Shown piece by piece: positions 1 through 64,000 of a stretch of 64,000 nt of DNA (position 1 is the stretch's first letter; the number at the start of each line of letters is the position of its first letter). The DNA is taken from positions 1-64,000 of the forward strand of contig JAOATL010000021.1 in NCBI GenBank assembly GCA_030158125.1. The letters are read 5' to 3'. The stretch comes from Limnohabitans sp. GTDB taxonomy: Bacteria > Pseudomonadota > Gammaproteobacteria > Burkholderiales > Burkholderiaceae_C. The notes beneath the pieces were generated by a model, which saw only the letters and a list, made by a program, of their open reading frames with translations, did no database searches and was not told the DNA's origin. The position numbers were made by a program, and so were the translations under genes.

Positions 1-54
1 CCCACGACCCCTTGGTTCGTAGCCAAGTACTCTATCCAGCTGAGCTACAGCCGC
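1..54 (-). tRNA. tRNA-Arg (anticodon ACG), partial
   Basis: Read on the minus strand, the sequence gives acceptor strand GCGGCTG, TA at positions 8-9, a D-stem GCTC/GAGT, and an anticodon stem CTTGG/CCAAG enclosing the loop CTACGAA. The anticodon is therefore ACG, which reads arginine CGU codons after A-to-I editing. The variable region and the start of the T arm follow, and the 3' part lies beyond the left edge of the window. The 5' end is set at 54 by the seven-base acceptor strand. Confidence 0.9.
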
Positions 55-60
55 GAAGCT

Positions 61-368
61 GTGGATTGTAGCACGGGATTTTGGGCTGTTGCAATGGTTC
101 TGAAAAAATCTGTCATAAGCCTCCAAAAGTGCACTACCGCTGCTGTCCCTTTGCATCCATTTGCTTTCAGATGGTGCACCCTTGACCCAAAAGCGTGGAT
201 TCATCGGCCTTACTGGGCGGCACAGGTCTTACAAACTCCTTCCTCAAGATTTACTTCATTGGAGATGTTTCATGCCAACCACATCCCGTGTTTGCAAACA
301 CGCAAAGCCGACTTGGTCATTTCAACTTTAGGCAAAAAACCCCGAGCAAGAAAAGTCATCGACTTCAC
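61..368. other. Non-coding or degenerate stretch beside tRNA-Arg
   Basis: About 300 bases between the tRNA 5' end and the oxidoreductase remnant. Short open frames cross it, but none resembles a known protein or carries a clear ribosome binding site. It probably holds the tRNA promoter (minus strand) and decayed coding sequence. No repeat or integrase fragment was seen. Confidence 0.4.
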
Positions 369-704
369 ATCGGCTTTACGCCATCTCTTCACGTCGAACA
401 GGTCAAAGCTCTAGAAAAAGCACTCAGCGGCGAAGTGTTAATGCATTTGGAATTTTTGCAGACCAAAGAAGGCGAATTCAATTGCAGTGGGCTGCAACTG
501 GTTCACTACACCACCGAAGCACGGCTGAATGAAATCATGGACATCTACCGCAGCCACGGCGTGCAAATTAACAATCCCCATGTTTACATCATTGAAGATG
601 GCAAGCAAAACAACCTAGACCCCGCTGTGGTCAAAATGAAGGAGCGCTTCGACCCCTTCGGTCTGCTCAACCCCGGCAAACTTCGATCCTGGGTTCAACG
701 CTGA
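369..704 (+). pseudogene. Remnant of an FAD-binding oxidoreductase (C-terminal piece)
   Basis: The last ~100 codons of an open frame starting at 195 read like the C-terminal tail of FAD/FMN-containing dehydrogenases: a segment with NNPHVYIIEDG followed by RFDPFGLLNPGKLRSW, the usual end of that family. No FAD-binding (PCMH) domain precedes it. The open frame upstream of about 369 is not recognisable as oxidoreductase, and no ribosome binding site is evident. It is best read as a decayed or truncated gene next to the tRNA. A short functional protein of 169 residues starting at 195 cannot be excluded. The family assignment is from memory of the motif, so it is moderate. Confidence 0.45.
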
Positions 705-722
705 GCGTGCGCCCTTTACCGC

Positions 723-1700
723 TCACTGGCAATGTGCCGACCACGTGACCAAATTTTGCAAAAACATTTGACTCACCCGCAGTTCATTCCCAGCAGAAAA
801 GCCAGCGGAGTGCGGCGTCAACATCACATTGGGCAAAGCCCACAAAGGCGAATTTGGTGACAAGGGCTCGTGCTCAAACACATCCAGAAACGCGCTGCCT
901 AGCCCGCCTTGGCTCAGTGATTGAATCAAATCTTTTTCAACAATCACCTCGCCTCGCGCCACATTGATCAAGCCTGCGCCTGGAGGCAACAGGGCAAGTG
1001 TTTTTGCATTGATCAAGCCACGGGTTGTGTCGGTTAAGGGGCACAGCAATACCAACCAATTTGTTTCTGGCAAAACACGTTCAAACTCTTGAAACGTGAT
1101 CATCTGGGGCTGCCCTGAGTTGTTGTGGTGCTTGGCCTGGGGCGATTGCCGAACAACCGTGATGTGGAGTGACAACATTTGAAGAAATTGCGCCAAACGC
1201 TGCGCAATGGGACCCCACCCCACCAGCACCACATGTTGCCCAGCCAAGTCCTTAGGCAATTCTCCGCCCAGCAAGGGCGCCCACTTGCGTTCTTGCATGG
1301 CATGTACAAGTTGCGGAAATTTGCGAGACAAAGCCAGCAGGCCGGCCAATGCCGTTTGCGCAACCACCTCGGCATTGGCGCCTGATGATGTGGCAATCTG
1401 TACGCCTTTGGCTTTGAGCCGCACATAGACATCCCGATCGGCCCCAGCCGAGTGAATGTGAACCCAACGCAATTGCGCTGATTCTTCCAGAACTTGGTAA
1501 CACGCCTTCAAGCTAGGCGCCAACTCGTGTTTGGTAGAGAGACCCGTGACATCTCGCGAGACAAAGGCGGCATCGAAATCTCGACGGGCCGATGCGATGG
1601 CGTCTTCAAAGCTGACACATTCAACAACACGGCCGGGCAATGCCGCGTCAATCTGCGAGCGCAAGCTTTGAAGGGCCAAGTCTGACATCAAAATTTTCAT
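723..1700 (-). CDS. D-isomer-specific 2-hydroxyacid dehydrogenase family protein
   Basis: Predicted cytoplasmic NAD(P)-dependent reductase of 2-ketoacids or oxidase of 2-hydroxyacids, 325 residues. The C-terminal half has the Rossmann motif GWGPIA (about 161-166, one G of GxGxxG replaced by A). The catalytic order typical of the family follows: Arg in NVARG, Glu in FEHEP and His in TPHSAG. The start is placed at the ATG giving MKILMSDLAL, because an 11-residue upstream extension (from 1733) is not family-like; no strong ribosome binding site distinguishes them. It lies 40 bases downstream of the class II aldolase gene on the same strand, so the two probably form an operon acting on a sugar-acid or hydroxyacid. 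The substrate is unknown. Confidence 0.82.
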   Translation of the reverse strand: MKILMSDLALQSLRSQIDAALPGRVVECVSFEDAIASARRDFDAAFVSRDVTGLSTKHELAPSLKACYQVLEESAQLRWVHIHSAGADRDVYVRLKAKGVQIATSSGANAEVVAQTALAGLLALSRKFPQLVHAMQERKWAPLLGGELPKDLAGQHVVLVGWGPIAQRLAQFLQMLSLHITVVRQSPQAKHHNNSGQPQMITFQEFERVLPETNWLVLLCPLTDTTRGLINAKTLALLPPGAGLINVARGEVIVEKDLIQSLSQGGLGSAFLDVFEHEPLSPNSPLWALPNVMLTPHSAGFSAGNELRVSQMFLQNLVTWSAHCQ

Positions 1701-1740
1701 ACAAATCACATCGCCATGTTGGCCGTCATACAACGCTGAA

Positions 1741-2529
1741 TCAAGTCTTGTAACTGGGGTCCATGCGATCGAGTTTGCGCAGCAATGCCGGCCATTCCAT
1801 CAGGCCGTAGGGCCTGCGTGTGCTGGGCTGGTAGTTGTTCCAAGTTTCTTCCAACACACTTTTCGACACTTTGGTGAAGGGTGTATTGCAGGCCATGGCG
1901 GCCAACTGCGATTGACACGACAACTCCAAACGATGCATCCAGTTGAAAGCTTCACCCACACTCTTGCCAACCGTTAGCGCGCCATGGTTGCGAAGAATCA
2001 AGGCTTCACCCTGACCCAAGTCGGCAAGCAAAGAGGCCTTCTCTTCATTGTTGAGCACCACGCCTTGATAGTCGTGATAAGCAATTTTGAGAAACCGCAT
2101 CGAAGTTTGGGTCAGTGGCAACAAGCCACACTCCAAGGAAGACACCGCCATGGATGCCCAACTGTGGGTGTGGATGACGCATTTAACTTCAGGCCTGGCT
2201 TCGTGAATGGCACTGTGAATCACATAACCCGCTTTGTTGATGCCGTAGTTGAGGTCACCAAAATCGGGTTTGTCCAAAATGTTGCCTTGAATGTCAATTT
2301 TGATCAGACTCGATGCTGTGATTTCTTCGTACATCATGCCGTAGGCGTTGATCAAGAAAGCACCATGCTCTCCAGGAACGCTACACGACACGTGATTGGC
2401 CATCATGTCGGACATGCCGTAGATGTCAACCAGCCGATAACAAGCGGCCAAATCGACACGCGCTTGCCACTCTTCTGGTGAGCAGCGCTGCTTCATAGAT
2501 TCAATCTTCAAAATACCGTTGTCACTCAT
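1741..2529 (-). CDS. Class II aldolase/adducin family protein
   Basis: Zinc-dependent aldolase-fold protein of 262 residues. Metal-binding histidines are visible in VIHTHSWASMAVSS and in LRNHGALTVGKSVGEAF, the positions conserved in fuculose-phosphate aldolases and ribulose-phosphate epimerases. The start MSDNGILK is preceded by GAGAAAG; a longer frame from 2628 has an unconvincing N-terminus. Many Burkholderiales homologues carry the same class II aldolase annotation with no defined substrate. It is followed by the hydroxyacid dehydrogenase gene 40 bases downstream, which supports a joint catabolic role. A decarboxylase or dehydratase activity is also possible for this fold. Confidence 0.85.
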   Translation of the reverse strand: MSDNGILKIESMKQRCSPEEWQARVDLAACYRLVDIYGMSDMMANHVSCSVPGEHGAFLINAYGMMYEEITASSLIKIDIQGNILDKPDFGDLNYGINKAGYVIHSAIHEARPEVKCVIHTHSWASMAVSSLECGLLPLTQTSMRFLKIAYHDYQGVVLNNEEKASLLADLGQGEALILRNHGALTVGKSVGEAFNWMHRLELSCQSQLAAMACNTPFTKVSKSVLEETWNNYQPSTRRPYGLMEWPALLRKLDRMDPSYKT

Positions 2530-2699
2530 GATCAACTTTCTCGATTCTCTTTGGATGGGGTGCACAGCATGCCTGATGTCCACGGGAGAATACCTCACGA
2601 ACCATCTGGCAACCGCCCTCCATTGCAAGCCAAGGGTAAACCCTCAATTGCGACGCTGTATGACGGGTTCAGGGTGCCGATCACGCTAACATCCAAAGC

Positions 2700-3458
2700 A
2701 TGTTGACTTACAGCCCTCACGACATCGCGCAACGGCACATCCGTTTGAATGGCGCTTCCAATTTTCGAGACATTGGTGGATATGCAGGCCACGAGGGTCG
2801 CCCCGTCAAATGGCGAAAAATTTTTCGGTCCGACCACTTGGCTGCTTTGAACACAGCCGATTTAGAACAGCTTCACCAATTGGACGTCAGGCGTGCATTT
2901 GACTTTAGAGGTGTGCACGAAAGCCAGGCGCAATCGTATGCGTGGCCATCGATTGAACGACACAGCCTTAGCATCGAGCCGACTGTGGTTCAACGCTTAC
3001 AAGCACAGCACCTCACAGGCAAGCCTTTAACGGCGGCCGATGCACTTGACGCGATGCAGACCACCTACCGCGATTTTGTGCGAGCCGACTCGCATCGGTT
3101 TGCGCAATTGTTTGACCACATGCTCGAAACACCAGAGCCTCTGCTTTTTCACTGTACGGCAGGCAAAGACCGGACAGGCCTGGCCGCTGCCCTCATTTTG
3201 TCGGCATTGGGCGTTTCAGAGGCGGACATATGGCAAGACTATTTACTCACCAACCAACTGTACAAACGAAACAGCACGGGCAACACCACACTGTCGCCTG
3301 ATGTGCTGAAAATTGTCTGGGAAGTGCAAGAGAGCTTTTTGAAAGCATCGCTGGATGTCATTCAAGAAGACCACGGCGGCATGCCCAATTACCTTCAACA
3401 GAAATTGGGGCTGTCGGCTGCGGCTTTGCTAAAGCTTCGCGCGACGTATTTAGAGTGA
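2700..3458 (+). CDS. Tyrosine-protein phosphatase-like (Y_phosphatase3) protein
   Basis: A 252-residue protein with the Cys-based phosphatase signature HCTAGKDRTG at about 151-160 (Cys nucleophile, P-loop Arg). The N-terminal motif NFRDIGGYAG (about 21-30) is typical of the bacterial dual-specificity/tyrosine phosphatase family that includes mycobacterial PtpB. No signal peptide is visible, so it is probably cytoplasmic. Its natural substrate could be a phosphoprotein, phosphoinositide or small phosphoester. Its 3' end overlaps the convergent solute-binding-like gene by 9 bases. The start lacks an obvious ribosome binding site. Confidence 0.85.
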   Translation: MLTYSPHDIAQRHIRLNGASNFRDIGGYAGHEGRPVKWRKIFRSDHLAALNTADLEQLHQLDVRRAFDFRGVHESQAQSYAWPSIERHSLSIEPTVVQRLQAQHLTGKPLTAADALDAMQTTYRDFVRADSHRFAQLFDHMLETPEPLLFHCTAGKDRTGLAAALILSALGVSEADIWQDYLLTNQLYKRNSTGNTTLSPDVLKIVWEVQESFLKASLDVIQEDHGGMPNYLQQKLGLSAAALLKLRATYLE

Positions 3459-4172
3459 ATGCGCGGGTGCTACAGCGGCACCCCCTATGTTGTGTCGCGC
3501 CAAAGATTGCGCCACAAAACCAGAGACCTTCACGTCCTCTACGAAGTGCTTCAAATAAGCTTGCGCTTCTGTGCTGCGTGTTTTGGGCAAGCCCATGGCT
3601 TGCTCAATGACCATGAAGCGGCCGGGCAATAAACGCAAGTTGGGCAGGCGCTGGGCGTCCATCTCAAGTTGTTGCTTCACACCAGCGGCCACCTCCAAAT
3701 TTTCTGAAACAAAAAAATCGACGGTTGTGGGCGATGTGGGTGCCCGCAGAATTTGGGCATGTTTGATTTCACGCGTGAGGTACAAGTCGTATGCACTGCC
3801 CTTGCCTACTGCGATTCGGGTGCCACTTGCGTCGACCTCATCATTGCGCGTCAGGGGCGAATCCTTCGACACCAAATAGCTGCCTTCAATGAGCACATAG
3901 GGTGCGGTGAATGCAATGCCTTGACCGCGCACGGGGTCGATTGCAAAAAATCCAAAGTCTGCAACTCCGTTTGTCACGGCATCCACCGATTTGCCTGCGG
4001 CATCAAAAACCACCAATTTAAGCGGTAAACCCAAACGCTTGGCAAGTTCAGTGGCCAAATCAATTGAAACGCCATAGGGCTGGCCATTGGCATCTGCGTT
4101 GGCCAAAATGGGGTTTCCTAAGTTGATCGCTGCACGCAAGGTGCCGGTAGGTGCAAATTCAGTTTTCAGCAT
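3450..4172 (-). CDS. Transporter substrate-binding domain protein without signal peptide
   Basis: A 240-residue protein with the family-3 solute-binding fold: TLRAAINLGNP near the N-terminus, then GVSIDLATELAKRLGLPL and FTAPYVLIEGSYLVSKDSP. Such domains bind amino acids or small organic acids. No signal peptide or lipobox is present, which suggests a cytoplasmic binding or enzymatic role, or a missed upstream signal; signal-less members of this type are familiar in Burkholderiales. The ATG at 4172 follows immediately after the T-tract of the phoX terminator, and no ribosome binding site is visible. An alternative GTG start at 4205 lies inside the terminator hairpin. No permease gene is adjacent. 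Confidence 0.75.
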   Translation of the reverse strand: MLKTEFAPTGTLRAAINLGNPILANADANGQPYGVSIDLATELAKRLGLPLKLVVFDAAGKSVDAVTNGVADFGFFAIDPVRGQGIAFTAPYVLIEGSYLVSKDSPLTRNDEVDASGTRIAVGKGSAYDLYLTREIKHAQILRAPTSPTTVDFFVSENLEVAAGVKQQLEMDAQRLPNLRLLPGRFMVIEQAMGLPKTRSTEAQAYLKHFVEDVKVSGFVAQSLARHNIGGAAVAPAHSL

Positions 4173-4206
4173 AAAAAAAGGTGAGCGGTTCAATAGACCG
4201 CTCACC
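4173..4206 (-). terminator. Rho-independent terminator after phoX
   Basis: On the minus strand a perfect 10-bp stem (GGTGAGCGGT / ACCGCTCACC) with a 7-base loop is followed by seven T residues. It begins 29 bases after the phoX stop codon. The T-tract abuts the start codon of the next gene. Confidence 0.88.
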
Positions 4207-4234
4207 TTAGATGATACCGACGGAATGTGTCGAT

Positions 4235-6523
4235 TTACAAGCCGATTTTGCCGCCATCATTTTTGGTAATGACCAACGTCGCTGAACGTGGGCGACCCAA
4301 TGGTCCATAAGCGGCACTCATGCCGCCACCATTGCCTGGCCATGTGCTTTCAACAGTCAAAGCAGCAGAAGTACCCCAAGCAGGCGTGTTTTCACCCGGA
4401 TGCTGAATGTTCACAAACAGGGTTTTGCCATCGGCTGTTTCAGTCAATCCCGTCACTTCTGCGCCTTTGGGGGCTACCAAGAATCGACGCAAACGCGACT
4501 CACCCAGCACGCCACCAATGAATGTTTTGGTCACGCCTTTGGAGGTCGAAGTACCAGCGGTCAGTTCGTTGTCTACATAGAACTCTCCGCCGTCGCCGAC
4601 AGAACCCGGCACAGAAGCCAACAGCATGCAGTTGGTTTCGTCTGTGAAGGCACCATCGTCGGTTTGAATCCAGCAGATGCCGGTGCTCTTGCTGAACCAC
4701 AAACCATCGGGCGAAGAGAAGCTGTTGTTGGCAGTCAATTTAGACAAGTTCACATTGGCGGGCATGTCTTCTTCAGCGCCAAACACATAAATGTCCCACT
4801 TGAAACCAAGCGCAGTGCTTGAATTGTCTTGCTCTTTGAATCGAATGATGTGGCCGTTGGGGTTACCAGAACCTTTTTTGCCATCGGCATCGTTGTAAGA
4901 ACGTGGGTTTGCACCATCGGCGGTAGCAGGTGTGCGGTTTGCGGCACTGTTGTTGGTCAGCGCAAAATAAATTTCACCATTCGCCGGGTTAACGGCGCCC
5001 CACTCTGGACGGTCCATCTTGGTTGCGCCAACAGCATCAGCGGCCAAACGTGTGTGAACATAAATCTCTGCTTGATTGGTGAACGTAAAACCAGCGGCAC
5101 CCGCATAAGAAGTGATCAAGGGATTGCTGATGTTCAGTTCAACCCACTCGCCTGCGCCTGTGCTGCTGAACTTGGCCACATACAGTTTGCCTTCGTTCAA
5201 GTATTTGTTGCCCGCAGCCATGCCACCACCAATGTCAGCTGCATCCCAGTTGGCGGCAGAGACAAACTTGTAGATGTATTCATTGCGGCTATCGCAACCC
5301 ATGTAAAACGCCAGTGGTTTGCCCACCACAGGAATTCCGCACACAGCCGCCTCATGCGCAAAACGACCCAGTGCAGTGCGCTTAGCGGGGCGTGCTGTTG
5401 GATTCAAAGGATCAACTTCCAAAATGTAGCCAAAGGTCTGTGGCTCTTGGCGGAAGTCTGCGGCTGCACTGGCGCCCACTGCCGCCACGTTCCAGCGGGA
5501 AAAGCGAAAGTCTGTGTCATCCATGTCTGTGGGGGTGTACCAACCTTGGCCAGAACCCGTGGTGGCGGTGCTAGACAGGGCCACACTGCTAACGCCGTAA
5601 CGCTTGCGTGACGCAATGATTTTGGCCTCAGGCAAGGCCGCGCCAGCTGGCATGTTCCAGTATGCGGCCCAGTTTTCTTCACAGCCCAAATAAGTGCCCC
5701 ATGGTGTCAAGCCGTGCCCGCAATTGTTCAAAGTGCCGCGGGCGGTAGCGCCGCTGGTGTCAAAACGTGTGACAAACATGCTTCGAATAGAACTCAGATG
5801 GGCGGCAGGCCCTTGAACATCCACCACGGTTTGCGGCGTGATGCGACGATTCAAAGCCGAATCCGTGATGTAGCCCGTAGGCTTGCCAGATGCATCCAAC
5901 GAAATTTCGGCAACAGAAATGCCGTGCAAATTGATTTCTTTCAGAACTTCCAAACCCGGGCGTGCTTTGGTATCCCAGTCGCCAAATTGTGAAAATTTCT
6001 TGCCATTCACGCCGCCAGAAGTCTGGCCTTTGGGATGCAAGAAATGAGAGTCAGCAGAACTCTCGTGATTCACCGCCAACACAGCACGGGCTGTGGCTTT
6101 GGTGCTGTAACGGCCATTGGCGTCGATGTAGAAAATGTCCATGCCATCGTGGTGATCGCCAATGCGCTCATTCCAGTCATCGGTTTCCAAACCTTGACCC
6201 GAGAACTGCGTCACATTGCTGGTCAAACGATCACCGGTGGCGTGCAACACTTTGACGCTATAGCCAGCAGGCACAAGCACTTGGTCCAAAATGCTTTTGG
6301 TAACGGCATTGAAACCCAGCAAGGATGAGCTGGGCAACTCACTGAGCGTTGGGGTTGTCAAACCACCACAGCCAGGCAGCATTGGCAATGCAAACATGGC
6401 GGCAAGGCCCATGCCACCTCGCAACATGTTGCGGCGAGAGGGATCTTTCAAGGCCTGCGTGAGTACGTCTTGGAAGTGAACGTTGGAAGAATTGTTGCAG
6501 TCGATATCGTCATTGATTGGCAT
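4235..6523 (-). CDS. phoX: PhoX family alkaline phosphatase (DUF839)
   Basis: Secreted phosphomonoesterase of the PhoX type, 762 residues. This family uses iron/calcium rather than zinc to release phosphate from organic esters. The N-terminus carries a twin-arginine signal, SRRNMLRGG at about 29-37, followed by a hydrophobic stretch ending in LPGCGG, so Tat export to the periplasm or outer surface is expected; Cys52 could be a lipoprotein site. The body shows the family's conserved pattern around NCGHGLTPWGTYLGCEENW and GRFAHEAAV. AGGAG lies 7 bases before the ATG. A Pho-box-like site with an aligned -10 precedes it, consistent with PhoB control. The gene sits directly downstream of phoR and is closed by a strong terminator. 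Confidence 0.93.
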   Translation of the reverse strand: MPINDDIDCNNSSNVHFQDVLTQALKDPSRRNMLRGGMGLAAMFALPMLPGCGGLTTPTLSELPSSSLLGFNAVTKSILDQVLVPAGYSVKVLHATGDRLTSNVTQFSGQGLETDDWNERIGDHHDGMDIFYIDANGRYSTKATARAVLAVNHESSADSHFLHPKGQTSGGVNGKKFSQFGDWDTKARPGLEVLKEINLHGISVAEISLDASGKPTGYITDSALNRRITPQTVVDVQGPAAHLSSIRSMFVTRFDTSGATARGTLNNCGHGLTPWGTYLGCEENWAAYWNMPAGAALPEAKIIASRKRYGVSSVALSSTATTGSGQGWYTPTDMDDTDFRFSRWNVAAVGASAAADFRQEPQTFGYILEVDPLNPTARPAKRTALGRFAHEAAVCGIPVVGKPLAFYMGCDSRNEYIYKFVSAANWDAADIGGGMAAGNKYLNEGKLYVAKFSSTGAGEWVELNISNPLITSYAGAAGFTFTNQAEIYVHTRLAADAVGATKMDRPEWGAVNPANGEIYFALTNNSAANRTPATADGANPRSYNDADGKKGSGNPNGHIIRFKEQDNSSTALGFKWDIYVFGAEEDMPANVNLSKLTANNSFSSPDGLWFSKSTGICWIQTDDGAFTDETNCMLLASVPGSVGDGGEFYVDNELTAGTSTSKGVTKTFIGGVLGESRLRRFLVAPKGAEVTGLTETADGKTLFVNIQHPGENTPAWGTSAALTVESTWPGNGGGMSAAYGPLGRPRSATLVITKNDGGKIGL

Positions 6524-6554
6524 GTCAAGCTCCTATAAAAAAATCTATAGGCGC

Positions 6555-6588
6555 ACTATGTCCAACTCAAGTTAAATATTTATGACGC
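6555..6588 (-). promoter_or_regulatory. Candidate Pho box and -10 for phoX
   Basis: Minus-strand GCGTCATAAATATTTAAC (6571-6588) matches the two CTGTCAT/C half-sites at 5/7 and 4/7. Exactly 10 bases downstream lies CATAGT (6555-6560), a 4/6 match to TATAAT, which is the spacing of PhoB-activated promoters. The half-sites alone are weak; the aligned -10 and the target gene make it credible. A short inverted repeat, CCTATA/TATAGG, follows and includes part of the Shine-Dalgarno sequence. Confidence 0.5.
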
Positions 6589-6599
6589 AAATAATAAAT

Positions 6600-7916
6600 T
6601 TACAAGACAACGCGCGAAGCAGGAAACACCAACACAAAACGCGAACCCTTGCCAAGTTCACTTTCAATTTTCAGTTCACCACCGTGTCGCTGCATCACAT
6701 GCTTGGCAATGGACAAGCCCAATCCAGTACCACCCGACTCACGTGATCGACTTCTGTCAACTCTGTAAAACCGTTCGGTCAGACGGGGGAGATGTTCTGA
6801 AGCAATGCCTGGGCCAGTGTCCACCACACTGAACTGAATTCTTTGATCCGGCAACACCGTCCACAGCGCTGTGATCAAGCCACCTGCTGGTGTATAACGA
6901 ACAGCGTTGTTCACAAGATTTGAAACGGCACTGTGCAACTCCTTTGCAACGCCCAAAATTTGAACGCCCTCAGGCGCTTCAAAATGCAACACTTGAGGCT
7001 CATCGGCCGACACATGTTGCGAGGCTGACAAGCCGCGTGCCTCTGATTCAATGGCCCCCATCAAATTGCTTAGCAAAACGGGATCGCTGCTTGATGGCAA
7101 GCTGCTTCCCTCTAGCTGCGACAAGATCAATAAATCATTCACCAGTTCCTGCATTCGCAATGCTTGCGTCGACATCAACCCCAAGTATTGCTCACGCTCT
7201 TGTTCATTCAAGGGCAAGTTCTGCAATGTTTCTATGAACCCGCTCATCACGGTCAATGGCGTTCTGATTTCATGCGAAACATTGGCCACGAAGTCGCGCC
7301 GCATGGCATCGGCATGCGCCACGGCTGTCACGTCACGCGTCAACAGCAGCTGCCTGTTTTCTCCATAATTGTGCAACTGAACAGATAACTTGACCGTGTG
7401 TTGCAGCGATGCGTTGCGACCATCGATGATCACCTCGCCTTCGTGAACATCTGTGCTGAGGTATTTTTTGAAGACAGGATCACGGACCAAGTGCACCACG
7501 TGTTGCATCAGGTCTCTTTTGGCATCCATGCCCAAGTGCAGCGCAGCGGTTTGATTGCACCATTCGATTCTGCCTTCAGGATCTAGCAGCACCACACCGT
7601 TGGGTGAAGCCTGGATGGCCAACAAAAAATCTTGCAATCTTTGCTGTTCAAGTTTGGTTTGTTTGCGCTGTTCATTGAGAATGCGTTTCATGCGGTCGAT
7701 GAGATCGCCCCAAATCCCCCCCATTTCCGGCGGCTCTTGCACATTGTTGTGGCGCAACCAATTGGCCAATTTTTGGCCCTTCCACAGATCTTTCAAGAGC
7801 GTGTAAACACACACAATCAAGGCGCCCGCCAACAGCCCCTGTGGCCCGTCAAGCCAGAAGCCGGTGGCCGAGGCAACGGCCATGCCAAAAACCAAACCGA
7901 GGGTTCTAGAAAACAT
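6600..7916 (-). CDS. phoR: Phosphate regulon sensor histidine kinase PhoR
   Basis: Membrane histidine kinase of 438 residues that phosphorylates PhoB when phosphate is scarce. An N-terminal hydrophobic region (about 1-40) is followed by a PAS-like segment (GVVLLDPEGRIEWCNQTA). The kinase core shows H-box FVANVSHEIRTPLTVMSGF, N-box NLVNNAVRYT, and G-boxes DTGPGI and GGTGLGLSIAKH. The start MFSRTLGL lies 20 bases after the phoB stop; an upstream extension would overlap phoB. It is last in the pstSCAB-phoU-phoB-phoR run. No terminator is visible between it and phoX, so some read-through into phoX is possible. Confidence 0.95.
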   Translation of the reverse strand: MFSRTLGLVFGMAVASATGFWLDGPQGLLAGALIVCVYTLLKDLWKGQKLANWLRHNNVQEPPEMGGIWGDLIDRMKRILNEQRKQTKLEQQRLQDFLLAIQASPNGVVLLDPEGRIEWCNQTAALHLGMDAKRDLMQHVVHLVRDPVFKKYLSTDVHEGEVIIDGRNASLQHTVKLSVQLHNYGENRQLLLTRDVTAVAHADAMRRDFVANVSHEIRTPLTVMSGFIETLQNLPLNEQEREQYLGLMSTQALRMQELVNDLLILSQLEGSSLPSSSDPVLLSNLMGAIESEARGLSASQHVSADEPQVLHFEAPEGVQILGVAKELHSAVSNLVNNAVRYTPAGGLITALWTVLPDQRIQFSVVDTGPGIASEHLPRLTERFYRVDRSRSRESGGTGLGLSIAKHVMQRHGGELKIESELGKGSRFVLVFPASRVVL

Positions 7917-7936
7917 ATCGATGGGTTGCTCGTAAC

Positions 7937-8647
7937 TTAAGCAGCAGACTGCGACGCTTGCCAATTGTCCGTGAAGCGATAACCTGCCCCGCGAACTGTT
8001 TCAACCATGCAGCCAGCTGCACCCAGTGCTTCGCGCAAGCGTTTGACGTGGACATCGACCGTGCGCTCTTCAATGAAAACGTGGTCACCCCATACCCGGT
8101 CAAGCAGCTGGCCACGGCTGTGCACTCGCTCTTTGTGCGTCATGAAATACTGCAGCAGCTTAAATTCAGTGGGGCCCAATTTGAGCGCTTGGGCCTGAAA
8201 GCTGACACGGTGTGTATCAGCATCCAATACCAAATCGCCCAATTGAATGCGCCCGGCTGATTGATCAGGCGCCCGTCTTCTGAGGACGGCACGAATTCTT
8301 GCCAGCAATTCTTTGGTAGAAAATGGTTTGACGATGTAATCGTCCGCACCGGCGTCCAAGCCCGCTACACGGTCGACTTCATCGCTTCTGGCCGTGAGCA
8401 TCAAAATTGGAACTGATTGCGAGCGTTTGTCTGAACGCCACTTTTTAGCCAAGGACAAACCACTTTCTTTGGGCAGCATCCAATCCAACAAAATGACGTC
8501 TGGTAGCACATCGTCCAGTTCTTTTTGCGCAGTTTCCCCATCCATCGCCCATATTGGTTGAAACCCATTGTGGCGCAAGTTCACTGCAATTAACTCGGCA
8601 ATTGCAGGTTCATCTTCCACAATGAGAATGCGTGGCAGGCTTCTCAT
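7937..8647 (-). CDS. phoB: Phosphate regulon response regulator PhoB
   Basis: OmpR/PhoB-type response regulator, 236 residues. The receiver domain (about 1-120) has the acidic pair in VEDE, the phospho-acceptor Asp in VILLDWMLP, the switch Thr in LMLTARSDE and Lys in IVKPF. The C-terminal winged helix (about 135-230) includes LGPTEFKLLQYFMTH and VDVHVKRLREALG. It activates promoters carrying Pho boxes, several of which are visible in this window. Its ATG overlaps the phoU stop codon (ATGA), indicating translational coupling. Confidence 0.96.
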   Translation of the reverse strand: MRSLPRILIVEDEPAIAELIAVNLRHNGFQPIWAMDGETAQKELDDVLPDVILLDWMLPKESGLSLAKKWRSDKRSQSVPILMLTARSDEVDRVAGLDAGADDYIVKPFSTKELLARIRAVLRRRAPDQSAGRIQLGDLVLDADTHRVSFQAQALKLGPTEFKLLQYFMTHKERVHSRGQLLDRVWGDHVFIEERTVDVHVKRLREALGAAGCMVETVRGAGYRFTDNWQASQSAA

Positions 8648-9342
8648 TTAACTGCAGACTCCACATCGGCCAAGGCAATGTGCCGAACATCGGCACCCTT
8701 GACAACATAGATGATGAATTCAGCAATGTTTTTGGCATGGTCGCCAATGCGCTCAATGGCTTTGGCCACAAACAACAAGTCCAAACTGGCAGAGATGGTG
8801 CGCGGATCTTCCATCATGTAAGTCACAAGCTTGCGCACAAAGCCATCGAATTCAGCGTCAATCAAATCGTCCTCTTTCAGGATCGAAACAGCTTCAGTGA
8901 CGTCTAAGCGGGCAAAGGCATCGAGCGCTTTGCGCAGCAAGCCAGACGCCAAATCGGAAGCAATGCGCAATTCCGAAGAAGGCAATGAGCGCGCGTTGCC
9001 CGTGGTAATGATGGATTTAACCATGCGTGCAATCTTCTCAGACTCGTCGCCCGCACGTTCCAGGTTGGCCGTGATTTTGGAGATGGCGATCAACAAGCGC
9101 AGATCGCGCGCTGTAGGCTGACGACGCGCAATGATTGAGGACAGATCGCGGTCAATCTCAACTTCCATTGAATTGACTTGCGCTTCGGTTGCAATCACTT
9201 GATCGGCAACTTCGCTGTTGAACTGTGACAATGAATAAACCGCATGGCGAATTTGCGATTCAACCAAACCGCCCAGCTCCAAAACACGCGTTGAAACACT
9301 GCCCAATTCGGCATCAAATTGACTTGAAATATGCTTGTCCAT
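8644..9342 (-). CDS. phoU: Phosphate signalling protein PhoU
   Basis: Cytoplasmic two-repeat helical metal-binding protein of 232 residues that links PstSCAB to PhoR and represses the Pho response when phosphate is plentiful. The two PhoU repeats are recognisable: the first around ITANLERAGDESEKIARM, the second around LDLLFVAKAIERIGDHAKNIAEF. It lies between pstB and phoB, with a 16-base gap to pstB and a 4-base overlap with phoB, the standard proteobacterial order. Confidence 0.96.
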   Translation of the reverse strand: MDKHISSQFDAELGSVSTRVLELGGLVESQIRHAVYSLSQFNSEVADQVIATEAQVNSMEVEIDRDLSSIIARRQPTARDLRLLIAISKITANLERAGDESEKIARMVKSIITTGNARSLPSSELRIASDLASGLLRKALDAFARLDVTEAVSILKEDDLIDAEFDGFVRKLVTYMMEDPRTISASLDLLFVAKAIERIGDHAKNIAEFIIYVVKGADVRHIALADVESAVK

Positions 9343-9358
9343 GATTTCTTTCTCCTGA

Positions 9359-10135
9359 TTAGCCGAATCGGCCAGTGATGTAGTCTTCGGTCTCTTGGCG
9401 AACAGGTTTCATGAAAATTTGATCGGTCTCGCCAAATTCCATCAATTCACCCAAGTACATATAGGCGGTGTAATCGGAAACACGTGCTGCTTGCTGCATG
9501 TTGTGCGTCACGATGACCACGGTGTATTCACTCTTCAAAGTATGAACCAGCTCTTCAACCTTGCCAGTTGAGATGGGGTCTAGCGCGGAGGTTGGCTCGT
9601 CCAGTAACAAAATGGATGGCTTCACCGCAATACCGCGTGCAATGCACAAACGCTGCTGCTGCCCGCCCGACAAAGACAAGCCACTTTGGTTCAATTTATT
9701 TTTGACTTCGCCCCAAATGGCCGCTTTTTGCAACGCCCACTCGACCCGATCGTCCATGTCACTGCGCGATAGGTTTTCGTACAAACGAACACCGAAGGCA
9801 ATGTTGTCGTAAATGGACATTGGAAATGGCGTTGGTTTTTGGAAGACCATGCCGATGCGTGAACGCAACAAGTTCAGATCTTGCTTGGGATTGAGAATGT
9901 TCTCTCCACCAAAATTAATCTCGCCCTCTGCACGTTGACCAGGATAAAGGTCATACATGCGGTTGAGGGTACGCAGCAAAGTCGACTTACCGCAACCAGA
10001 TGGTCCGATGAATGCTGTGACGGTATTTTTCTGGATGTCTAAATTGATATTTTTGAGACCTTGAAACGCACCGTAATAAAAGTTCAGGTTACGAACTTCA
10101 AGGATAGTTTCTTTGGTGGCAGGCAATGTATTCAT
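9359..10135 (-). CDS. pstB: Phosphate ABC transporter ATP-binding protein PstB
   Basis: ATPase of the high-affinity phosphate importer, 258 residues. Walker A is GPSGCGKST (about 43-51), the ABC signature is [14 protein letters not shown], and Walker B is [13 protein letters not shown]. The C-terminus ([18 protein letters not shown]) is typical of PstB. It is 21 bases downstream of pstA and upstream of phoU. Confidence 0.97.
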
Positions 10136-10156
10136 GTTGATGGAGGTGTTGAATGT

Positions 10157-11023
10157 TTAAGCTGCAACTTTTTCGCGGAAAACCACGCGCGCAATGATGT
10201 TGAGCGTCAAGACGGTGAGAGTGATCAACAATGCACCACCCCACGCCAAGCTGACCCAGTTTTCATAAGGGCTCATGGCAAATTGAAAGATGACCACTGG
10301 CAGGTTGGCCATGGGTTTGTTCATGTCGGCAGAGAAGAACTGGTTGTTAAGCGCAGTAAACAACAAAGGTGCAGTTTCGCCACTGACACGGGCCAGCGCC
10401 AATAAAAGGCCGGTCATCACACCGCTTTTGCCCCCCTTCAGTACAACAGACGTTGAAACCTTCCACTTTGGCGCACCCAATGCAAATGCAGCTTCGCGCA
10501 AACTCACGGGCACCAGTTTGAGCATGTTCTCTGTGGTGCGAACCACCACAGGGATTGCAATGAGAGAGAGTGCAATGGTGCCAGCCCAGCCAGAAAAATG
10601 CTTAGATGGCACAACCACCAGCGCGTACACAAAAAGGCCAATGACAATGGAGGGGGCCGACAACATGATGTCATTGACGAACCGGGTGATGGAGGCCATT
10701 TTGCTGCGATCGCCGTATTCCGACAAGTAAACTCCAGCCAGCACACCAATGGGCGTGCTGAGCAACGCGCATGACACCACAATCATCAAGCTGCCCACAA
10801 TGGCGTTCGCCAATCCGCCGCCCTCAGAACCTGGTGCAGGCGTGCTTTGGGTCAACATGGCAAAACTCAATGCTGAGAAGCCTTTGACCATCAAAATAGC
10901 CAAAATCCAGAGCAAGAAAATCAAACCCACGGCCATGGCCGACATGGACAACACCAGGCCGATGAAATTCGCACGCTTGCGACGTGCGTAAATAGAGGGG
11001 TCTTTGTTCACAATGCCAATCAT
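10157..11023 (-). CDS. pstA: Phosphate ABC transporter permease PstA
   Basis: Inner-membrane permease of 288 residues with about six predicted hydrophobic segments. The cytoplasmic EAA-type loop is visible in [18 protein letters not shown], which contacts PstB. It pairs with PstC to form the phosphate channel. Its ATG overlaps the pstC stop by 4 bases, so the two permeases are translationally coupled. Confidence 0.95.
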
Positions 11024-12000
11024 GTTTTCATTCCTTTCTTGGCTTCAGCACGGATCAACATCCATTTGGCCAAAGACAACACCACCAACGTGATCAAGAA
11101 CAAGGCCAACCCCAGCGAAAACAAGGATGCGTAATGCAGCCCAGGCTCGGCTTCACCAAACTCGTTGGCCAACGTGGAGGCAATTGAGTTGCCTGGTGAG
11201 AACAAGGAGGGTGACAACTTGTGCGCATTACCAATGACAAATGTCACGGCCATGGTTTCACCCAAGGCGCGCCCCAAGCCAAGCATCACACCGCCTACAA
11301 CACCAGTTTTGGTGTACGGCAACACAATTTTGGTCACCACTTCCCAAGTGGTGCAACCGATGCCGTAGGCAGACTCTTTCAAAATGGGCGGGACAATTTC
11401 AAAGACATCTCGCATGACAGATGCGATGAAGGGCAAGATCATCATGGCCAAGATCAAACCTGCAGCCAAAATACCGATGCCATTGAAGGCACCAGTGAAT
11501 AAAATGCCAATGCCGGGAATTTGTCCCAGTGTGCTTGCCAACGCCGGTTGTACATATTCGGCAAACAAGGGGGCAAACACAAACAAACCAAACATGCCGT
11601 AAATGATGGACGGCACGGCCGCCAGCAGCTCAATGGCTGTGCCCAAGGGCCGGCGCAATGGCATTGGGCATGTCTCAGTCAAAAATACAGCAATGCCAAA
11701 ACTCAGTGGCAATGCAATCAAAATGGCGATGGTGGCCGTTGCGACTGTGCCAAAAATGGCAATCAAACCACCAAATTTTGAGTTGATGATGTCCCACTCA
11801 ACTGTGTAGAAAAATTCAAAACCAAATGTGGTGAGCACTGGCCATGAACTGATGAACAACGAGACAATGATGCCGGTCAGTGCCAACAGCGTTGACAGCG
11901 CAAAGGCCATTGTGGTTTTTTCAAACAAATAGTCTTGCCACCGCTGCCAGCGCAAAACGCTTTGGCGGTGTGGCGTCATCAAGTTGTCTACGTCGTTCAT
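11020..12000 (-). CDS. pstC: Phosphate ABC transporter permease PstC
   Basis: Inner-membrane permease, 326 residues. It starts [13 protein letters not shown] and has about six hydrophobic segments. The EAA-type loop is [19 protein letters not shown]. The start is put at 12000, 11 bases after the pstS stop; an upstream frame beginning at 12036 would run into pstS and is not family-like. It is the partner of PstA in the phosphate importer. Confidence 0.95.
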
Positions 12001-12011
12001 GGTGCTCTCAG

Positions 12012-13034
12012 TTACTTCACGTTGACTTTGTTCCAAACGCTCTTGCGAATGAAGTCAGTTGTTGCATCAGGCATGGGCACATACTCCAAGTCTGTGGCCA
12101 TTTTTTTGCCGTCTTTGAAGGCAAAGTCAAAAAACTTCATCACTTCGGCAGCGTTGGCTTTGTTGGTAGGCTCTTTGAACATCAAGATGAAAGAGGCACC
12201 TGTAATTGGCCAAGACTTGGCACCTGGTGCGTTGGTCAAGTAGATGCTCATGCCTGGAATTTTTGACCAATCTGTGCTGGCAGAAGCTGCAGCAAAGGTT
12301 TCGTCATCAGGCGCCACAAATTGACCGGCTTGATTGCGAAGGTTCATGTGTGACATGTTGTTTTTCTTGGCATAGGCGTACTCAACATAGCCTACAGAAT
12401 TTTTGATGCGTGAGACGTTGGCGGCGACGCCTTCATTGCCCTTGCCACCCACTGACGAAGCAGCAGGCCATTTGACGGCAGCACCGGCACCCACTGTCGA
12501 TTTCCAGTTGGCATTGACCTTGGCCAAATAATCTGTAAACACGGCCGTGGTACCTGATCCGTCTGCACGGTGCACCACCGTGATGGCGGCATCAGGCAAG
12601 CTCACACCTGGATTCAGATCGGCAATGCGTTTGTCGTTCCACTTTGGAATCACGCCGGCAAACACGTCGGCCAACAACTCGCCTGACAACTTCAACTGGC
12701 CTGGCTTGATGCCTTCAATGTTCACCACGGGCACCACGCCACCAATGATGGCAGGAAATTGAACCAAACCTTCTTTGTCCAAATCGGCAGCCGACATGGG
12801 GGCGTCGGTCGCGCCGAAGTCAACGGTCTTGGCTTTGATTTGCTTGATGCCACCAGAAGAACCAATGGATTGATAGTTCATGCTGTGGCCTGTTTTAGCT
12901 TTGTAGGCCTCGGCCCATTTGGCATAAATAGGGAAAGGAAATGTGGCGCCGGCGCCCGTCAATTCAGCCGCCATGGAAGTAGCAGCAACGGCTGCTAGGC
13001 CCAATGCTGCTAACAAAGTTTTAATCTTTAACAT
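12012..13034 (-). CDS. pstS: Periplasmic phosphate-binding protein PstS
   Basis: High-affinity phosphate-binding protein, 340 residues. A Sec signal peptide ([23 protein letters not shown]) is cleaved near residue 22. The mature start [18 protein letters not shown] and the phosphate-contact motifs [16 protein letters not shown] and RADGSGTT are classic PstS features. The ribosome binding site AAGGA lies 6 bases before the ATG. It is the first gene of the pstSCAB-phoUBR operon and is preceded by the best-placed Pho box in the window. High expression under phosphate limitation is expected. Confidence 0.97.
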
Positions 13035-13123
13035 TTTGAATCCTTGATTCAGAGGTTGATACTCAGAGTGGTGTGTGCTTCAAGCTGCCGCTTTAATTGG
13101 CAATTTGTTGCATCACGCTCTTT

Positions 13124-13157
13124 AATCTAACGACCAATTGTGACAAATTCATGTCAT
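13124..13157 (-). promoter_or_regulatory. Pho box and -10 of the pst operon
   Basis: Minus-strand ATGACATGAATTTGTCAC (13140-13157) matches the two PhoB half-sites at 5/7 and 6/7 with the normal 4-base spacer. TAGATT (13124-13129, 4/6 match to TATAAT) begins exactly 10 bases downstream. The box lies 105 bases upstream of the pstS ATG, giving a leader of about 80 bases. Confidence 0.7.
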
Positions 13158-13235
13158 TTTGGCCTTCAAGCCCATTCAAGCGCTCGGGACAAAACATTTG
13201 ACAACGTCTTTGGATTGACACAATTTATCGGAGCA

Positions 13236-13269
13236 TTGTCATCAAATCGACAAAAATAAGACACAAAAT
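13236..13269 (+). promoter_or_regulatory. Candidate Pho box and -10 for ppx
   Basis: Plus-strand TTGTCATCAAATCGACAA (13236-13253) matches the PhoB half-sites at 6/7 and 3/7. CAAAAT (13264-13269, 4/6) follows at exactly 10 bases, 43 bases before the ppx start. The second half-site is poor, so this is a suggestion resting mainly on spacing and context. Confidence 0.35.
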
Positions 13270-13312
13270 CAGAAAGATACGCGCAATATTGGCGCAGGAT
13301 TGAAGTACTTAG

Positions 13313-14818
13313 ATGCAAAACGGACAACTCATCGCAGCCATTGACTTGGGCTCCAACAGCTTTCGCCTGGAAATTGGCATCTTTGAAGATGGTCATATTC
13401 GACGTGTCGAGTACCTCAAAGAAACCGTTCGGCAAGGCAACGGACTCGACGCCGATCGACTGCTGTCCAATGAGGCCATGGTCCGAGGATGGGAATGTCT
13501 GGCCAGATTTTCAGAGCGATTGTCGGGCTTTGCCCCCAAGCACGTTCGTGCAGTTGCCACCCAAACGCTCAGAGAGGCCAAAAATCGGGATGATTTTTTG
13601 GTGCAAGCAGAAAAAACGCTCGGCTTTCCCATCGAAGTTATTTCTGGTCGTGAAGAAGCTCGCTTAATCTATGCAGGTGTCGTTAACCTGCTCCCGCAAT
13701 CTAACGAAAAACGCTTGGTTGTTGACATCGGCGGCCGTTCCACCGAGATGATTTTGGGTCAAGGCTTCAAACCCAAAACCATGGAGTCTTACCGCGTTGG
13801 CAGCGTCAAGTGGTCCATGAAATATTTCGCCGATGGACAGTTCAGCCCCAGTTCATTTGAATGGGCCGAGGTTGCTGCAAAAGCAGTGCTGGATGAAGCT
13901 TTGGCACTCTACCCACACGCCGCCTGGGACGTGGCCTATGGCTCCTCAGGCACCATTGGCGCCGTGTCAGATGTACTGCACGCTGCTGGCTGGCCAGAGG
14001 ACATCATTACCCGAGAAGGCCTAGACTGGTTAAAAGAAAAACTGATCAAAGCAGGACGCGCAGACGCTCTTCGCTTGGAGGGCGTCAAGGAAGACAGAAA
14101 ACCGGTCATTGGCGGGGGTTTGGCGGTTTTATGTGCCTTGTTTGACCTCATGAAAATTGACACCATGCATGCCGCCCAAGGGGCATTGCGCCATGGCGTT
14201 TTGTACGATTTGGTTCAGCGCGAACACAGCACCGATCTGCGCAGCGCCATGGTGACAGCACTGGGAAATCGATTCGCAGTCGACAAAGCGCAAGCTGAAC
14301 GTGTTCAAAAAACAGCCTTGAAACTCTTCAAAAGTCTCCAGGACAAAAGCAGCTGCGACACCGACAACGCAGCACGCCTAGAAAAAAAATTAAATTGGGC
14401 GGCCAGTCTGCTTGAAATTGGCACACGCATCTCGCACAGCGACTTTCACAAGCATGGCGCATACATCCTTGACAACGCAGACTTACCAGGCTTTTCCATG
14501 TCTGAGTTGCACAGACTGAGCCAACTCATCTTAGGACACCGAGGCAAGCTTAAGAAGCTGGAGTTGGAATTGAAAAATCACGAATTCATGATTCAACTCT
14601 TGAGTTTGCGAATGGCCAGCATTCTCTGCCACGCAAGGCGCGACCCTGATTTAAAAGGCTTCAGCCTTAAATATACAGATGGCACTTCCTCGGAACTGGT
14701 CATCCAGTGCAAAAAATCTTGGGTTCAGCTGTGGCCGCAATCAGCCCATTTACTGCGCGAGGAATGCCTTGCGTGGCAGAAAACACCTTGGCAAATTGCG
14801 TTTTCTGAAACCGCTTAA
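13313..14818 (+). CDS. ppx: Exopolyphosphatase (Ppx/GppA family)
   Basis: Predicted to hydrolyse terminal phosphates of polyphosphate (and possibly pppGpp), 501 residues. The N-terminal sugar-kinase/Hsp70-like ATPase fold shows AAIDLGSNSFRLEIG (about 8-22) and VVDIGGRSTEMILGQG, the family's two phosphate-binding motifs. The C-terminal third resembles the HD-type helical domain of Ppx. It is divergent from pstS and next to sixA-like and ppk, so polyphosphate synthesis and breakdown are encoded side by side. The start is fixed by the conserved N-terminus. A candidate Pho box precedes it. Confidence 0.92.
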   Translation: MQNGQLIAAIDLGSNSFRLEIGIFEDGHIRRVEYLKETVRQGNGLDADRLLSNEAMVRGWECLARFSERLSGFAPKHVRAVATQTLREAKNRDDFLVQAEKTLGFPIEVISGREEARLIYAGVVNLLPQSNEKRLVVDIGGRSTEMILGQGFKPKTMESYRVGSVKWSMKYFADGQFSPSSFEWAEVAAKAVLDEALALYPHAAWDVAYGSSGTIGAVSDVLHAAGWPEDIITREGLDWLKEKLIKAGRADALRLEGVKEDRKPVIGGGLAVLCALFDLMKIDTMHAAQGALRHGVLYDLVQREHSTDLRSAMVTALGNRFAVDKAQAERVQKTALKLFKSLQDKSSCDTDNAARLEKKLNWAASLLEIGTRISHSDFHKHGAYILDNADLPGFSMSELHRLSQLILGHRGKLKKLELELKNHEFMIQLLSLRMASILCHARRDPDLKGFSLKYTDGTSSELVIQCKKSWVQLWPQSAHLLREECLAWQKTPWQIAFSETA

Positions 14819-14840
14819 GTGTGCTTTCAACACGACGCCA

Positions 14841-15302
14841 TTAAAGCAGTTCAGGGGTTTGGACCGTGACCACCACCGTTTGCGTCATGCCATCTCGAAC
14901 CCTGCTTCTGAGCCACCAAACAGCACCCTTGCGAACTGCGCAATCGCCAGAGGGTAGCCCCAATAAATAGGCAATGGCTTGTCCCATGACCGGTTGATGT
15001 CCTGAAATCAAAACAGACATCTTGGAATCTGGCCACCCCACTGCCTGCAGCAAGTCATCGCGACTGGCGTGCGGCAACAACTCAGATTTGTACTTGACCT
15101 TGCGCCCAAGGTGTTTAACCGTTTGCTCACAACGCAAGGCGGGGCTGGACACCACTCTCAAGCCTTCTGGCAACTGTCGATCCAGCCACTGCCCCATGCG
15201 ATGGGCTTGCTTGTCACCTTTAGGGGTTAAAACACGCAACAAATCCTCTTGCCCGTCCTCTGCTTCACATGCTTCTGCGTGGCGCCAAAAAATCAAATCC
15301 AT
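14841..15302 (-). CDS. SixA-like histidine phosphatase (phosphoglycerate mutase fold)
   Basis: Small cytoplasmic histidine-phosphatase-superfamily protein, 153 residues. The catalytic RH motif occurs as FWRHAEA at about 4-10, and the second catalytic histidine is in LISGHQPVMGQAI. Length and pattern fit SixA, which dephosphorylates histidine phosphotransfer proteins or PTS-Ntr components. It follows ppk on the same strand with a short gap and probably shares its transcript. The start MDLIFWRHAEA is chosen for family fit; an ATG at 15320 is also possible. Confidence 0.82.
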   Translation of the reverse strand: MDLIFWRHAEACEAEDGQEDLLRVLTPKGDKQAHRMGQWLDRQLPEGLRVVSSPALRCEQTVKHLGRKVKYKSELLPHASRDDLLQAVGWPDSKMSVLISGHQPVMGQAIAYLLGLPSGDCAVRKGAVWWLRSRVRDGMTQTVVVTVQTPELL

Positions 15303-15323
15303 GTCGGACCCATCATGCAATGT

Positions 15324-17417
15324 TTACTTTGCCTTGCGAATGGCAGGCGAATATTTTTGCATCAACAAGGCTTGTGCACTTTGAGGTTTATGGCCTTGCT
15401 TTTCTACGCGGCGGTACTTGCCATCAGCACTCAAGGTCCATGCATTTCGTGTGTCGTGCAAATAAGCCAGCAAGCACTCATCGACAATTCTTTGTCGCAA
15501 AGGTAAATCCAACACGGGCCATGCCAGCTCGACGCGTCTCGTCATGTTTCGCGTCATCCAATCGGCACTGGACAAATAAATGTCTTGATCCGCACCTGCT
15601 TCAAAAAAGAAAACTCGCGAATGCTCTAAGAATCGACCGATGATGGACCGTACTCTGATGTTGTCTGTCTTGCCAGGAATGCCTGCCGGAAGCATGCATG
15701 CGCCCCTCACAATCAAATCAATTTGCGCGCCCTTTTGCCCCGCCACAATCAGCGCATGAATGAGCACAGGATCTGTCAAAGAATTCATCTTGGCGACAAT
15801 CCTTGCAGGCAGGCCCTTGGCAGCCGCTTCGCCCACAGCCTCAATTTTCTCAGTCAACTTATGTTGAAGCTGAAACGGTGCCGTCCATAGTTTGCTCATA
15901 CGGCCCATGCGACTAGGACTGGCCAAATGCACAAACAAAGTTTCCATATCTGCCGTCATGCGCGGATCGCAAGTTAGGTAACTTAAATCTGTGTATAACT
16001 TGGCAGTTCTGGGGTTGTAGTTGCCTGTCGACAAATGTCCATATCGCTTTAACAATCGACCTTCACGCCGTGTCACCAACAGCATTTTGGCGTGTGTTTT
16101 TAAACCCACCACGCCATAGACAACTTGAGCGCCAATTGATTCGAGTTGCTCAGCCCAGTTGATATTGGCTTCTTCATCAAACCTCGCCTTCAGTTCAACC
16201 ACAGCAGTGACTTCTTTTCCTCGACGAACAGCCTCTCGCAAAAGATTGATCATGGCAGGATCGCTGCCCGTTCTATAAATGGTTTGTTTGATGGCCAATA
16301 CGTTGGGGTCCTCAACTGCCTCTTTTAGGAAGGCCAAGACACCATCGAAGCTCTCGAAGGGCTGATGGACAAGCACGTCGCCTTGTTGAATTCGCGCAAA
16401 GATAGAACTGCTTTGATTCAGTTGTTTGGGAAAACTAGATTGGTATGGCGGGAAAACCAATTGAGGATCGTCAACCCAATCGATCAGTTGACTTAAGCGC
16501 ACCAAGTTCACAGGGCCTGCGGCTCTAAACAAAGCTGTGTCAGGCAAACTGAATTGATTGAGTAGAAAACCAGAAAGATGTTCAGTACAACTGTCTGAGA
16601 CTTCCAAGCGCAAGGCTTGTCCAAATTGTCGGTGCTGCAACCCTTTTCGAAGTGCCGTCCGTAAGTTTTCAACTTCTTCTTCGTCGACCGAAAGATCAGA
16701 ATTCCGAGTGACACGAAACTGCGAAAATTGGCCCACAACCCGACCCGGAAACAAATCATTCAGATGCGCACGAATGACACTGGACAAAAGAACAAAAGCT
16801 TTGCCTTTGCCAGCGATCTTGTCAGGCAAAGGAATGACCCGCGGCAAAACGCGCGGAACCTTCACAATGGCGATGTCATTAGAACGGCCAAACGCGTCTT
16901 TCCCAGAAAGCTGAACAATGAAATTGAGGGATTTGTTTGCGACTTGTGGGAAAGGATGCGCAGGATCCAAACCCACAGGAACCAAAAGAGGCTTGACCTC
17001 TCGTCTGAAATAAGCTTGAACCCATTTTTTTTGAGCAGCATTTCGACTACCGTGGGAAAGTATGCGGATGCCCTCCTTTTCCAAGCTGGGCAACAACACA
17101 TCGTTGTAAAGCTTGTATTGCTCATTGACCAAATTTCTTGCATCCTGATAGACCGCCTTGAAAGTGTCAACGTTGTATGCCCCTTTGAATTCCTGAAGGC
17201 GATACGCGGCCATGTGCAAATCTGCACGTACTTCAAAAAACTCATCCAAATTAGAAGACACGATGCAAAGATAACGCAGTCTCTCCAGGAGAGGAACTTC
17301 CGGTCTTCTAGCCCAATCCAAGACGCGCTCATTGAACGCCAAAATGCTGCCATCTCTGTCTAGCAATTCAATTCCAGAATGGAGGGGCGTTGGGGTGGGT
17401 GGATTTTGTGTCAACAC
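15324..17417 (-). CDS. ppk: Polyphosphate kinase 1
   Basis: Reversible ATP:polyphosphate phosphotransferase, 697 residues, the usual PPK1 length. The N-terminal domain begins LLDRDGSILAFNERVLDWA. The catalytic region includes YGHLSTGNYNPRTAKLYTD, containing the family's autophosphorylated histidine motif. A C-terminal PLD-like domain carries RGACMLPAGIPG. The frame opens at a GTG (17417). It forms a likely operon with the sixA-like gene and converges on ppx. A well-placed Pho box lies 78 bases upstream, so polyphosphate accumulation is probably PhoB-controlled. Confidence 0.96.
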   Translation of the reverse strand: MLTQNPPTPTPLHSGIELLDRDGSILAFNERVLDWARRPEVPLLERLRYLCIVSSNLDEFFEVRADLHMAAYRLQEFKGAYNVDTFKAVYQDARNLVNEQYKLYNDVLLPSLEKEGIRILSHGSRNAAQKKWVQAYFRREVKPLLVPVGLDPAHPFPQVANKSLNFIVQLSGKDAFGRSNDIAIVKVPRVLPRVIPLPDKIAGKGKAFVLLSSVIRAHLNDLFPGRVVGQFSQFRVTRNSDLSVDEEEVENLRTALRKGLQHRQFGQALRLEVSDSCTEHLSGFLLNQFSLPDTALFRAAGPVNLVRLSQLIDWVDDPQLVFPPYQSSFPKQLNQSSSIFARIQQGDVLVHQPFESFDGVLAFLKEAVEDPNVLAIKQTIYRTGSDPAMINLLREAVRRGKEVTAVVELKARFDEEANINWAEQLESIGAQVVYGVVGLKTHAKMLLVTRREGRLLKRYGHLSTGNYNPRTAKLYTDLSYLTCDPRMTADMETLFVHLASPSRMGRMSKLWTAPFQLQHKLTEKIEAVGEAAAKGLPARIVAKMNSLTDPVLIHALIVAGQKGAQIDLIVRGACMLPAGIPGKTDNIRVRSIIGRFLEHSRVFFFEAGADQDIYLSSADWMTRNMTRRVELAWPVLDLPLRQRIVDECLLAYLHDTRNAWTLSADGKYRRVEKQGHKPQSAQALLMQKYSPAIRKAK

Positions 17418-17479
17418 GAGAAGCTTTCAATTGCAAAAAAATATTCAAGTCACTGACATGGAATGAAAACAAGAATCTC

Positions 17480-17513
17480 ATTTTTGCCAGCTATCGTGAC
17501 GAATTGATGACAA
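17480..17513 (-). promoter_or_regulatory. Pho box and -10 for ppk
   Basis: Minus-strand TTGTCATCAATTCGTCAC (17496-17513) matches the PhoB half-sites at 6/7 and 5/7 with a 4-base spacer. AAAAAT (17480-17485, 4/6 match to TATAAT) starts exactly 10 bases downstream. With the pst site it is the strongest in the window. Confidence 0.65.
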
Positions 17514-17563
17514 GCGGATGAAGTGTTTGTGATGTTGCATCCCAACCACCACAACGCGCGCAT

Positions 17564-18604
17564 TCACTGCGCGAGCTGTTTGGCGGGCACCAAGTTGCGC
17601 ACAAACAAGGAGGTGGCTTTTTTCCAGCTGAAATCTTGGGCTCTGTTTCGTGCCAAATCGCGTGGTACTTTTAAGGCAGCTTGTGTTGCGATGGACAAGT
17701 CATCCCCAAGTACACCGCCCTGAACCTCACCCGTCGAATGGTCCATCAGAACCTCTTGCGGGCCGTCGACTGGATATGCCGCGACAGGGGTACCACAGGC
17801 CATTGCCTCCAACATGACCAAGCCAAATGTTTCGTGTCGGCTAGGGAAAACGAATACATCGGCTGTACGGTAGACCTTGGCCAGCTCTGTTCTGGCCAAT
17901 AAACCAAGCCAAGCGATGCCATCAAATCGCTGCTTCAAATCGGCCTCTAATGGACCAACGCCACACACCACTTTAGAGCCCTCAAAGTGCATGGCTAAAA
18001 ATGCCTCTATGTTCTTTTCATAGGAAACGCGACCCACAAAGACAGCCAGCGGCCGCTTCAAATGTGACAAAGGCAGGTATTCAGACGGAGACTGCGCAAA
18101 TTCAAACAACTCAACATCAACGCCATGGGTCCACGGCTTGAGGTTTTTGAAACCTTTTTCAGACAAGAGCGACAGAACCCCATGGGTTGGCACCATCACG
18201 CCAGCTGAATGGCGATGAAAATGTTTGAAAATTAAATAGCCCACCCAAAGTGGAATCTTCAGGGCAGCTTTCAAAATCTCTGGGAAGCGCGTGTGATAAG
18301 CGGTGGTGAAGTGCCACTTCTGCACAAGACAAATTCGACGCGCAGCCCATCCCAAGGGCCCTTCTGTGGCGACGTGAATGGCATCGAAATCCATTGAAGT
18401 CAACATGGCTTGGAGTTGTTTTTTGGGGGCCACAGCCAGATCAATGCCTGCATAACCTGGACAGGGCTTTGTTTTGAAAAGGCCTGGGTGAATTACTTCC
18501 ACAGCATGGCCCGCAAGCTGTAACTCTTTCACCAACTCAACCAGCGTGGTGACCACGCCATTAACTTGTGGTTGCCACGCGTCACTCACCAGAACAATTT
18601 TCAT
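17564..18604 (-). CDS. GT4 family glycosyltransferase, Agt-like (glycolipid synthesis)
   Basis: GT-B fold glycosyltransferase, 346 residues. The N-terminal acceptor domain starts MKIVLVSDAWQPQVNGVV. The C-terminal nucleotide-sugar domain shows FVGRVSYEKNIEAFL and the E-x7-E element in SRHETFGLVMLEAMACG. Its ATG overlaps the stop of the metallophosphoesterase gene (ATGA). In alphaproteobacteria and marine bacteria the same pair (plcP-agt) converts phospholipid-derived diacylglycerol to mono- or glucuronosyl-diacylglycerol under phosphate starvation. That role is inferred here from order and location beside the Pho locus. Annotation as an alpha-mannosyltransferase of unknown acceptor is the alternative. 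Confidence 0.82.
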   Translation of the reverse strand: MKIVLVSDAWQPQVNGVVTTLVELVKELQLAGHAVEVIHPGLFKTKPCPGYAGIDLAVAPKKQLQAMLTSMDFDAIHVATEGPLGWAARRICLVQKWHFTTAYHTRFPEILKAALKIPLWVGYLIFKHFHRHSAGVMVPTHGVLSLLSEKGFKNLKPWTHGVDVELFEFAQSPSEYLPLSHLKRPLAVFVGRVSYEKNIEAFLAMHFEGSKVVCGVGPLEADLKQRFDGIAWLGLLARTELAKVYRTADVFVFPSRHETFGLVMLEAMACGTPVAAYPVDGPQEVLMDHSTGEVQGGVLGDDLSIATQAALKVPRDLARNRAQDFSWKKATSLFVRNLVPAKQLAQ

Positions 18605-19434
18605 GCGTTTACCCATGCGCTTGCCTCTTTGTAAGCAGGCTTCTTGGCGGCGTATGGATCGAATGTCAGAATTTCTAAACGGCCATCGTGATGCTCTACC
18701 AAGGTACTTAAACTCTCGACCCAATCCCCGTCGTTGCAATACAAAATACCGTCGATATCCCGAATTTCTGCATGATGAATGTGCCCACACACCACACCTT
18801 GATAGCCCAATTTTTTTGCCTCTTGCGCAACTGCAACTTCAAAATCAGAAATGAAATTAACGGCTTTCTTCACCTTCAGTTTCAGATAGGCAGAAAGAGA
18901 CCAATAAGGCATACCCATTCGGCCGCGCATGTAATTCAAGTGTCTGTTGGCTTTCAATGCCAGCTCGTAAAGAGAATCGCCCACATAGGCCAGCCATTTT
19001 GAAAACTGAATCACCCCATCAAAATAATCGCCATGAATGACCCACAACTTGCGGCCATCGGCGGTGGTGTGAACGGCTTGCTCGAGCACTTCAACACCAC
19101 CAAAGGAGTGATCTAGAAACTCACGTGCAAATTCATCGTGATTGCCTGGAACGTAGACCACGCGGCAACCTTTTCTTGCTTTTCTCAACAATTTCTGCAC
19201 CACGTCGTTGTGAGACTGAGGCCAATACCACTTTCGGCGCAATTGCCACCCATCGATGATGTCCCCTACCAAATACAAGGTGTCAGACGTATGGGTTTTT
19301 AGAAATTCCAGCAAAGCTTCTGCTTGACACCCTGGGGTTCCAAGATGCAAATCAGATATGAAGATGGCACGGTAGTGCTTCTTAGCTTGGCCTTCACCCG
19401 GCATGAATTCTTGAACATCTTTGAACATCGTCAC
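18601..19434 (-). CDS. plcP: PlcP-like metallophosphoesterase (LpxH superfamily)
   Basis: Calcineurin-like phosphoesterase, 277 residues. The full metal-binding set is visible: FISDLHLG, LVGDIIDGW, YVPGNHDEF, VIHGDYFDG and CGHIHHAEI. The segment around GDIIDGWQLRRKWYWPQSH followed by NDVVQKLLRKARKG is characteristic of PlcP proteins, phospholipase-C-type enzymes that strip phospholipid head groups during phosphate starvation; automatic pipelines usually call them UDP-2,3-diacylglucosamine diphosphatase. It sits between an OlsB-like gene and an Agt-like glycosyltransferase with GTGA and ATGA overlaps. The start is GTG at 19434, or ATG at 19428. A true LpxH function is less likely given the neighbours. 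Confidence 0.78.
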   Translation of the reverse strand: MTMFKDVQEFMPGEGQAKKHYRAIFISDLHLGTPGCQAEALLEFLKTHTSDTLYLVGDIIDGWQLRRKWYWPQSHNDVVQKLLRKARKGCRVVYVPGNHDEFAREFLDHSFGGVEVLEQAVHTTADGRKLWVIHGDYFDGVIQFSKWLAYVGDSLYELALKANRHLNYMRGRMGMPYWSLSAYLKLKVKKAVNFISDFEVAVAQEAKKLGYQGVVCGHIHHAEIRDIDGILYCNDGDWVESLSTLVEHHDGRLEILTFDPYAAKKPAYKEASAWVNA

Positions 19435-20270
19435 ACCCCTGCAAAATGCTTGCGATAGCGGAGGGGCAAATCCTTGACTTGCATCAGCATGGGCAAATCC
19501 GCCGTATTGAAGTCAGGATCCCATGCTGGCGCACCCAAAATCTTTGCACCTAAGCGTAAATAGCCTTTAATCAGAGCTGGCGGCTCAACCGGCAAATTGC
19601 CATCCAATTCGTCGATTGGCAAGGGCAATCGAGGTCTGACATGAAATTCAACAGAGGCCAGATGAGACTTGGCCAATTGGCGCCACATGCTTGCAGCAGC
19701 ATCGCCACTGACCATGCCGTTGTGCAGCATGGGGATGCTGGCGCACCCAATCATGGTGTCCAACTGGTTGCGAGACATGAATTCAAACAAAGCCCCCCAC
19801 AGCGCCAAGATCACACCGCCGTGGCGATGCTCCGCATGTACACAACTTCTGCCAAGCTCGACCATTCGTTCGCGCATGAAGCGCAAACGCGTTAAGTCAA
19901 ACTCTGTGTCGGTGTAAGTTCCCCCGGCGCGCTTTGCCTGTGCGGGCGTCAAGACGCGGTAGGTGCCAATGACTTTTTGCGTATGACCTTCTCGCACCAA
20001 CAGGTGCTCACAGTAGTCGTCAAACAGGTCAATGTCATGACCTTCCATGGTGCGCGCTAAGCGTGCCCCCATCTCATTGGCGAAGACTTCATAACGAAGC
20101 TTTTGCGCCTCTCTTACTTCGTCTTGATGCTTGGCCCAGCTAACTTCAATGGCTGATTTTTCAATTTGAGTGCAGTTGACACCCATTTGATGGCGAGGGC
20201 TTTGATGAAGTGACCCCCGTGGAAATTCAATTTGCGAAATTGGAAATGTCGGGTTTGGCAATTCTTTCAT
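19431..20270 (-). CDS. OlsB-like GNAT N-acyltransferase
   Basis: A 279-residue protein of the OlsB/hemolysin-like GNAT family. It shows EAQKLRYEVFANEMGARL (about 54-71), DDYCEHLLV, VIGTYRVL and ELGRSCVHAEHRHGGVI, motifs of the enzymes that transfer a 3-hydroxyacyl group to ornithine in ornithine-lipid synthesis. GGGAGA lies before the ATG. It is first in the olsB-like/plcP-like/agt-like operon; no OlsA-type O-acyltransferase gene is adjacent, so a complete ornithine lipid would need one elsewhere. A Pho-box-like site lies 74 bases upstream. An autoinducer-type or other amino-acid acylation is the alternative. Confidence 0.78.
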   Translation of the reverse strand: MKELPNPTFPISQIEFPRGSLHQSPRHQMGVNCTQIEKSAIEVSWAKHQDEVREAQKLRYEVFANEMGARLARTMEGHDIDLFDDYCEHLLVREGHTQKVIGTYRVLTPAQAKRAGGTYTDTEFDLTRLRFMRERMVELGRSCVHAEHRHGGVILALWGALFEFMSRNQLDTMIGCASIPMLHNGMVSGDAAASMWRQLAKSHLASVEFHVRPRLPLPIDELDGNLPVEPPALIKGYLRLGAKILGAPAWDPDFNTADLPMLMQVKDLPLRYRKHFAGV

Positions 20271-20343
20271 GAAGGTCTCCCAAGTTGTTTCTTACTTGGA
20301 AGTTGATCTTGCAAGCCGATGGTTTCAAGTTCATTTCAGTTGC

Positions 20344-20361
20344 ATGAATTTTTTGTGACAC
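20344..20361 (-). promoter_or_regulatory. Candidate Pho box of the lipid-remodelling operon
   Basis: Minus-strand GTGTCACAAAAAATTCAT matches the two PhoB half-sites at 6/7 and 4/7 with a 4-base spacer. The hexamer 10 bases downstream (TGAACT) is only a 3/6 match to TATAAT, so the site is weaker than those of pstS and ppk. A 10-bp palindrome, GACACGTGTC (20357-20366), overlaps its upstream half and could be an alternative operator. Confidence 0.38.
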
Positions 20362-20430
20362 GTGTCTCTAAATTTTGAAAGCTATTTTTGAAACGCACTG
20401 ATTTGAATTATTTTCTGGCAACATGAAAGT

Positions 20431-21009
20431 ATGACTTCTGACAAATCAAAACCATTTCCCGCCAAAACTTCTACACGTCGTATTCAAGTTCGTACGTCGG
20501 GTGTTCATGGCAAAGGCGTATTCGCCCTGCAAGACATTGCCAAGGGCGACGTCATCATTGAATACAAGGGTGAAATAATTTCTGCACAAGAAGCCGAAGA
20601 TCGACACCCCCACAATCCATCTGATCCCCATCACACGTTTTATTTTCAAATCGATGATGACCGCGTCATTGATGCATTGCATGGCGGCAACTCTGCGCGT
20701 TGGATCAATCACAGCTGCGTGCCCAACTGCAAACCCTCCGTTGAAGAAGATCGTGTGTTGATCAAAGCCAAAAAAGACATTTCAGCTGGCGAAGAGCTCA
20801 ACTATGACTATGGTCTCATCATTGATGAGCCCATCACGTCAAAACTGATGGCGCAATATCCTTGTTGGTGTGGCAGCCCAAAATGTCGAAAAACGCTGCT
20901 GGCAGTCAAGCCACTGTCGCAGAAAAAACGCAACAAAGACAAGGCCAAAAAGATTCGTCACACCATCAGCAAACTTAAAGACAAGCTAAAGCGACTTGAG
21001 AAAGCATAA
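20431..21009 (+). CDS. SET domain protein lysine methyltransferase
   Basis: A 192-residue protein with a complete SET domain: GVHGKGVFALQDIAKGD (about 24-40), the pseudoknot motif RWINHSCVPNC, ELNYDYG, and a Cys-rich post-SET element CWCGSPKC. These bind S-adenosylmethionine and the target lysine. The last ~35 residues are lysine-rich and helical (KKRNKDKAKKIRHTISKLKD), suggesting nucleic-acid or protein binding. SET proteins occur sporadically in bacteria and some modify DNA-associated proteins. It is divergent from the lipid operon; its target is unknown. Confidence 0.87.
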   Translation: MTSDKSKPFPAKTSTRRIQVRTSGVHGKGVFALQDIAKGDVIIEYKGEIISAQEAEDRHPHNPSDPHHTFYFQIDDDRVIDALHGGNSARWINHSCVPNCKPSVEEDRVLIKAKKDISAGEELNYDYGLIIDEPITSKLMAQYPCWCGSPKCRKTLLAVKPLSQKKRNKDKAKKIRHTISKLKDKLKRLEKA

Positions 21010-21063
21010 GTCACACGGAGATTTTAAGTATCTCAATGCCATGAACTAGCTGCAAAAAATTCT

Positions 21064-21495
21064 TTAGTTCACCTGAAACACCCGAATCTTCACTGCGTTT
21101 CTGGCCGGCTTCTGCGATTCCAGATTGCCCACAAACACACGGCGATTCAACCATTCGTAGGGGCCAGATGGCGCCCTGAACTTCACCACTGAACGCGCGT
21201 AGCGCTGCGACGGATTGGGAATGTCAATGGTGACTTGGTTGTGCACCGTGATGATCACACCATCATCGGTTTGCATCTCGTACAGTGCGTCCAGTTCTTT
21301 GATGCCGTCGGGCCTAAGCAATTGCCTATCGGCGCCTCCAGGCATGACCTTGCCCTGCAATAAAGGGCCTTTGAATTCGCCGCCCAAAATGTTGACGATG
21401 AAGCGTTGCCCCAAGGGGCTTTCGCCCAAACTTTGCACATCTTCAATGTCGACAATGGCCTCATACACAAATTCGCAATGCGGTGTATCGCTCAT
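21064..21495 (-). CDS. DUF3237 domain-containing protein
   Basis: A 143-residue protein with the DUF3237/UPF0311 pattern: a beta-rich domain with GQRFIVNILGGEFKGPLLQG and LDALYEMQTDDGVIITVHNQ. No signal peptide is seen and no biochemical function is established for the family. Its ATG overlaps the stop codon of the DUF599 gene (ATGA), so the two are co-translated. Confidence 0.82.
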   Translation of the reverse strand: MSDTPHCEFVYEAIVDIEDVQSLGESPLGQRFIVNILGGEFKGPLLQGKVMPGGADRQLLRPDGIKELDALYEMQTDDGVIITVHNQVTIDIPNPSQRYARSVVKFRAPSGPYEWLNRRVFVGNLESQKPARNAVKIRVFQVN

Positions 21496-22193
21496 GATTC
21501 ATCCCTTAAAACTTCGAGCACTTCGGACTTGAATTCGCGCCCGTACAAAATCAGCACCACCAGCGCAGTGGCCAGCACCAATGCGATGGGCGAAAAAAAC
21601 CAAGCCATGGCTGCAAACGAAAAATAGTAGGCACGCAGGCCGTCGTTGAATGTTTCTGCCGCTGCACTGACCAAATTGCCGGCACGCTCTGCAAACTTCA
21701 CCCGATCTTGCCGCCCCTCGGCGAACTCTTTGGGAAAAGGCATAGCACCGATGAACAGTGCGACAAACGTGTATTGGCGTAAAGACCATGAAAACCGAAA
21801 GAACGCATACACAAAGATGCCCACCAACACCAACACCTTGAATTCGAATACCAACAAGGGGGTTTGTTCTGCAAATGGAATCTCACGCACCAGCTCGGCG
21901 GCTTTGTCGGTGGTGCCTAGCAATGCAAACAAGCCACCGATGATGATGATCGATGTAGACGAAAAAAATGAAGGGGTGTGTGACAGATTTTGCGTGATCA
22001 AACCATCTAGCATGCGAGGGTCGCGCGCAGTGGCTTGCATCATCCACAACTGCCGGTAGTGGTTGGTGGTGGCAATCAAGGTCATGTTGCGCTTGCCGTT
22101 TACCCTGGCAAACCAGGCATAACCTAGCCACAGGCCCAAAAAAAGGAACATGGCCAGCCAATCAGCCCAAGGCAAAAGCGTCAAGATTTTCAT
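21492..22193 (-). CDS. DUF599 family membrane protein
   Basis: A 233-residue integral membrane protein with about four hydrophobic segments: near the N-terminus (WLAMFLFLGLWLGYAWF), around 80 (SIIIIGGLFALLG), 115-135 and 190-220. NGKRNMTLIATTNHYRQ and AYYFSFAAMAWFFSP fit DUF599. Its function is unknown. It precedes and overlaps the DUF3237 gene. Confidence 0.8.
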   Translation of the reverse strand: MKILTLLPWADWLAMFLFLGLWLGYAWFARVNGKRNMTLIATTNHYRQLWMMQATARDPRMLDGLITQNLSHTPSFFSSTSIIIIGGLFALLGTTDKAAELVREIPFAEQTPLLVFEFKVLVLVGIFVYAFFRFSWSLRQYTFVALFIGAMPFPKEFAEGRQDRVKFAERAGNLVSAAAETFNDGLRAYYFSFAAMAWFFSPIALVLATALVVLILYGREFKSEVLEVLRDES

Positions 22194-22293
22194 GCAGATA
22201 TCCTAATCTGAAATGATGGTTTTGATCGCTCATTCATGAATAGAATGAGGTCATTCATGGTTGCCATGTTGTCACAAACCGCATCCTCTGGAA

Positions 22294-22809
22294 ATGACAA
22301 TTTATTGGGTCATCGGCTATTTCTTGGTGCTTGTTCTCACCTTGCTCTATAAAACCCCCATCGTTCGGGGGCCGTGGTTGTTTTTGTTGCGCTCATTTTT
22401 TCCCAACTGGAAGTTTTTCCATGCTGTTGGGTACGTTCCCCATCTTTATGCGCGTGCTGCCATTGCCAACGCAGATGGCCAGCTGGCATGGTCCGACTGG
22501 ACGCATCTTTACCCTAGAACACAGCAGCACTTTTGGTATCTTTTCCACAACCCTGTGACCAATTTAGGATTGGCACAGCAAAACTTGATCGATCATTTTT
22601 GGGCCGATTTAAACGATGCCCCCGATGGCAGCGACCCCCGAAATTTTGTCTCCTACCAGATGGTGGCGCATTTTGTGGCAGGTGTTTTGAAAGCTCAGCA
22701 CCCCACGCATACGCACAGCCAATTTGAAATGCGCATGTTGCTGGACAACACCACGGAAACCGTGCACACCCACGTCATGATGACTTCACCTGTGGCAGCG
22801 CTCACATGA
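22294..22809 (+). CDS. Conserved hypothetical membrane-anchored protein
   Basis: A 171-residue protein starting MTIYWVIGYFL, with one N-terminal hydrophobic helix (about 2-17) followed by a soluble part rich in Trp, His and aromatic residues (NWKFFHAVGYVPHLY, RTQQHFWYLFHNPV). The frame is open from a TTG at 22261, but the ATG at 22294 with CTGGAA before it is more plausible. I do not recognise a family. Its stop overlaps the start of the HTTM-like gene (ATGATGATGG), so the two are translationally coupled and may act together at the membrane. Confidence 0.62.
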   Translation: MTIYWVIGYFLVLVLTLLYKTPIVRGPWLFLLRSFFPNWKFFHAVGYVPHLYARAAIANADGQLAWSDWTHLYPRTQQHFWYLFHNPVTNLGLAQQNLIDHFWADLNDAPDGSDPRNFVSYQMVAHFVAGVLKAQHPTHTHSQFEMRMLLDNTTETVHTHVMMTSPVAALT

Positions 22810-23621
22810 TGATGGACTGGAGCACGCCCTACATCCTCAGCACGCCCGTTGCCATTCGCACTTTGGAATGGCTTTTCGCGTGGAGTGTGGGCATTCAAAC
22901 CCTTGAATATTGGCGCATGCGTGGCGCCATGCAAGGCGATGGTCTTTGGACATGGTCAATTCAGCGGCAAGACATTCCTGATCCCAGGCTGCGTCAATGG
23001 CTTGACGCGCTCTTTAAGCCCAATCTGTTCAGTGCTTTGCTGGTCTTCAGGCTCTTGGCATTGATCAGCTTGGCCACACAAGGAAGTCATGCGTTGAACA
23101 TCGGATTTTTGTTTGCCAGCAATGTGCTTGTGCTCATTCGATGGCGTGGTGCTTTTAACGGCGGCAGCGACTTCATGACCCTGGTGGTACTCACAGGTTT
23201 GTTGATTGCTCAGCTTGTGAGTCATGTGGGCGGCCCCGAGTTGGGATGGCGCGCTGGACTTTGGTACATCACCCTGCAGTCCATCACCTCTTATTTTTTG
23301 TCGGGTGCTGTCAAGTTGTTGCGGCCCGAATGGCGCAATGGCCAAGCCATGACCATCTTCCTGAATGCCGCCATTCACGGGCCACTCAGCAACCAACATT
23401 GGTTACGCAAGTCATGGTTGGCTGCGTTGGGATCTTGGGCATTCATTGTGTGGGAATGTCTGGCGCCTCTGGCATTGCTGGATGCACGTTTGGCGCTGAC
23501 GTTCTGCTTCATTGCCGGGCTATTCCACTTCTTGGTGTTTTGGTTCTTCGGTTTGAACCGCTTCTTTTGGGCGTGGTTGGCCACGTTTCCAGCCATCGTT
23601 TGGTGTGCAGGGCAGATTTAA
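22806..23621 (+). CDS. HTTM-like polytopic membrane protein
   Basis: A 271-residue protein with about six or seven hydrophobic segments. Motifs resembling the HTTM domain (the membrane part of vitamin-K-dependent gamma-carboxylase relatives) are present: FNGGSDFMTLVVLTGLL, VKLLRPEWRNGQAM and FGLNRFFWAWLATFPA. No soluble carboxylase domain is attached, so enzymatic activity is uncertain. It is coupled to the preceding hypothetical gene and followed by a convergent hydrolase gene. Confidence 0.68.
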   Translation: MMMDWSTPYILSTPVAIRTLEWLFAWSVGIQTLEYWRMRGAMQGDGLWTWSIQRQDIPDPRLRQWLDALFKPNLFSALLVFRLLALISLATQGSHALNIGFLFASNVLVLIRWRGAFNGGSDFMTLVVLTGLLIAQLVSHVGGPELGWRAGLWYITLQSITSYFLSGAVKLLRPEWRNGQAMTIFLNAAIHGPLSNQHWLRKSWLAALGSWAFIVWECLAPLALLDARLALTFCFIAGLFHFLVFWFFGLNRFFWAWLATFPAIVWCAGQI

Positions 23622-23636
23622 GAAATGCACGTGGGT

Positions 23637-24488
23637 CTAAACGTTTTCAGTCAAGAAGTGCTTCACTGTTTCGTTGAAAAAATCTGCCTGCTCACGACTC
23701 ACACCATGGCCAGCCCCAGCCACGCGTATGGCTTGGGCGTTGGGCATGGCTTGCACTAAGTTGTCAAAAATGGCTTTGTGAACCGCTTGTGTCTTCAAAC
23801 CCGATAACAACATGACTGGCATTGGCAGCGCAGCCAGTTGCGTGGGCTCGATGAGCGGGAATTCATCGCTCGACAAGGCAATCATTTTCATGGCCTGCAA
23901 ATTTTGCAAGCGCTTGTCCATGGCAGCACCCGATGCAAGTTGAGAAGTAGCACCATTGATACCACCTGTCATGATTTGTGCCGCCTTCACATCGTCTCCC
24001 GCTCTAAAGGCGGCATTGGCAGGCTCGATGGTTTCCTTCCTAAAAGACTCCGCAACGGCACGCCCTTCGGGCGTGAAGTAAGCGTATTTCATCATGGGCG
24101 GCTCTACCGCCACCACCGCATGAATACGCTGGGGCGACTTGACCGCCAAGGCCAAGGCCGTGAATCCACCGTACGAGCTGCCCACCAAGATGGCACGTTC
24201 TAGTTGCAGCAAATCCATCAAATACGCAAGGTCTTGTGCTTCGTCGAGTGCCGAATGGTGTGGTGAGGGTTGGTGATTCTGATTGGGAAAGCTGAACCTG
24301 CGGCTGTAGGTAATGCAATCAAAGTGGGCTGTGAAAAGCGCCCACTGCGCTTCCCACGAACGCCAATCGCCCATGGCACCATGAATGAAAATGAGCGGTG
24401 TGCCTTGACCGGCGCGCACCCCATGCAATTCGATGCCATTGGGCAATGCCCATCGCTGTACAGCCAAAGATTCAAATACCACCTTCAA
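23637..24488 (-). CDS. Alpha/beta hydrolase
   Basis: A 283-residue cytoplasmic hydrolase. The oxyanion region is FIHGAMGDWRSW, the nucleophile elbow is VGSSYGGFT (Ser in GxSxG), and the catalytic His is in VAGAGHGVSREQ. The start overlaps the end of the Bug protein gene by 4 bases, so it is probably co-transcribed and may act on the ester or lactone taken up or bound by that protein. The substrate is unknown. Confidence 0.86.
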   Translation of the reverse strand: MKVVFESLAVQRWALPNGIELHGVRAGQGTPLIFIHGAMGDWRSWEAQWALFTAHFDCITYSRRFSFPNQNHQPSPHHSALDEAQDLAYLMDLLQLERAILVGSSYGGFTALALAVKSPQRIHAVVAVEPPMMKYAYFTPEGRAVAESFRKETIEPANAAFRAGDDVKAAQIMTGGINGATSQLASGAAMDKRLQNLQAMKMIALSSDEFPLIEPTQLAALPMPVMLLSGLKTQAVHKAIFDNLVQAMPNAQAIRVAGAGHGVSREQADFFNETVKHFLTENV

Positions 24489-25483
24489 ACCTCTGACTTG
24501 ATGTTGTTGTCTCGGATCAGCTTACCCAGTCTGGCGTGTTCAGACTTCACAAACTCGAGCAAGGCTGCGCGCGAACTGTATTGCTCTGGCGCGGCCATGG
24601 CCAGTTCATTGAGTTTTTGCGCAATGCTGGGGGTGTTTTTCACTTTAAGCCAAGCCGCCGACAACTGATCGACCACCGCAGTTGGCGTAGCAGCAGGCGC
24701 AAACACAATGATCCAGCCCAAATACTCAAAATCCTTGACGCCCATTTCATGCACCGTCGGTGTATCTGGCATTGAATTGACGCGCTCTTTGGTGGTCACC
24801 GCCAACAAACGCAGTTTGCCCGATTTCACATGCGCCATGGCCACGTTAGGCGCTGTGAACATCACCTGAATTTGTCCAGCCAACAAATCGAGTACAGCTT
24901 GACCGTCACCTTTATAAGGCACGTGGGTCATTTTGAGGCCCGATAAACCATTGAAATACTCGGTGCACAAATGGCCAGAGGAGCCATTGCCGCCCGAGCC
25001 GTAAGTCAGCTGATTGGGATTGGCTTTGGCCAGCGCCACCAACTCTTTGACATTGTTGGCTTTGACGGAAGGGTGGACCACCAGGACAAACGCGCCTGCT
25101 CCCAGCATGCTGACGGGCACCAAATCACGCATGGGTTCATAGGTGATTTTGGAGAACATGTGCGGCATGACCGCAATGGAAGCGGGGCCTGAGATCAACA
25201 GCTGATGACCATCTGGTGCAGATTTCACCACCAGGTCTGCGGCAGGCATGCCACTGGCGCCTGGTTTGTTTTCAACAATGAAGCTTTGTCCCATGCCTGG
25301 GCCGATGGCATCGGCCAAGACCCTGGCCAAGAAATCCGAGGGGCCGCCTGGGGGCGAGCCCACCACCAGCTTCACGGCCTTCTGGGGATAGGCCTGCGCC
25401 CATGCAGTGCCAGCAGTCCATGTACTGGCAATGCCTGCGGCAAGTGCAGCGGTCAATTTGCGACGTGTCAACTTGAGGTTCAT
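24485..25483 (-). CDS. Bug family (TctC-like) periplasmic binding protein
   Basis: A 332-residue solute-binding protein of the tripartite tricarboxylate family. The signal peptide (LTRRKLTAALAAGIAS) ends near AWAQAYPQK. The Bug signature is clear: VKLVVGSPPGGPSDFLAR, VENKPGASG, MTHVPYKGDGQAVLDLLAGQ and RLLAVTTKER. Ligands are usually carboxylates. No TctA/TctB permease is adjacent, as is common for expanded Bug sets in Burkholderiales. It is coupled to the hydrolase gene and divergent from a LysR regulator. Confidence 0.92.
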   Translation of the reverse strand: MNLKLTRRKLTAALAAGIASTWTAGTAWAQAYPQKAVKLVVGSPPGGPSDFLARVLADAIGPGMGQSFIVENKPGASGMPAADLVVKSAPDGHQLLISGPASIAVMPHMFSKITYEPMRDLVPVSMLGAGAFVLVVHPSVKANNVKELVALAKANPNQLTYGSGGNGSSGHLCTEYFNGLSGLKMTHVPYKGDGQAVLDLLAGQIQVMFTAPNVAMAHVKSGKLRLLAVTTKERVNSMPDTPTVHEMGVKDFEYLGWIIVFAPAATPTAVVDQLSAAWLKVKNTPSIAQKLNELAMAAPEQYSSRAALLEFVKSEHARLGKLIRDNNIKSEV

Positions 25484-25509
25484 GCTTGTCTCCTTATGTG
25501 TTGAGTCGG

Positions 25510-25524
25510 ATTGTGGATTGCAAT
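25510..25524. promoter_or_regulatory. LysR-type box between Bug gene and lysR
   Basis: ATTGTGGATTGCAAT is an interrupted palindrome (ATTG-N7-CAAT) with the T-N11-A core of LysR-type operators, centred between the divergent Bug and LysR genes. This is the expected place for autoregulation and ligand-dependent activation. Confidence 0.55.
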
Positions 25525-25573
25525 TTTGTGACGGAGAAATAGAATCGAGGCCTCAGGTATAAGTAAACGCAAT

Positions 25574-26524
25574 ATGTCCATTTCTGCCAAAGTTTTGCTC
25601 AATCGCCTCATGGCCAAAGCCAGGTTCAGGCATTTCGAAGTCTTGGTTCGGCTCACCGAACTGGGTAGCGTCAAACGCACTGCAGATTCCATTGGCATGA
25701 CACAACCAGGCGTGACGCAATTGCTGGCAGATCTCGAAGAACTTTTAGAAGTCAAACTGTTTCACCGTCACGCACGTGGGGTCATGCCGACACAGGCATG
25801 CCAAGACTTGTTGCCCATGGCGCGTCAATGTTTATTGGGCTTGAGCACCAGCGCTGAAGCCATTGCCGATCGCTCAACGCTGGGGCAAGGCGTGGTGCGC
25901 ATCAAAGCATCAACTGCTGGCATCAATGGCTTGTTGGTAGAGGCCCTGCCAGCCTTGAACGAAAAATTTCCGGGCATACAACTGCATATTCACGAGGCTG
26001 AATTGAACGAACAATTTGCATCGATCAGCAACGGCGACATGGAATTGGGCGTGTGTCGGCAACCGGCGCAATGCCCAGCCGGCTGGCAGTTTCAAGCTTT
26101 GATGGCCGACGAATTTGTGGTGGTCTGCAACACGACACACCGTCTGGCAACAAAATCAAAAGTCACCTGGAAAGACTTAAGTCAAGAGACATGGGTCTTG
26201 TCACCTATTGGTTCGGCTGCGCGTGAAAAATTTGAAGCGCTCAGTGAGCTTCACAAATTCACGCCAAACACCTGTCATGTCATCACACGCGTCTCGTCCA
26301 TGACCTGGGCCATGATGCAGCAAAGACCGCTCCTAACCTTGGTGCCAGCCAGTGTGTTTCAGCAACTGAAGAATGCCAAACAGCTGACCACCTTGCAGCT
26401 GAAAGAGAAGCTTCCCTTTGATCCACTGGGTTTGCTCTTGCCTGAAAAAGACATTTCTATCGCCACGCAATCAGTGGCCTCCTTTTTAGAGAATTACTGC
26501 AAACAAGCTTTGCGAAAGAAATAA
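25574..26524 (+). CDS. LysR family transcriptional regulator
   Basis: A 316-residue regulator. The N-terminal winged helix (about 17-75) shows RFRHFEVLVRLTELGSVKRTA followed by the recognition helix region MTQPGVTQLLADLEELL. An effector-binding domain follows (INGLLVEALPALNEKFPG, with CRQPAQCPAG). It is divergent from the Bug-hydrolase operon, which it presumably controls through the T-N11-A box between them. Confidence 0.9.
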   Translation: MSISAKVLLNRLMAKARFRHFEVLVRLTELGSVKRTADSIGMTQPGVTQLLADLEELLEVKLFHRHARGVMPTQACQDLLPMARQCLLGLSTSAEAIADRSTLGQGVVRIKASTAGINGLLVEALPALNEKFPGIQLHIHEAELNEQFASISNGDMELGVCRQPAQCPAGWQFQALMADEFVVVCNTTHRLATKSKVTWKDLSQETWVLSPIGSAAREKFEALSELHKFTPNTCHVITRVSSMTWAMMQQRPLLTLVPASVFQQLKNAKQLTTLQLKEKLPFDPLGLLLPEKDISIATQSVASFLENYCKQALRKK

Positions 26525-26557
26525 AATGGCCAGATTCCCCACTTTGCAAAATGCGCC

Positions 26558-27280
26558 ATGACTGCTTTCAACGCCTCTGCCTTGGTTCTTTTTTCAGGCG
26601 GCCAAGACTCTGCCACCTGCCTGGCTTGGGCCCTGGAGCGCTATGAGCGCGTTGAAACCATTGGCTTTCAATACGGCCAACGACACGTCATTGAACTGGC
26701 CTGCCGCGAGCATTTCATCACGGGCATCAAGCAACAATTTCCACAGTGGGCGCACAAGCTGGGCGAAGACCACATGCTGGACCTCAGCCTGCTAGGTCAA
26801 ATCAGCAACACGGCCCTAACCGAGGACAAAGCCATTGAAATGCAAAAAAACGGCTTGCCCAACACCTTTGTGCCGGGCCGCAATTTGTTGTTCCTTACGT
26901 TTGCCGCCACCATTGCCTACCGCCGTCAACTCAAAATGATTGTGGGGGGTATGTGCGAAACCGATTACTCCGGTTACCCAGACTGCCGCGACGACACCCT
27001 CAAAGCTTTGCAGGTGGCTTTGAGTTTGGGCTTGGACACGCGTCTGGTATTGGAAACCCCCTTGATGTGGCTTGATAAAGCCCAAACTTGGAAGATGGCA
27101 GAAAACTTAGGGGGACAAGCCTTGGTATCTTTGATAGAAGAAGAAACCCACACCTGCTATTTGGGCGATCGCACCCACCGCCATGTCTGGGGTTATGGTT
27201 GCAACGCCTGCCCCGCTTGTGACTTGCGCCGCGCGGGGCATGAGCGTTACAAATTAGCAAGCTCTCAAGCAGGTGCTTGA
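26558..27280 (+). CDS. queC: 7-cyano-7-deazaguanine synthase QueC
   Basis: ATP-dependent enzyme converting carboxy-deazaguanine to preQ0 in queuosine biosynthesis, 240 residues. The PP-loop is [17 protein letters not shown] (about 10-26). The zinc-binding cysteines are in [13 protein letters not shown] near the C-terminus, plus the Cys in HTCYLG. No other queuosine gene is adjacent. Its 3' end overlaps the convergent fdsA gene by 16 bases. Confidence 0.95.
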
Positions 27281-30123
27281 AAAAATCCAACCGATTCAGA
27301 CAACTGGCCACCCGCTTTCACGGCAATGGCGCAATATTTGAATTCTGGAATTTTGCCAAACGGGTCGAGTGCGGCGTTGGTCATGAGATTGGCAGCCGCT
27401 TCGTAATAAGCAAACGGCACAAACACTGCACCCTGCGGTGTGCCATCATCCCGGCGCACGCGCAAACATACTTCGCCCCGTCTTGAAGCCAAGGTGATGA
27501 TGTCGCCGGCGTTGACACCCAAAGCCAATAAATCAGCACCACACATCGACGCAGTGGCTTCGGGCTCAATGGCATCCAGCACTGTGGCACGTCTCGTCAT
27601 GCTGCCTGTGTGCCAATGTTCTAACTGACGTCCAGTGATCAGCACAAACGGATAGTGCGCATCAGGACGTTCATTGGCAGGAATGATGTCTGCAGGGACC
27701 AAATGCACACGGCCATCTGTGGTGGCAAAGTGATCTTTGAAAACAGTCGGCTGACCAGGATCTTCTTCTGTGAGGCACGGATAGGTCACGCTGGAATCTC
27801 GGACCAATCTGTCCCATGAAATACCGCTGATCACTTCGTGCATGGCTTGACGCATTTCTTCGTACACCTCCGCCACGCCATGGTGTTCGCCTGCGTATTG
27901 CCAGTTCAAGCCCATGCCCTTGGCAATTTGCTGAATGATCCACAAATCGGCTTTGGCTTGGCCTGGCGCTTGCACAGCTTGCTGGCCCATTTGCACCATG
28001 CGATCGGTGTTGGTCACAGTGCCGGTTTTTTCTGGCCATGCCGTCGCAGGCAACACCACATCGGCCAGCCATGCCGTCTCGGTCATGAAAATATCTTGCA
28101 CCACCAAGTGTTCTAGCGATGCCAAGGCATGGCGTGCATGGTTCAAATCTGGATCGCTCATGGCGGGGTTTTCGCCCATGATGTACATGCCTCGTACTTT
28201 GTGAGGATCTGTGTCATCGGCCAAGGCCTTGTGCATGATTTCCACCACGGTATAGCCGGGTTGCTTGTCCAGTGGTGTGTTCCAAAACTTTTCAAACCAA
28301 TCGTGTGCTTCTGTATTGGTCACACGCTGGTAGTTGGGGTACATCATGGGAATGAGACCCGCATCGCTGGCACCCTGCACATTGTTTTGACCGCGCAAGG
28401 GATGCAGACCTGAACCTGGCTTGCCAATTTGTCCGGTCACCGTGACCAACGCAATGAGGCAACGCGCGTTGTCGGTGCCGTGCACGTGCTGGCTCACGCC
28501 CATGCCCCACAAAATCATCGAGCCTTTGCTGGTGGCAAACTCGCGCGCCACTTCGCGCAGTGTTGCAGCAGGCACACCACAAATAGGTGCCATGGCTTCG
28601 GGACTGTAGCCCTGAATGTTTTGCTTCAAGGCTTCGTAATTGCTGGCCCGTGATTGAACAAAGTCTTGATCGACCAAACCTTCTTCTATGACGGTGTAAA
28701 TGAGCGCATTGAGCATGGCCACATCGGTGTCGGGCTTGAACTGCAGCGTGCGCCATGCGTGTTTGCCAATGTCGGTCACGCGGGGGTCGGCCAGCACAAT
28801 TTTGGCGCCGCGCTTGGCCGCGTTTTTCATCCACGTGGCGGCCACGGGATGATTGGCGGTGGGGTTGGAGCCAATGACAAAAATCAAGCCGGCGTGTTCA
28901 ACATCATTGACCTGATTGCTGACGGCAGCAGAACCCACACCCTCTAGCAGTGCAGACACACTAGAGGCATGGCACAAGCGCGTGCAATGGTCGACGTTGT
29001 TGGAGCCAAAACCTGTGCGCACCAACTTCTGAAACAAGTAAGCTTCTTCGTTGCTGCCCTTGGCGGAGCCAAAGCCTGCCAAGGATTTAGGGCCTTGCGC
29101 ATCGCGCAAGTGTTTCAATTTACCAGCCCCCAAAGCCAAGGCTTCTTCCCATGTGGCTTCTCTGAAAACATCAGACCACTTGGCCGCGTTGCGATTCAGA
29201 TGTTGAATGGCTTCTGGGTCCTTGGGGATTCCTGCTTTGCGAATGAGGGGCACCGTGAGGCGCTGCGGATGCTGAATGTAGTCAAAGCCAAATCGCCCCT
29301 TCACGCACAAGCGATTGTGATTGGCGGGACCATCGCGCCCTTCCACGCTCACAATGCGGTTGTCTTTGATGTTGTAGGTGAGCAAGCATCCCACGCCACA
29401 GAAGGGACACACAGAGTCCACCTTCTTGTCCACCACTTGCGAGCCCACTTGCGTCTTAGGCATGAGCGCGCCGGTGGGGCAAGCCTGAACACATTCCCCA
29501 CAAGCCACACAACTGCTGGTGCCCATGGGGTCTTGCAGGTCAAACACAATTTGGCTGTGCGCACCACGATGCGCATACCCAATCACATCGTTCACTTGCT
29601 CTTCGCGACACGCGCGTACACAACGATTGCACTGAATGCAAGCATCTAAGTTGACGGCCATTGCAGGATGAGAGACATCGGCAGAAGGCTGCTCGCGCCG
29701 CAGGCTTTGAAGTTCAGGTCTGACCGTGACATTCATGGCCTGCGCCCAATCACTCAGCTCGCCATGCTGCCCTGCTTCGGTCCATTTGTGGCCTTGCTCA
29801 GGCATATCGGACAGCAACAACTCCAACACCATCTCTTGGCTTTTCTTAGCGCGAAGACTTTGGCTCAGCACCTCGAGGCCAGGCGTGACGTTGCGACAGC
29901 AACTGGGGGCCAGTGTTCTTTCGCCCTTAATTTCCACCACACATGCACGGCAATTGCCGTCGGCACGCATGCCTTCTTTGTAGCAAAGGTGCGGAATATC
30001 AATGCCGTGACGCTTGGCGGCATTGAGGATGGACTCGCCTTCAAAGCCCACCACCGTTTGGTCGTTGAGCTTGAATTCAACGCTGGGCGGCGCCAGCAAT
30101 TCTTTAGACACAGGGGCGTTCAT
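27265..30123 (-). CDS. fdsA: NAD-dependent formate dehydrogenase alpha subunit
   Basis: Molybdenum or tungsten subunit oxidising formate to CO2, 952 residues. It starts with a [2Fe-2S] ferredoxin domain ([18 protein letters not shown]). Two ferredoxin-type [4Fe-4S] motifs follow: [14 protein letters not shown] and [15 protein letters not shown] further [4Fe-4S] motif, CPFCGVGC, opens the molybdopterin domain, and [11 protein letters not shown] carries the likely active-site cysteine ligand. The C-terminal domain ([18 protein letters not shown]) is the guanine-dinucleotide-binding part. AGGAGA precedes the ATG, and the gene is directly downstream of the fused gamma-beta subunit gene. Neither fdhD/fdsC nor fdsD follows. 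Confidence 0.95.
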
Positions 30124-31854
30124 TCAATTGATCTCCTGTGGAAAATACTTCTGCACACACCTGATTGGATTAGGCGCGGCTTGACCCAAACCACAGATGG
30201 AGGCATCGGTCATCACTTGGTTTAAATCTTCCAAGGTGTTGTTGTCCCACTTGGGGGCTTGCATCAACGCAACCGCTTTAGCAGTTCCCACACGACAGGG
30301 CGTGCATTGGCCGCAACTTTCGTGTGCAAAGAAGTTCATCATGTTGAGCGCGGCATGACGCGCCGAGTCTTGGTGTCCCAACACAATGACAGCCGCCGAA
30401 CCAATAAAGCAACCGTAGGGTTGCAGGGTGTCAAAGTCGAGAGGAATGTCTTTTAATGTTGCGGGAAGAATGCCGCCTGAAGCACCGCCGGGCAAGTAGG
30501 CATAGAACTCGTGACCCTCTTGCATGCCGCCGCAGTACTCTTCAATCAATTCTGCAATGGTGATACCTGCAGGCGCCAACTTCACGCCTGGCTTTTTCAC
30601 ACGTCCACTGACACTGAAACTGCGCAAACCTTTGCGATCATGACGGCCATAACCAGAGAACCACTCAGGTCCTTTTTGCACAATGTCGCGAACCCAGTAA
30701 AGGGTTTCAAAGTTGTGCTCTAGGGTAGGCCTGCCAAACAAGCCGACCTGCGCAATGTAAGGCGGACGCATGCGCGGCTCACCGCGCTTGCCTTCAATGC
30801 TTTCAATCATGGCCGACTCTTCGCCGCAAATGTAGGCCCCAGCTCCCCGGCGCAATTCAATCTTGGGCAAGGCAACAGGCGGATTGGCTTGGAGCTTTGC
30901 CAGTTCTGTTTCCAAAATTTGTCGGCAGCCATGGTATTCATCGCGCAAATAAATGTAGATGGCCTCAATTCCCACCACCTGCGCTGCTATCAACATGCCT
31001 TCTAAGAACCGATGCGGGTCCCGCTCTAGATACGTTCTGTCTTTGAAGGTGCCGGGCTCGCCTTCGTCAATGTTCACCGCCATCAAACGGGGGGCAACTT
31101 GCTCGCGCACAATGCGCCACTTGCGGCCCGCTGGAAATCCTGCCCCGCCTAAGCCGCGCAAACCTGAATCTTCCATCGCCTTGAGAACGGCTTCTGTGTC
31201 TGATTGACCTTTGGCCAAAGCTTGTAGCAATTCGTAGCCCCCGTCGGCCACATACGCGTTGAAGTCAATGTGCTCGGGCACCACCGCTTCAATGGCGTTG
31301 GTCTGGACAGCTTGCATCACTTGGTCTACCGATGCATGCCCCATTTCGTGTTGATGCACCACTGCAACGGGCGCTTGTTCGCATCGGCCCATGCAAGGGG
31401 CTGCCACCACTTTGACCTTGTCAGTGCCAAGGGATGCCTGCAACTTGCCAAGCAATGTGGTGGCACCCGCCATGTCGCAGCTGAGCCCATCACAGACCCG
31501 CACCGTGAACTTTGGCGCTGACTCGCCATCGCGAATGACTTCAAAGTGATGGTAGAACGTGGCCACCTCATACACCTCGGCCATAGGGATGTTCATCAGC
31601 TTGGCCAATGCCACTAGATGATGCTCATGCAGTCCACGAAAGGTGTCGTTGATTTTGTGCAGATGTTCAACCAGCAAATCACGCCTTTGACGAAGCATCG
31701 TTGCATCCAAGCCCAGCAAGGCTTTGACTTTCCGCAAAGATGTGTCATCCGCCTGCCGGCCCTTCAGTTGACTTTTCTGGCGGAGACTTGCTTTGAGTTG
31801 GTTCACCGTGGCCAAAGGCACGGCAGTGTTGAGTTGTGTCGTAGGAGGTTGCAT
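30124..31854 (-). CDS. Formate dehydrogenase fused gamma-beta (NuoE-NuoF-like) subunit
   Basis: Diaphorase subunit passing electrons from FdsA to NAD+, 576 residues, fusing two proteins that are separate in FdsG/FdsB systems. The N-terminal ~165 residues are NuoE-like, with [2Fe-2S] cysteines in VCDGLSCDMAG and APCMGRCEQAP. The rest is NuoF-like: GLRGLGGAGFPAGRKW (NADH binding), NIDEGEPGTFKDR and GAGAYICGEESAM (FMN region), and ESCGQCTPCRVG for the [4Fe-4S] cluster. It abuts fdsA. The gene is downstream of the sigma-54 activator on the same strand, with a 63-base gap. Confidence 0.93.
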   Translation of the reverse strand: MQPPTTQLNTAVPLATVNQLKASLRQKSQLKGRQADDTSLRKVKALLGLDATMLRQRRDLLVEHLHKINDTFRGLHEHHLVALAKLMNIPMAEVYEVATFYHHFEVIRDGESAPKFTVRVCDGLSCDMAGATTLLGKLQASLGTDKVKVVAAPCMGRCEQAPVAVVHQHEMGHASVDQVMQAVQTNAIEAVVPEHIDFNAYVADGGYELLQALAKGQSDTEAVLKAMEDSGLRGLGGAGFPAGRKWRIVREQVAPRLMAVNIDEGEPGTFKDRTYLERDPHRFLEGMLIAAQVVGIEAIYIYLRDEYHGCRQILETELAKLQANPPVALPKIELRRGAGAYICGEESAMIESIEGKRGEPRMRPPYIAQVGLFGRPTLEHNFETLYWVRDIVQKGPEWFSGYGRHDRKGLRSFSVSGRVKKPGVKLAPAGITIAELIEEYCGGMQEGHEFYAYLPGGASGGILPATLKDIPLDFDTLQPYGCFIGSAAVIVLGHQDSARHAALNMMNFFAHESCGQCTPCRVGTAKAVALMQAPKWDNNTLEDLNQVMTDASICGLGQAAPNPIRCVQKYFPQEIN

Positions 31855-31917
31855 GCTGTGCCGATTTTAGCGCCCAAGACCTCTTCAAGGCGCCCAAGCA
31901 TTAACACAGCAGGGACT

Positions 31918-33831
31918 TTAGCGCTCTTGCAATTTCCGATACAAAGTTTGGCGACTGATGCCCAATTGGCGCGCTGCAGCAGACACATTACCTCTGGCAT
32001 TTTCCAAGGCCAATTGAATGGCTTTCATCGACAAATCATGCAAGTTTTGGGCAGGTGCTTCATTCGTTTGACTTTGAGCCTTCTCTTCAATTGCTACAGC
32101 CAAGTCTTGAGCCAAATCATCGGCCAAATGAATCCAATCAATTTGCGACTCATGATCTTCCAACAGGGCCACCGCCGCTTTCAAGACGTGGCTGAGTTGG
32201 CGCAAATTACCCGGCCATTTGAAGGCTGCCATGGCCTTCAACAAATCGGGCGCAATGCGCAAACTGACCTCTGGCGCAAACTCTTTCAAAATTCGATCAG
32301 ACAAGGCGGCAAAGTCGGTGCGTTCGCGAAGCGCTGGTAAGCGCAGGGTTAAACCATTGACGCGGTAATACAAATCTTCCCGAAAGCCTCCTCGCTCTAC
32401 CGCCTGTTTGAGGTTTTGATGGGTGGCGCAAATTAAATTGAAATCGACTACCGTTGCCGTGCTGCTGCCAAGGGGCGTGACCTTTCGTTCTTGCAATACA
32501 CGAAGCAATCGCGTTTGTAGACCAACGGGCATGTCGCCAATTTCATCTAAAAACAAAGTACCCCCATGTGCTTCACGTAAGCGACCCAATGAGCCTTGAC
32601 GGGATGCGCCCGTAAAGGCACCTGGCACATAACCAAACAGTTCCGCCTCAATGAGATGTTCTGGTAACGCGGCACAGTTCACTGCGACAAAGGCTTTGTC
32701 ACACCGCTGAGAGCACTGATGGATGGCCTGCGCAAACAGTTCCTTGCCCACTCCCGATTCACCGGTGATAAGAAGAGGAATGGCTTTGTCCATGACCTTT
32801 TTGGCTTTTTCGGCAGAAGCCTTCCACTGAAAATCACCTGTTTCTAAAGCACGCAAAGCATCTGTTGCGGGTGTTGCAGCCACGGTGATTTTCTGTTGCG
32901 CCTTGGTTTGGCTGTGAACCTGCACATGCATGCTGAGCCCGCGGTGTGTGCGCAAGGCTGTGGCTCTGCCACCTGCTCGCGACTGCATGGCCAACATTTT
33001 TTGAAATTCTTCGTCAAACAAGAAAGGCCAAGAGATGGCACCTAGATCGGCATACTGCAAGCCTAAGTACGCCAAGCCTTTTCGATTGGCACCCACTAGC
33101 CAACCATCTTCAGAAAACGCCAACACCCCTTGTGCAACAGACCCAATGCCTTCAGAACGTGGATGGAGTTGCACCAAAATTTGATGTCTGGAGGCACTCA
33201 TCACCAGCGTGTTCTCGATCATCTGGGCAGCGGTAGAGACCAGACCCAAAGTATGCGGATGCCTGCTGCGGTGATCACCAGAAATATCCAGAATACCCAT
33301 CAATTTGCCTTGCGAGGACATGATGGGCGCAGCCGCACAAGTTAAGAAACCATTTCTTTCAAGATAGTGCTCTGCACCATGAATTTCAATTTCATTGGCA
33401 GAGGCCAATGCTGTGCCAATGGCATTGGTGCCCCGCTGATTCTCAGACCAAGACGCCCCACTCATCAAGGCCACACGCTCGGCTTTGTTTAAAAAATCTA
33501 AGTCGCCCATGGTATGCATGAGAACGCCTTGCGCATCCGCCAAGATCACCATGCTTTGTGTTTGACGAACTTGCTCGTAAAGATACTCCATGACGGGTTC
33601 TGAGTGCGAGATCAAATCGTGGTTGGATGTTCTAGCGCGCTGCAAATTGGCGCCACTGAGGTTGTCCGCGCAATCAATGCGGCCAATGGGCGACAAGCCG
33701 GCCGACAAACTGCGCTGCCAAGATTGCGCAATTTGAAAGTCGACTTCGGGCATGGGATGAATGCCGTTTTCGACCAGCTGTAAACGTGCTTGCCGCAATT
33801 GTGTTGCGGGCAGGATGGCGTGATGCCGCAT
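31918..33831 (-). CDS. Sigma-54-dependent activator, AcoR-like
   Basis: Enhancer-binding protein of 637 residues. An N-terminal sensory part with a GAF-like segment (about 60-210, MVILADAQGVLMHTMGD and NQRGTNAIGTALAS) is followed by a PAS-like stretch. The AAA+ domain has Walker A GESGVGKELFAQ, the sigma-54 contact loop GAFTGA, and LFLDEIGDMP. A C-terminal Fis-type HTH ends in RQLGISRQTLYRKLQ. CGGAGA lies before the ATG at 33831, which is why it is chosen over 33891. It is divergent from the aldehyde dehydrogenase operon, whose promoter is sigma-54 type, so it is the probable activator, responding to an aldehyde, alcohol or acetoin-like signal. Confidence 0.9.
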   Translation of the reverse strand: MRHHAILPATQLRQARLQLVENGIHPMPEVDFQIAQSWQRSLSAGLSPIGRIDCADNLSGANLQRARTSNHDLISHSEPVMEYLYEQVRQTQSMVILADAQGVLMHTMGDLDFLNKAERVALMSGASWSENQRGTNAIGTALASANEIEIHGAEHYLERNGFLTCAAAPIMSSQGKLMGILDISGDHRSRHPHTLGLVSTAAQMIENTLVMSASRHQILVQLHPRSEGIGSVAQGVLAFSEDGWLVGANRKGLAYLGLQYADLGAISWPFLFDEEFQKMLAMQSRAGGRATALRTHRGLSMHVQVHSQTKAQQKITVAATPATDALRALETGDFQWKASAEKAKKVMDKAIPLLITGESGVGKELFAQAIHQCSQRCDKAFVAVNCAALPEHLIEAELFGYVPGAFTGASRQGSLGRLREAHGGTLFLDEIGDMPVGLQTRLLRVLQERKVTPLGSSTATVVDFNLICATHQNLKQAVERGGFREDLYYRVNGLTLRLPALRERTDFAALSDRILKEFAPEVSLRIAPDLLKAMAAFKWPGNLRQLSHVLKAAVALLEDHESQIDWIHLADDLAQDLAVAIEEKAQSQTNEAPAQNLHDLSMKAIQLALENARGNVSAAARQLGISRQTLYRKLQER

Positions 33832-33919
33832 GGCTTTGTCTCCGGTTGCGAATGGATTCGCTGGTTTCTTTTGTTGGCAGTCTATGGACAATTCTCAGCG
33901 CAACAAGGTCAACTCACCT

Positions 33920-33979
33920 TGACCTGTCGCAACTGTCTCAATTTGTGACATGTGTGACTTACACCTTGCGGACAGGTCA
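33920..33979. promoter_or_regulatory. Inverted repeats, candidate enhancer sites for the AcoR-like activator
   Basis: TGTCGCAA (33925-33932) and TTGTGACA (33943-33950) form an 8-bp inverted repeat with one mismatch. A longer pair, TGACCTGTCGCAA (33920-33932) and TTGCGGACAGGTCA (33966-33979), is complementary apart from one extra G. They lie 100-160 bases upstream of the sigma-54 promoter, the usual position for enhancer binding. Confidence 0.6.
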
Positions 33980-34080
33980 CATCTCATGCGTACTTAGAAA
34001 CCCCAAAGTCCGCCCATACAAAGGCAGCTCACGGCTCAAAACGTCAGGGTAAACCCGAAATCTTGATGCCTGTGCCAACT

Positions 34081-34096
34081 TGGCATCCCTTTTGCA
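34081..34096 (+). promoter_or_regulatory. Sigma-54 (-24/-12) promoter of the aldehyde dehydrogenase operon
   Basis: TGGCATCCCTTTTGCA matches the TGGCAC-N5-TTGCA consensus. The invariant GG (34082-34083) and GC (34094-34095) are separated by exactly 10 bases. It lies 67 bases before the start codon of the aldehyde dehydrogenase gene. Confidence 0.82.
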
Positions 34097-34162
34097 AAAG
34101 AAGCCCAGGACAGCGCATGGCGTGCTGTGCCCACTCACCCACTTTTGTATCAGGAGACAACC

Positions 34163-35683
34163 ATGATCTACGCAGCACCCGGCGCAGCAGGCGCCAAAAT
34201 TGAGTACAAGAAGCAATACGACAACTTCATTGGTGGCAAATGGACAGCCCCCGTAAAGGGCCAGTACTTTGACGTGATCACACCCATCAGTGGCAAGGTC
34301 TACACCAAAGCCGCACGATCTGACGCGGCCGACATTGAATTGGCATTGGACGCCGCACATGCTGCAGCAGACAAATGGGGCAAAACAGATGTTGCGACGC
34401 GCAGCAACATTTTGTTGAAAATTGCTGATCGAGTTGAAGCCAATCTTGAATTGCTGGCCTATGCCGAAACCGTTGACAACGGCAAAGCCATTCGCGAAAC
34501 ACTCAATGCTGACATTCCACTCACAGTGGACCACTTCCGTTATTTTGCAGGTGCATTGCGCGCGCAAGAAGGTGGCGTGAGTGAGATCGATGAAAACACG
34601 GTGGCTTATCACATGCACGAGCCACTGGGCGTTGTGGGGCAAATCATCCCTTGGAACTTCCCCATCTTGATGGCGGCTTGGAAACTGGCGCCTGCATTGG
34701 CTGCTGGAAATTGCGTGGTGCTCAAACCCGCCGAGTCAACGCCCATCTCCATTTTGATTTTGATGGAGTTGATTGCCGACTTGCTGCCTGCTGGCGTTTT
34801 GAACGTGGTAAATGGTTTCGGTCGCGAAGCCGGCATGCCATTGGCCAACAGCAAGCGCATCGCCAAGATTGCATTCACAGGTTCTACATCGACGGGGCGC
34901 GTGATTGCGCAAGCTGCGGCAAATAACCTGATTCCTGCAACGCTGGAGTTGGGCGGCAAATCACCCAATATCTTCTTTGCTGATGTGATGGACAAAGACG
35001 ATGGCTTCCTTGACAAAGCGATTGAAGGCTTGGTGTTGTTTGCCTTCAACCAAGGTGAAGTTTGCACCTGCCCAAGCCGTGCATTGATTCAAGAAAGCAT
35101 TTACGACAAGTTCATGGAGCGCGTCTTGAAACGCGTGGCAGCCATCAAACATGCCAACCCCTTGGACTCAGACAGCATGATGGGCGCACAAGCGTCTAAA
35201 GAACAATTGACCAAAATCTTGTCTTACCTCGATTTGGGCAAGCAAGAAGGTGCCGAATTGTTGGCCGGTGGTGCACAAGCCCACTTGGGTGGCGACTTGG
35301 AAGGCGGCTACTACGTTCAGCCAACTTTGTTCAAAGGCCACAACAAAATGCGCATCTTCCAAGAAGAAATTTTTGGCCCCGTTTTGGCCGTCACCACCTT
35401 CAAAGACGAAGCAGAAGCCTTGGCCATTGCCAACGACACTCTGTATGGTTTGGGCGCTGGCGTGTGGAGCCGCAATGGCAACGTGGCCTATCGCATGGGT
35501 CGCGCCATCAAAGCGGGCCGTGTGTGGACCAACTGCTATCACGCCTACCCTGCACACGCAGCGTTTGGTGGCTATAAAGAATCTGGCATTGGCCGTGAAA
35601 CTCACAAGATGATGCTTGACCACTACCAGCAAACCAAAAACTTGTTGGTCAGTTACAGTGAAAGTAAGCTCGGTTTCTTCTGA
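34163..35683 (+). CDS. NAD-dependent aldehyde dehydrogenase (AldB/AcoD/ExaC type)
   Basis: A 506-residue cytoplasmic aldehyde dehydrogenase oxidising acetaldehyde-like substrates. NAD-binding and catalytic elements are visible: [42 protein letters not shown] (Glu) and [14 protein letters not shown] (Cys). The start MIYAAPG follows AGGAG. It is divergent from the AcoR-like activator, preceded by a sigma-54 promoter, and followed by a DUF779 gene, a combination seen with acetaldehyde/ethanol oxidation genes in proteobacteria. Confidence 0.93.
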
Positions 35684-35704
35684 TCTCAACTTGAGACACG
35701 ATTC

Positions 35705-35735
35705 AGGGGCGAAGCAATTCGCCCCTTTGTTTCTT
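35705..35735 (+). terminator. Hairpin with T-rich tail between aldehyde dehydrogenase and DUF779 genes
   Basis: A 9-bp stem (AGGGGCGAA / TTCGCCCCT) with a 4-base loop is followed by TTGTTTCTT. It resembles a Rho-independent terminator or an mRNA-stabilising/attenuating hairpin. The DUF779 ribosome binding site AAGGAG begins just after it, so the downstream gene may be expressed at a reduced level. Confidence 0.6.
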
Positions 35736-35749
35736 CAAAGGAGTTTGCC

Positions 35750-36130
35750 ATGGTTGAACGCATTGTGGCCACGGCCGAAGCGCTGATATTGATTGAAGAA
35801 ATGAAATCGCTTCATGGCGATATCATGTTCCACCAATCGGGCGGCTGCTGCGACAACAGTGCCGCCAATTGTTATTTGCCCACCGATCTCACCATTGGTC
35901 CTTATGACGTGAAGTTAGGTGAAGTGGGTGGCGTGCCCTTTTACATTGGCAAGCTTCAATACGAATACTGGAAACACACCCAACTTATTTTGGATGTGAT
36001 TGAGGGCCATGGTGGCACCTTTTCATTGGAAGGCCATACTGGCAAAGCTTTTCACACACGCTCACGTTTGTTCACAGATGACGAATGGGCCAGCATTGAA
36101 GTGCAAGTGATGAAAGACTTGGCGCCTTAG
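35750..36130 (+). CDS. DUF779 domain-containing protein
   Basis: A 126-residue protein with Cys- and His-containing motifs HQSGGCCDNSAANCY (about 29-43) and EGHGGTFSLEGHTGKAFHTR, hallmarks of DUF779. The family is repeatedly encoded beside AldB-type aldehyde dehydrogenases, but its biochemical role is not established; a metal or redox cofactor role is plausible from the paired cysteines. AAGGAG precedes the ATG by 7 bases. It is separated from the dehydrogenase by a terminator-like hairpin. Confidence 0.88.
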   Translation: MVERIVATAEALILIEEMKSLHGDIMFHQSGGCCDNSAANCYLPTDLTIGPYDVKLGEVGGVPFYIGKLQYEYWKHTQLILDVIEGHGGTFSLEGHTGKAFHTRSRLFTDDEWASIEVQVMKDLAP

Positions 36131-36142
36131 AGTCTTGATACC

Positions 36143-37027
36143 TCAACGCCTCAACGCCTCGGATAAATATTCAATCAAAACCGAAACCCGGTGCGGAATG
36201 TAGCGATTGCTGGGCAACACGGCGTAAATGCCCAAGGGGGCAATGGCAAACTTTTTCAAGACTTCCACCACCTCCGCGCTGTTCAGAAAAGGCTGCGCTA
36301 TGAAATCGGGTTGCCGAGTGATGCCAATCCCTGCCGCTGTTGCTTGCATTAGCGCTTCTCCGTTGTTGGCCATCATGCGGCCCCGAATTGGCACATTGAA
36401 ATTGGCGCCATTGACGTCATAAATCCAGTTGGCAGGCTTCATGTCCATGGCATAGGCCAAGCACTCGTGGTTTTGCAACTCTCGCGGATGCCTGGGTGTG
36501 CCGTGCTGTGCTAAATACTGAGGCGATGCCAAGGTCAAAATTTTGCACGTACCCAGCTTTCGAACAATGTCGCTGGGGTCTAAATCACCCGTGATGCGAA
36601 TCGACACATCAATGCCTTCTTCAATCAAATTGGCGCGCCTGTCCGAAAAGTCCATGCTGAGTTGAATGTGAGGATGCAGTTTAGAAAACTCTGCCAAGCT
36701 AGGCATCAGCCTCTGCAGACCAAAGCTAAGCGGCAAGCCCAAACGAATTCGCCCCCGCGGTTCCACCTTTTCTTCAGACAAGCTCGACTCAGCAGCGTCC
36801 ACCATGTTCAAGATAACGCGGCAACGCTCGAGATAAGCCGCACCCGCCGTGGTGAGCGTGAGACTGCGTGTGCTGCGAATGATGAGCTTGCTACCCAGTT
36901 GTTTTTCAAGGCTGGCAATTTGCCGCGTGATCATGGAGCGCGCCACGTTCTCCTGATTGGCCACAGCCGTAAAGCTGCCGGCCTCAGCCACACGTACGAA
37001 CACTTGCATTGCGTTTAATTTGTCCAT
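36143..37027 (-). CDS. LysR family transcriptional regulator
   Basis: A 294-residue regulator. The N-terminal HTH shows MQVFVRVAEAGSFTAVANQ and RSMITRQIASLEKQLG. The effector domain starts at RGRIRLGLPLSFG and includes ADIRIG-type elements (GIDVSIRITGDLD). It is divergent from the extradiol dioxygenase-cytochrome b561-YceI operon. A perfect inverted repeat abuts its start codon, suggesting that it represses itself and controls that operon. Confidence 0.9.
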   Translation of the reverse strand: MDKLNAMQVFVRVAEAGSFTAVANQENVARSMITRQIASLEKQLGSKLIIRSTRSLTLTTAGAAYLERCRVILNMVDAAESSLSEEKVEPRGRIRLGLPLSFGLQRLMPSLAEFSKLHPHIQLSMDFSDRRANLIEEGIDVSIRITGDLDPSDIVRKLGTCKILTLASPQYLAQHGTPRHPRELQNHECLAYAMDMKPANWIYDVNGANFNVPIRGRMMANNGEALMQATAAGIGITRQPDFIAQPFLNSAEVVEVLKKFAIAPLGIYAVLPSNRYIPHRVSVLIEYLSEALRR

Positions 37028-37047
37028 TGTTGCTAATTTTGCAACAA
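37027..37047. promoter_or_regulatory. LysR-type operator between lysR and the dioxygenase operon
   Basis: TTGTTGC and GCAACAA form a perfect 7-bp inverted repeat around a 7-base spacer, with an internal T-N11-A core. The left arm begins at the first base of the lysR start codon, so binding would block lysR transcription or translation. Confidence 0.6.
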
Positions 37048-37119
37048 ATATTTGCTGATTGACTACTTTTTTAAAACCAATTTAAAACCTACAGTCCGTC
37101 CATTCCTTTGGAGACCAGC

Positions 37120-37908
37120 ATGGAAAATCTTCGAAATGCGCTGTTTGTGCCACACGGTGCGCCCACTTTTGCCTTAGACCCTGGCGCCGCAGGCGTGGCC
37201 ATGAGCAAATTGGCCAGTCAACTGCAAACACCACGCGCCATCATTGTGGTGAGCCCGCACTGGGATACGGCCATCCCCACCGTCAGCACAGCCACGCAAC
37301 TTGAGACCATTTACGACTTCTACGGCTTCCCCGACGAGCTGTACCGCATCAAGTACCCCGCCACCGGTTGCCCCGAAGGGGCACTGGAAGTGGTGAATGC
37401 TTTGCAAAAACGCTTTAGCCAAGTGGCCACAGACCCTGCGCGCGGCTTAGACCATGGCGCTTGGACACCTTTGCGCCAGATGTTTCCGGATGCAGACATC
37501 CCCATCATTGCTGTGTCGATCCAAAGCCACGCCGGCACAGCACATGCGTTGGCCATGGGCGAAGCACTGCAAGAGCTAACACACCAAGGCTTCTTGGTCA
37601 TCGGCTCAGGCAACATCACGCACAACTTAGGCGACTACCGAATGGCCGCCATGCAAGGTGGGCAAACACCGGCGTATGTGCAAACTTTTGCCGATTGGGT
37701 GGAGGCGCAATTGACCACCCAGAATTTGCAGAACTTGGTTGACTACCGCCAACACTCACGCGAAGGGGTTCGATCGCACCCTGCAGAAGATCACCTGTTG
37801 CCCTTGTTTGTAGCCCTGGGCGCTGCAGGCAAAGACGCCAGCGCCAAAGCGTTCTACCGCGGCATCAGCAGCTATGTGATTGCCATGGACGGCTACACAT
37901 TTATTTAA
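37120..37908 (+). CDS. Class III extradiol ring-cleavage dioxygenase, DODA/YgiD type
   Basis: A 262-residue non-haem iron (or zinc) dioxygenase-fold protein. PHGAPTFAL near the N-terminus, VVSPHWDTA, GLDHGAWTPLRQMFPDADIP and GSGNITHNL are the conserved metal-binding and substrate motifs of the LigB/4,5-DOPA dioxygenase family. The start MENLRNALF follows GGAGA; a TTG at 37108 is rejected. It is first in a run with cytochrome b561 and two YceI genes. The physiological catechol is unknown. Confidence 0.88.
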   Translation: MENLRNALFVPHGAPTFALDPGAAGVAMSKLASQLQTPRAIIVVSPHWDTAIPTVSTATQLETIYDFYGFPDELYRIKYPATGCPEGALEVVNALQKRFSQVATDPARGLDHGAWTPLRQMFPDADIPIIAVSIQSHAGTAHALAMGEALQELTHQGFLVIGSGNITHNLGDYRMAAMQGGQTPAYVQTFADWVEAQLTTQNLQNLVDYRQHSREGVRSHPAEDHLLPLFVALGAAGKDASAKAFYRGISSYVIAMDGYTFI

Positions 37909-37917
37909 AGACACGCC

Positions 37918-38472
37918 ATGAAAAGCAATTCTTACTCTGCTGTTGCCAAAGCCCTCCACTGGGCCATGGCCTTTGGTATTTTTGGCTTGGTCGTCTTAGG
38001 CTCGGTCATGAGCGACATGGCGTTGTCGCCAGAAAAATTGCAATATTTTTCATGGCACAAATGGGCCGGCGTCACGGTCTTCATGTTGGTGTGGCTTCGC
38101 TTGGTGTGGCGCTTGATCAGCCCGCCACCCGCTTACCCTGAGGGCATGTCGCTCAATGTGAAGCGCTTGGCATATGCAGGCCACGTTGCCTTGTATGCCT
38201 TGATGGTGATCATTCCCATCACGGGCTGGCTCATGAGCTCGGCCAAAGGCGTGCCTACTGTGTGGTTTGGCGTCCTGCCCTTGCCTGACTTGATCAGCAA
38301 AGACAAGGCACTCGGAGAATTGCTGCAAGAGGTGCATGGCACCCTCAGCTGGATCATGGTCATCCTCATTGCTGGCCACGTCGCTGCCGCGCTCAAGCAT
38401 CATTTCATTGACAAAGACGATACGTTGCGCCGAATGGCGCCCTTTATTCAATTGAACAAGGATCCATCATGA
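37918..38472 (+). CDS. Cytochrome b561 family protein
   Basis: A 184-residue membrane haem protein with four hydrophobic segments. Haem-ligand histidines are likely in KALHWAMAFGIF, WHKWAGVTVF, AGHVALYALM and EVHGTLSWIMVILIAGHVAAALKHHF. Such proteins pass electrons across or within the inner membrane. It is 9 bases after the dioxygenase gene, and its stop overlaps the start of the first yceI gene (ATGA). The cytochrome b561-YceI pairing is common and suggests quinone- or isoprenoid-linked redox chemistry. Confidence 0.9.
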   Translation: MKSNSYSAVAKALHWAMAFGIFGLVVLGSVMSDMALSPEKLQYFSWHKWAGVTVFMLVWLRLVWRLISPPPAYPEGMSLNVKRLAYAGHVALYALMVIIPITGWLMSSAKGVPTVWFGVLPLPDLISKDKALGELLQEVHGTLSWIMVILIAGHVAAALKHHFIDKDDTLRRMAPFIQLNKDPS

Positions 38473-39044
38473 AAACACGGCATCTCAGCGCAATCAAGAC
38501 GCTTGCAGCGTCACTGTTGGCAAGCACCCTCAGTGCCCAAGCTGTTGAATACAAAACCATCGACGCTGCTAAAAGCCATGTGACCTTTAGCTACAAACAA
38601 ATGGGCGTGGGCATGGACGGCAAGTTCAAAAAGTTTGCAACACAACTGAGCTTTGACCCCGCAAAACCCGCCAACGCCAAAGCCACGTTGGAAATTGATT
38701 TGGCCGCCATCGACACTGGCTCTGGCGAAGCAGACCAAGAAGTGACGGGCAAATCATGGTTCAACACCAACGCTTTTCCCAAAGCCATCTTTGTCAGCAG
38801 CCAGATCAAACCAAGCGCCGCCCATCAATTTGAGGTGACGGGCAAATTGACCCTCAAAGGTCAAACCAAAGACATCCGCTTTCCATTGAAACACACTGCA
38901 CAAGGCAACGTGGGTGTGTTCAATGGCAGCTTTGTCATGCGCCGCGCCGACTTCAACATCGGTGAGGGCATGTGGGCCAAGTTCGACATTGTGGCGAACG
39001 AGATCCAAGTGAATTTTCAAATCACCGCACTTGCGGGCAAATAA
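38469..39044 (+). CDS. YceI family periplasmic protein (first copy)
   Basis: A 191-residue lipocalin-like isoprenoid-binding protein. The signal peptide ends near TLSAQAVEYK (about residue 26). The mature part shows AKSHVTFSYKQMGVGMDGKF, a central DIRFPLK strand and the C-terminal segment RADFNIGEGMWAKFD. The family binds long-chain quinone- or polyprenyl-like ligands. It is translationally coupled to cytochrome b561 and followed 24 bases later by a second YceI gene. Confidence 0.9.
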   Translation: MKTRHLSAIKTLAASLLASTLSAQAVEYKTIDAAKSHVTFSYKQMGVGMDGKFKKFATQLSFDPAKPANAKATLEIDLAAIDTGSGEADQEVTGKSWFNTNAFPKAIFVSSQIKPSAAHQFEVTGKLTLKGQTKDIRFPLKHTAQGNVGVFNGSFVMRRADFNIGEGMWAKFDIVANEIQVNFQITALAGK

Positions 39045-39068
39045 TTTTTTTAGACCAGGAGCTTCTCT

Positions 39069-39647
39069 ATGACAAAACTCAACCGCATCGCTGCCGCTTT
39101 GGCATTCGCATCTTTGGCCGCCACATCAGCCATTGCCGCACCCAAAACATTCGAGGTCGATGGCTCACACACCTTCCCTCGCTTTGCATACTCGCACTTC
39201 GGCTACTCCACGCAAATCAGCCGCTTTGACAAAACCACAGGCACTGTGGTGTTTGATGCCGATGCCAAGACTGGCTCGGTAGACATCACCATCGACATGA
39301 CATCTGTGAACACTGGATTTGCCGATTTCAATGGCCACATTCAAGGTGAAGATTTCTTGGACACTGCCAAGTTTCTAAAAGCCACTTTCAAATCCACCAA
39401 AGTCAACTTCCAAGACGGCAAACCTGCCTCTGTTGAGGGCCAGCTGACCATCAAGGGCGTGACCAAGGCCGTGACATTGACCATCACCTCATTCCAAGCC
39501 ATGGCGCACCCCATGCTGAAGAAAGACGCGATTGGCGCCAATGCTTTCACAGTGATCAAACGCTCTGAATTCAATGCTGGCAAATACGCACCTTACGTGG
39601 GTGACGAAGTTCGCATTGAAATTGCTTTGGAAGCCATTCAAAAGTAA
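39069..39647 (+). CDS. YceI family periplasmic protein (second copy)
   Basis: A 192-residue YceI protein with signal peptide MTKLNRIAAALAFASLAATSAIA. Conserved segments are DGSHTFPRFAYSHFGYSTQ, FNGHIQGEDFLDTAKF and KRSEFNAGKYAPYVGDEVRIE. It is divergent from the first copy, so the pair probably bind different ligands rather than being a recent duplication. It is last in the dioxygenase-b561-YceI operon. Confidence 0.92.
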   Translation: MTKLNRIAAALAFASLAATSAIAAPKTFEVDGSHTFPRFAYSHFGYSTQISRFDKTTGTVVFDADAKTGSVDITIDMTSVNTGFADFNGHIQGEDFLDTAKFLKATFKSTKVNFQDGKPASVEGQLTIKGVTKAVTLTITSFQAMAHPMLKKDAIGANAFTVIKRSEFNAGKYAPYVGDEVRIEIALEAIQK

Positions 39648-39649
39648 GT

Positions 39650-41074
39650 TTAAAGAAACTTAAAACCTGCCCGCAATGCTTTGCGCATGATGGGCAGAAC
39701 TTGCCCTGGCATCATCAGCATGGCGGCAAAATCAAACTGTGTTTTGACCACGCCGCGTTCATGGCTGAACTCTTTGAAACCGTAATGCCCATGCGCGCGG
39801 CCAATGCCTGAATTGTTCACACCGCCAAACGGCAAGTTGCCTTGCAAGAATTGCATCAGGGAGTGGTTGACGCACGCACCGCCTGAAGTGATGTGGGTCA
39901 ACGATTTGTCGATGTTGGCTTTAGACTGGCTGTAAATGTAGAAGGCCAAAGGCTTAGGACCTTCGTTCACTTTGGCAATGACGTCGTCCAAATCGGTAAA
40001 GCCGATGATGGGCAACAAGGGGCCAAATATTTCCTCTTCCATGATCTTGGCATCTGCTGGAATTTGATCCAACAAAGTGGGTTGCACAAAGCACGTTGAC
40101 TCGTCGACGCCACCGCCGTCTAGCGTGCGTGCACCTCGGGCTTTGGCATCCTCAAGCAAATTTTTGATGCGTGACGTGTGTCTTGCATTGACCATGTGCG
40201 CCAAGTGAGGGCTGCTGGCTTGATCGGCCAAGCTATTGCCGTAGGCCTTGCGAATTTCCTTTTTACACAACTCTAACCATTGCGCTTTGATGCTGTCATG
40301 CACAAACACATGGTCGGGCGCAATGCAGGTTTGACCCGAATTGGCAAACTTAGACCAAATGATGTTGCGTGCGGCCAATTTCAAATTGGCCGTGGCATCC
40401 ACAATGGTAGGACTCTTGCCACCCAATTCCAAAGTAACGCTGGCCAAGTTTTTGGCTGCGGCGGCCATCACGTGTTTGCCAATGGCAGGGCTGCCGGTGA
40501 AGAACACATGATCAAATGGCAAGGCTTGGAGTCCCTGCGCCACATCGGCTTCACCCTCGATCACGGCCACTTCGTTTTCTGAAAAAACCTCGCGCACCAC
40601 TTTGGCAATAAGTCCAGACAGGTGGGGCGTCAGCTCCGATGGCTTGACGATGGCTGTGTTGCCTGCGGCAATGGCTGAGATCAAGGGAGCCAAGGTGAGA
40701 TTGACTGGGTAATTAAAGGGACCAATGATCAGGCATCGTCCACGCGGCATGGATTGCACATAACTGGACGTACCCAGTGTGAGCAATGTCGGCCATACGC
40801 GTTGCGGTTTCATCCATTTTTTAAGGTTGCGAATGGCATCATTGGCCTCCAAACAAATGGGCAAAATCTCAGCCAGATCGACTTCACCCGCAGGCTTTTT
40901 AAAGTCTGCGTAGGCTGCGCGATACCAGTCTTCAGTGTGGGCAATGACGGCATCACGAAGCTTGCGGATTTTTTCAATTCGCTCGGCGGCTGTAGAAGCT
41001 CTGAGTCGCAAAGCGGTGGGGGCCTGTGCATCAAAAATCTGTTGCATTTGAACTGTAGGGATTTGCTGACTCAT
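39650..41074 (-). CDS. Class 3 aldehyde dehydrogenase (coniferyl aldehyde dehydrogenase-like)
   Basis: A 474-residue NAD(P)-dependent dehydrogenase of the short class 3 type. It shows [45 protein letters not shown] (Glu) and FANSGQTCIAPDHVFV (Cys). The C-terminal hydrophobic tail (MLMMPGQVLPIMRKALRAG) may associate with membrane, as in fatty aldehyde dehydrogenases. Homologues are annotated as coniferyl aldehyde dehydrogenases. It is convergent with the YceI gene and stands alone. Confidence 0.88.
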   Translation of the reverse strand: MSQQIPTVQMQQIFDAQAPTALRLRASTAAERIEKIRKLRDAVIAHTEDWYRAAYADFKKPAGEVDLAEILPICLEANDAIRNLKKWMKPQRVWPTLLTLGTSSYVQSMPRGRCLIIGPFNYPVNLTLAPLISAIAAGNTAIVKPSELTPHLSGLIAKVVREVFSENEVAVIEGEADVAQGLQALPFDHVFFTGSPAIGKHVMAAAAKNLASVTLELGGKSPTIVDATANLKLAARNIIWSKFANSGQTCIAPDHVFVHDSIKAQWLELCKKEIRKAYGNSLADQASSPHLAHMVNARHTSRIKNLLEDAKARGARTLDGGGVDESTCFVQPTLLDQIPADAKIMEEEIFGPLLPIIGFTDLDDVIAKVNEGPKPLAFYIYSQSKANIDKSLTHITSGGACVNHSLMQFLQGNLPFGGVNNSGIGRAHGHYGFKEFSHERGVVKTQFDFAAMLMMPGQVLPIMRKALRAGFKFL

Positions 41075-41210
41075 GGCTGTCTCGCTGTTGCTATGTTTCT
41101 AGAATGTACCCTAGTGTAGATCTGGGCGGCGTGCTGGAAACGGGTGTTTACCTTGTTTGAGTCGACCTGGATCTCGTGTAGGCTTGACAACAATTTCAAC
41201 GAGGTAGCGC

Positions 41211-42086
41211 ATGTCTGAATCCCCCTACGTACCGCCCAAAGTTTGGACATGGCAAAAGGCCAATGGTGGCCGTTTTGCCAACATCAATCGCCCTGTGGCA
41301 GGCCCCACGCACGAACAAGCGCTGCCACGCGGCAAACACCCCCTGCAGCTTTACTCTCTGGGCACACCCAATGGCATCAAAGTCACGGTGATGCTAGAAG
41401 AGTTGCTGGCCATGGGTCACAGTGGTGCTGAATATGATGCCTGGCTTATCCGAATCAATGAAGGCATGCAATTTGGCAGTGAATTTGTTGACGTCAATCC
41501 CAACTCTAAAATTCCAGCCCTCCTAGACTGCAGCGGCACAGAAGACATTCGGGTGTTTGAATCTGGCTCGATTCTTTTTTACTTGGCCGAAAAGTTCAAC
41601 GCTTTTTTACCCACCGATGTGGTCAAGCGCACGGAGTGCATGTCTTGGCTATTTTGGCAAATGGGCAGTGCGCCCTATTTAGGTGGCGGCTTTGGCCATT
41701 TCTTTGCATACGCGCCAACCAAGATTGAATACGCCATTGATCGATTTGCCATGGAGGTCAAACGTGAATTGGATGTCCTCAACCGACGCCTGGCCGATCA
41801 CCCGTTCATTGGTGGCGACGAGTACACCATTGCCGACATGGCCATTTGGCCTTGGTATGGCAGCTTGGCCAAAGGCGAGCGTTATGACTCAGGCGAATTT
41901 TTGCAAGTGCACGAGTACACCCATGTGATTCGATGGGCCAATGAGATTGAAGCCCGCCCTGCTGTACAGCGAGGCCGCATGGTCAATCGGGTGATGGGGC
42001 CCCTTGATACTCAGCTGCGTGAAAGGCACGATGCCAGTGACTTTTTACACCGCACCCAAGACAAGTTAGAGCAGCCTACTGACTGA
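41211..42086 (+). CDS. yghU: Glutathione S-transferase family protein, YghU type
   Basis: A 291-residue nu-class GST. The long N-terminal extension (PPKVWTWQKANGGRFANINRP) is characteristic of YghU, a glutathione-dependent disulfide-bond reductase. The thioredoxin-like domain has LYSLGTPNGIKVTVMLEEL and NPNSKIPALLD. The helical domain has MSWLFWQMGSAPYLGGGFGHF and ADMAIWPWY. Its 3' end overlaps the convergent glutaredoxin-like gene by 11 bases. Confidence 0.92.
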   Translation: MSESPYVPPKVWTWQKANGGRFANINRPVAGPTHEQALPRGKHPLQLYSLGTPNGIKVTVMLEELLAMGHSGAEYDAWLIRINEGMQFGSEFVDVNPNSKIPALLDCSGTEDIRVFESGSILFYLAEKFNAFLPTDVVKRTECMSWLFWQMGSAPYLGGGFGHFFAYAPTKIEYAIDRFAMEVKRELDVLNRRLADHPFIGGDEYTIADMAIWPWYGSLAKGERYDSGEFLQVHEYTHVIRWANEIEARPAVQRGRMVNRVMGPLDTQLRERHDASDFLHRTQDKLEQPTD

Positions 42087-42318
42087 TTTGTGCCAAGGCG
42101 GCTTGCAAGCCGGCCAGGCCACCGACGCGCTGGTCGTTGATGAAAATTTGCGGCATTTGCCGAACAGCGGGGCCGCACTTTTCATAAAAAGCCATGCGCT
42201 CGGCTTCATCGTCAATTTTGATTTCCTCGTACGCCAAAGAACGTGTTTTGAGTAACATTTTGGCGGACTCACATTGTGGGCACGCAGACTTAGAGTAGAT
42301 AACGATTTTGAGGCTCAT
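42076..42318 (-). CDS. Glutaredoxin family protein
   Basis: An 80-residue thioredoxin-fold protein with active-site CPQC (SKSACPQCESAKMLL), cis-Pro region MPQIFIND and glycine motif RVGGLAGLQ. Classical glutaredoxins have CPYC; the Gln variant is less usual. It probably reduces disulfides or glutathione mixed disulfides. It converges on the GST gene. Confidence 0.88.
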   Translation of the reverse strand: MSLKIVIYSKSACPQCESAKMLLKTRSLAYEEIKIDDEAERMAFYEKCGPAVRQMPQIFINDQRVGGLAGLQAALAQISQ

Positions 42319-42366
42319 GCGAATTAGTTTAAATGTTGGAGTAAGGCGGCGTCAACTTTTGACACC

Positions 42367-42858
42367 TCAAACTTGCCAAGGCTTTGAAGCAGAAGGCAAA
42401 GCGGACGTCTTGAGCGTGGGCAATTTTTCTTGCGCCTCTAGCTCGGTTTCAAAGTAACGTTGTGTGCCATAGGCAATGGCGGACATCAAAGCAGCAGTGC
42501 CCACCAATAAACTGAAGATGATGCCAAAAATTGTGAACCAATTGCTTTTTCCGGCCATATTTTTGGGATCGGCTTGGGGGTTGTAACGTGCATTCCAGGC
42601 TTCTGGCGTAGAAAGTCCATACACAATGGCCTGCAAACAACATGCAGCAATGTGAATGCCAAAAATGGGCAACAGAATCCAGCTCAATGTGTCGTCCAAG
42701 CCATACGCCAGAACGCGCTCATAACCCCAAACACCCAATGCGGTGGGAATGGGCATGAACCATCCCAAGGTGTCTTGAATGCCCTTGAGGTAAAAACGAT
42801 GGACACCAAAGGGGCCCAACACAAAAGTCAGCCAAGTTGCAAGTGTTTTAGATTTCAT
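42367..42858 (-). CDS. TM2 domain membrane protein
   Basis: A 163-residue protein. The N-terminus TWLTFVLGPFGVHRFYLKG is the TM2 signature. There are further hydrophobic segments around 30-80 and a single one at about 110-130 (GIIFSLLVGTAALMSAIAY). Its function is unknown. It directly follows the SCO-like gene on the same strand, with a 7-base gap, in the place where Comamonadaceae oxidase clusters usually have ctaA (COX15). Confidence 0.78.
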   Translation of the reverse strand: MKSKTLATWLTFVLGPFGVHRFYLKGIQDTLGWFMPIPTALGVWGYERVLAYGLDDTLSWILLPIFGIHIAACCLQAIVYGLSTPEAWNARYNPQADPKNMAGKSNWFTIFGIIFSLLVGTAALMSAIAYGTQRYFETELEAQEKLPTLKTSALPSASKPWQV

Positions 42859-42865
42859 AGTTCGA

Positions 42866-43558
42866 TCAACGACCAGGTTTGTCCCAAGATACAGAAGCGC
42901 GCAGCAAGCGCTCTACATCGCGCTTCATGTCAACCACGGTTTTGGCATCTTCCGGATAATTGAAGCGCATCATCCAATTGCCCATGGGATCGATCAAGTA
43001 CAGGTGGTCTTCTAGTGCACGACCAGTGGCAGGTGCCAACCATTGAGACAGTTGATCAGAAGGCACGCGCAAAATAGTTGCACCCTCAATGGCTGTGAGA
43101 AGTTCGCTCTTGGGAACCGCCTGATCTGTCAGCACCCAAATTCGGTCCAGGCGATCGCTTTCTTTGTTCAACAATTTGTGCAGTTGACGTTGCACAAACA
43201 AGAGGCGTTCGCACTTTTCACCGCATTCACCGGATCCCACGGTGACCAACAACCATTGCCCTTTTAAATTGGGCAGTGACACTTCTGTGCCTTGAAGATC
43301 TTTGGCGCGCCATGCGGGCACCATGCGCTGCGGTTCAATCAATTCACCATGGTGAACGCGACCTTCAGGACGAATGACGTAGTAAGTGAGGTACGACAAA
43401 ATAACCGGTGCGGCACAGGCCAACAGCACCAGCATCATGTACAGTCGCCCTCCCCGTGTCCTTGAGGATTCTGAGAGTGAACTTGAATTTTGCTGCGGGA
43501 GATCGTAGACCGTCAAACCAATTGGTTTTAAGTCATCAGGCGCTTTGGGGTCAGACAT
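42866..43558 (-). CDS. SCO-like thioredoxin-fold oxidase assembly protein
   Basis: A 230-residue protein with one N-terminal transmembrane helix (about 42-60, LYMMLVLLACAAPVILSYL) and a periplasmic thioredoxin-like domain with a C-x3-C motif (GSGECGEKCERLL), as in the copper chaperones SCO1/SenC. The later conserved His is replaced or unclear (ALEDHLYLIDPMGNW may supply it). The start MSDPKAP overlaps the SURF1 stop. Position in the oxidase cluster supports a role in CuA delivery or redox maintenance. Confidence 0.75.
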   Translation of the reverse strand: MSDPKAPDDLKPIGLTVYDLPQQNSSSLSESSRTRGGRLYMMLVLLACAAPVILSYLTYYVIRPEGRVHHGELIEPQRMVPAWRAKDLQGTEVSLPNLKGQWLLVTVGSGECGEKCERLLFVQRQLHKLLNKESDRLDRIWVLTDQAVPKSELLTAIEGATILRVPSDQLSQWLAPATGRALEDHLYLIDPMGNWMMRFNYPEDAKTVVDMKRDVERLLRASVSWDKPGR

Positions 43559-44303
43559 GTTTTCGTTTTTTCCAGACTTGGAACCAAGCAAAGAGAATGA
43601 GGGTTAAAGCAGACAAGGCAAACCACTGAAACGCATAGCCGCGATTTTTATCTGCGCCAGAAATGGATTTTGGCCATTCTCGGAGCAAGCCATCGGCGGC
43701 GTCGTTTGTTTGCTGAAGCGTTGCAAGCATCGGGCGTTTGGTCTCAAGACCAAACGCTTGTAAGTCGATATTTTGCCTGAGCACATTAAACCCCTCTTTG
43801 ACGGGGGCAGGCGCGCCCAGCTCCATCAATTTAGAGGGTGAAGCGACAACCCGGCCTTGAATGGTGAGTTTGCCTTGAGGGGTTTGCACGGGCGGCAAGA
43901 AATCACTGCGAGCACGGTCACGGGCGATCCAACCCCGTTGGACCAACAAAACCGGGCCATTGCTCAATTGAAAAGGCGTGAGCACATAAAACCCTGTTTG
44001 AGATTTCATGCTGCGGTTGTCAAGGTAAATGGTGAATTGATCCAGCCACTGCCCTTCTACGGCCACGCGCCTCTGCAACCATGTGTCTGGCAAAGCGGCC
44101 TTAGACCAGTCTTCATTGGCCAAGGCTGGTTCGAGCTGGCGCGACTCGGTCATGGCATTCAAAGCTTCTTTGGTCTGTGCGCGACCCAATTGCCAGAATC
44201 CCAGGCGCGCCGTGACACCAGAAACAAGGAGGGTGGCCAACAGAATGACCAGCCATGTTTTCGAAAACATCGCGGCATTTTGCCTGTCTGCTGTCTGCTT
44301 CAT
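43551..44303 (-). CDS. SURF1 family oxidase assembly protein
   Basis: A 250-residue protein with two membrane helices, one N-terminal (WLVILLATLLVSGVTARLGFWQ) and one C-terminal (FQWFALSALTLILFAWF), flanking a periplasmic domain. GFWQLGRAQTKEAL and VLVQRGWIARDR are SURF1 hallmarks. The family helps haem A insertion into subunit I of aa3 oxidases. It is followed by the overlapping SCO-like gene. Confidence 0.9.
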   Translation of the reverse strand: MKQTADRQNAAMFSKTWLVILLATLLVSGVTARLGFWQLGRAQTKEALNAMTESRQLEPALANEDWSKAALPDTWLQRRVAVEGQWLDQFTIYLDNRSMKSQTGFYVLTPFQLSNGPVLLVQRGWIARDRARSDFLPPVQTPQGKLTIQGRVVASPSKLMELGAPAPVKEGFNVLRQNIDLQAFGLETKRPMLATLQQTNDAADGLLREWPKSISGADKNRGYAFQWFALSALTLILFAWFQVWKKRKHV

Positions 44304-44357
44304 AGGACGTTTAACGATGTGAAATCTGTACTTGGCATTTGAAAGGATAATAGCAGT

Positions 44358-44579
44358 ATGAAAATAACGATCATCATCGCCTTAATCGGCATTATTGTGA
44401 GCTTGCTTGCAGCGGGCTTGTTCATGGTTCGTGGTGGGCCTAGCGAGCAAGAAAAAGCCAAGCGAATGGCCAACGCCTTAACCTGGCGTATTGGCCTGTC
44501 GGTGGCTTTGTTTCTGGCCATCATTCTGTCCTACGCCATGGGCTGGATTCAGCCCACTGGTATTCCTCTGAACGGTTAA
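44358..44579 (+). CDS. DUF2909 twin transmembrane protein
   Basis: A 73-residue protein with two membrane helices (about 4-24 and 46-64) joined by a basic loop (GGPSEQEKAKRMANALTWR). It is the small oppositely oriented protein habitually found in Burkholderiales oxidase clusters between coxC and SURF1. Its function is unknown, probably in oxidase assembly. It ends at a bidirectional terminator. Confidence 0.82.
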   Translation: MKITIIIALIGIIVSLLAAGLFMVRGGPSEQEKAKRMANALTWRIGLSVALFLAIILSYAMGWIQPTGIPLNG

Positions 44580-44608
44580 AAAAAAAGCCCCTTGAAAGGG
44601 GCTTTTTT
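44579..44608. terminator. Bidirectional Rho-independent terminator
   Basis: AGCCCCTT and AAGGGGCT form an A/T-flanked GC-rich hairpin with A-run on the left and T-run on the right, between the convergent ends of the DUF2909 and coxC genes. It can terminate transcription in both directions. Confidence 0.9.
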
Positions 44609-44620
44609 GATGGGTTCAGA

Positions 44621-45502
44621 TTAGAACCAGTAGACGACGATGTAAAGGCCGAGCCACACCACGTCCACAAAGTGCCAGTACCAAGCAGCACCTTCGAAGC
44701 CAAAGTGGCTGTCGGCTGTGAAGTGACCTTTTTGCAAACGCAATGTGATGACGAGCAACATCAGCATGCCCACGAAAACGTGGAAGCCGTGGAAGCCAGT
44801 CAACATGTAGAAAGTTGAGCCGTAAATACCAGAAGTCAACTTCAAGTTGAGGTCTGAATAAGCGTGCGCATATTCGTAGCCTTGGCACAGCAAGAAAACC
44901 ACACCCAGCAAAACCGTCATCCACATGAACAAGACTGTTTTGCTGCGATTGTTTTCGCGCAAAGCATGGTGCGCAATGGTCATGGTGACGCCAGAAGTCA
45001 ACAACAAAGCAGTGTTGATGGTGGGCAACCAGAAAGGACCCACTGTTTTGAATTCTTCAATGATCTTGGCAGGCGAGGCAGTAGCGCCTTCTAACATGCT
45101 AGGCCAATCGGCTGAGAAACCAGGCCAGAGCAGGCTGTTGGCTTCACCGCCCAAATTAGGCACAGCGTGAATGCGTGACCACCACAAAGCGCCAAAGAAT
45201 GCGGCAAAGAACATCACTTCAGAGAAGATGAACCAGCTCATGCTCCAACGGAAAGACTTGTCGATTCGTGCACCGTACTGGCCGTGGAGGCTTTCGTCGA
45301 TGGCATCACCAAACCACTGATACAAGGTGGTCAACCAAATGACCATGCCCATCAACAAGGCGTATTTGCCCCAAGGGCTTTCGTTCACCAACTGGCTTGC
45401 GCCCAAAATGACGAAAAACAAACCCAAAGAAGCCATGGCGGGATGCCTTGACGGGGCGGGCACATAGTAATGTGGTGTGCTGACGTGCGAATTGGCACTC
45501 AT
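44621..45502 (-). CDS. coxC: Cytochrome c oxidase subunit III
   Basis: A 293-residue seven-helix membrane protein. It shows YYVPAPSRHPAMASLGLF at the N-terminus, SEVMFFAAFFGALWW, and the C-terminal run GFHGFHVFVGMLMLLVITL followed by FEGAAWYWHFVDVVWLGLY, all standard for subunit III. It stabilises the aa3 oxidase core. It follows DUF2970 on the same strand. Confidence 0.96.
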   Translation of the reverse strand: MSANSHVSTPHYYVPAPSRHPAMASLGLFFVILGASQLVNESPWGKYALLMGMVIWLTTLYQWFGDAIDESLHGQYGARIDKSFRWSMSWFIFSEVMFFAAFFGALWWSRIHAVPNLGGEANSLLWPGFSADWPSMLEGATASPAKIIEEFKTVGPFWLPTINTALLLTSGVTMTIAHHALRENNRSKTVLFMWMTVLLGVVFLLCQGYEYAHAYSDLNLKLTSGIYGSTFYMLTGFHGFHVFVGMLMLLVITLRLQKGHFTADSHFGFEGAAWYWHFVDVVWLGLYIVVYWF

Positions 45503-45517
45503 AGCTTTTTCTCCTAC

Positions 45518-45730
45518 TTAACTCGCGACAAAATTGACCACAACGGCCAAAAACGAAACAAACAATAAACCACAAATAACGCCAACTATGACGATTTGCA
45601 AAGGCTTGACCGTCAAGAGATCTTGACGGTGTTCAGCACCTTTTCGAATGCCAAAAAAAGACCATGCAACCATCACAAAAGCGCGCAGCAATGATGGACT
45701 TGTCTTGGGCGCTTGCTCATGATTGCTCAT
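45518..45730 (-). CDS. DUF2970 domain-containing protein
   Basis: A 70-residue single-pass membrane protein. The motif SLLRAFVMVAWSFFGIRKG and the C-terminal hydrophobic helix (QIVIVGVICGLLFVSFLA) define DUF2970. It is always found beside ctaG and coxC in betaproteobacterial oxidase clusters; its role is unknown. Its start overlaps the ctaG stop by 4 bases. Confidence 0.88.
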   Translation of the reverse strand: MSNHEQAPKTSPSLLRAFVMVAWSFFGIRKGAEHRQDLLTVKPLQIVIVGVICGLLFVSFLAVVVNFVAS

Positions 45731-46272
45731 ACGCTAGCCCCTACTTCAAAAAATGTGTAAGACAACGTGATTGTTTTCACGTCCTTGGACATTTTGGGAT
45801 TGATATAAAAAGTGACGGGCCACAATTTCTTTTCACCGGGTGCCAATGTGTACTGATTGAAACAGAAGCACTCGATTTTGTTGAAATGGGCAGCAGCTTG
45901 TTGCGGCGCGTAACTTGGGATGGCCTGTGCTGACATGGTGCGGTTTTGAATATTTTCAAATTCAAACATCACCGTGACCAATTCGCCAGGATGCACATTC
46001 AAAGAACGTGTCATGGGTGAAAAGTGCCAAGGGCCACGAACGTTGGTATCGAACTCCACTGAAATGGTCCTTGAAGTATCCACCTGCGTATTGAGGGGCA
46101 TACTGGCACGACCATTCATGGAGTTCTTTGACTCACGCTCGCTTAGAGAAAGCACGTTGGATCCTGTCCACAAACAAAAGGCTTCATACATGGGCACAAG
46201 CATGTACCCGAATGCAAACATGCCTAAGCTCACCATGAGCAGCTTACGCATCAACTGAAAGTTGGTTTGCAT
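45727..46272 (-). CDS. ctaG: Cytochrome c oxidase assembly protein CtaG (Cox11)
   Basis: A 181-residue membrane-anchored copper chaperone that delivers CuB to subunit I. It has one N-terminal transmembrane helix (about 10-30, with FGYMLVPMYEAFC) and a periplasmic immunoglobulin-like domain carrying the copper motif ECFCFNQ (about 135-141). It lies between coxA and the DUF2970 gene. Only 30 bases separate it from coxA, so the tiny assembly-protein gene often found there is absent. Confidence 0.95.
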   Translation of the reverse strand: MQTNFQLMRKLLMVSLGMFAFGYMLVPMYEAFCLWTGSNVLSLSERESKNSMNGRASMPLNTQVDTSRTISVEFDTNVRGPWHFSPMTRSLNVHPGELVTVMFEFENIQNRTMSAQAIPSYAPQQAAAHFNKIECFCFNQYTLAPGEKKLWPVTFYINPKMSKDVKTITLSYTFFEVGASV

Positions 46273-46302
46273 GATGACTTGATGTTGTGGTCAGAACCGA
46301 TT

Positions 46303-47934
46303 TCAGCCGATAACCTTGTTGGCGTCAGCGTTCAACTTGGGCGGTGTTTCATAGGTGTGGTGTGGCGCTGGAGAAGGAACTTCCCACTCCAAGCCTTCAG
46401 CACCTTCCCAAGGTTGTTGGGCAGCTTTTTCACCCTTGCCCAGCATGCAAGGCAGAACGATGAAGAAGAAGAAATAAACCTGAGCAAAACCGAAGAAGAA
46501 CGCGCCGACAGATGCAATGGCATTGAAGTCAGCAAACTGCATGGGGTAGTCGGCGTAACGACGTGGCATACCAGCCAAGCCCAAGAAGTGCATGGGGAAG
46601 AATGTGACGTTGAACGCAATCAGAGTCCACCAGAAGTGCAACTTACCACGTGATTCTTTGTACATCACGCCGGTCCACTTGGGCATCCAGTAGTAGGCGC
46701 CAGCAAACATGGCAAACAAAGAGCCTGCCACCAACACATAGTGGAAGTGCGCCACAACGTAGTAACCGTCTTGCAATTGCAAATCGATGGGCGCCATGGA
46801 CAAGATCAAACCTGTGAAACCACCCATGGTGAACACAAAGATGAAGCCCACAGCAAACAGCATGGGGGTTTCAAATGTCATGGAGCCTCTCCACATGGTG
46901 GCAACCCAGTTGAAAACTTTCACGCCGGTAGGCACTGAAATCAACATGGTGGCGTACATGAAGAACAACTGACCTGTCACTGGCATGCCAGTGGTGTACA
47001 TGTGGTGAGCCCACACGATGAAGGACAAAATGGCAATAGAAGCTGTAGCGTAAACCATGGAGGAGTAGCCGAACAACTTTTTGCGCGCGAACGCAGGAAT
47101 GATCTGGCTGACGATGCCGAAAGCCGGCAAGATCATGATGTACACCTCGGGGTGACCGAAGAACCAGAAAATATGCTGGAACATGACTGGGTCGCCACCG
47201 CCAGCAGGATTGAAGAAGGTGGTACCAAAGTGACGGTCTGTGAGCGTCATGGTAATGACGCCTGCCAACACAGGCATCACAGCGATCAACAAGAAGGCAG
47301 TGATGAGCCAAGTCCAGACGAACATGGGCATCTTCATGAGCGGCATATCAGGCGCGCGCATGTTCAAGATGGTGACAATGATGTTGATTGAACCCATGAT
47401 GGAGGACGCACCCAAGACATGCAATGCAAAAATTGCGACGTCCATGGAGGGGCCCATTTGCATGGTGAGCGGTGCGTACAAAGTCCAGCCAGCAGCAGGT
47501 GCGCCACCGGGCATGAAGAATGTGGAAGACAACATCAAAGCAGCAGGAATCATCAACCAGAAGCTGAAGTTGTTCATGCGGGCAAAGGCCATGTCGGATG
47601 CGCCAATTTGCAAAGGAATCATCCAGTTTGCAAAGCCCACAAACGCCGGCATGATGGCGCCGAACACCATGATCAGGCCGTGCATGGTGGTCAACTGGTT
47701 GAACAACTCTGGGTTGACGATTTGCAAACCGGGCTGGAACAACTCAGCACGGATGAGCAAGGCCAAAACGCCGCCCAGCATCAGCATCGTGAATGCGAAC
47801 AGCAGGTACAAGGTACCAATGTCTTTGTGGTTGGTCGCGTAGACCCAACGACGCCATCCGTGAGGATGGTGATCGTGGTCATCGTGAGCGTGTGAATCGA
47901 CAAAGCTGCCGTTAGAGTGGGAAATAGAACTCAT
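46303..47934 (-). CDS. coxA: Cytochrome c oxidase subunit I
   Basis: The 543-residue catalytic subunit of the aa3 oxidase, with 12 membrane helices. Haem and CuB ligands are visible: TMHGLIMVFG (low-spin haem His), WFFGHPEVYIMILP (CuB His and cross-linked Tyr), WAHHMYTTGMP (two CuB His) and VAHFHYVLVAG (haem a and a3 His). The N-terminus is extended and His-rich (SHAHDDHDHHPHGWRRW). It follows coxB in the same transcript. Confidence 0.97.
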   Translation of the reverse strand: MSSISHSNGSFVDSHAHDDHDHHPHGWRRWVYATNHKDIGTLYLLFAFTMLMLGGVLALLIRAELFQPGLQIVNPELFNQLTTMHGLIMVFGAIMPAFVGFANWMIPLQIGASDMAFARMNNFSFWLMIPAALMLSSTFFMPGGAPAAGWTLYAPLTMQMGPSMDVAIFALHVLGASSIMGSINIIVTILNMRAPDMPLMKMPMFVWTWLITAFLLIAVMPVLAGVITMTLTDRHFGTTFFNPAGGGDPVMFQHIFWFFGHPEVYIMILPAFGIVSQIIPAFARKKLFGYSSMVYATASIAILSFIVWAHHMYTTGMPVTGQLFFMYATMLISVPTGVKVFNWVATMWRGSMTFETPMLFAVGFIFVFTMGGFTGLILSMAPIDLQLQDGYYVVAHFHYVLVAGSLFAMFAGAYYWMPKWTGVMYKESRGKLHFWWTLIAFNVTFFPMHFLGLAGMPRRYADYPMQFADFNAIASVGAFFFGFAQVYFFFFIVLPCMLGKGEKAAQQPWEGAEGLEWEVPSPAPHHTYETPPKLNADANKVIG

Positions 47935-47959
47935 GGTTTACCTCAGTCTTTCAACTCAA

Positions 47960-48871
47960 TCACTTCTTCTCGGAGACAGGCGCTTGGGCTACTTGCGTAG
48001 CGGCTGCGGCGTCGCCTTTGGCTGTGGCAGGCGCTGCCTCAGCTTTTTTCTTTTGTACCCAAGCTGCGTAATCAGCTGCGGATAAAACCTGAACATTGAT
48101 GGGCATGTAAGCATGCTCTTTGCCACACAACTCTTGGCATTGACCGTAGAACATACCTGTACGCTCAGCCAAGAAATGGGTGTCGCGCACAAAGCCTGGA
48201 ATGGCGTCTTGCTTGATGCCAAATGAAGGCACTGCAAATGAGTGAATCACGTCTGATGCAGTTGTAATGATGCGAATTTTTTTGCCAACAGGCACAACCA
48301 GCGGGTTGTCAACTTTCAGCAAGTAGTCGTCGGGCATAGCGCCTTTGGCGCCCGAATTGGACAAGATGCGGTGCTCATTGTCCAAAGAGGAAATGAAGGA
48401 GATGCCTTCACCCTCACCTTTGATGTAGTCGTATCCCCAGCGCCACTGGTGGCCCGTGGCCTTGATGGTGAGGTCGGCATTGGACGTGTCTTTTTGGGCA
48501 ATCACTGTTTTAGTGGCTGGAATGGCCATGAAAATGACAATGATGAAAGGCGCCAAAGTCCAAGCAATTTCTACTTTGACAGACTCATGAAAGTGAGCAG
48601 GCTTGTGACCCAATGACTTGCGATGCTTCAAAATTGAGTAAAACATCACACCAAAAACAGCCACAAAGATGACCAAGCAAATGACCATCATGAAGACATG
48701 CAAATCGGCTTGATCGGCGGCCAATTTGGTGGCGGGCACGTGCAAGTTCAACTGATTAACGGCTGGACCTCCGGGTAAGTCATTGACGGCGTAGGCAGAC
48801 GATGTCAAACCAGCCAAAGCAAGCGCGCTGCTGTTGGCAATTTTTTTCCAATGTTGGCTCAATTTATTCAC
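47960..48871 (-). CDS. coxB: Cytochrome c oxidase subunit II
   Basis: A 303-residue membrane-anchored subunit that receives electrons from cytochrome c. A signal sequence (LSQHWKKIANSSALALAGL) ends near SSAYA, then two helices follow (about 60-80 and 100-120). The CuA site is VIHSFAVPSFG plus GQCQELCGKEHAYM. The GTG start at 48871 is preceded by AAGGA; the longer frame from 48964 would overlap the cytochrome c4 gene. An Ala-rich C-terminal tail is present. Confidence 0.95.
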   Translation of the reverse strand: MNKLSQHWKKIANSSALALAGLTSSAYAVNDLPGGPAVNQLNLHVPATKLAADQADLHVFMMVICLVIFVAVFGVMFYSILKHRKSLGHKPAHFHESVKVEIAWTLAPFIIVIFMAIPATKTVIAQKDTSNADLTIKATGHQWRWGYDYIKGEGEGISFISSLDNEHRILSNSGAKGAMPDDYLLKVDNPLVVPVGKKIRIITTASDVIHSFAVPSFGIKQDAIPGFVRDTHFLAERTGMFYGQCQELCGKEHAYMPINVQVLSAADYAAWVQKKKAEAAPATAKGDAAAATQVAQAPVSEKK

Positions 48872-48914
48872 TTTTATATCCTTGAAAAACAGTGCTGGAG
48901 ATGACCAACCGGTA

Positions 48915-49583
48915 TCAACGGAATTTGGACTGAGGAACGACCTTGAGTTCTCCAGACTGGCCACCCAAATAATCTGCGATCATTTTGAGTTCTGCCAATG
49001 AGTACTGCTTAGCAACTCCTCCCATCACGGGATTGCTACGACCCCAAGTGCTGCCACCGTCTTCTTTGTAAGAGCGGAGTGCCATGTACAAGTAGTCCTT
49101 GTGCTGACCAGCAACTTTGGGGAAATCGGGTGTAGTGGGCTTGCTGTAGTTGGCGCCATGGCAACCTGCACAGCCACCTTTGGTTAACAACTCGGCCACT
49201 TTGGCGGGTGCTGCCGCAATTTGATCAGGTGCAGGAAAGCCATTGCCATGCAGTTCATAGTAGGCAGAGACATCGGCCACGTCTTGCGCAGTGAGTCCCA
49301 AAGCCACGCTGCGCATGGTGGGGTGCTTGCGCTCGCCTGATTTGTAGGCATTCAAAGCGTTGGCAATGTACTTGGCACCCTGACCAGAGATCATGGGGAC
49401 TTTGTAAACAGCGGGGAAGCTGGCTTTGTAGCCAACAATGCCGTGGCAGCCAATGCACATGGCGATTTTTTTCTCTCCAGCCTGCACATCACCCTTAAGG
49501 TCTTGCGCGTGTGACAGTTGGACAGCCATACCCGCGAACAAAGCTGCCGCAAAGGCAAAAGATTTGAAACTCATGGCACGCAT
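48915..49583 (-). CDS. Dihaem cytochrome c4
   Basis: A 222-residue periplasmic cytochrome with a signal peptide (FAFAAALFAGMAVQLSHA). Two haem sites CIGCH (about 43-47) and CAGCH (about 137-141) each have downstream Met ligand regions (HPTMRSVA and SNPVMGGVA). Two-domain c4 cytochromes donate electrons to terminal oxidases; the position 44 bases upstream of coxB supports that. The start may be 49583 or the ATG at 49574. Confidence 0.9.
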   Translation of the reverse strand: MRAMSFKSFAFAAALFAGMAVQLSHAQDLKGDVQAGEKKIAMCIGCHGIVGYKASFPAVYKVPMISGQGAKYIANALNAYKSGERKHPTMRSVALGLTAQDVADVSAYYELHGNGFPAPDQIAAAPAKVAELLTKGGCAGCHGANYSKPTTPDFPKVAGQHKDYLYMALRSYKEDGGSTWGRSNPVMGGVAKQYSLAELKMIADYLGGQSGELKVVPQSKFR

Positions 49584-49781
49584 TCTGAAAAAATTAGTTG
49601 AGGTTGATCTAAATCAAATATTATACATAGTTGGCATTGCATGAAAAATCGCCGCCGGCCTACGCGCATGCCAAACTTGCTTCGAATAAAAATTACAAAA
49701 AGCTTACTTTCTGAATTTCCTGGACCCGCATTGAGATCACCAAGCTGGCCGCGACTCGACATTATTCAAACAAAGTCTCAA

Positions 49782-50663
49782 ATGAACATTGGCCCTCTTT
49801 TTAAACAGTACAACGCACTCACAAAGCCAAGGGTTATCCAGCTGATTGTGTTCTGCGCACTGATTGGCATGGTGTTGGCTGTGCCAGGCCTGCCCACCTG
49901 GATTGAGTGGCAAAGAATGGCACTGGCAAGTTTGGGCATTTGGCTTGTTGCAGGCGCTGCGGCTGCGTTTAATTGTTTGGTCGAAAAGAGCATCGATGCC
50001 AAGATGCGCCGAACCGCCTGGCGACCCACTGCAAAAGGCGAATTGTCCGATTTGCAGGCCCTGATTTTTTCTGCCACGCTTTGCGCCATCGGTTCGGCCG
50101 TTTTGTATGTGTGGATCAATCCCATCACCATGTGGCTCACCTTTGCCACCTTCGTGGGATATGCCGTGATCTACACCCTCATTCTCAAACCCTTGACACC
50201 GCAGAACATCGTTATTGGCGGGGCATCGGGTGCTATGCCGCCAGTACTAGGCTGGGCAGCCATGACGGGCGAAGTGGGCGCCGAAGCTGCTATTTTGTTT
50301 TTGATCATTTTCCTATGGACGCCGCCACACTTCTGGGCGCTTGCGCTGTACCGGGTAGAAGATTACCGAAAATCGGGCTTGCCCATGCTGCCCGTGACCC
50401 ATGGCAACGAATTCACTCGTCTCCAAATTTTGTTGTACACCTTCTTGTTGGCTGCGTCTTGCTTGATGCCATTTGCCTTTGGGATGAGTTCTTGGTTGTA
50501 CCTGGCCAGTGCTGTGGTGCTGAGTATTGGTTTCATTGCCTACGCCCTTGCCCTTCTGAAAAATTACTCCGACGAATTGGCGCGCAAAACCTTTCGCTTT
50601 TCGCTGATTCATCTCACCGCCTTGTTTGCAGCACTGTTGCTAGACCACTACCTCATGCCTTAG
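49782..50663 (+). CDS. ctaB: Protoheme IX farnesyltransferase (haem O synthase)
   Basis: A 293-residue polytopic UbiA-type prenyltransferase converting haem B to haem O for the oxidase. [18 protein letters not shown] at the N-terminus, the Asp-containing motif [19 protein letters not shown], and [14 protein letters not shown] are conserved. The start [17 protein letters not shown] is family-like; the frame is open further upstream (from 49641) but not conserved. It is divergent from the cytochrome c4-coxBA operon rather than downstream of it. Confidence 0.94.
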
Positions 50664-50717
50664 GATGTCAAGGCCCAGATCATTTGGCTGGGGCTTCAAC
50701 ATGGAAGGGGTTTTAAA

Positions 50718-51488
50718 TTGCTGACTGTTCGCACAAATTTGCCCATGTTCAGCGCCCTTCGCTGGCTTCAAAATGGCTTTGCTGACATGCGCGCCACAGG
50801 TTTCGTTGGCGCCTTCTATGGCCTGGTGTTTGTCTTGGCGGCCTACACCATCTCATTCATCTATGCCACCTTTTGGAAAGCCACCATGGGCTTAACGGCA
50901 GGCTTCTTTTTAATGGGGCCACTCATTTGCACGGGCATTTACGAACTCTCTAGACAAGTGCATCGGGGCGAACAGGTCAGCTTGACTCAAAGCATGATGG
51001 CTTGGTTGCGCAATTGGAAATCCATCGGCTTCTTTGCCATCATCCTGACCTTCCTCATGATTGTGTGGGTGCGCGTTTCGATTGTGTTGTTTGCACTGTT
51101 TGCCAGCCATGAATACCCCGATTTGCAAAGTCTCATTTCGCAAATTGTGTCGGTGCAAAACCTCGAATTTCTGATGGTCTGGCTGGGTGTCGGGTCCATC
51201 TTTGCCACACTGGCTTTTGCCTTGTCGGTGGTTTCGGTACCCATGATGCTCGATCGATCGACCGACACTCTGACCGCCATTTTCACAAGTGCCAATGCAC
51301 TATGGGACAACATTGGCGTGTGTTTTGTATGGTCTGCTCTGATCGTGTTGTTGGTTGGCGCAGCGCTGGTATTTTTCATCCCATTGCTGCTGCTCATTGC
51401 ACCCTTGATTGGCCACGCCACATGGCACGCATACCAAGCGCTGGTTTCAACATCTACGCATTCAGCGGCCCCAGCGCTTGAGCAATAA
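50718..51488 (+). CDS. DUF2189 family membrane protein
   Basis: A 256-residue protein with about six hydrophobic segments and the DUF2189 start WLQNGFADMRATGFVGAFYGL. The frame starts at TTG (50718), supported by GAAGGGG 8 bases earlier; an ATG nine codons later is the alternative. Its function is unknown. It follows ctaB and its end overlaps the convergent copper ATPase gene by 27 bases. Confidence 0.82.
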   Translation: MLTVRTNLPMFSALRWLQNGFADMRATGFVGAFYGLVFVLAAYTISFIYATFWKATMGLTAGFFLMGPLICTGIYELSRQVHRGEQVSLTQSMMAWLRNWKSIGFFAIILTFLMIVWVRVSIVLFALFASHEYPDLQSLISQIVSVQNLEFLMVWLGVGSIFATLAFALSVVSVPMMLDRSTDTLTAIFTSANALWDNIGVCFVWSALIVLLVGAALVFFIPLLLLIAPLIGHATWHAYQALVSTSTHSAAPALEQ

Positions 51489-53714
51489 AGCGTTGGTCAT
51501 CACACTGACCGAACTCAGCGCCATGGCGGCGCCAGCCACCACAGGACTCAGATAGCCCATGGCTGCAAGCGGGATGCCAGCAGCGTTGTAAGCAAAAGCC
51601 CAAAACAAATTTTGGCGAATTTTGGCCACGGTGCGCGCAGAAATGTCCAAGGCACCTGCCACCAAGGCCACATCTCCCCGCATCAAAGTGATGCCTGCTG
51701 CCTGCATGGCCACATCGGTGCCACCGCGCCTGCCATCAGCATTCAAATTGGCCATGGCCAAACCCACATCGGCGGCCGCCAACGCAGGCGCATCGTTGAT
51801 ACCATCCCCAACAAAGGCCACCACATGCGGCTGCCCTTGCGGGTTGGACTGCAAACTTTGAACCAAGGCGGCTTTGTCGCCAGGCAACACTTCTGCAAAG
51901 ACTTCTTCCGGCTTGAGCCCCAAACGCGCCGCCATGGCATGTGCAGCACCTTTGTTGTCGCCGGAAATCATGACCAATCGAAGTCCGCGTTCGCGCAAAA
52001 GATTCAGCGCCGACTGAGCCCCAGGCTTGGGCTCATCGCCAAAGGCCAAGACGGCCAAAGCGGCAACACCGTGAGTCGTTCGCTCGGCAAGTACCGACAC
52101 CGTGGCACCTTGCATCTGCAATTGCGAAGCCTGAATTTGCCACGAGCCAGCATGCACTTGTAGTGCATCCATCCAGCGCAAACTGCCTAGCAACAACGCG
52201 CGCCCTTGGACCTGTCCCTCGCTGCCAAAACCTGGAACCGCTTTGACCTCGTCTGGCGCCTGCCACTGCAGCCCCTGCGATTGCGCCGCTTGTACAACAG
52301 CATGCGCCAAAGGATGTTCACTGCCGCTTTGCAAACTGGCTGCTAGCAACAACAGCGTTGTGTCGCCGCCGTCTCCAGAATTGACCGAAGTCAAGGACAG
52401 CAAACGAGGTTGCCCCACGGTCAGCGTGCCCGTTTTGTCAAAGGCCACTGTATCGACTTTGTGCGCCACTTCCAAGGCTTGCGCATCTTTGATCAAAATA
52501 CCGTGCTTTGCCGCTACACCGGTTCCCGCCATGATGGCCGCGGGTGTGGCCAAGCCCAGCGCGCAGGGACACGCAATCACCAACACCGCGACGCTGTGAA
52601 TGAGCGACACCTCTAGGCTGTGCCCGGTTAGCCACCAGGCCGACAAAGTGATCAACGCCAGCACCAAGACCACAGGCACGAACACGGCCGATACCTGATC
52701 GACCAAACGCTGAATGGGCGCCTTGGCAGCCTGAGCATCCTCGACCAATCGGATGATGTTGGCCAACACAGTGGCAGTTCCGGTAGCGCTGACCACCACC
52801 AACACACGGCCTTCACCATTGATGCTGCCACCCGTTACACGTGCCCCCACGGCCTTGTGAACTGGCAAGGGCTCGCCGGTCAACATGGCTTCATCCACTT
52901 GTGTCTGCCCTTCTTGCACCACACCATCGGCGGCAAAACGCTCGCCCGGCAGCACCACCAAACGGTCGCCCACAAGCAATTCTTCAATGGGAATTTCCAC
53001 TTCCCCATCAGGCGTGATGACTCGGGCTTTGGCGGGTCGCAGTGCATGCAGTGCGCGAATGGCATCTGTGGTTTGACGTTTGGCACGGGCCTCCAGCCAC
53101 TTGCCCAGCAAGACCAGCGTGATGACAACCGCCGACCCTTCAAAATACAAATGCACCATCTGGCCAGCGGGGGCTGTCAGCCACAACCACATCGAAAGCA
53201 ACCACCCAGCGGTGGTGCCAATGGACACCAACAAATCCATGTTGCCACTGCCAGCCAACAGGGCATGCCAGCCTGCTTTGTAAAAGCGTGCGCCCAACAT
53301 AAATTGCACAGGTGTGGCCAGCAAGAATTGCCACAGCGCAGGCAGCATCCAATGCTTGCCCAGGGCATCGCCCAACATGGGCAACACCAAGGGTGCACTG
53401 AGCACCAAGCCAATGGCCACGGGCCCAAACCCAGCCCAGGCGCCAGCAGGTGCTTGCGCCAGGTGCTCTGCTGACAGCGGCTCATAGCCTGCATCGCGCA
53501 CCGCACGGCGCAAGCGAGCTTGTTGCGCTTGTTGCGCTTGTGCACTGACTGGACTGGCGTCTGGCGATTTCCATGTGACCCTGGCAGACTCAGTGGCCAG
53601 ATTGACACTGACCGCTTCAACCTCGGGAAGTTTTGCAATGGCCCGCTCCACACGCGCAACACATGACGCGCAGGTCATGCCACCAATACCAATATCACAG
53701 GACAATTCAGACAT
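51462..53714 (-). CDS. copA: Copper-translocating P-type ATPase
   Basis: P1B-type ATPase exporting Cu(I), 750 residues. One N-terminal heavy-metal domain has MTCASC (about 13-18). The core shows the CPC metal channel motif (VIACPCALGLATPAA), phosphorylation site DKTGTLT, the SEHPLA motif and GDGINDAPALAAADVG. Eight membrane helices are expected. It is divergent from the CopZ-like chaperone with a 35-base spacer and adjoins the copper oxidase cluster. A single HMA domain is the common bacterial arrangement. Confidence 0.96.
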   Translation of the reverse strand: MSELSCDIGIGGMTCASCVARVERAIAKLPEVEAVSVNLATESARVTWKSPDASPVSAQAQQAQQARLRRAVRDAGYEPLSAEHLAQAPAGAWAGFGPVAIGLVLSAPLVLPMLGDALGKHWMLPALWQFLLATPVQFMLGARFYKAGWHALLAGSGNMDLLVSIGTTAGWLLSMWLWLTAPAGQMVHLYFEGSAVVITLVLLGKWLEARAKRQTTDAIRALHALRPAKARVITPDGEVEIPIEELLVGDRLVVLPGERFAADGVVQEGQTQVDEAMLTGEPLPVHKAVGARVTGGSINGEGRVLVVVSATGTATVLANIIRLVEDAQAAKAPIQRLVDQVSAVFVPVVLVLALITLSAWWLTGHSLEVSLIHSVAVLVIACPCALGLATPAAIMAGTGVAAKHGILIKDAQALEVAHKVDTVAFDKTGTLTVGQPRLLSLTSVNSGDGGDTTLLLLAASLQSGSEHPLAHAVVQAAQSQGLQWQAPDEVKAVPGFGSEGQVQGRALLLGSLRWMDALQVHAGSWQIQASQLQMQGATVSVLAERTTHGVAALAVLAFGDEPKPGAQSALNLLRERGLRLVMISGDNKGAAHAMAARLGLKPEEVFAEVLPGDKAALVQSLQSNPQGQPHVVAFVGDGINDAPALAAADVGLAMANLNADGRRGGTDVAMQAAGITLMRGDVALVAGALDISARTVAKIRQNLFWAFAYNAAGIPLAAMGYLSPVVAGAAMALSSVSVMTNALLLKRWGR

Positions 53715-53749
53715 AGACTAAGCTTACATCTTTATACAAGGAGTCAAAC

Positions 53750-53947
53750 ATGAACAATACATTTCAAGTTCAAGGCATGACGTGCGGCCACTGCGAAATG
53801 GCAGTTAAAAAAGCCGTCGTGCGCTTGGACCCAGAAGCCAAAGTGGTCATTGACCGTGCGGCGGGCAAAGTCGATGTCGACAGCGCCAAGCCACGCGAAG
53901 AAATTGCACAAGCCATTGCAGAGGAAGGCTATGCCGTCTCGGCATGA
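53750..53947 (+). CDS. copZ: Copper chaperone, CopZ-like heavy-metal-associated protein
   Basis: A 65-residue HMA-fold protein with the metal site MTCGHC (about 10-15) and the ferredoxin-like fold pattern through EEIAQAIAEEGYAVSA. It carries Cu(I) to CopA. AAGGAG precedes the ATG by 7 bases. It is divergent from copA, and its last 19 bases overlap the convergent LysR gene. Confidence 0.93.
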   Translation: MNNTFQVQGMTCGHCEMAVKKAVVRLDPEAKVVIDRAAGKVDVDSAKPREEIAQAIAEEGYAVSA

Positions 53948-54828
53948 AGCGACGCCAACCGCGCCACAGCCGCTTCACGCAACAGCTTGGCCAGTGGCAC
54001 CTCAGACCTTGACTTGAGCGACACCCAGCCAAAGCGCGCATTGGCATTGAGCGGTGGCGAAAGAGGCAACTCAATTAAATCAGGCGCAACGGCGCGCACA
54101 GTCAATACCACGGTCTGTGTTTTTCTGGCCACATCCAGCAAACTGGAAATTTCTTCGCAGCGCAGATGCACCAGATGGTCTGGGTGAGCTTGTGCGCCGT
54201 ACCTTTCCGTGAGCACGCGGGCCACCTCATCGCTCAGAGGGGTAGACGCAACGGGGTATTTCAAAACTTGCTCAAACGTCACGCGTTTGAGTTTGGCCAA
54301 CGGGTGTTTTTTGTTGCACATGAAGGTGCCAGGCAACTCACACAAAGGCTCTACCCTTAAATCGATGGCGGGGCTGAGCGATCGAATGTCCAGTATCAGT
54401 GCATCCAACAAACGATCCCGCAACTGTTGAACCAGCAGACCGGTAGCACCACGGGCAATTTCCAAGCGCGCCTCGGGGCACTCCTTCGCAACAAAGCTTA
54501 AGAGGTGCGTCATCCACAAAGCGCCAGGGCCCGAGCCCAAACCCAACTTCAACTGGCCACTGTGGCCCGAAAGCAACTGCTTGCTACTTTGCTTCAAGTT
54601 GTTGGCAGCATCGACCAACTCGCGGGCTTGTAACAAGACATGTTGGCCAAACGGCGTCAGTTCATTCTTGCGGCCGACTCGATCAAACAAAGGCTGCCCC
54701 AATTCATCTTCGAGCGTCTTGATACTGCGGCTGAGGGCGGGTTGCGTGAGGTACAGCTTTTCGGCAGATTTGCTAAACGAGCCGTTGCCGGCCAATTCCA
54801 AAAAGTGTCTCAGTTGAACCAGGGTCAT
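53929..54828 (-). CDS. LysR family transcriptional regulator
   Basis: A 299-residue regulator. The HTH is MTLVQLRHFLELAGNGSFSKSA with LTQPALSRSIKTLEDELG. The effector domain includes GHSGQLKLGLGSGPGALW. The ATG at 54828 is preferred over 54837 because GGA lies at a suitable distance. It is divergent from a Bug-protein/amidohydrolase operon, with a strong AT-rich palindrome between them, so it probably controls that operon. Confidence 0.9.
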   Translation of the reverse strand: MTLVQLRHFLELAGNGSFSKSAEKLYLTQPALSRSIKTLEDELGQPLFDRVGRKNELTPFGQHVLLQARELVDAANNLKQSSKQLLSGHSGQLKLGLGSGPGALWMTHLLSFVAKECPEARLEIARGATGLLVQQLRDRLLDALILDIRSLSPAIDLRVEPLCELPGTFMCNKKHPLAKLKRVTFEQVLKYPVASTPLSDEVARVLTERYGAQAHPDHLVHLRCEEISSLLDVARKTQTVVLTVRAVAPDLIELPLSPPLNANARFGWVSLKSRSEVPLAKLLREAAVARLASLHAETA

Positions 54829-54857
54829 CGCATGCATCCATGAATTTTATTTATGCT

Positions 54858-54877
54858 AATGCATATTATTATGCATT
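54858..54877. promoter_or_regulatory. Palindrome, candidate LysR operator
   Basis: AATGCATA and TATGCATT form a perfect 8-bp inverted repeat around TTAT, containing a T-N11-A core. It lies about 30 bases from the lysR start and 60 bases from the divergent Bug gene. Confidence 0.55.
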
Positions 54878-54937
54878 TGACTTAGACCCAAGCCATTTCT
54901 ACGATGAAGCCATCACTTACCCTAAAGGAATTGCAGC

Positions 54938-55936
54938 ATGCACTCAGTAGTTGAAAAATATTTCAAGAACGTCGTGACCGCCATGGGCACGCTGCTCTTA
55001 GCTGGCACCGTTTTGGCACAAAACTATCCAGCCAAACCCGTCACCTTGCTGGTGCCCTACCCTGCGGGTGGTTTGTCTGACGTCATTGCGCGTACCGTGA
55101 ACAACACCTTGTCAAAAAACCTAGGACAAACCGTGATTGTGGACAACCTGGGTGGTGCGAGTGGTGCCATTGCTGCGCAAAAAGTATTGAACGCACCGGC
55201 CGATGGCCAGATCATTTTTCAGGGCTCGCCCAACGAACTGATCTTGGCGCCTTTGGCCATTTCGGCAGTCAAATTCAAGAGCGAAGACTTCCGTTTGGTT
55301 CAAATGATTTCAACCGCTCAAATTGCATTTTTGGCGCGCAAAGATTTGCCCGTGAGCAACGTGGACGAGTTCTTGGAATACGCCCGCAAAGAAGCACAAG
55401 CTGGCCGCCCCATTACATACGCCAGCGTGGGCCCAGGCTCGTTTTATCACTTGCTCGGTGAGCATCTGTCCAAAATCACCAACATCCCCATGACGCACGT
55501 GCCCTACAAAGGCGGCGCACCAGCCAACCAAGACTTATTGGGCGGTCAAGTGGACATTTTCTTGGCCCCGTTTGGCAAGAACTATGACGAACTGCAAAAG
55601 CAAGGCAAGCTCAAAATTTTGGCCATGCTTAACAGCGAGCGCTTGGAGTCCGTCAAGTCATACCCCGCCATCAGCGAGAGCAAATCTTTGAAGAACTTCA
55701 CTTTCAACATTTGGACAGGCTACTTTGTGAAAAAAGAAACGCCTGAGGCCATCGTTCAAGTGCTGCACAAAGCCATCACCGATTCATTGACAGAACCTTC
55801 TGTATTGGCAGGCATGGAAGCCAACAGCTTGTTGATGGCCAAACCATTGTCAATGCAAGCGGTTAGCAAAGCCTACACAGACGGCACCACACAGTTCCGA
55901 GCCATTGCCAAGTCAATCAACTTGCAACCTCAATAA
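54938..55936 (+). CDS. Bug family (TctC-like) periplasmic binding protein
   Basis: A 332-residue solute-binding protein. The signal peptide (VVTAMGTLLLAGTVLA) ends near AQNYPAKP. Bug motifs are VTLLVPYPAGGLSDVIAR, VDNLGGASGAI, MTHVPYKGGAPANQDLLGGQ and LKILAMLNSERLE. AAAGGA precedes the ATG. The amidohydrolase gene starts 2 bases after its stop, so the ligand may be an N-acyl amino acid or amide. Confidence 0.92.
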   Translation: MHSVVEKYFKNVVTAMGTLLLAGTVLAQNYPAKPVTLLVPYPAGGLSDVIARTVNNTLSKNLGQTVIVDNLGGASGAIAAQKVLNAPADGQIIFQGSPNELILAPLAISAVKFKSEDFRLVQMISTAQIAFLARKDLPVSNVDEFLEYARKEAQAGRPITYASVGPGSFYHLLGEHLSKITNIPMTHVPYKGGAPANQDLLGGQVDIFLAPFGKNYDELQKQGKLKILAMLNSERLESVKSYPAISESKSLKNFTFNIWTGYFVKKETPEAIVQVLHKAITDSLTEPSVLAGMEANSLLMAKPLSMQAVSKAYTDGTTQFRAIAKSINLQPQ

Positions 55937-55938
55937 GC

Positions 55939-57114
55939 ATGACGTATTTGCGCGACGCCCTCACAACCAAAGTGGGTGAATTCATCCAACTCCGGCGTGA
56001 CATTCACCGCCATCCTGAGTTGGCATTTGAAGAACACCGCACCTCGGATTTGGTTGCGGCCAAGTTGACGGCTTGGGGCTACAGTGTCCATCGCGGTTTG
56101 GGCGGCACAGGTGTCGTGGGCACGCTCAAGCGCGGCACCAGCACCCGCAGCCTGGGTTTGCGCGCCGACATGGACGCACTGCCGATTCAAGAGGCCAGTG
56201 GCGCGGAATGGTCAAGCACCAAGCCCGGCCTCATGCATGCCTGCGGCCACGATGGCCACACGGCCATGCTGTTGGCAGCTGCGCATGCCTTGGCTCACAC
56301 GGCCGAATTTGAGGGTGTCTTACACCTGATCTTTCAACCTGCAGAAGAAGGCGGCGGTGGCGCACTGCGCATGATGCGTGAAGGCCTGTTCGAGCGCTTC
56401 CCTTGCGATGCCATTTTTGCCATGCACAACATGCCTGGCGTACCCGCTGGACACCTTGTGTTCAGAGACGGCTCGGCCATGGCCTCCAGCGATTACGTCA
56501 CCATTCGCATACGCGGCAATGGTGGCCATGGCGGCATGCCTCACCGCGCTTCAGATTCATTGGTTGCGGCAGCGTCCATCGTGATGGCACTTCAAACGGT
56601 GGTATCTCGAAATGTTGACCCCCTGCAAACCGCCGTGGTCACAGTAGGGGCGATCAATGCGGGCAAAGCCAACAATGTCATACCTTCTTTGGCCACGTTA
56701 GAACTCAGCGTTCGCGCCCTAGACCCAGGTGTCCGCAAATTGCTAGAACAACGCATTAAAGCCATCGCCACACACCAAGCCGAAAGCTTTGGTGTCCAGG
56801 CAGAGGTGGAATGGAACGAAGGCTATTGCGTCTTGGTCAATTCAGAAAAAGAAACGCAATTTGCAAGACAAGTTGCCTTGAATTTGGTCGGACCTGATCG
56901 TGTCATTCTCAACGGCCCGCCCCTGACGGGCAGCGAAGACTTTGCCTTCATGCTGGAAAAAGTACCCGGTAGTTATTTACTGATTGGCAACGGTGATGGC
57001 GATGCAGTGGGCGCGTGCATGGTGCACAACCCTGGCTACGACTTCAACGATGACAACATCGCAGTTGGCGCCGATTACTGGATACACTTGACCCAGGAAT
57101 TCTTCAAAGTTTAA
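55939..57114 (+). CDS. M20 family amidohydrolase (hippurate hydrolase-like)
   Basis: A 391-residue metallopeptidase/aminoacylase. Metal-binding motifs are LMHACGHDGHTAMLL, FQPAEEGGGGALRM and TGSEDFAFML, with the lid-domain motif GNGGHGGMPHRASD. It probably cleaves N-acyl or N-benzoyl amino acids to carboxylate plus amino acid. It is co-transcribed with the Bug gene. Its product could feed the riboswitch-controlled dadA-like gene just downstream. A clear paralogue lies at the right end of the window. Confidence 0.9.
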   Translation: MTYLRDALTTKVGEFIQLRRDIHRHPELAFEEHRTSDLVAAKLTAWGYSVHRGLGGTGVVGTLKRGTSTRSLGLRADMDALPIQEASGAEWSSTKPGLMHACGHDGHTAMLLAAAHALAHTAEFEGVLHLIFQPAEEGGGGALRMMREGLFERFPCDAIFAMHNMPGVPAGHLVFRDGSAMASSDYVTIRIRGNGGHGGMPHRASDSLVAAASIVMALQTVVSRNVDPLQTAVVTVGAINAGKANNVIPSLATLELSVRALDPGVRKLLEQRIKAIATHQAESFGVQAEVEWNEGYCVLVNSEKETQFARQVALNLVGPDRVILNGPPLTGSEDFAFMLEKVPGSYLLIGNGDGDAVGACMVHNPGYDFNDDNIAVGADYWIHLTQEFFKV

Positions 57115-57124
57115 ATTTAAAATT

Positions 57125-57315
57125 CCAGTGACATCGGGAGAGATTGCTCTCCAAGCAACGCCGAAGGAGCAACCGCCCCGGAAACTCTCAGGCAAAAGGA
57201 CCGATGCCACATTTCATTCTGAAGAGTGGTTTGCGTTTTCGTCCGCAAACCCACCGCAGGAGCAAACAGGGCCATCAGGCGCTGCGAATCTCTCAGGTCC
57301 AAAACAGAAGGGGCG
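57125..57315 (+). ncRNA. Tandem glycine riboswitch
   Basis: Two consecutive gcvT-type aptamers are visible. The first is closed by CATCGG (57132-57137) and CCGATG (57201-57206) and contains GCCGAAGGAGCAA and CTCTCAGGCAAAAGGAC. The second is closed by TTCTG (57217-57221) and CAGAA (57305-57309) and contains CACCGCAGGAGCAAA and TCTCAGGTCC. Both conserved cores match known glycine aptamers. It precedes the DadA-like gene. Confidence 0.92.
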
Positions 57316-57319
57316 CCAC

Positions 57320-57335
57320 AGGCACAGGTGTGCCT
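57320..57335 (+). promoter_or_regulatory. Hairpin downstream of the glycine riboswitch
   Basis: AGGCAC and GTGCCT form a 6-bp stem with loop AGGT, 4 bases after the second aptamer. No T-run follows, so if it is part of the expression platform it more likely acts on translation or as a spacer than as an intrinsic terminator. Confidence 0.4.
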
Positions 57336-57371
57336 TGGCTCAACCCTTCGACGTTTTGAAAGACCTGAATC

Positions 57372-58649
57372 ATGAAAACAATCGCAATTGTGGGTGGCGG
57401 CATTACCGGCGTCACGACAGCTTATGCGTTGGCCAAGCGCGGCTTCTCTGTCACTTTGTTTGAGCGTCATCGCTATGCCGCCATGGAAACATCTTTTGCC
57501 AATGGTGGTCAACTGTCGGCTTCCAATGCAGAAGTCTGGACCCACCCCTCCACCATCGTCAAGGGCTTGAAGTGGATGCTCAAAAGCGATGCCCCTCTGT
57601 TGGTCAATCCCAAACCCAGCTGGCACAAAATTTCTTGGTTTGCAGAATTCATGGCGTCCATGACCCACTATGAAAAGAACACCATTGAAACCACCAAGCT
57701 GGCCGTGGCTGCGCGCCAACATTTGTTTTCTTGGGCACAGGCAGAAAACATTGACTTCGATTTGAAAAAGCAAGGCATTTTGCACATATACCGCGACAAA
57801 AAAGGTTTTGATCACGCGGGCAAAGTGTCTGAAATGCTGGCCAAAGGTGGCCTGCCACGCCATGCGGTGACGCCAGAAGAAATGAAAACCATCGAACCCA
57901 CATTGGCCGGCAACTATTACGGCGGCTATTTCACAGAGAGCGATTCAACAGGCGACATTCACAAGTTCACCAATGGTTTGGCCTTGGCTGTTCAGCGTTT
58001 GGGCGTTCGCACTTTGTACGACCAAGACGTCACCAACATCCAAAGCGACAACGATCAAGTCAAGATCACGGTGGCCCATTCAGAGGCCCCCACCAGCGTT
58101 CACACCTTCGACAGTGTGGTGGTGTGCGCAGGCGTGGCCAGCAAACAGTTTGCATCTCAACTGGGTGACCGCGTCAACATCTACCCGGTCAAGGGCTATT
58201 CCATCACCGTCAATTTGAACGACGCAGAAAGCCAAGCAGGTGCACCACAAGTGAGTTTGCTCGACGACGAAACCAAGCTGGTTACCAGCCGTTTGGGTGA
58301 TGACCGATTCCGTGTGGCGGGCACTGCAGAATTCAACGGCTACAACCGCGACATTCGCTCAGACCGCATCAAGCCACTGGTCGATTGGGTGAACCAATGC
58401 TTCCCCAAAATCAACACCCGCTCCGTGGTGCCATGGGCTGGCCTGCGTCCCATGATGCCCAACATGATGCCGCGCGTAGGTCGCGGTAAAGCTGCAAATG
58501 TGTTTTACAACACAGGTCATGGTCACTTGGGATGGACCTTGTCAGCGGTGACTGCCGACATGGTGGCTGAAGTGGTATCGGCTCAGGCTTTAGCCGAACG
58601 CGCAACGATCATTTCAGGATCGACCAACCTGGCACGTGTGTCCACGTAA
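57372..58649 (+). CDS. DadA-like D-amino acid dehydrogenase / glycine oxidase family flavoprotein
   Basis: A 425-residue FAD oxidoreductase of the DAO family. The N-terminal dinucleotide fold is IAIVGGGITGVTTAYALAKRG (positions 4-24); ETSFANGGQLSASNAEVWT and, near the C-terminus, NTGHGHLGWTLSAVTAD are DadA hallmarks. It would deaminate D-amino acids to 2-oxoacids and ammonia. The tandem glycine riboswitch upstream indicates control by glycine, so glycine itself or a D-amino acid linked to glycine metabolism is a probable substrate. Its 3' end overlaps a convergent gene by 67 bases. Confidence 0.88.
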   Translation: MKTIAIVGGGITGVTTAYALAKRGFSVTLFERHRYAAMETSFANGGQLSASNAEVWTHPSTIVKGLKWMLKSDAPLLVNPKPSWHKISWFAEFMASMTHYEKNTIETTKLAVAARQHLFSWAQAENIDFDLKKQGILHIYRDKKGFDHAGKVSEMLAKGGLPRHAVTPEEMKTIEPTLAGNYYGGYFTESDSTGDIHKFTNGLALAVQRLGVRTLYDQDVTNIQSDNDQVKITVAHSEAPTSVHTFDSVVVCAGVASKQFASQLGDRVNIYPVKGYSITVNLNDAESQAGAPQVSLLDDETKLVTSRLGDDRFRVAGTAEFNGYNRDIRSDRIKPLVDWVNQCFPKINTRSVVPWAGLRPMMPNMMPRVGRGKAANVFYNTGHGHLGWTLSAVTADMVAEVVSAQALAERATIISGSTNLARVST

Positions 58650-58993
58650 TAACCACCGAACTCGGTGTACTTCAAGACAGCACATTGGCATGTGCTGCAC
58701 TTGAAGACATCGCAGCGGTTGTAGGGGAAATAGTCCACTGCAATGGGCGCATTGGATGAATCGTAGCGCGTGCCGTTGGGGTGGAATTCCTCGAAGGTCA
58801 ATTCCATTTGACCTTCGGGTAGTTCTTGGCGAAGAGTACCTACGGCATGCATTTGATCAGCCGGCCAGCGCGCGTCGGGCACGCTTTCCCAGCCTTTGCA
58901 GATTTTCAGGGCGCAGGTGCAGTTGTCGTGCATCTGCGTTGCCATGGCATGAAGTTCTTCAGCGCTGATGAGTTGCAGATTTTTATTCGACAT
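58583..58993 (-). CDS. Conserved hypothetical protein with paired cysteines
   Basis: A 136-residue protein starting MSNKNLQLISAEELHAM. Cys pairs CTCALKIC (about 26-33) and CSTCQC in the segment NRCDVFKCSTCQCAVLKYTE suggest a metal-binding or zinc-ribbon-like site. A conserved-looking end, YTEFGGYYVDTRARLV, follows. No family name is known to me; similar small proteins occur in other Burkholderiales. Its coding end overlaps the convergent dadA-like gene by 67 bases. Confidence 0.65.
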   Translation of the reverse strand: MSNKNLQLISAEELHAMATQMHDNCTCALKICKGWESVPDARWPADQMHAVGTLRQELPEGQMELTFEEFHPNGTRYDSSNAPIAVDYFPYNRCDVFKCSTCQCAVLKYTEFGGYYVDTRARLVDPEMIVARSAKA

Positions 58994-59037
58994 TTGCAAA
59001 TCTTAAGGTCAAACCCATCAACCTGGCATGAGATGAG

Positions 59038-59979
59038 TTAATGGACGGCTGTTAATTCAGAGAGATTTAAAACAGCCAGTACATTTTTAGCAGCGCCTAC
59101 GCCCATGTTGATGTAAGCATCACTGGTCACACCCCCAATGTGGGGGCTCAGAATAATTTGTGGCACATTGTGAAAAATATGCGGCGCCGTCATGGGCTCC
59201 AGCGCAAAACTGTCTAAACCTGCGGCAAATACATGACCCGTTTGCACGGCGGCTAACAAAGCGGGTTCATCCACCAAACCACCGCGCGCCGTGTTCACAA
59301 ATAACACGCCTGGTTTACATGCGGCCAATGTGGTGGCATTGATCAACTGCCGGTTGTCAGATGTCAAAGGACAGTGCAAAGAGATGGCATCGGATTCGCG
59401 AAAAAGTGTTTCAAAGTCCACAAGACGAATGTCATCTGGCAAGTTTTTAGCGAATGGATCAACACCCAAAACTTTCATGCCCATCGCATTGCACATTTTG
59501 GCAAAGCGCAGACCAATAGCACCCAAGCCCACCAAGCCAATGGTGCGGCCCTGCAGTTCAATGCTTTTGTGGGTGGCTTTGTCCCAGAAACCTGCATGCA
59601 TGCGCTCGTTCAAATGCACCACTGATTTGGCGCAGGCCAACAACAAGGCCATGGCTTGTTCCGCCACAGCAGCCGCATTGGCGCCTACTGCAGCGCACAC
59701 TTCAATACCGCGTGCTTTTGCGGCTTCTTTGTCGATGGTGTCAGTACCACTGCCGTGCTTAGAAATGACTCGCAAAGCGGGTGCAGCGTCCATCACTTCG
59801 GCACCCACACTGCCATAACGAACAATGATGGCCACAGGATTGTGGCGTTGGCACAAAGCAACCAGGTCCGCAGTCTGAGGCGTTTTTCCAGCATAGACAA
59901 TTTCGAAATCAGTCAACAACGCCAAAGCTTGGGATGCCAGATCTGCGCCTGTCACGATGACAACGGGACGCGAACTCAC
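59038..59979 (-). CDS. Hydroxyacid dehydrogenase (phosphoglycerate dehydrogenase-like)
   Basis: A 313-residue NAD-dependent D-2-hydroxyacid dehydrogenase. The cofactor motif is GLVGLGAIGLRFAK, and the catalytic residues are in VNTARGGLVDE (Arg), DSFALEPM (Glu) and LSPHIGGVT (His). The GTG start (59979) overlaps the RraA-like stop (GTGA), so a longer frame from 60033 is rejected. It is last in the Bug-RraA-dehydrogenase operon and may oxidise or reduce the 2-oxoacid made or used by the RraA-like enzyme. Confidence 0.88.
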   Translation of the reverse strand: MSSRPVVIVTGADLASQALALLTDFEIVYAGKTPQTADLVALCQRHNPVAIIVRYGSVGAEVMDAAPALRVISKHGSGTDTIDKEAAKARGIEVCAAVGANAAAVAEQAMALLLACAKSVVHLNERMHAGFWDKATHKSIELQGRTIGLVGLGAIGLRFAKMCNAMGMKVLGVDPFAKNLPDDIRLVDFETLFRESDAISLHCPLTSDNRQLINATTLAACKPGVLFVNTARGGLVDEPALLAAVQTGHVFAAGLDSFALEPMTAPHIFHNVPQIILSPHIGGVTSDAYINMGVGAAKNVLAVLNLSELTAVH

Positions 59980-60656
59980 AGCGTTTCGCCTTCTTTCAAG
60001 ACACCCGCTGCCACCAAGGATGGCAGCAGCCATGATGCACTGGTGTTGCCTAGCTTAATCTGCGCAATGCGCTTGGCCTCGTCCACCACTTTTTTGTCTG
60101 CCAGTGGCAACAAGCCCGGCAGCTTCTCGCGCTCAACCACCACAATGCCATCAGCATCGGCCAAGACAAAGTCGCCTGGGTTAACAGACACACCACCGCA
60201 TGAAATGGGATGGCCAATGCGGCCACCAATGTTTTTGGTCGGGCCATTTGGATTGGTGCCCACAGAAAAAACCGGGAAGTCCATCTCTTCAATTTCGAGG
60301 CTGTCGCGCACGGCGGCATCCACAATGACACCGGCAATGCCCAACTGCTTGCACGCCGTCATCATGATGGTACCCATCAGGGCTGCAGTTTGATCGGCCT
60401 TGCCATCGATGACCAACACATCACCTGGCTTGGCCATGGCAATGGCGGCATGGATCATGAGGTTGTCGCCAGGGCGAACTTCTACGGTCAGCGCGGGACC
60501 CGCCACTTTCATGTGAGGACGCAGCGCACTGATGCGGCCGTGCATCACACCACGGCGTCCCGCCACATCGGCAAAAATGGCCGCTTGATGCACCGATGCT
60601 TTTTGCACCAGGTCAGCAGACACACGCTCAAAATTGCGAACAATATCTTGACTCAT
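59976..60656 (-). CDS. RraA family / 4-hydroxy-4-methyl-2-oxoglutarate aldolase-like protein
   Basis: A 226-residue protein with the RraA/HMG-aldolase fold: GRISALRPHMKVAGPALTV, HAAIAMAKPGDVLVIDGKAD and GVIVDAAVRDSLEIEEMDFPVFS, including the Arg/Asp residues used by the aldolase for magnesium and pyruvate binding. In a catabolic operon it probably acts as an aldolase or oxaloacetate decarboxylase rather than as an RNase E inhibitor. It is 22 bases downstream of a Bug gene. Confidence 0.86.
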   Translation of the reverse strand: MSQDIVRNFERVSADLVQKASVHQAAIFADVAGRRGVMHGRISALRPHMKVAGPALTVEVRPGDNLMIHAAIAMAKPGDVLVIDGKADQTAALMGTIMMTACKQLGIAGVIVDAAVRDSLEIEEMDFPVFSVGTNPNGPTKNIGGRIGHPISCGGVSVNPGDFVLADADGIVVVEREKLPGLLPLADKKVVDEAKRIAQIKLGNTSASWLLPSLVAAGVLKEGETL

Positions 60657-60678
60657 GAATATTCCAAATAAAAATTAA

Positions 60679-61674
60679 TCAGTCGGCGCGGGCGCCAGAT
60701 TCTTTGACGACCTTGCCCCACTTCACCAAGTCTTCCCGCATGAGCTTTGCAAATTGCTCTGGTGTGCCGCCTGTAATTTCCAAGCCTTGATCGTTCAACT
60801 TTTTGCGCAAGTCATCGGCACGCAATGCTTTGTTCACTTCGGCATTCAAGGCAGCGGTCATGTCGGCTGGCAACTTGGCAGGGCCTAACAATCCAAACCA
60901 CGTAATGGCCTCAAAGCCCTTCACACCCGACTCATCCACAGTAGGCACGTTGGGCAAGTCATCTGTTCTCTTGGCGGAGGTCACCGCCAGGGCTCTGAGC
61001 TTGCCGTTCTTGATATGACCAATGAGAGTAGGCACAGAAGAAACATAGGCGTGCACGCTACCGCCCATCACATCGTTTAAACCTTGCGCTGCGCCCTTGT
61101 AGGGAATGTGCGTTAAGCGAACGCCCGCTTCTTTTTGCAACATTTCTGTGGCAAGGTGAGCCACCGTGCCATTGCCTGAGGTGGCGTAGTTAATCTGAGT
61201 GGGTTGTGCTTTAGCGGCCGCCAACAAGTCAGCCAAGGTTTTGAATGGCGAGTTGGTTGCAACCACCACAATCAAGGGGGAGTAACCGATGTTGACAATG
61301 GGTGTGAGGTCTTTTGCAGGGTCGTAGGGCAACTTGCTGTAAAGACTGGGGTTGATGGCCAAATTGCTGGTTTGCCCAATGACCAAATTCAAACCGTCTG
61401 GGGCCGATTTGGCAATGGCATCCACACCAATGTTGCCACCCGAACCGGGTTTGTTGTCATAAATAAAAGCCCATTTGGTGCTGGTCACCACCTTATTGCC
61501 AACTTCACGGGCAATCAAATCAGTACCGCCACCTGCTGGAAATGGCACCACGATGCGAATGGGTTTGGCGGGCCAGGTTTGCGCCCATGCGCTCATCGTC
61601 AAGGTGACGCCCACCAACAGGGCGGCCATGGCCGATTGCGTCAAGACGCGGCGCTGGGCAGAAATATTTGTCAT
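60679..61674 (-). CDS. Bug family (TctC-like) periplasmic binding protein
   Basis: A 331-residue solute-binding protein. The signal peptide (AMAALLVGVTLTMSAWA) ends near QTWPAKP. It shows IRIVVPFPAGGGTDLIARE, NKPGSGGNIGVDAIAK, LTHIPYKGAAQGLNDVMGG and LRALAVTSAKRTDDLP. It is first in an operon with RraA-like and hydroxyacid dehydrogenase genes and divergent from an IclR regulator; a hydroxydicarboxylate ligand would fit. Confidence 0.92.
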   Translation of the reverse strand: MTNISAQRRVLTQSAMAALLVGVTLTMSAWAQTWPAKPIRIVVPFPAGGGTDLIAREVGNKVVTSTKWAFIYDNKPGSGGNIGVDAIAKSAPDGLNLVIGQTSNLAINPSLYSKLPYDPAKDLTPIVNIGYSPLIVVVATNSPFKTLADLLAAAKAQPTQINYATSGNGTVAHLATEMLQKEAGVRLTHIPYKGAAQGLNDVMGGSVHAYVSSVPTLIGHIKNGKLRALAVTSAKRTDDLPNVPTVDESGVKGFEAITWFGLLGPAKLPADMTAALNAEVNKALRADDLRKKLNDQGLEITGGTPEQFAKLMREDLVKWGKVVKESGARAD

Positions 61675-61702
61675 GTTTGTCTCCTGATGTGGCTAATTTA
61701 TC

Positions 61703-61718
61703 TGAAACAGATTGTTCA
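61703..61718. promoter_or_regulatory. Inverted repeat, candidate IclR operator (distal)
   Basis: TGAAACAGATTGTTCA is a near-palindrome (TGAAACA/TGTTCA) in the divergent promoter region, similar in form to operators of IclR-family regulators. It lies 29 bases from the Bug gene start. Confidence 0.45.
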
Positions 61719-61741
61719 TGCATCTTTCATTCAATACAATC

Positions 61742-61769
61742 ATGTTTCATACAGTGAAAGATGTTTCAT
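61742..61769. promoter_or_regulatory. Repeats overlapping the iclR start, candidate autoregulatory operator
   Basis: TTTCA-N5-TGAAA (61745-61759) is an inverted repeat, and ATGTTTCAT occurs twice (61742-61750 and 61761-61769). The second copy overlaps the iclR start codon, suggesting autorepression. Confidence 0.45.
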
Positions 61770-62535
61770 GGCACGAAAACCACCTCTGCACACCGCACGC
61801 GAAGAATCCAACACCGAGGGCGGCGTGATCGCAGTCAAACGTGCACTGCAAATTCTGGAAGTATTTGAGATTGGTGACCAACACCTTTCGTTGGCTGAAA
61901 TCAGCCGCCGAACTGGTCTGCACAACACCACCGTGCTGCGATTGGCACGCACGCTGGCCCTGTCGGGTTACATGGTGCAAAAAGAAGAAGGTACATGGCG
62001 CTTGGGCGCGGCTGCAGGATGGCTGGGGGCACGATACCAAGCTGGTTTTGACATCCATGACGTGGTGGAACCCACCCTGCGTCAGTTGTCACTCGACACG
62101 CAAGAAAGTGCATCTTTTTATGTGCGCGAAGGTGACGTGCGTTCTTGCATCTCTCGCATTGAAGGCCCGCAGTCGGTCAGGCACCATGTCCGAATTGGCA
62201 TGCGATTGCCTTTGAATTTGGGCGCGCCGGGCAAAGTGATTTTGGCTTTTTCAGGCGCTGCCGGCGATGAGTTTGAAGTCATCCGACGCCGTGGTTATCA
62301 CCTGTCGATGGGCGAAAGAGAAGCAGAGGTGTCTAGCGTTGCAGCACCCGTGTTTGGTTTGAACTGGCGCTTGTTGGGGTCGATGTGCATATCAGGCCCC
62401 ACAGCACGATTGAGCAAAAACAAACTGCAAATTCATGCCAAGACTGTGATGAATGCGGCCAATCAGTTGTCGTATGCCTTGGCTGGCTCGGCTTCGCAAG
62501 AGACACCCAAGGTGGTGTCTACTTGGCACCCATGA
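61768..62535 (+). CDS. IclR family transcriptional regulator
   Basis: A 255-residue regulator. The N-terminal winged helix has VIAVKRALQILEVF, LSLAEISRRTGLHNTTVLRLARTL, and the C-terminal effector domain has HHVRIGMRLPLNLGAPGKVILAF. The start MARKPPLHTA is the first plausible ATG; the open frame extends far upstream (from 61204) only as the antisense of the Bug gene. It is divergent from the Bug-RraA-dehydrogenase operon, its probable target. Confidence 0.92.
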   Translation: MARKPPLHTAREESNTEGGVIAVKRALQILEVFEIGDQHLSLAEISRRTGLHNTTVLRLARTLALSGYMVQKEEGTWRLGAAAGWLGARYQAGFDIHDVVEPTLRQLSLDTQESASFYVREGDVRSCISRIEGPQSVRHHVRIGMRLPLNLGAPGKVILAFSGAAGDEFEVIRRRGYHLSMGEREAEVSSVAAPVFGLNWRLLGSMCISGPTARLSKNKLQIHAKTVMNAANQLSYALAGSASQETPKVVSTWHP

Positions 62536-62547
62536 TATTGACGCGAG

Positions 62548-63768
62548 TTAATTTGACTGCAAATAAGCGTTGACCAACTTGACCCAATAGCTTGCTGCAA
62601 TTGGAAGAATGGCGTCATTGAAGTCATAGCCCGGGTTGTGCACCATGCAACCACCTGTGTGGTGATGTTCACCTTCACCATTGCCCACAATGAGGTAGCA
62701 GCCAGGGCACTCTTGCAGCATGAAGGAAAAGTCTTCACTGCCTGTTAATGGGGCCAAGTTGGGCATGACGCCTTTCTCGCCCAACCAGTCCAAAGCCACT
62801 TGCTTTGCGAAGGCCGTGCTGGCTTCGTCGTTGATGAGCGAGGGGTAACGCCAATCGTAATCCACATCGGCCTGCACGCCCATGGTCTGCGCTTGTGATT
62901 GAACCAAATCGGTAATGCGCTGTTTGAGCATGGCGCGAATGTCTGGATTGAAAGCGCGCACCGTCAAGCGCATGGTGACATTTTGAGGAATGACGTTGGC
63001 GGCTTCACCGCCATGAATGGCGCCCACAGAAATGACGGCCATTTCACGTGGGTCCACATTGCGAGAAACCACCGTTTGCAAGGCCACCACGATGTGCGCT
63101 GCGGCCACCACCGGATCGGCTGACAAATGCGGTGCAGAGCCATGGCCACCTTTGCCTCGCACCGTGATGTTCACAGTGTCAGACGATGGCATGAAGGCAC
63201 CCGCCCGGAAACCAAACTGTCCTTCAGGCATGCCAGGCATGTTGTGCAATGCAAAGATGGCATCGCATGGGAACAGTTTGAACAAGCCCTGCTCCACCAT
63301 CACCCGGCCACCCCCCAAACCTTCTTCGGCTGGCTGGAAAATCAAATTCAACGTGCCGTCAAATTGAGGGTCTTGCGCAATGCTGCGTGCAGCAGCCAAC
63401 AAAATGGCAGTGTGGCCATCGTGGCCACAGGCGTGCATTTTGCCGGGCAATTGGCTGGCATAGGGCAAGCCTGTGGTCTCTTGAATGGGAAGCGCGTCCA
63501 TGTCGGCACGAATACCCAAACGCATTTTGCCGCTACCGCGCTTGAGGGTGCCCACCACGCCCGTGCCCGCCAAGCCTCGGTGCACGTCATAACCCCACTC
63601 TTTCAGGCGAGCCGCCACCATGTCGCTGGTGGCGTGTTCTTCAAACGCCAGTTCGGGGTGGGCATGAATTTGGTGACGCACCTCAACCATCTCTTTGGCC
63701 ATGTCTTGGATGGCAGGCAAGATGTTTTGAGAGAAGGCAAATTTTTTAGGTTCGATGGGAGCGTTCAT
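62548..63768 (-). CDS. M20 family amidohydrolase (hippurate hydrolase-like)
   Basis: A 406-residue aminoacylase/carboxypeptidase. It shows KMHACGHDGHTAILL, FQPAEEGLGGGRVM, GKGGHGSAPHLSADP and TGSEDFSFML, the metal and lid motifs of the HipO family. The start MNAPIEPKKF follows GAGGA. It is strongly similar to the amidohydrolase at 55939, for example HPELAFEEH and GTGVVGTLKRG in both. It follows the TauD-type dioxygenase gene by 8 bases. Confidence 0.9.
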   Translation of the reverse strand: MNAPIEPKKFAFSQNILPAIQDMAKEMVEVRHQIHAHPELAFEEHATSDMVAARLKEWGYDVHRGLAGTGVVGTLKRGSGKMRLGIRADMDALPIQETTGLPYASQLPGKMHACGHDGHTAILLAAARSIAQDPQFDGTLNLIFQPAEEGLGGGRVMVEQGLFKLFPCDAIFALHNMPGMPEGQFGFRAGAFMPSSDTVNITVRGKGGHGSAPHLSADPVVAAAHIVVALQTVVSRNVDPREMAVISVGAIHGGEAANVIPQNVTMRLTVRAFNPDIRAMLKQRITDLVQSQAQTMGVQADVDYDWRYPSLINDEASTAFAKQVALDWLGEKGVMPNLAPLTGSEDFSFMLQECPGCYLIVGNGEGEHHHTGGCMVHNPGYDFNDAILPIAASYWVKLVNAYLQSN

Positions 63769-63776
63769 TCTAATCC

Positions 63777-64000
63777 TCAGTGTGTATTGGGAGGCGGAAA
63801 TCCATTTCGGCCAGGAAACTCGGGCGCCAGCTCTCTGGCATTGGGCATCTTCAACCACAAGCGCAGCATGCGACGGCGCACAGCCACATCGTCATGGTCC
63901 TCAAACTCGGTGCGTGAATGCAGCACGGCATAGTTGTTGGCAAACTGAAGATCGCCAGGCTCCATCAACATGTCCACGCGAATTTCCGGTGAGTGCATGG
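63777..64000 (-). CDS. TauD/TfdA-type dioxygenase, C-terminal part (cut by window end)
   Basis: The last ~74 codons of a Fe(II)/2-oxoglutarate-type dioxygenase-like protein. EPGDLQFANNYAVLHSRTEFED contains the distal His of the iron site, and RRMLRLWLKMPNARELAPEF includes the Arg that binds 2-oxoglutarate in this superfamily. The N-terminal part lies beyond the window. It is upstream of and probably co-transcribed with the amidohydrolase. Confidence 0.8.
   Translation of the reverse strand, partial: MHSPEIRVDMLMEPGDLQFANNYAVLHSRTEFEDHDDVAVRRRMLRLWLKMPNARELAPEFPGRNGFPPPNTH

What the first reader, a model, noticed from the sequence alone, without database searches (positions are those of the whole stretch)
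17564..20270. OlsB-like, PlcP-like and Agt-like genes form a probable phosphate-starvation lipid-remodelling operon
Seen: three genes overlapping by 4 bases at each junction (GTGA, ATGA) encode a GNAT acyltransferase, a metallophosphoesterase with the PlcP pattern, and a GT4 glycosyltransferase, immediately after the pst-ppx-ppk island, with a Pho-box-like site upstream. Known: plcP-agt pairs replace phospholipids with glycolipids in alphaproteobacteria and marine heterotrophs under phosphate stress, and OlsB makes the lyso-ornithine lipid. Inference: one PhoB-linked operon in a betaproteobacterium serves both glycolipid and aminolipid surrogates. The combination of all three in one transcript next to pst-ppk is unusual and would normally be hidden under the labels LpxH and mannosyltransferase.
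Basis: partly seen in the sequence, partly recalled or inferred. Interest (0 to 1): 0.8.

Follow-up and report, generated by a model that had tools for sequence, protein, structure and literature searches.

The report
Phosphate-saving membrane lipid operon
Three overlapping genes in a betaproteobacterium look like a switch that replaces phosphorus-containing membrane lipids with sugar and amino-acid lipids when phosphate runs out; the enzymes are of known kinds, and the three-gene arrangement recurs in many relatives.

Summary
Three minus-strand genes overlap by 4 bp (GTGA, ATGA): an OlsB-type GNAT, a PlcP-type metallophosphoesterase and a GT4 glycosyltransferase, next to ppk, ppx, pstSCAB, phoU, phoBR and phoX. 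The one refuting condition that could be computed fails on both counts: the genome has a separate LpxH (231 bits, cut-off 134; window protein 45), and the phosphoesterase groups with a Sinorhizobium meliloti PlcP-type protein (53% identity), apart from 14 model-defined LpxH (100/100). A Pho-box matrix trained on pstS and ppk promoters finds a site upstream of the GNAT in 20 of 31 sequences (window and 30 relatives), against 3% in shuffles; the window's own is moderate (13.6 bits, p 0.04). An OlsA candidate lies elsewhere, overlapping pyrC. GalU is present and no UDP-glucose dehydrogenase was found, so the glycolipid is more likely glucosyl- than glucuronosyl-diacylglycerol. The claim that the combination is unusual is not borne out: PlcP is in 149 and the GNAT in 166 of 200 family genomes, with both genes adjacent in 58 of 125 checked. 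This is a recurrent arrangement of the known PlcP-Agt and OlsBA pathways. Lipid products and phosphate induction were not tested.

The parts
19431..20270 (-). olsB-like GNAT N-acyltransferase, first gene of the operon
   Evidence: PF13444 119.6 bits; NCBIfam OlsB models 157 and 147 bits, below cut-offs 350 and 320; 30.8% to the S. meliloti OlsB-type protein, 46% to a Streptomyces protein beside an OlsA-type gene
18601..19434 (-). plcP-type metallophosphoesterase, overlaps the GNAT gene by 4 bp
   Evidence: 52.7% over 260 aa to the S. meliloti PlcP-type protein, 26% over 50 aa to the genome's own LpxH; tree 100/100 apart from LpxH; metallophosphoesterase motifs kept, GNHDE instead of GNRDF
17564..18604 (-). 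agt-type GT4 glycosyltransferase, overlaps plcP by 4 bp
   Evidence: PF00534 and PF13439 over cut-off; 39-50% to the GT directly after plcP in 29 regions outside the family, 31-32% in 2 more; EX7E motif read by eye from the translation
20344..20361 (-). probable Pho box of the operon, GTGTCACAAAAAATTCAT, 91 bp before the GNAT start
   Evidence: 13.6 bits, p 0.04 from 100 shuffles, with the trained matrix; 9.2 bits, p 0.07-0.10 with the untrained one; coordinates
17496..17513 (-). Pho box of the following ppk gene (probably a separate unit), TTGTCATCAATTCGTCAC
   Evidence: 16.4 bits with the untrained matrix, 0 of 300 shuffles as high; coordinates
13140..13157 (-). Pho box before pstS
   Evidence: 14.5 bits, shuffle p 0.013; coordinates
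15324..17417 (-). ppk polyphosphate kinase, often the next gene in relatives
   Evidence: Pfam PP_kinase domains; follows the GT or the MPP in 15 of 20 hand-picked family regions
4235..13034 (-). phoX-phoR-phoB-phoU-pstBACS
   Evidence: Pfam PhoX, PhoR, PhoU; NCBIfam PhoB, PstB, PstA, PstC, PstS each over a cut-off

Best explanation
This is a PhoB-activated membrane lipid-remodelling operon. At low phosphate PhoB binds the box at 20344-20361 and the three genes are made as one translationally coupled message. PlcP removes the phosphate head group of phospholipids and leaves diacylglycerol; the Agt-type enzyme adds a sugar, most likely glucose from UDP-glucose, to give a monoglycosyldiacylglycerol. 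In parallel the OlsB-type enzyme N-acylates ornithine with a 3-hydroxy-fatty acid, and an OlsA-type acyltransferase encoded elsewhere (G000:C10, overlapping pyrC, no Pho box found in its locus) adds the second chain to give ornithine lipid. OlsB would thus be the phosphate-gated step and OlsA constitutive. Shown here by computation: gene families, exclusion of LpxH, conservation, Pho-box enrichment. Inferred: substrates, products, single transcript, induction.
For: Separate LpxH, 231 against 44.8 bits. Tree of 38 PlcP-like and 14 LpxH proteins split 100/100, S. meliloti PlcP-type protein inside the first. Class-specific motifs GNHDE and CGHIH against GNRDF and HGHTH. GT directly after plcP in 31 of 39 distinct hand-picked regions outside the family. 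Pho boxes upstream of the GNAT in 20 of 31, all 20 pointing at the gene; shuffles 3.2%; upstream of MPP 3 of 37, of GT 0 of 27. PlcP and GNAT in 200 genomes: 142 both, 7 PlcP only, 24 GNAT only, 27 neither, Fisher p 2e-13, not corrected for kinship. GNAT relatives beside relatives of the OlsA candidate in 11 of the 20 plasmid records that hold both, in one genome of the same order and three Pseudomonas-type loci. 8 of the 9 genomes without an OlsA-type gene also lack the GNAT. GalU present, no UDP-glucose dehydrogenase over cut-off.
Against: The window's own Pho box is only moderate (p 0.04 trained, 0.07-0.10 untrained), and 11 of 31 sequences show none within 250 bp. The GNAT scores under half of the NCBIfam OlsB cut-offs, though none of the 16 genomes checked reaches the one tested. 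The OlsA candidate is nearly universal (191 of 200 at E<1e-30), also in 26 genomes without the GNAT, so it may mainly serve phospholipid synthesis. GNAT and PlcP are apart in 67 of 125 genomes and one occurs without the other in 31 of 200, so they are separable modules. The tree program warned of long LpxH branches and of odd letter make-up in three LpxH rows. No lipid or expression data.
Confidence: 0.8

Rival explanations
1. The phosphoesterase is a second LpxH of lipid A synthesis and the GT a lipopolysaccharide sugar transferase.
For: Both are calcineurin-like phosphoesterases; public records name most homologues LpxH; weak hits to LpxH structures, best E 0.0004.
Against: Each of 14 genomes, chosen as holders of the PlcP-like protein, has a separate LpxH over the cut-off and the PlcP-like protein below it; tree and motifs separate them; the neighbourhood is the phosphate regulon.
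Confidence: 0.03
2. PlcP and Agt act as described, but the GNAT acylates another amino acid (glycine, glutamine, lysine) or another acceptor, giving a different aminolipid.
For: Only about 31% identity to the S. meliloti OlsB-type protein; GNAT below OlsB cut-offs; PF13444 enzymes with other substrates exist (the GlsB glycine model matches at 19.7 bits).
Against: 46% identity to a Streptomyces protein beside an OlsA-type gene; S. coelicolor olsB-olsA make ornithine lipid by mutant and complementation (PMC4686642, passages); 49-55% to the one OlsB-model match in each of five large genomes of another family of the order; OlsB models score far above GlsB (157 against 20 bits).
Confidence: 0.12
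3. The operon is a real gene set but not phosphate controlled; adjacency to pst and ppk is inherited synteny.
For: The window's own Pho box is moderate; 11 of 31 sequences lack one within 250 bp.
Against: 20 of 31 have a correctly oriented box with a matrix trained without any upstream region of the GNAT; putative Pho boxes before olsB are reported for Burkholderia sensu lato (PMC7814305, section 16 read).
Confidence: 0.12

Closest known systems
PlcP-Agt glycolipid renovation (Pelagibacter HTCC7211, Agrobacterium, Pseudomonas aeruginosa PA3219-PA3218, Methylosinus OB3b)
   Same: plcP directly followed by a GT4 agt homologue, with Pho boxes; PlcP 47-65% identical in the rows listed outside the order, GT mostly 39-50%; literature PMC4796936 (passages, section 13), PMC8528852 and PMC9239053 (passages)
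   Different: An olsB-type gene precedes plcP in the same operon and ppk follows; no UDP-glucose dehydrogenase was found in this genome, so glucuronosyl-diacylglycerol is unlikely
OlsB-OlsA ornithine lipid pathway (S. meliloti, Burkholderia Bcal1281, Streptomyces coelicolor SCO0921-SCO0920)
   Same: GNAT N-acyltransferase of the same family, OlsA-type acyltransferase present, Pho-box control
   Different: olsB is split from olsA and joined to plcP-agt; the OlsA candidate overlaps the end of pyrC
LpxH, UDP-2,3-diacylglucosamine diphosphatase
   Same: Calcineurin-like phosphoesterase family and the name given in databases
   Different: Separate clade, other motifs, and a true LpxH elsewhere in the genome

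Membership tests
PlcP | Groups with a PlcP of a species with tested activity and apart from LpxH | tested here: met
   38 against 14 rows, 100/100, S. meliloti row inside. That row is from strain Ak57; that it is the orthologue of the tested SMc00171 is recalled (PMC2806695 not held). The LpxH rows are defined by the NCBIfam cut-off, not by experiment
PlcP | Metal-binding residues of the metallophosphoesterase site | tested here: met
   D28, H30, D58, N98, H134, H218, H220 invariant in 38 of 38 PlcP-like rows; that these are the ligands is recalled
PlcP | Phospholipase C activity on own phospholipids under low phosphate | not testable with these tools
   Needs enzyme assay or lipidomics
LpxH | NCBIfam equivalog score over cut-off | tested here: not met
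   46.1 of 134 bits and 37.8 of 190.35
Agt (plcP-linked GT4 diacylglycerol glycosyltransferase) | GT4 gene directly downstream of plcP and similar to such GTs elsewhere | tested here: met
   39-50% in 29 and 31-32% in 2 of 39 distinct outside regions, none adjacent in 8; 42-45% in Roseomonas, Sphingomonas and Methylobacterium records where most matches adjoin plcP
Agt (plcP-linked GT4 diacylglycerol glycosyltransferase) | Transfers glucose or glucuronate to diacylglycerol | not testable with these tools
   Only donor supply examined: GalU present, UDP-glucose dehydrogenase not found. No tree with tested Agt proteins was made
OlsB | NCBIfam OlsB equivalog score over cut-off | tested here: not met
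   157 of 350 and 147 of 320 bits; 0 of 16 genomes reach the first, including Pseudomonas-type GNATs that adjoin an OlsA-type gene, so the cut-off looks lineage-bound. I therefore call it OlsB-type, not OlsB
OlsB | Homologues paired with an OlsA-type acyltransferase | tested here: met
   11 of 20 plasmid records holding both; L210, L220-L222, L227, L230; not adjacent in this genome
Pho regulon | PhoB box upstream | tested here: met
   20 of 31 sequences; window site 13.6 bits at p 0.04, p 0.07-0.10 untrained: moderate for the window alone
Pho regulon | phoB-dependent induction at low phosphate | not testable with these tools
   Needs expression data

The most novel reading that the evidence does not exclude
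In this betaproteobacterial family the phospholipid-degrading, glycolipid-forming and aminolipid-forming steps are locked into one Pho-controlled operon ahead of ppk, so that uncharged glucolipid and zwitterionic ornithine lipid are made in a fixed ratio without glucuronolipid, while phosphate is stored as polyphosphate: one coordinated phosphate-sparing unit that I did not see described in the papers searched.
Probability: 0.35. Interest if true: 0.55.

Novelty: new variant of a known kind. Interest (0 to 1): 0.42.

Why it matters
Lipid renovation under phosphate stress is documented in the papers seen for marine, soil and clinical alpha- and gammaproteobacteria. Here the same machinery, joined to the ornithine-lipid branch, appears as a common trait of one betaproteobacterial family (PlcP in 149 of 200 genomes), largely hidden under the label LpxH. 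It predicts that such bacteria change membrane lipids in phosphate-poor habitats, which bears on estimates of cell phosphorus demand, and it gives a simple genetic test.

Tried and rejected
Rejected: LpxH identity. Rejected: rarity of the combination. Weakened: the OlsA candidate L008 as a dedicated partner, because it is nearly universal. A first Pho-box scan with weights of my own on the published consensus left the window site at p 0.07-0.10; the trained matrix gave 0.04. PDB searches gave only weak LpxH hits for the MPP and general GT4 hits for the GT. No structure was predicted. The genome-contig scan returned 80 loci (78 titled Pseudomonas, one Pseudomonadaceae, one Paucimonas) of 569 confirmed; P. 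aeruginosa, whose PlcP was tested, was not among the titles, so no tested Pseudomonas sequence entered the tree; three of the 80 did.

Papers: PMC4796936 passages and section 13; PMC8528852 passages; PMC7814305 passages and section 16; PMC9239053 passages; PMC4686642 passages; others only as search listings. No paper describing olsB with plcP and agt in one operon, or PlcP in this family, was seen in the listings (the last two returned none); subscription papers, among them one on the Burkholderia cenocepacia phosphorus response, are not held, so absence from print is not shown.

Rows dropped or left out: one search left out 13 short loci that duplicate longer regions, and upstream stretches under 100 bp (GNAT usable in 31 of 37 sources, the window among them). 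One search judged adjacency (best places starting within 2 kb on one contig, strand not checked) only for 125 of the 141 other genomes holding both, because the tables print the best rows only; the own genome was left out. The regions were hand-picked from the better hits. L096 repeats L076 and was counted once.
Full report
What is there. Three minus-strand genes, 20270 to 17564, overlap by GTGA and ATGA. They encode a PF13444 GNAT, a calcineurin-like phosphoesterase and a GT4 glycosyltransferase. Downstream come ppk and a histidine-phosphatase gene, then ppx on the other strand, then pstSCAB, phoU, phoB, phoR and phoX. The gene upstream is a divergent SET-domain protein. That the host is a betaproteobacterium is inferred: a Mitsuaria protein (Betaproteobacteria) falls among the family's own rows in the tree.

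The phosphoesterase is PlcP-type. The genome has one LpxH over the NCBIfam cut-off (231 bits, C19); the window protein scores 44.8. Fourteen genomes, chosen as holders of a PlcP-like protein, all show the same pair: one protein over the cut-off and one below it. A tree of 52 proteins puts 38 PlcP-like and 14 LpxH on two sides of a branch with 100/100 support; the S. meliloti protein lies with the window's. The program warned of long LpxH branches and odd letter make-up in three LpxH rows, and the LpxH rows are defined by model score, not by experiment. The S. meliloti locus lies near an AHL synthase and a LuxR-type gene on a 3.7 Mb replicon; that it is SMc00171, the tested PlcP, rests on recall. 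Identity is 52.7% over 260 aa to it and 26% over 50 aa to the own LpxH. Discriminating motifs: GNHDE against GNRDF, and CGHIH against HGHTH. The PlcP-like rows were chosen by similarity to the window protein, so the motifs describe that set.

The glycosyltransferase is of the plcP-partner kind. Of 39 distinct hand-picked regions outside the family, 31 have a GT4 match directly after plcP, 39-50% identical to the window's in 29 and 31-32% in two; eight have none adjacent. In Roseomonas, Sphingomonas and Methylobacterium records plcP and GT matches mostly adjoin. The literature ties such agt genes to MGDG and GADG (PMC4796936 section 13; PMC8528852). In NCBIfam two lipid glycosyltransferase models rank first and fourth but far below cut-off (69.5 of 480; 52.5 of 400). 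The own genome has GalU (369.7 bits) and no UDP-glucose dehydrogenase over cut-off (best 20.6 of 189.8 bits, while 13 of 14 control genomes pass). The product is therefore more likely glucosyl- than glucuronosyl-diacylglycerol; this is inference.

The GNAT is OlsB-type. It scores 157 and 147 bits on the two OlsB models, below both cut-offs. The Pseudomonas-type GNATs adjoin an OlsA-type gene. The window protein is 46% identical to a Streptomyces protein beside an OlsA-type gene; in S. coelicolor the like-arranged pair makes ornithine lipid (PMC4686642; that the two Streptomyces proteins are orthologues is inferred). The own genome has one other PF13444 hit, weak (26.6 bits).

OlsA. Of three PF01553 proteins, L008 is closest to OlsA (127 bits on one OlsA model, against 42 for L009 and no hit up to E 0.001 for L010) and to the S. 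meliloti OlsA-type protein (32%, E 3e-26). Its gene overlaps the end of pyrC (dihydroorotase, 709 bits), with no Pho box at or above 9 bits in the locus. Relatives of it sit beside relatives of the GNAT in 11 of the 20 plasmid records that hold both and in L210, L220-L222, L227 and L230. It is nearly universal: E<1e-30 in 191 of 200 family genomes, 26 of which lack the GNAT; but 8 of the 9 genomes without it also lack the GNAT (Fisher p 2.6e-6, not corrected for kinship). A double role in phospholipid synthesis would fit both facts.

How common. In 200 family genomes PlcP (E<1e-40) is in 149 and the GNAT (E<1e-30) in 166: 142 both, 7 PlcP only, 24 GNAT only, 27 neither. In 58 of the 125 genomes whose best places were printed for both, the two start within 2 kb on one contig. 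Of the 30 best plcP loci including the window, 29 have the GNAT and 24 the GT in the same stretch of at most 3.8 kb (one GT cut by a contig end). Of 20 hand-picked family regions 11 read GNAT-plcP-GT-ppk without a break, one more with a gap between plcP and the GT, three lack ppk next door, one lacks the GT, two have plcP-ppk only and two plcP alone. Outside the family 4 of 39 regions hold a GNAT near plcP, in one of them directly upstream (L073).

Pho control. A matrix was trained on 28 sites upstream of pstS and ppk, of 36 sequences tried; no GNAT upstream region was used. Upstream of the GNAT 20 of 31 sequences (window and 30 relatives) have a site at or above 9 bits, all 20 oriented towards the gene; first-order shuffles give 3.2%; controls upstream of MPP 3 of 37 and of GT 0 of 27. 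Eleven of 31 have none. The window's own site has 13.6 bits and p 0.04 (p 0.07-0.10 with the untrained matrix), and a similar one stands 85 bp before the gene in a genome of the same genus (L044). ppk has its own stronger box, so ppk is probably a second unit. Putative Pho boxes before olsB were reported earlier for Burkholderia sensu lato (PMC7814305).

Verdict. The single enzymes are known kinds; the three-gene arrangement before ppk is a recurrent variant in this family, for which I saw no description in the papers searched. Substrates, products and induction remain to be shown.

Noticed in passing
window 4235-6523: A PhoX-type alkaline phosphatase (PF05787, 380 bits) ends the phosphate island, beside phoR-phoB.
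   Followed up: partly
window 20431-21009: A SET-domain protein gene is divergent from the operon and shares its promoter region.
   Followed up: no
L223 (CP090106.1): A 3.7 Mb S. meliloti record titled pSymB carries AHL synthase, LuxR-type, plcP and olsB- and olsA-type genes; it looks like a mislabelled chromosome.
   Followed up: no
plasmid hits H4-H6 and H90-H92: Three plasmid records of Pseudomonas aeruginosa (96-167 kb) hold adjoining plcP and agt homologues; not examined further.
   Followed up: no
L224 (NZ_CP011515.1): A Mitsuaria plasmid carries plcP directly followed by ppk1 and a ppx-type gene, so part of the phosphate island lies on a plasmid there.
   Followed up: no
window 48576-48593: A fourth Pho-box-like site (11.7 bits, minus strand) outside the island; at the level of shuffles.
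   Followed up: no
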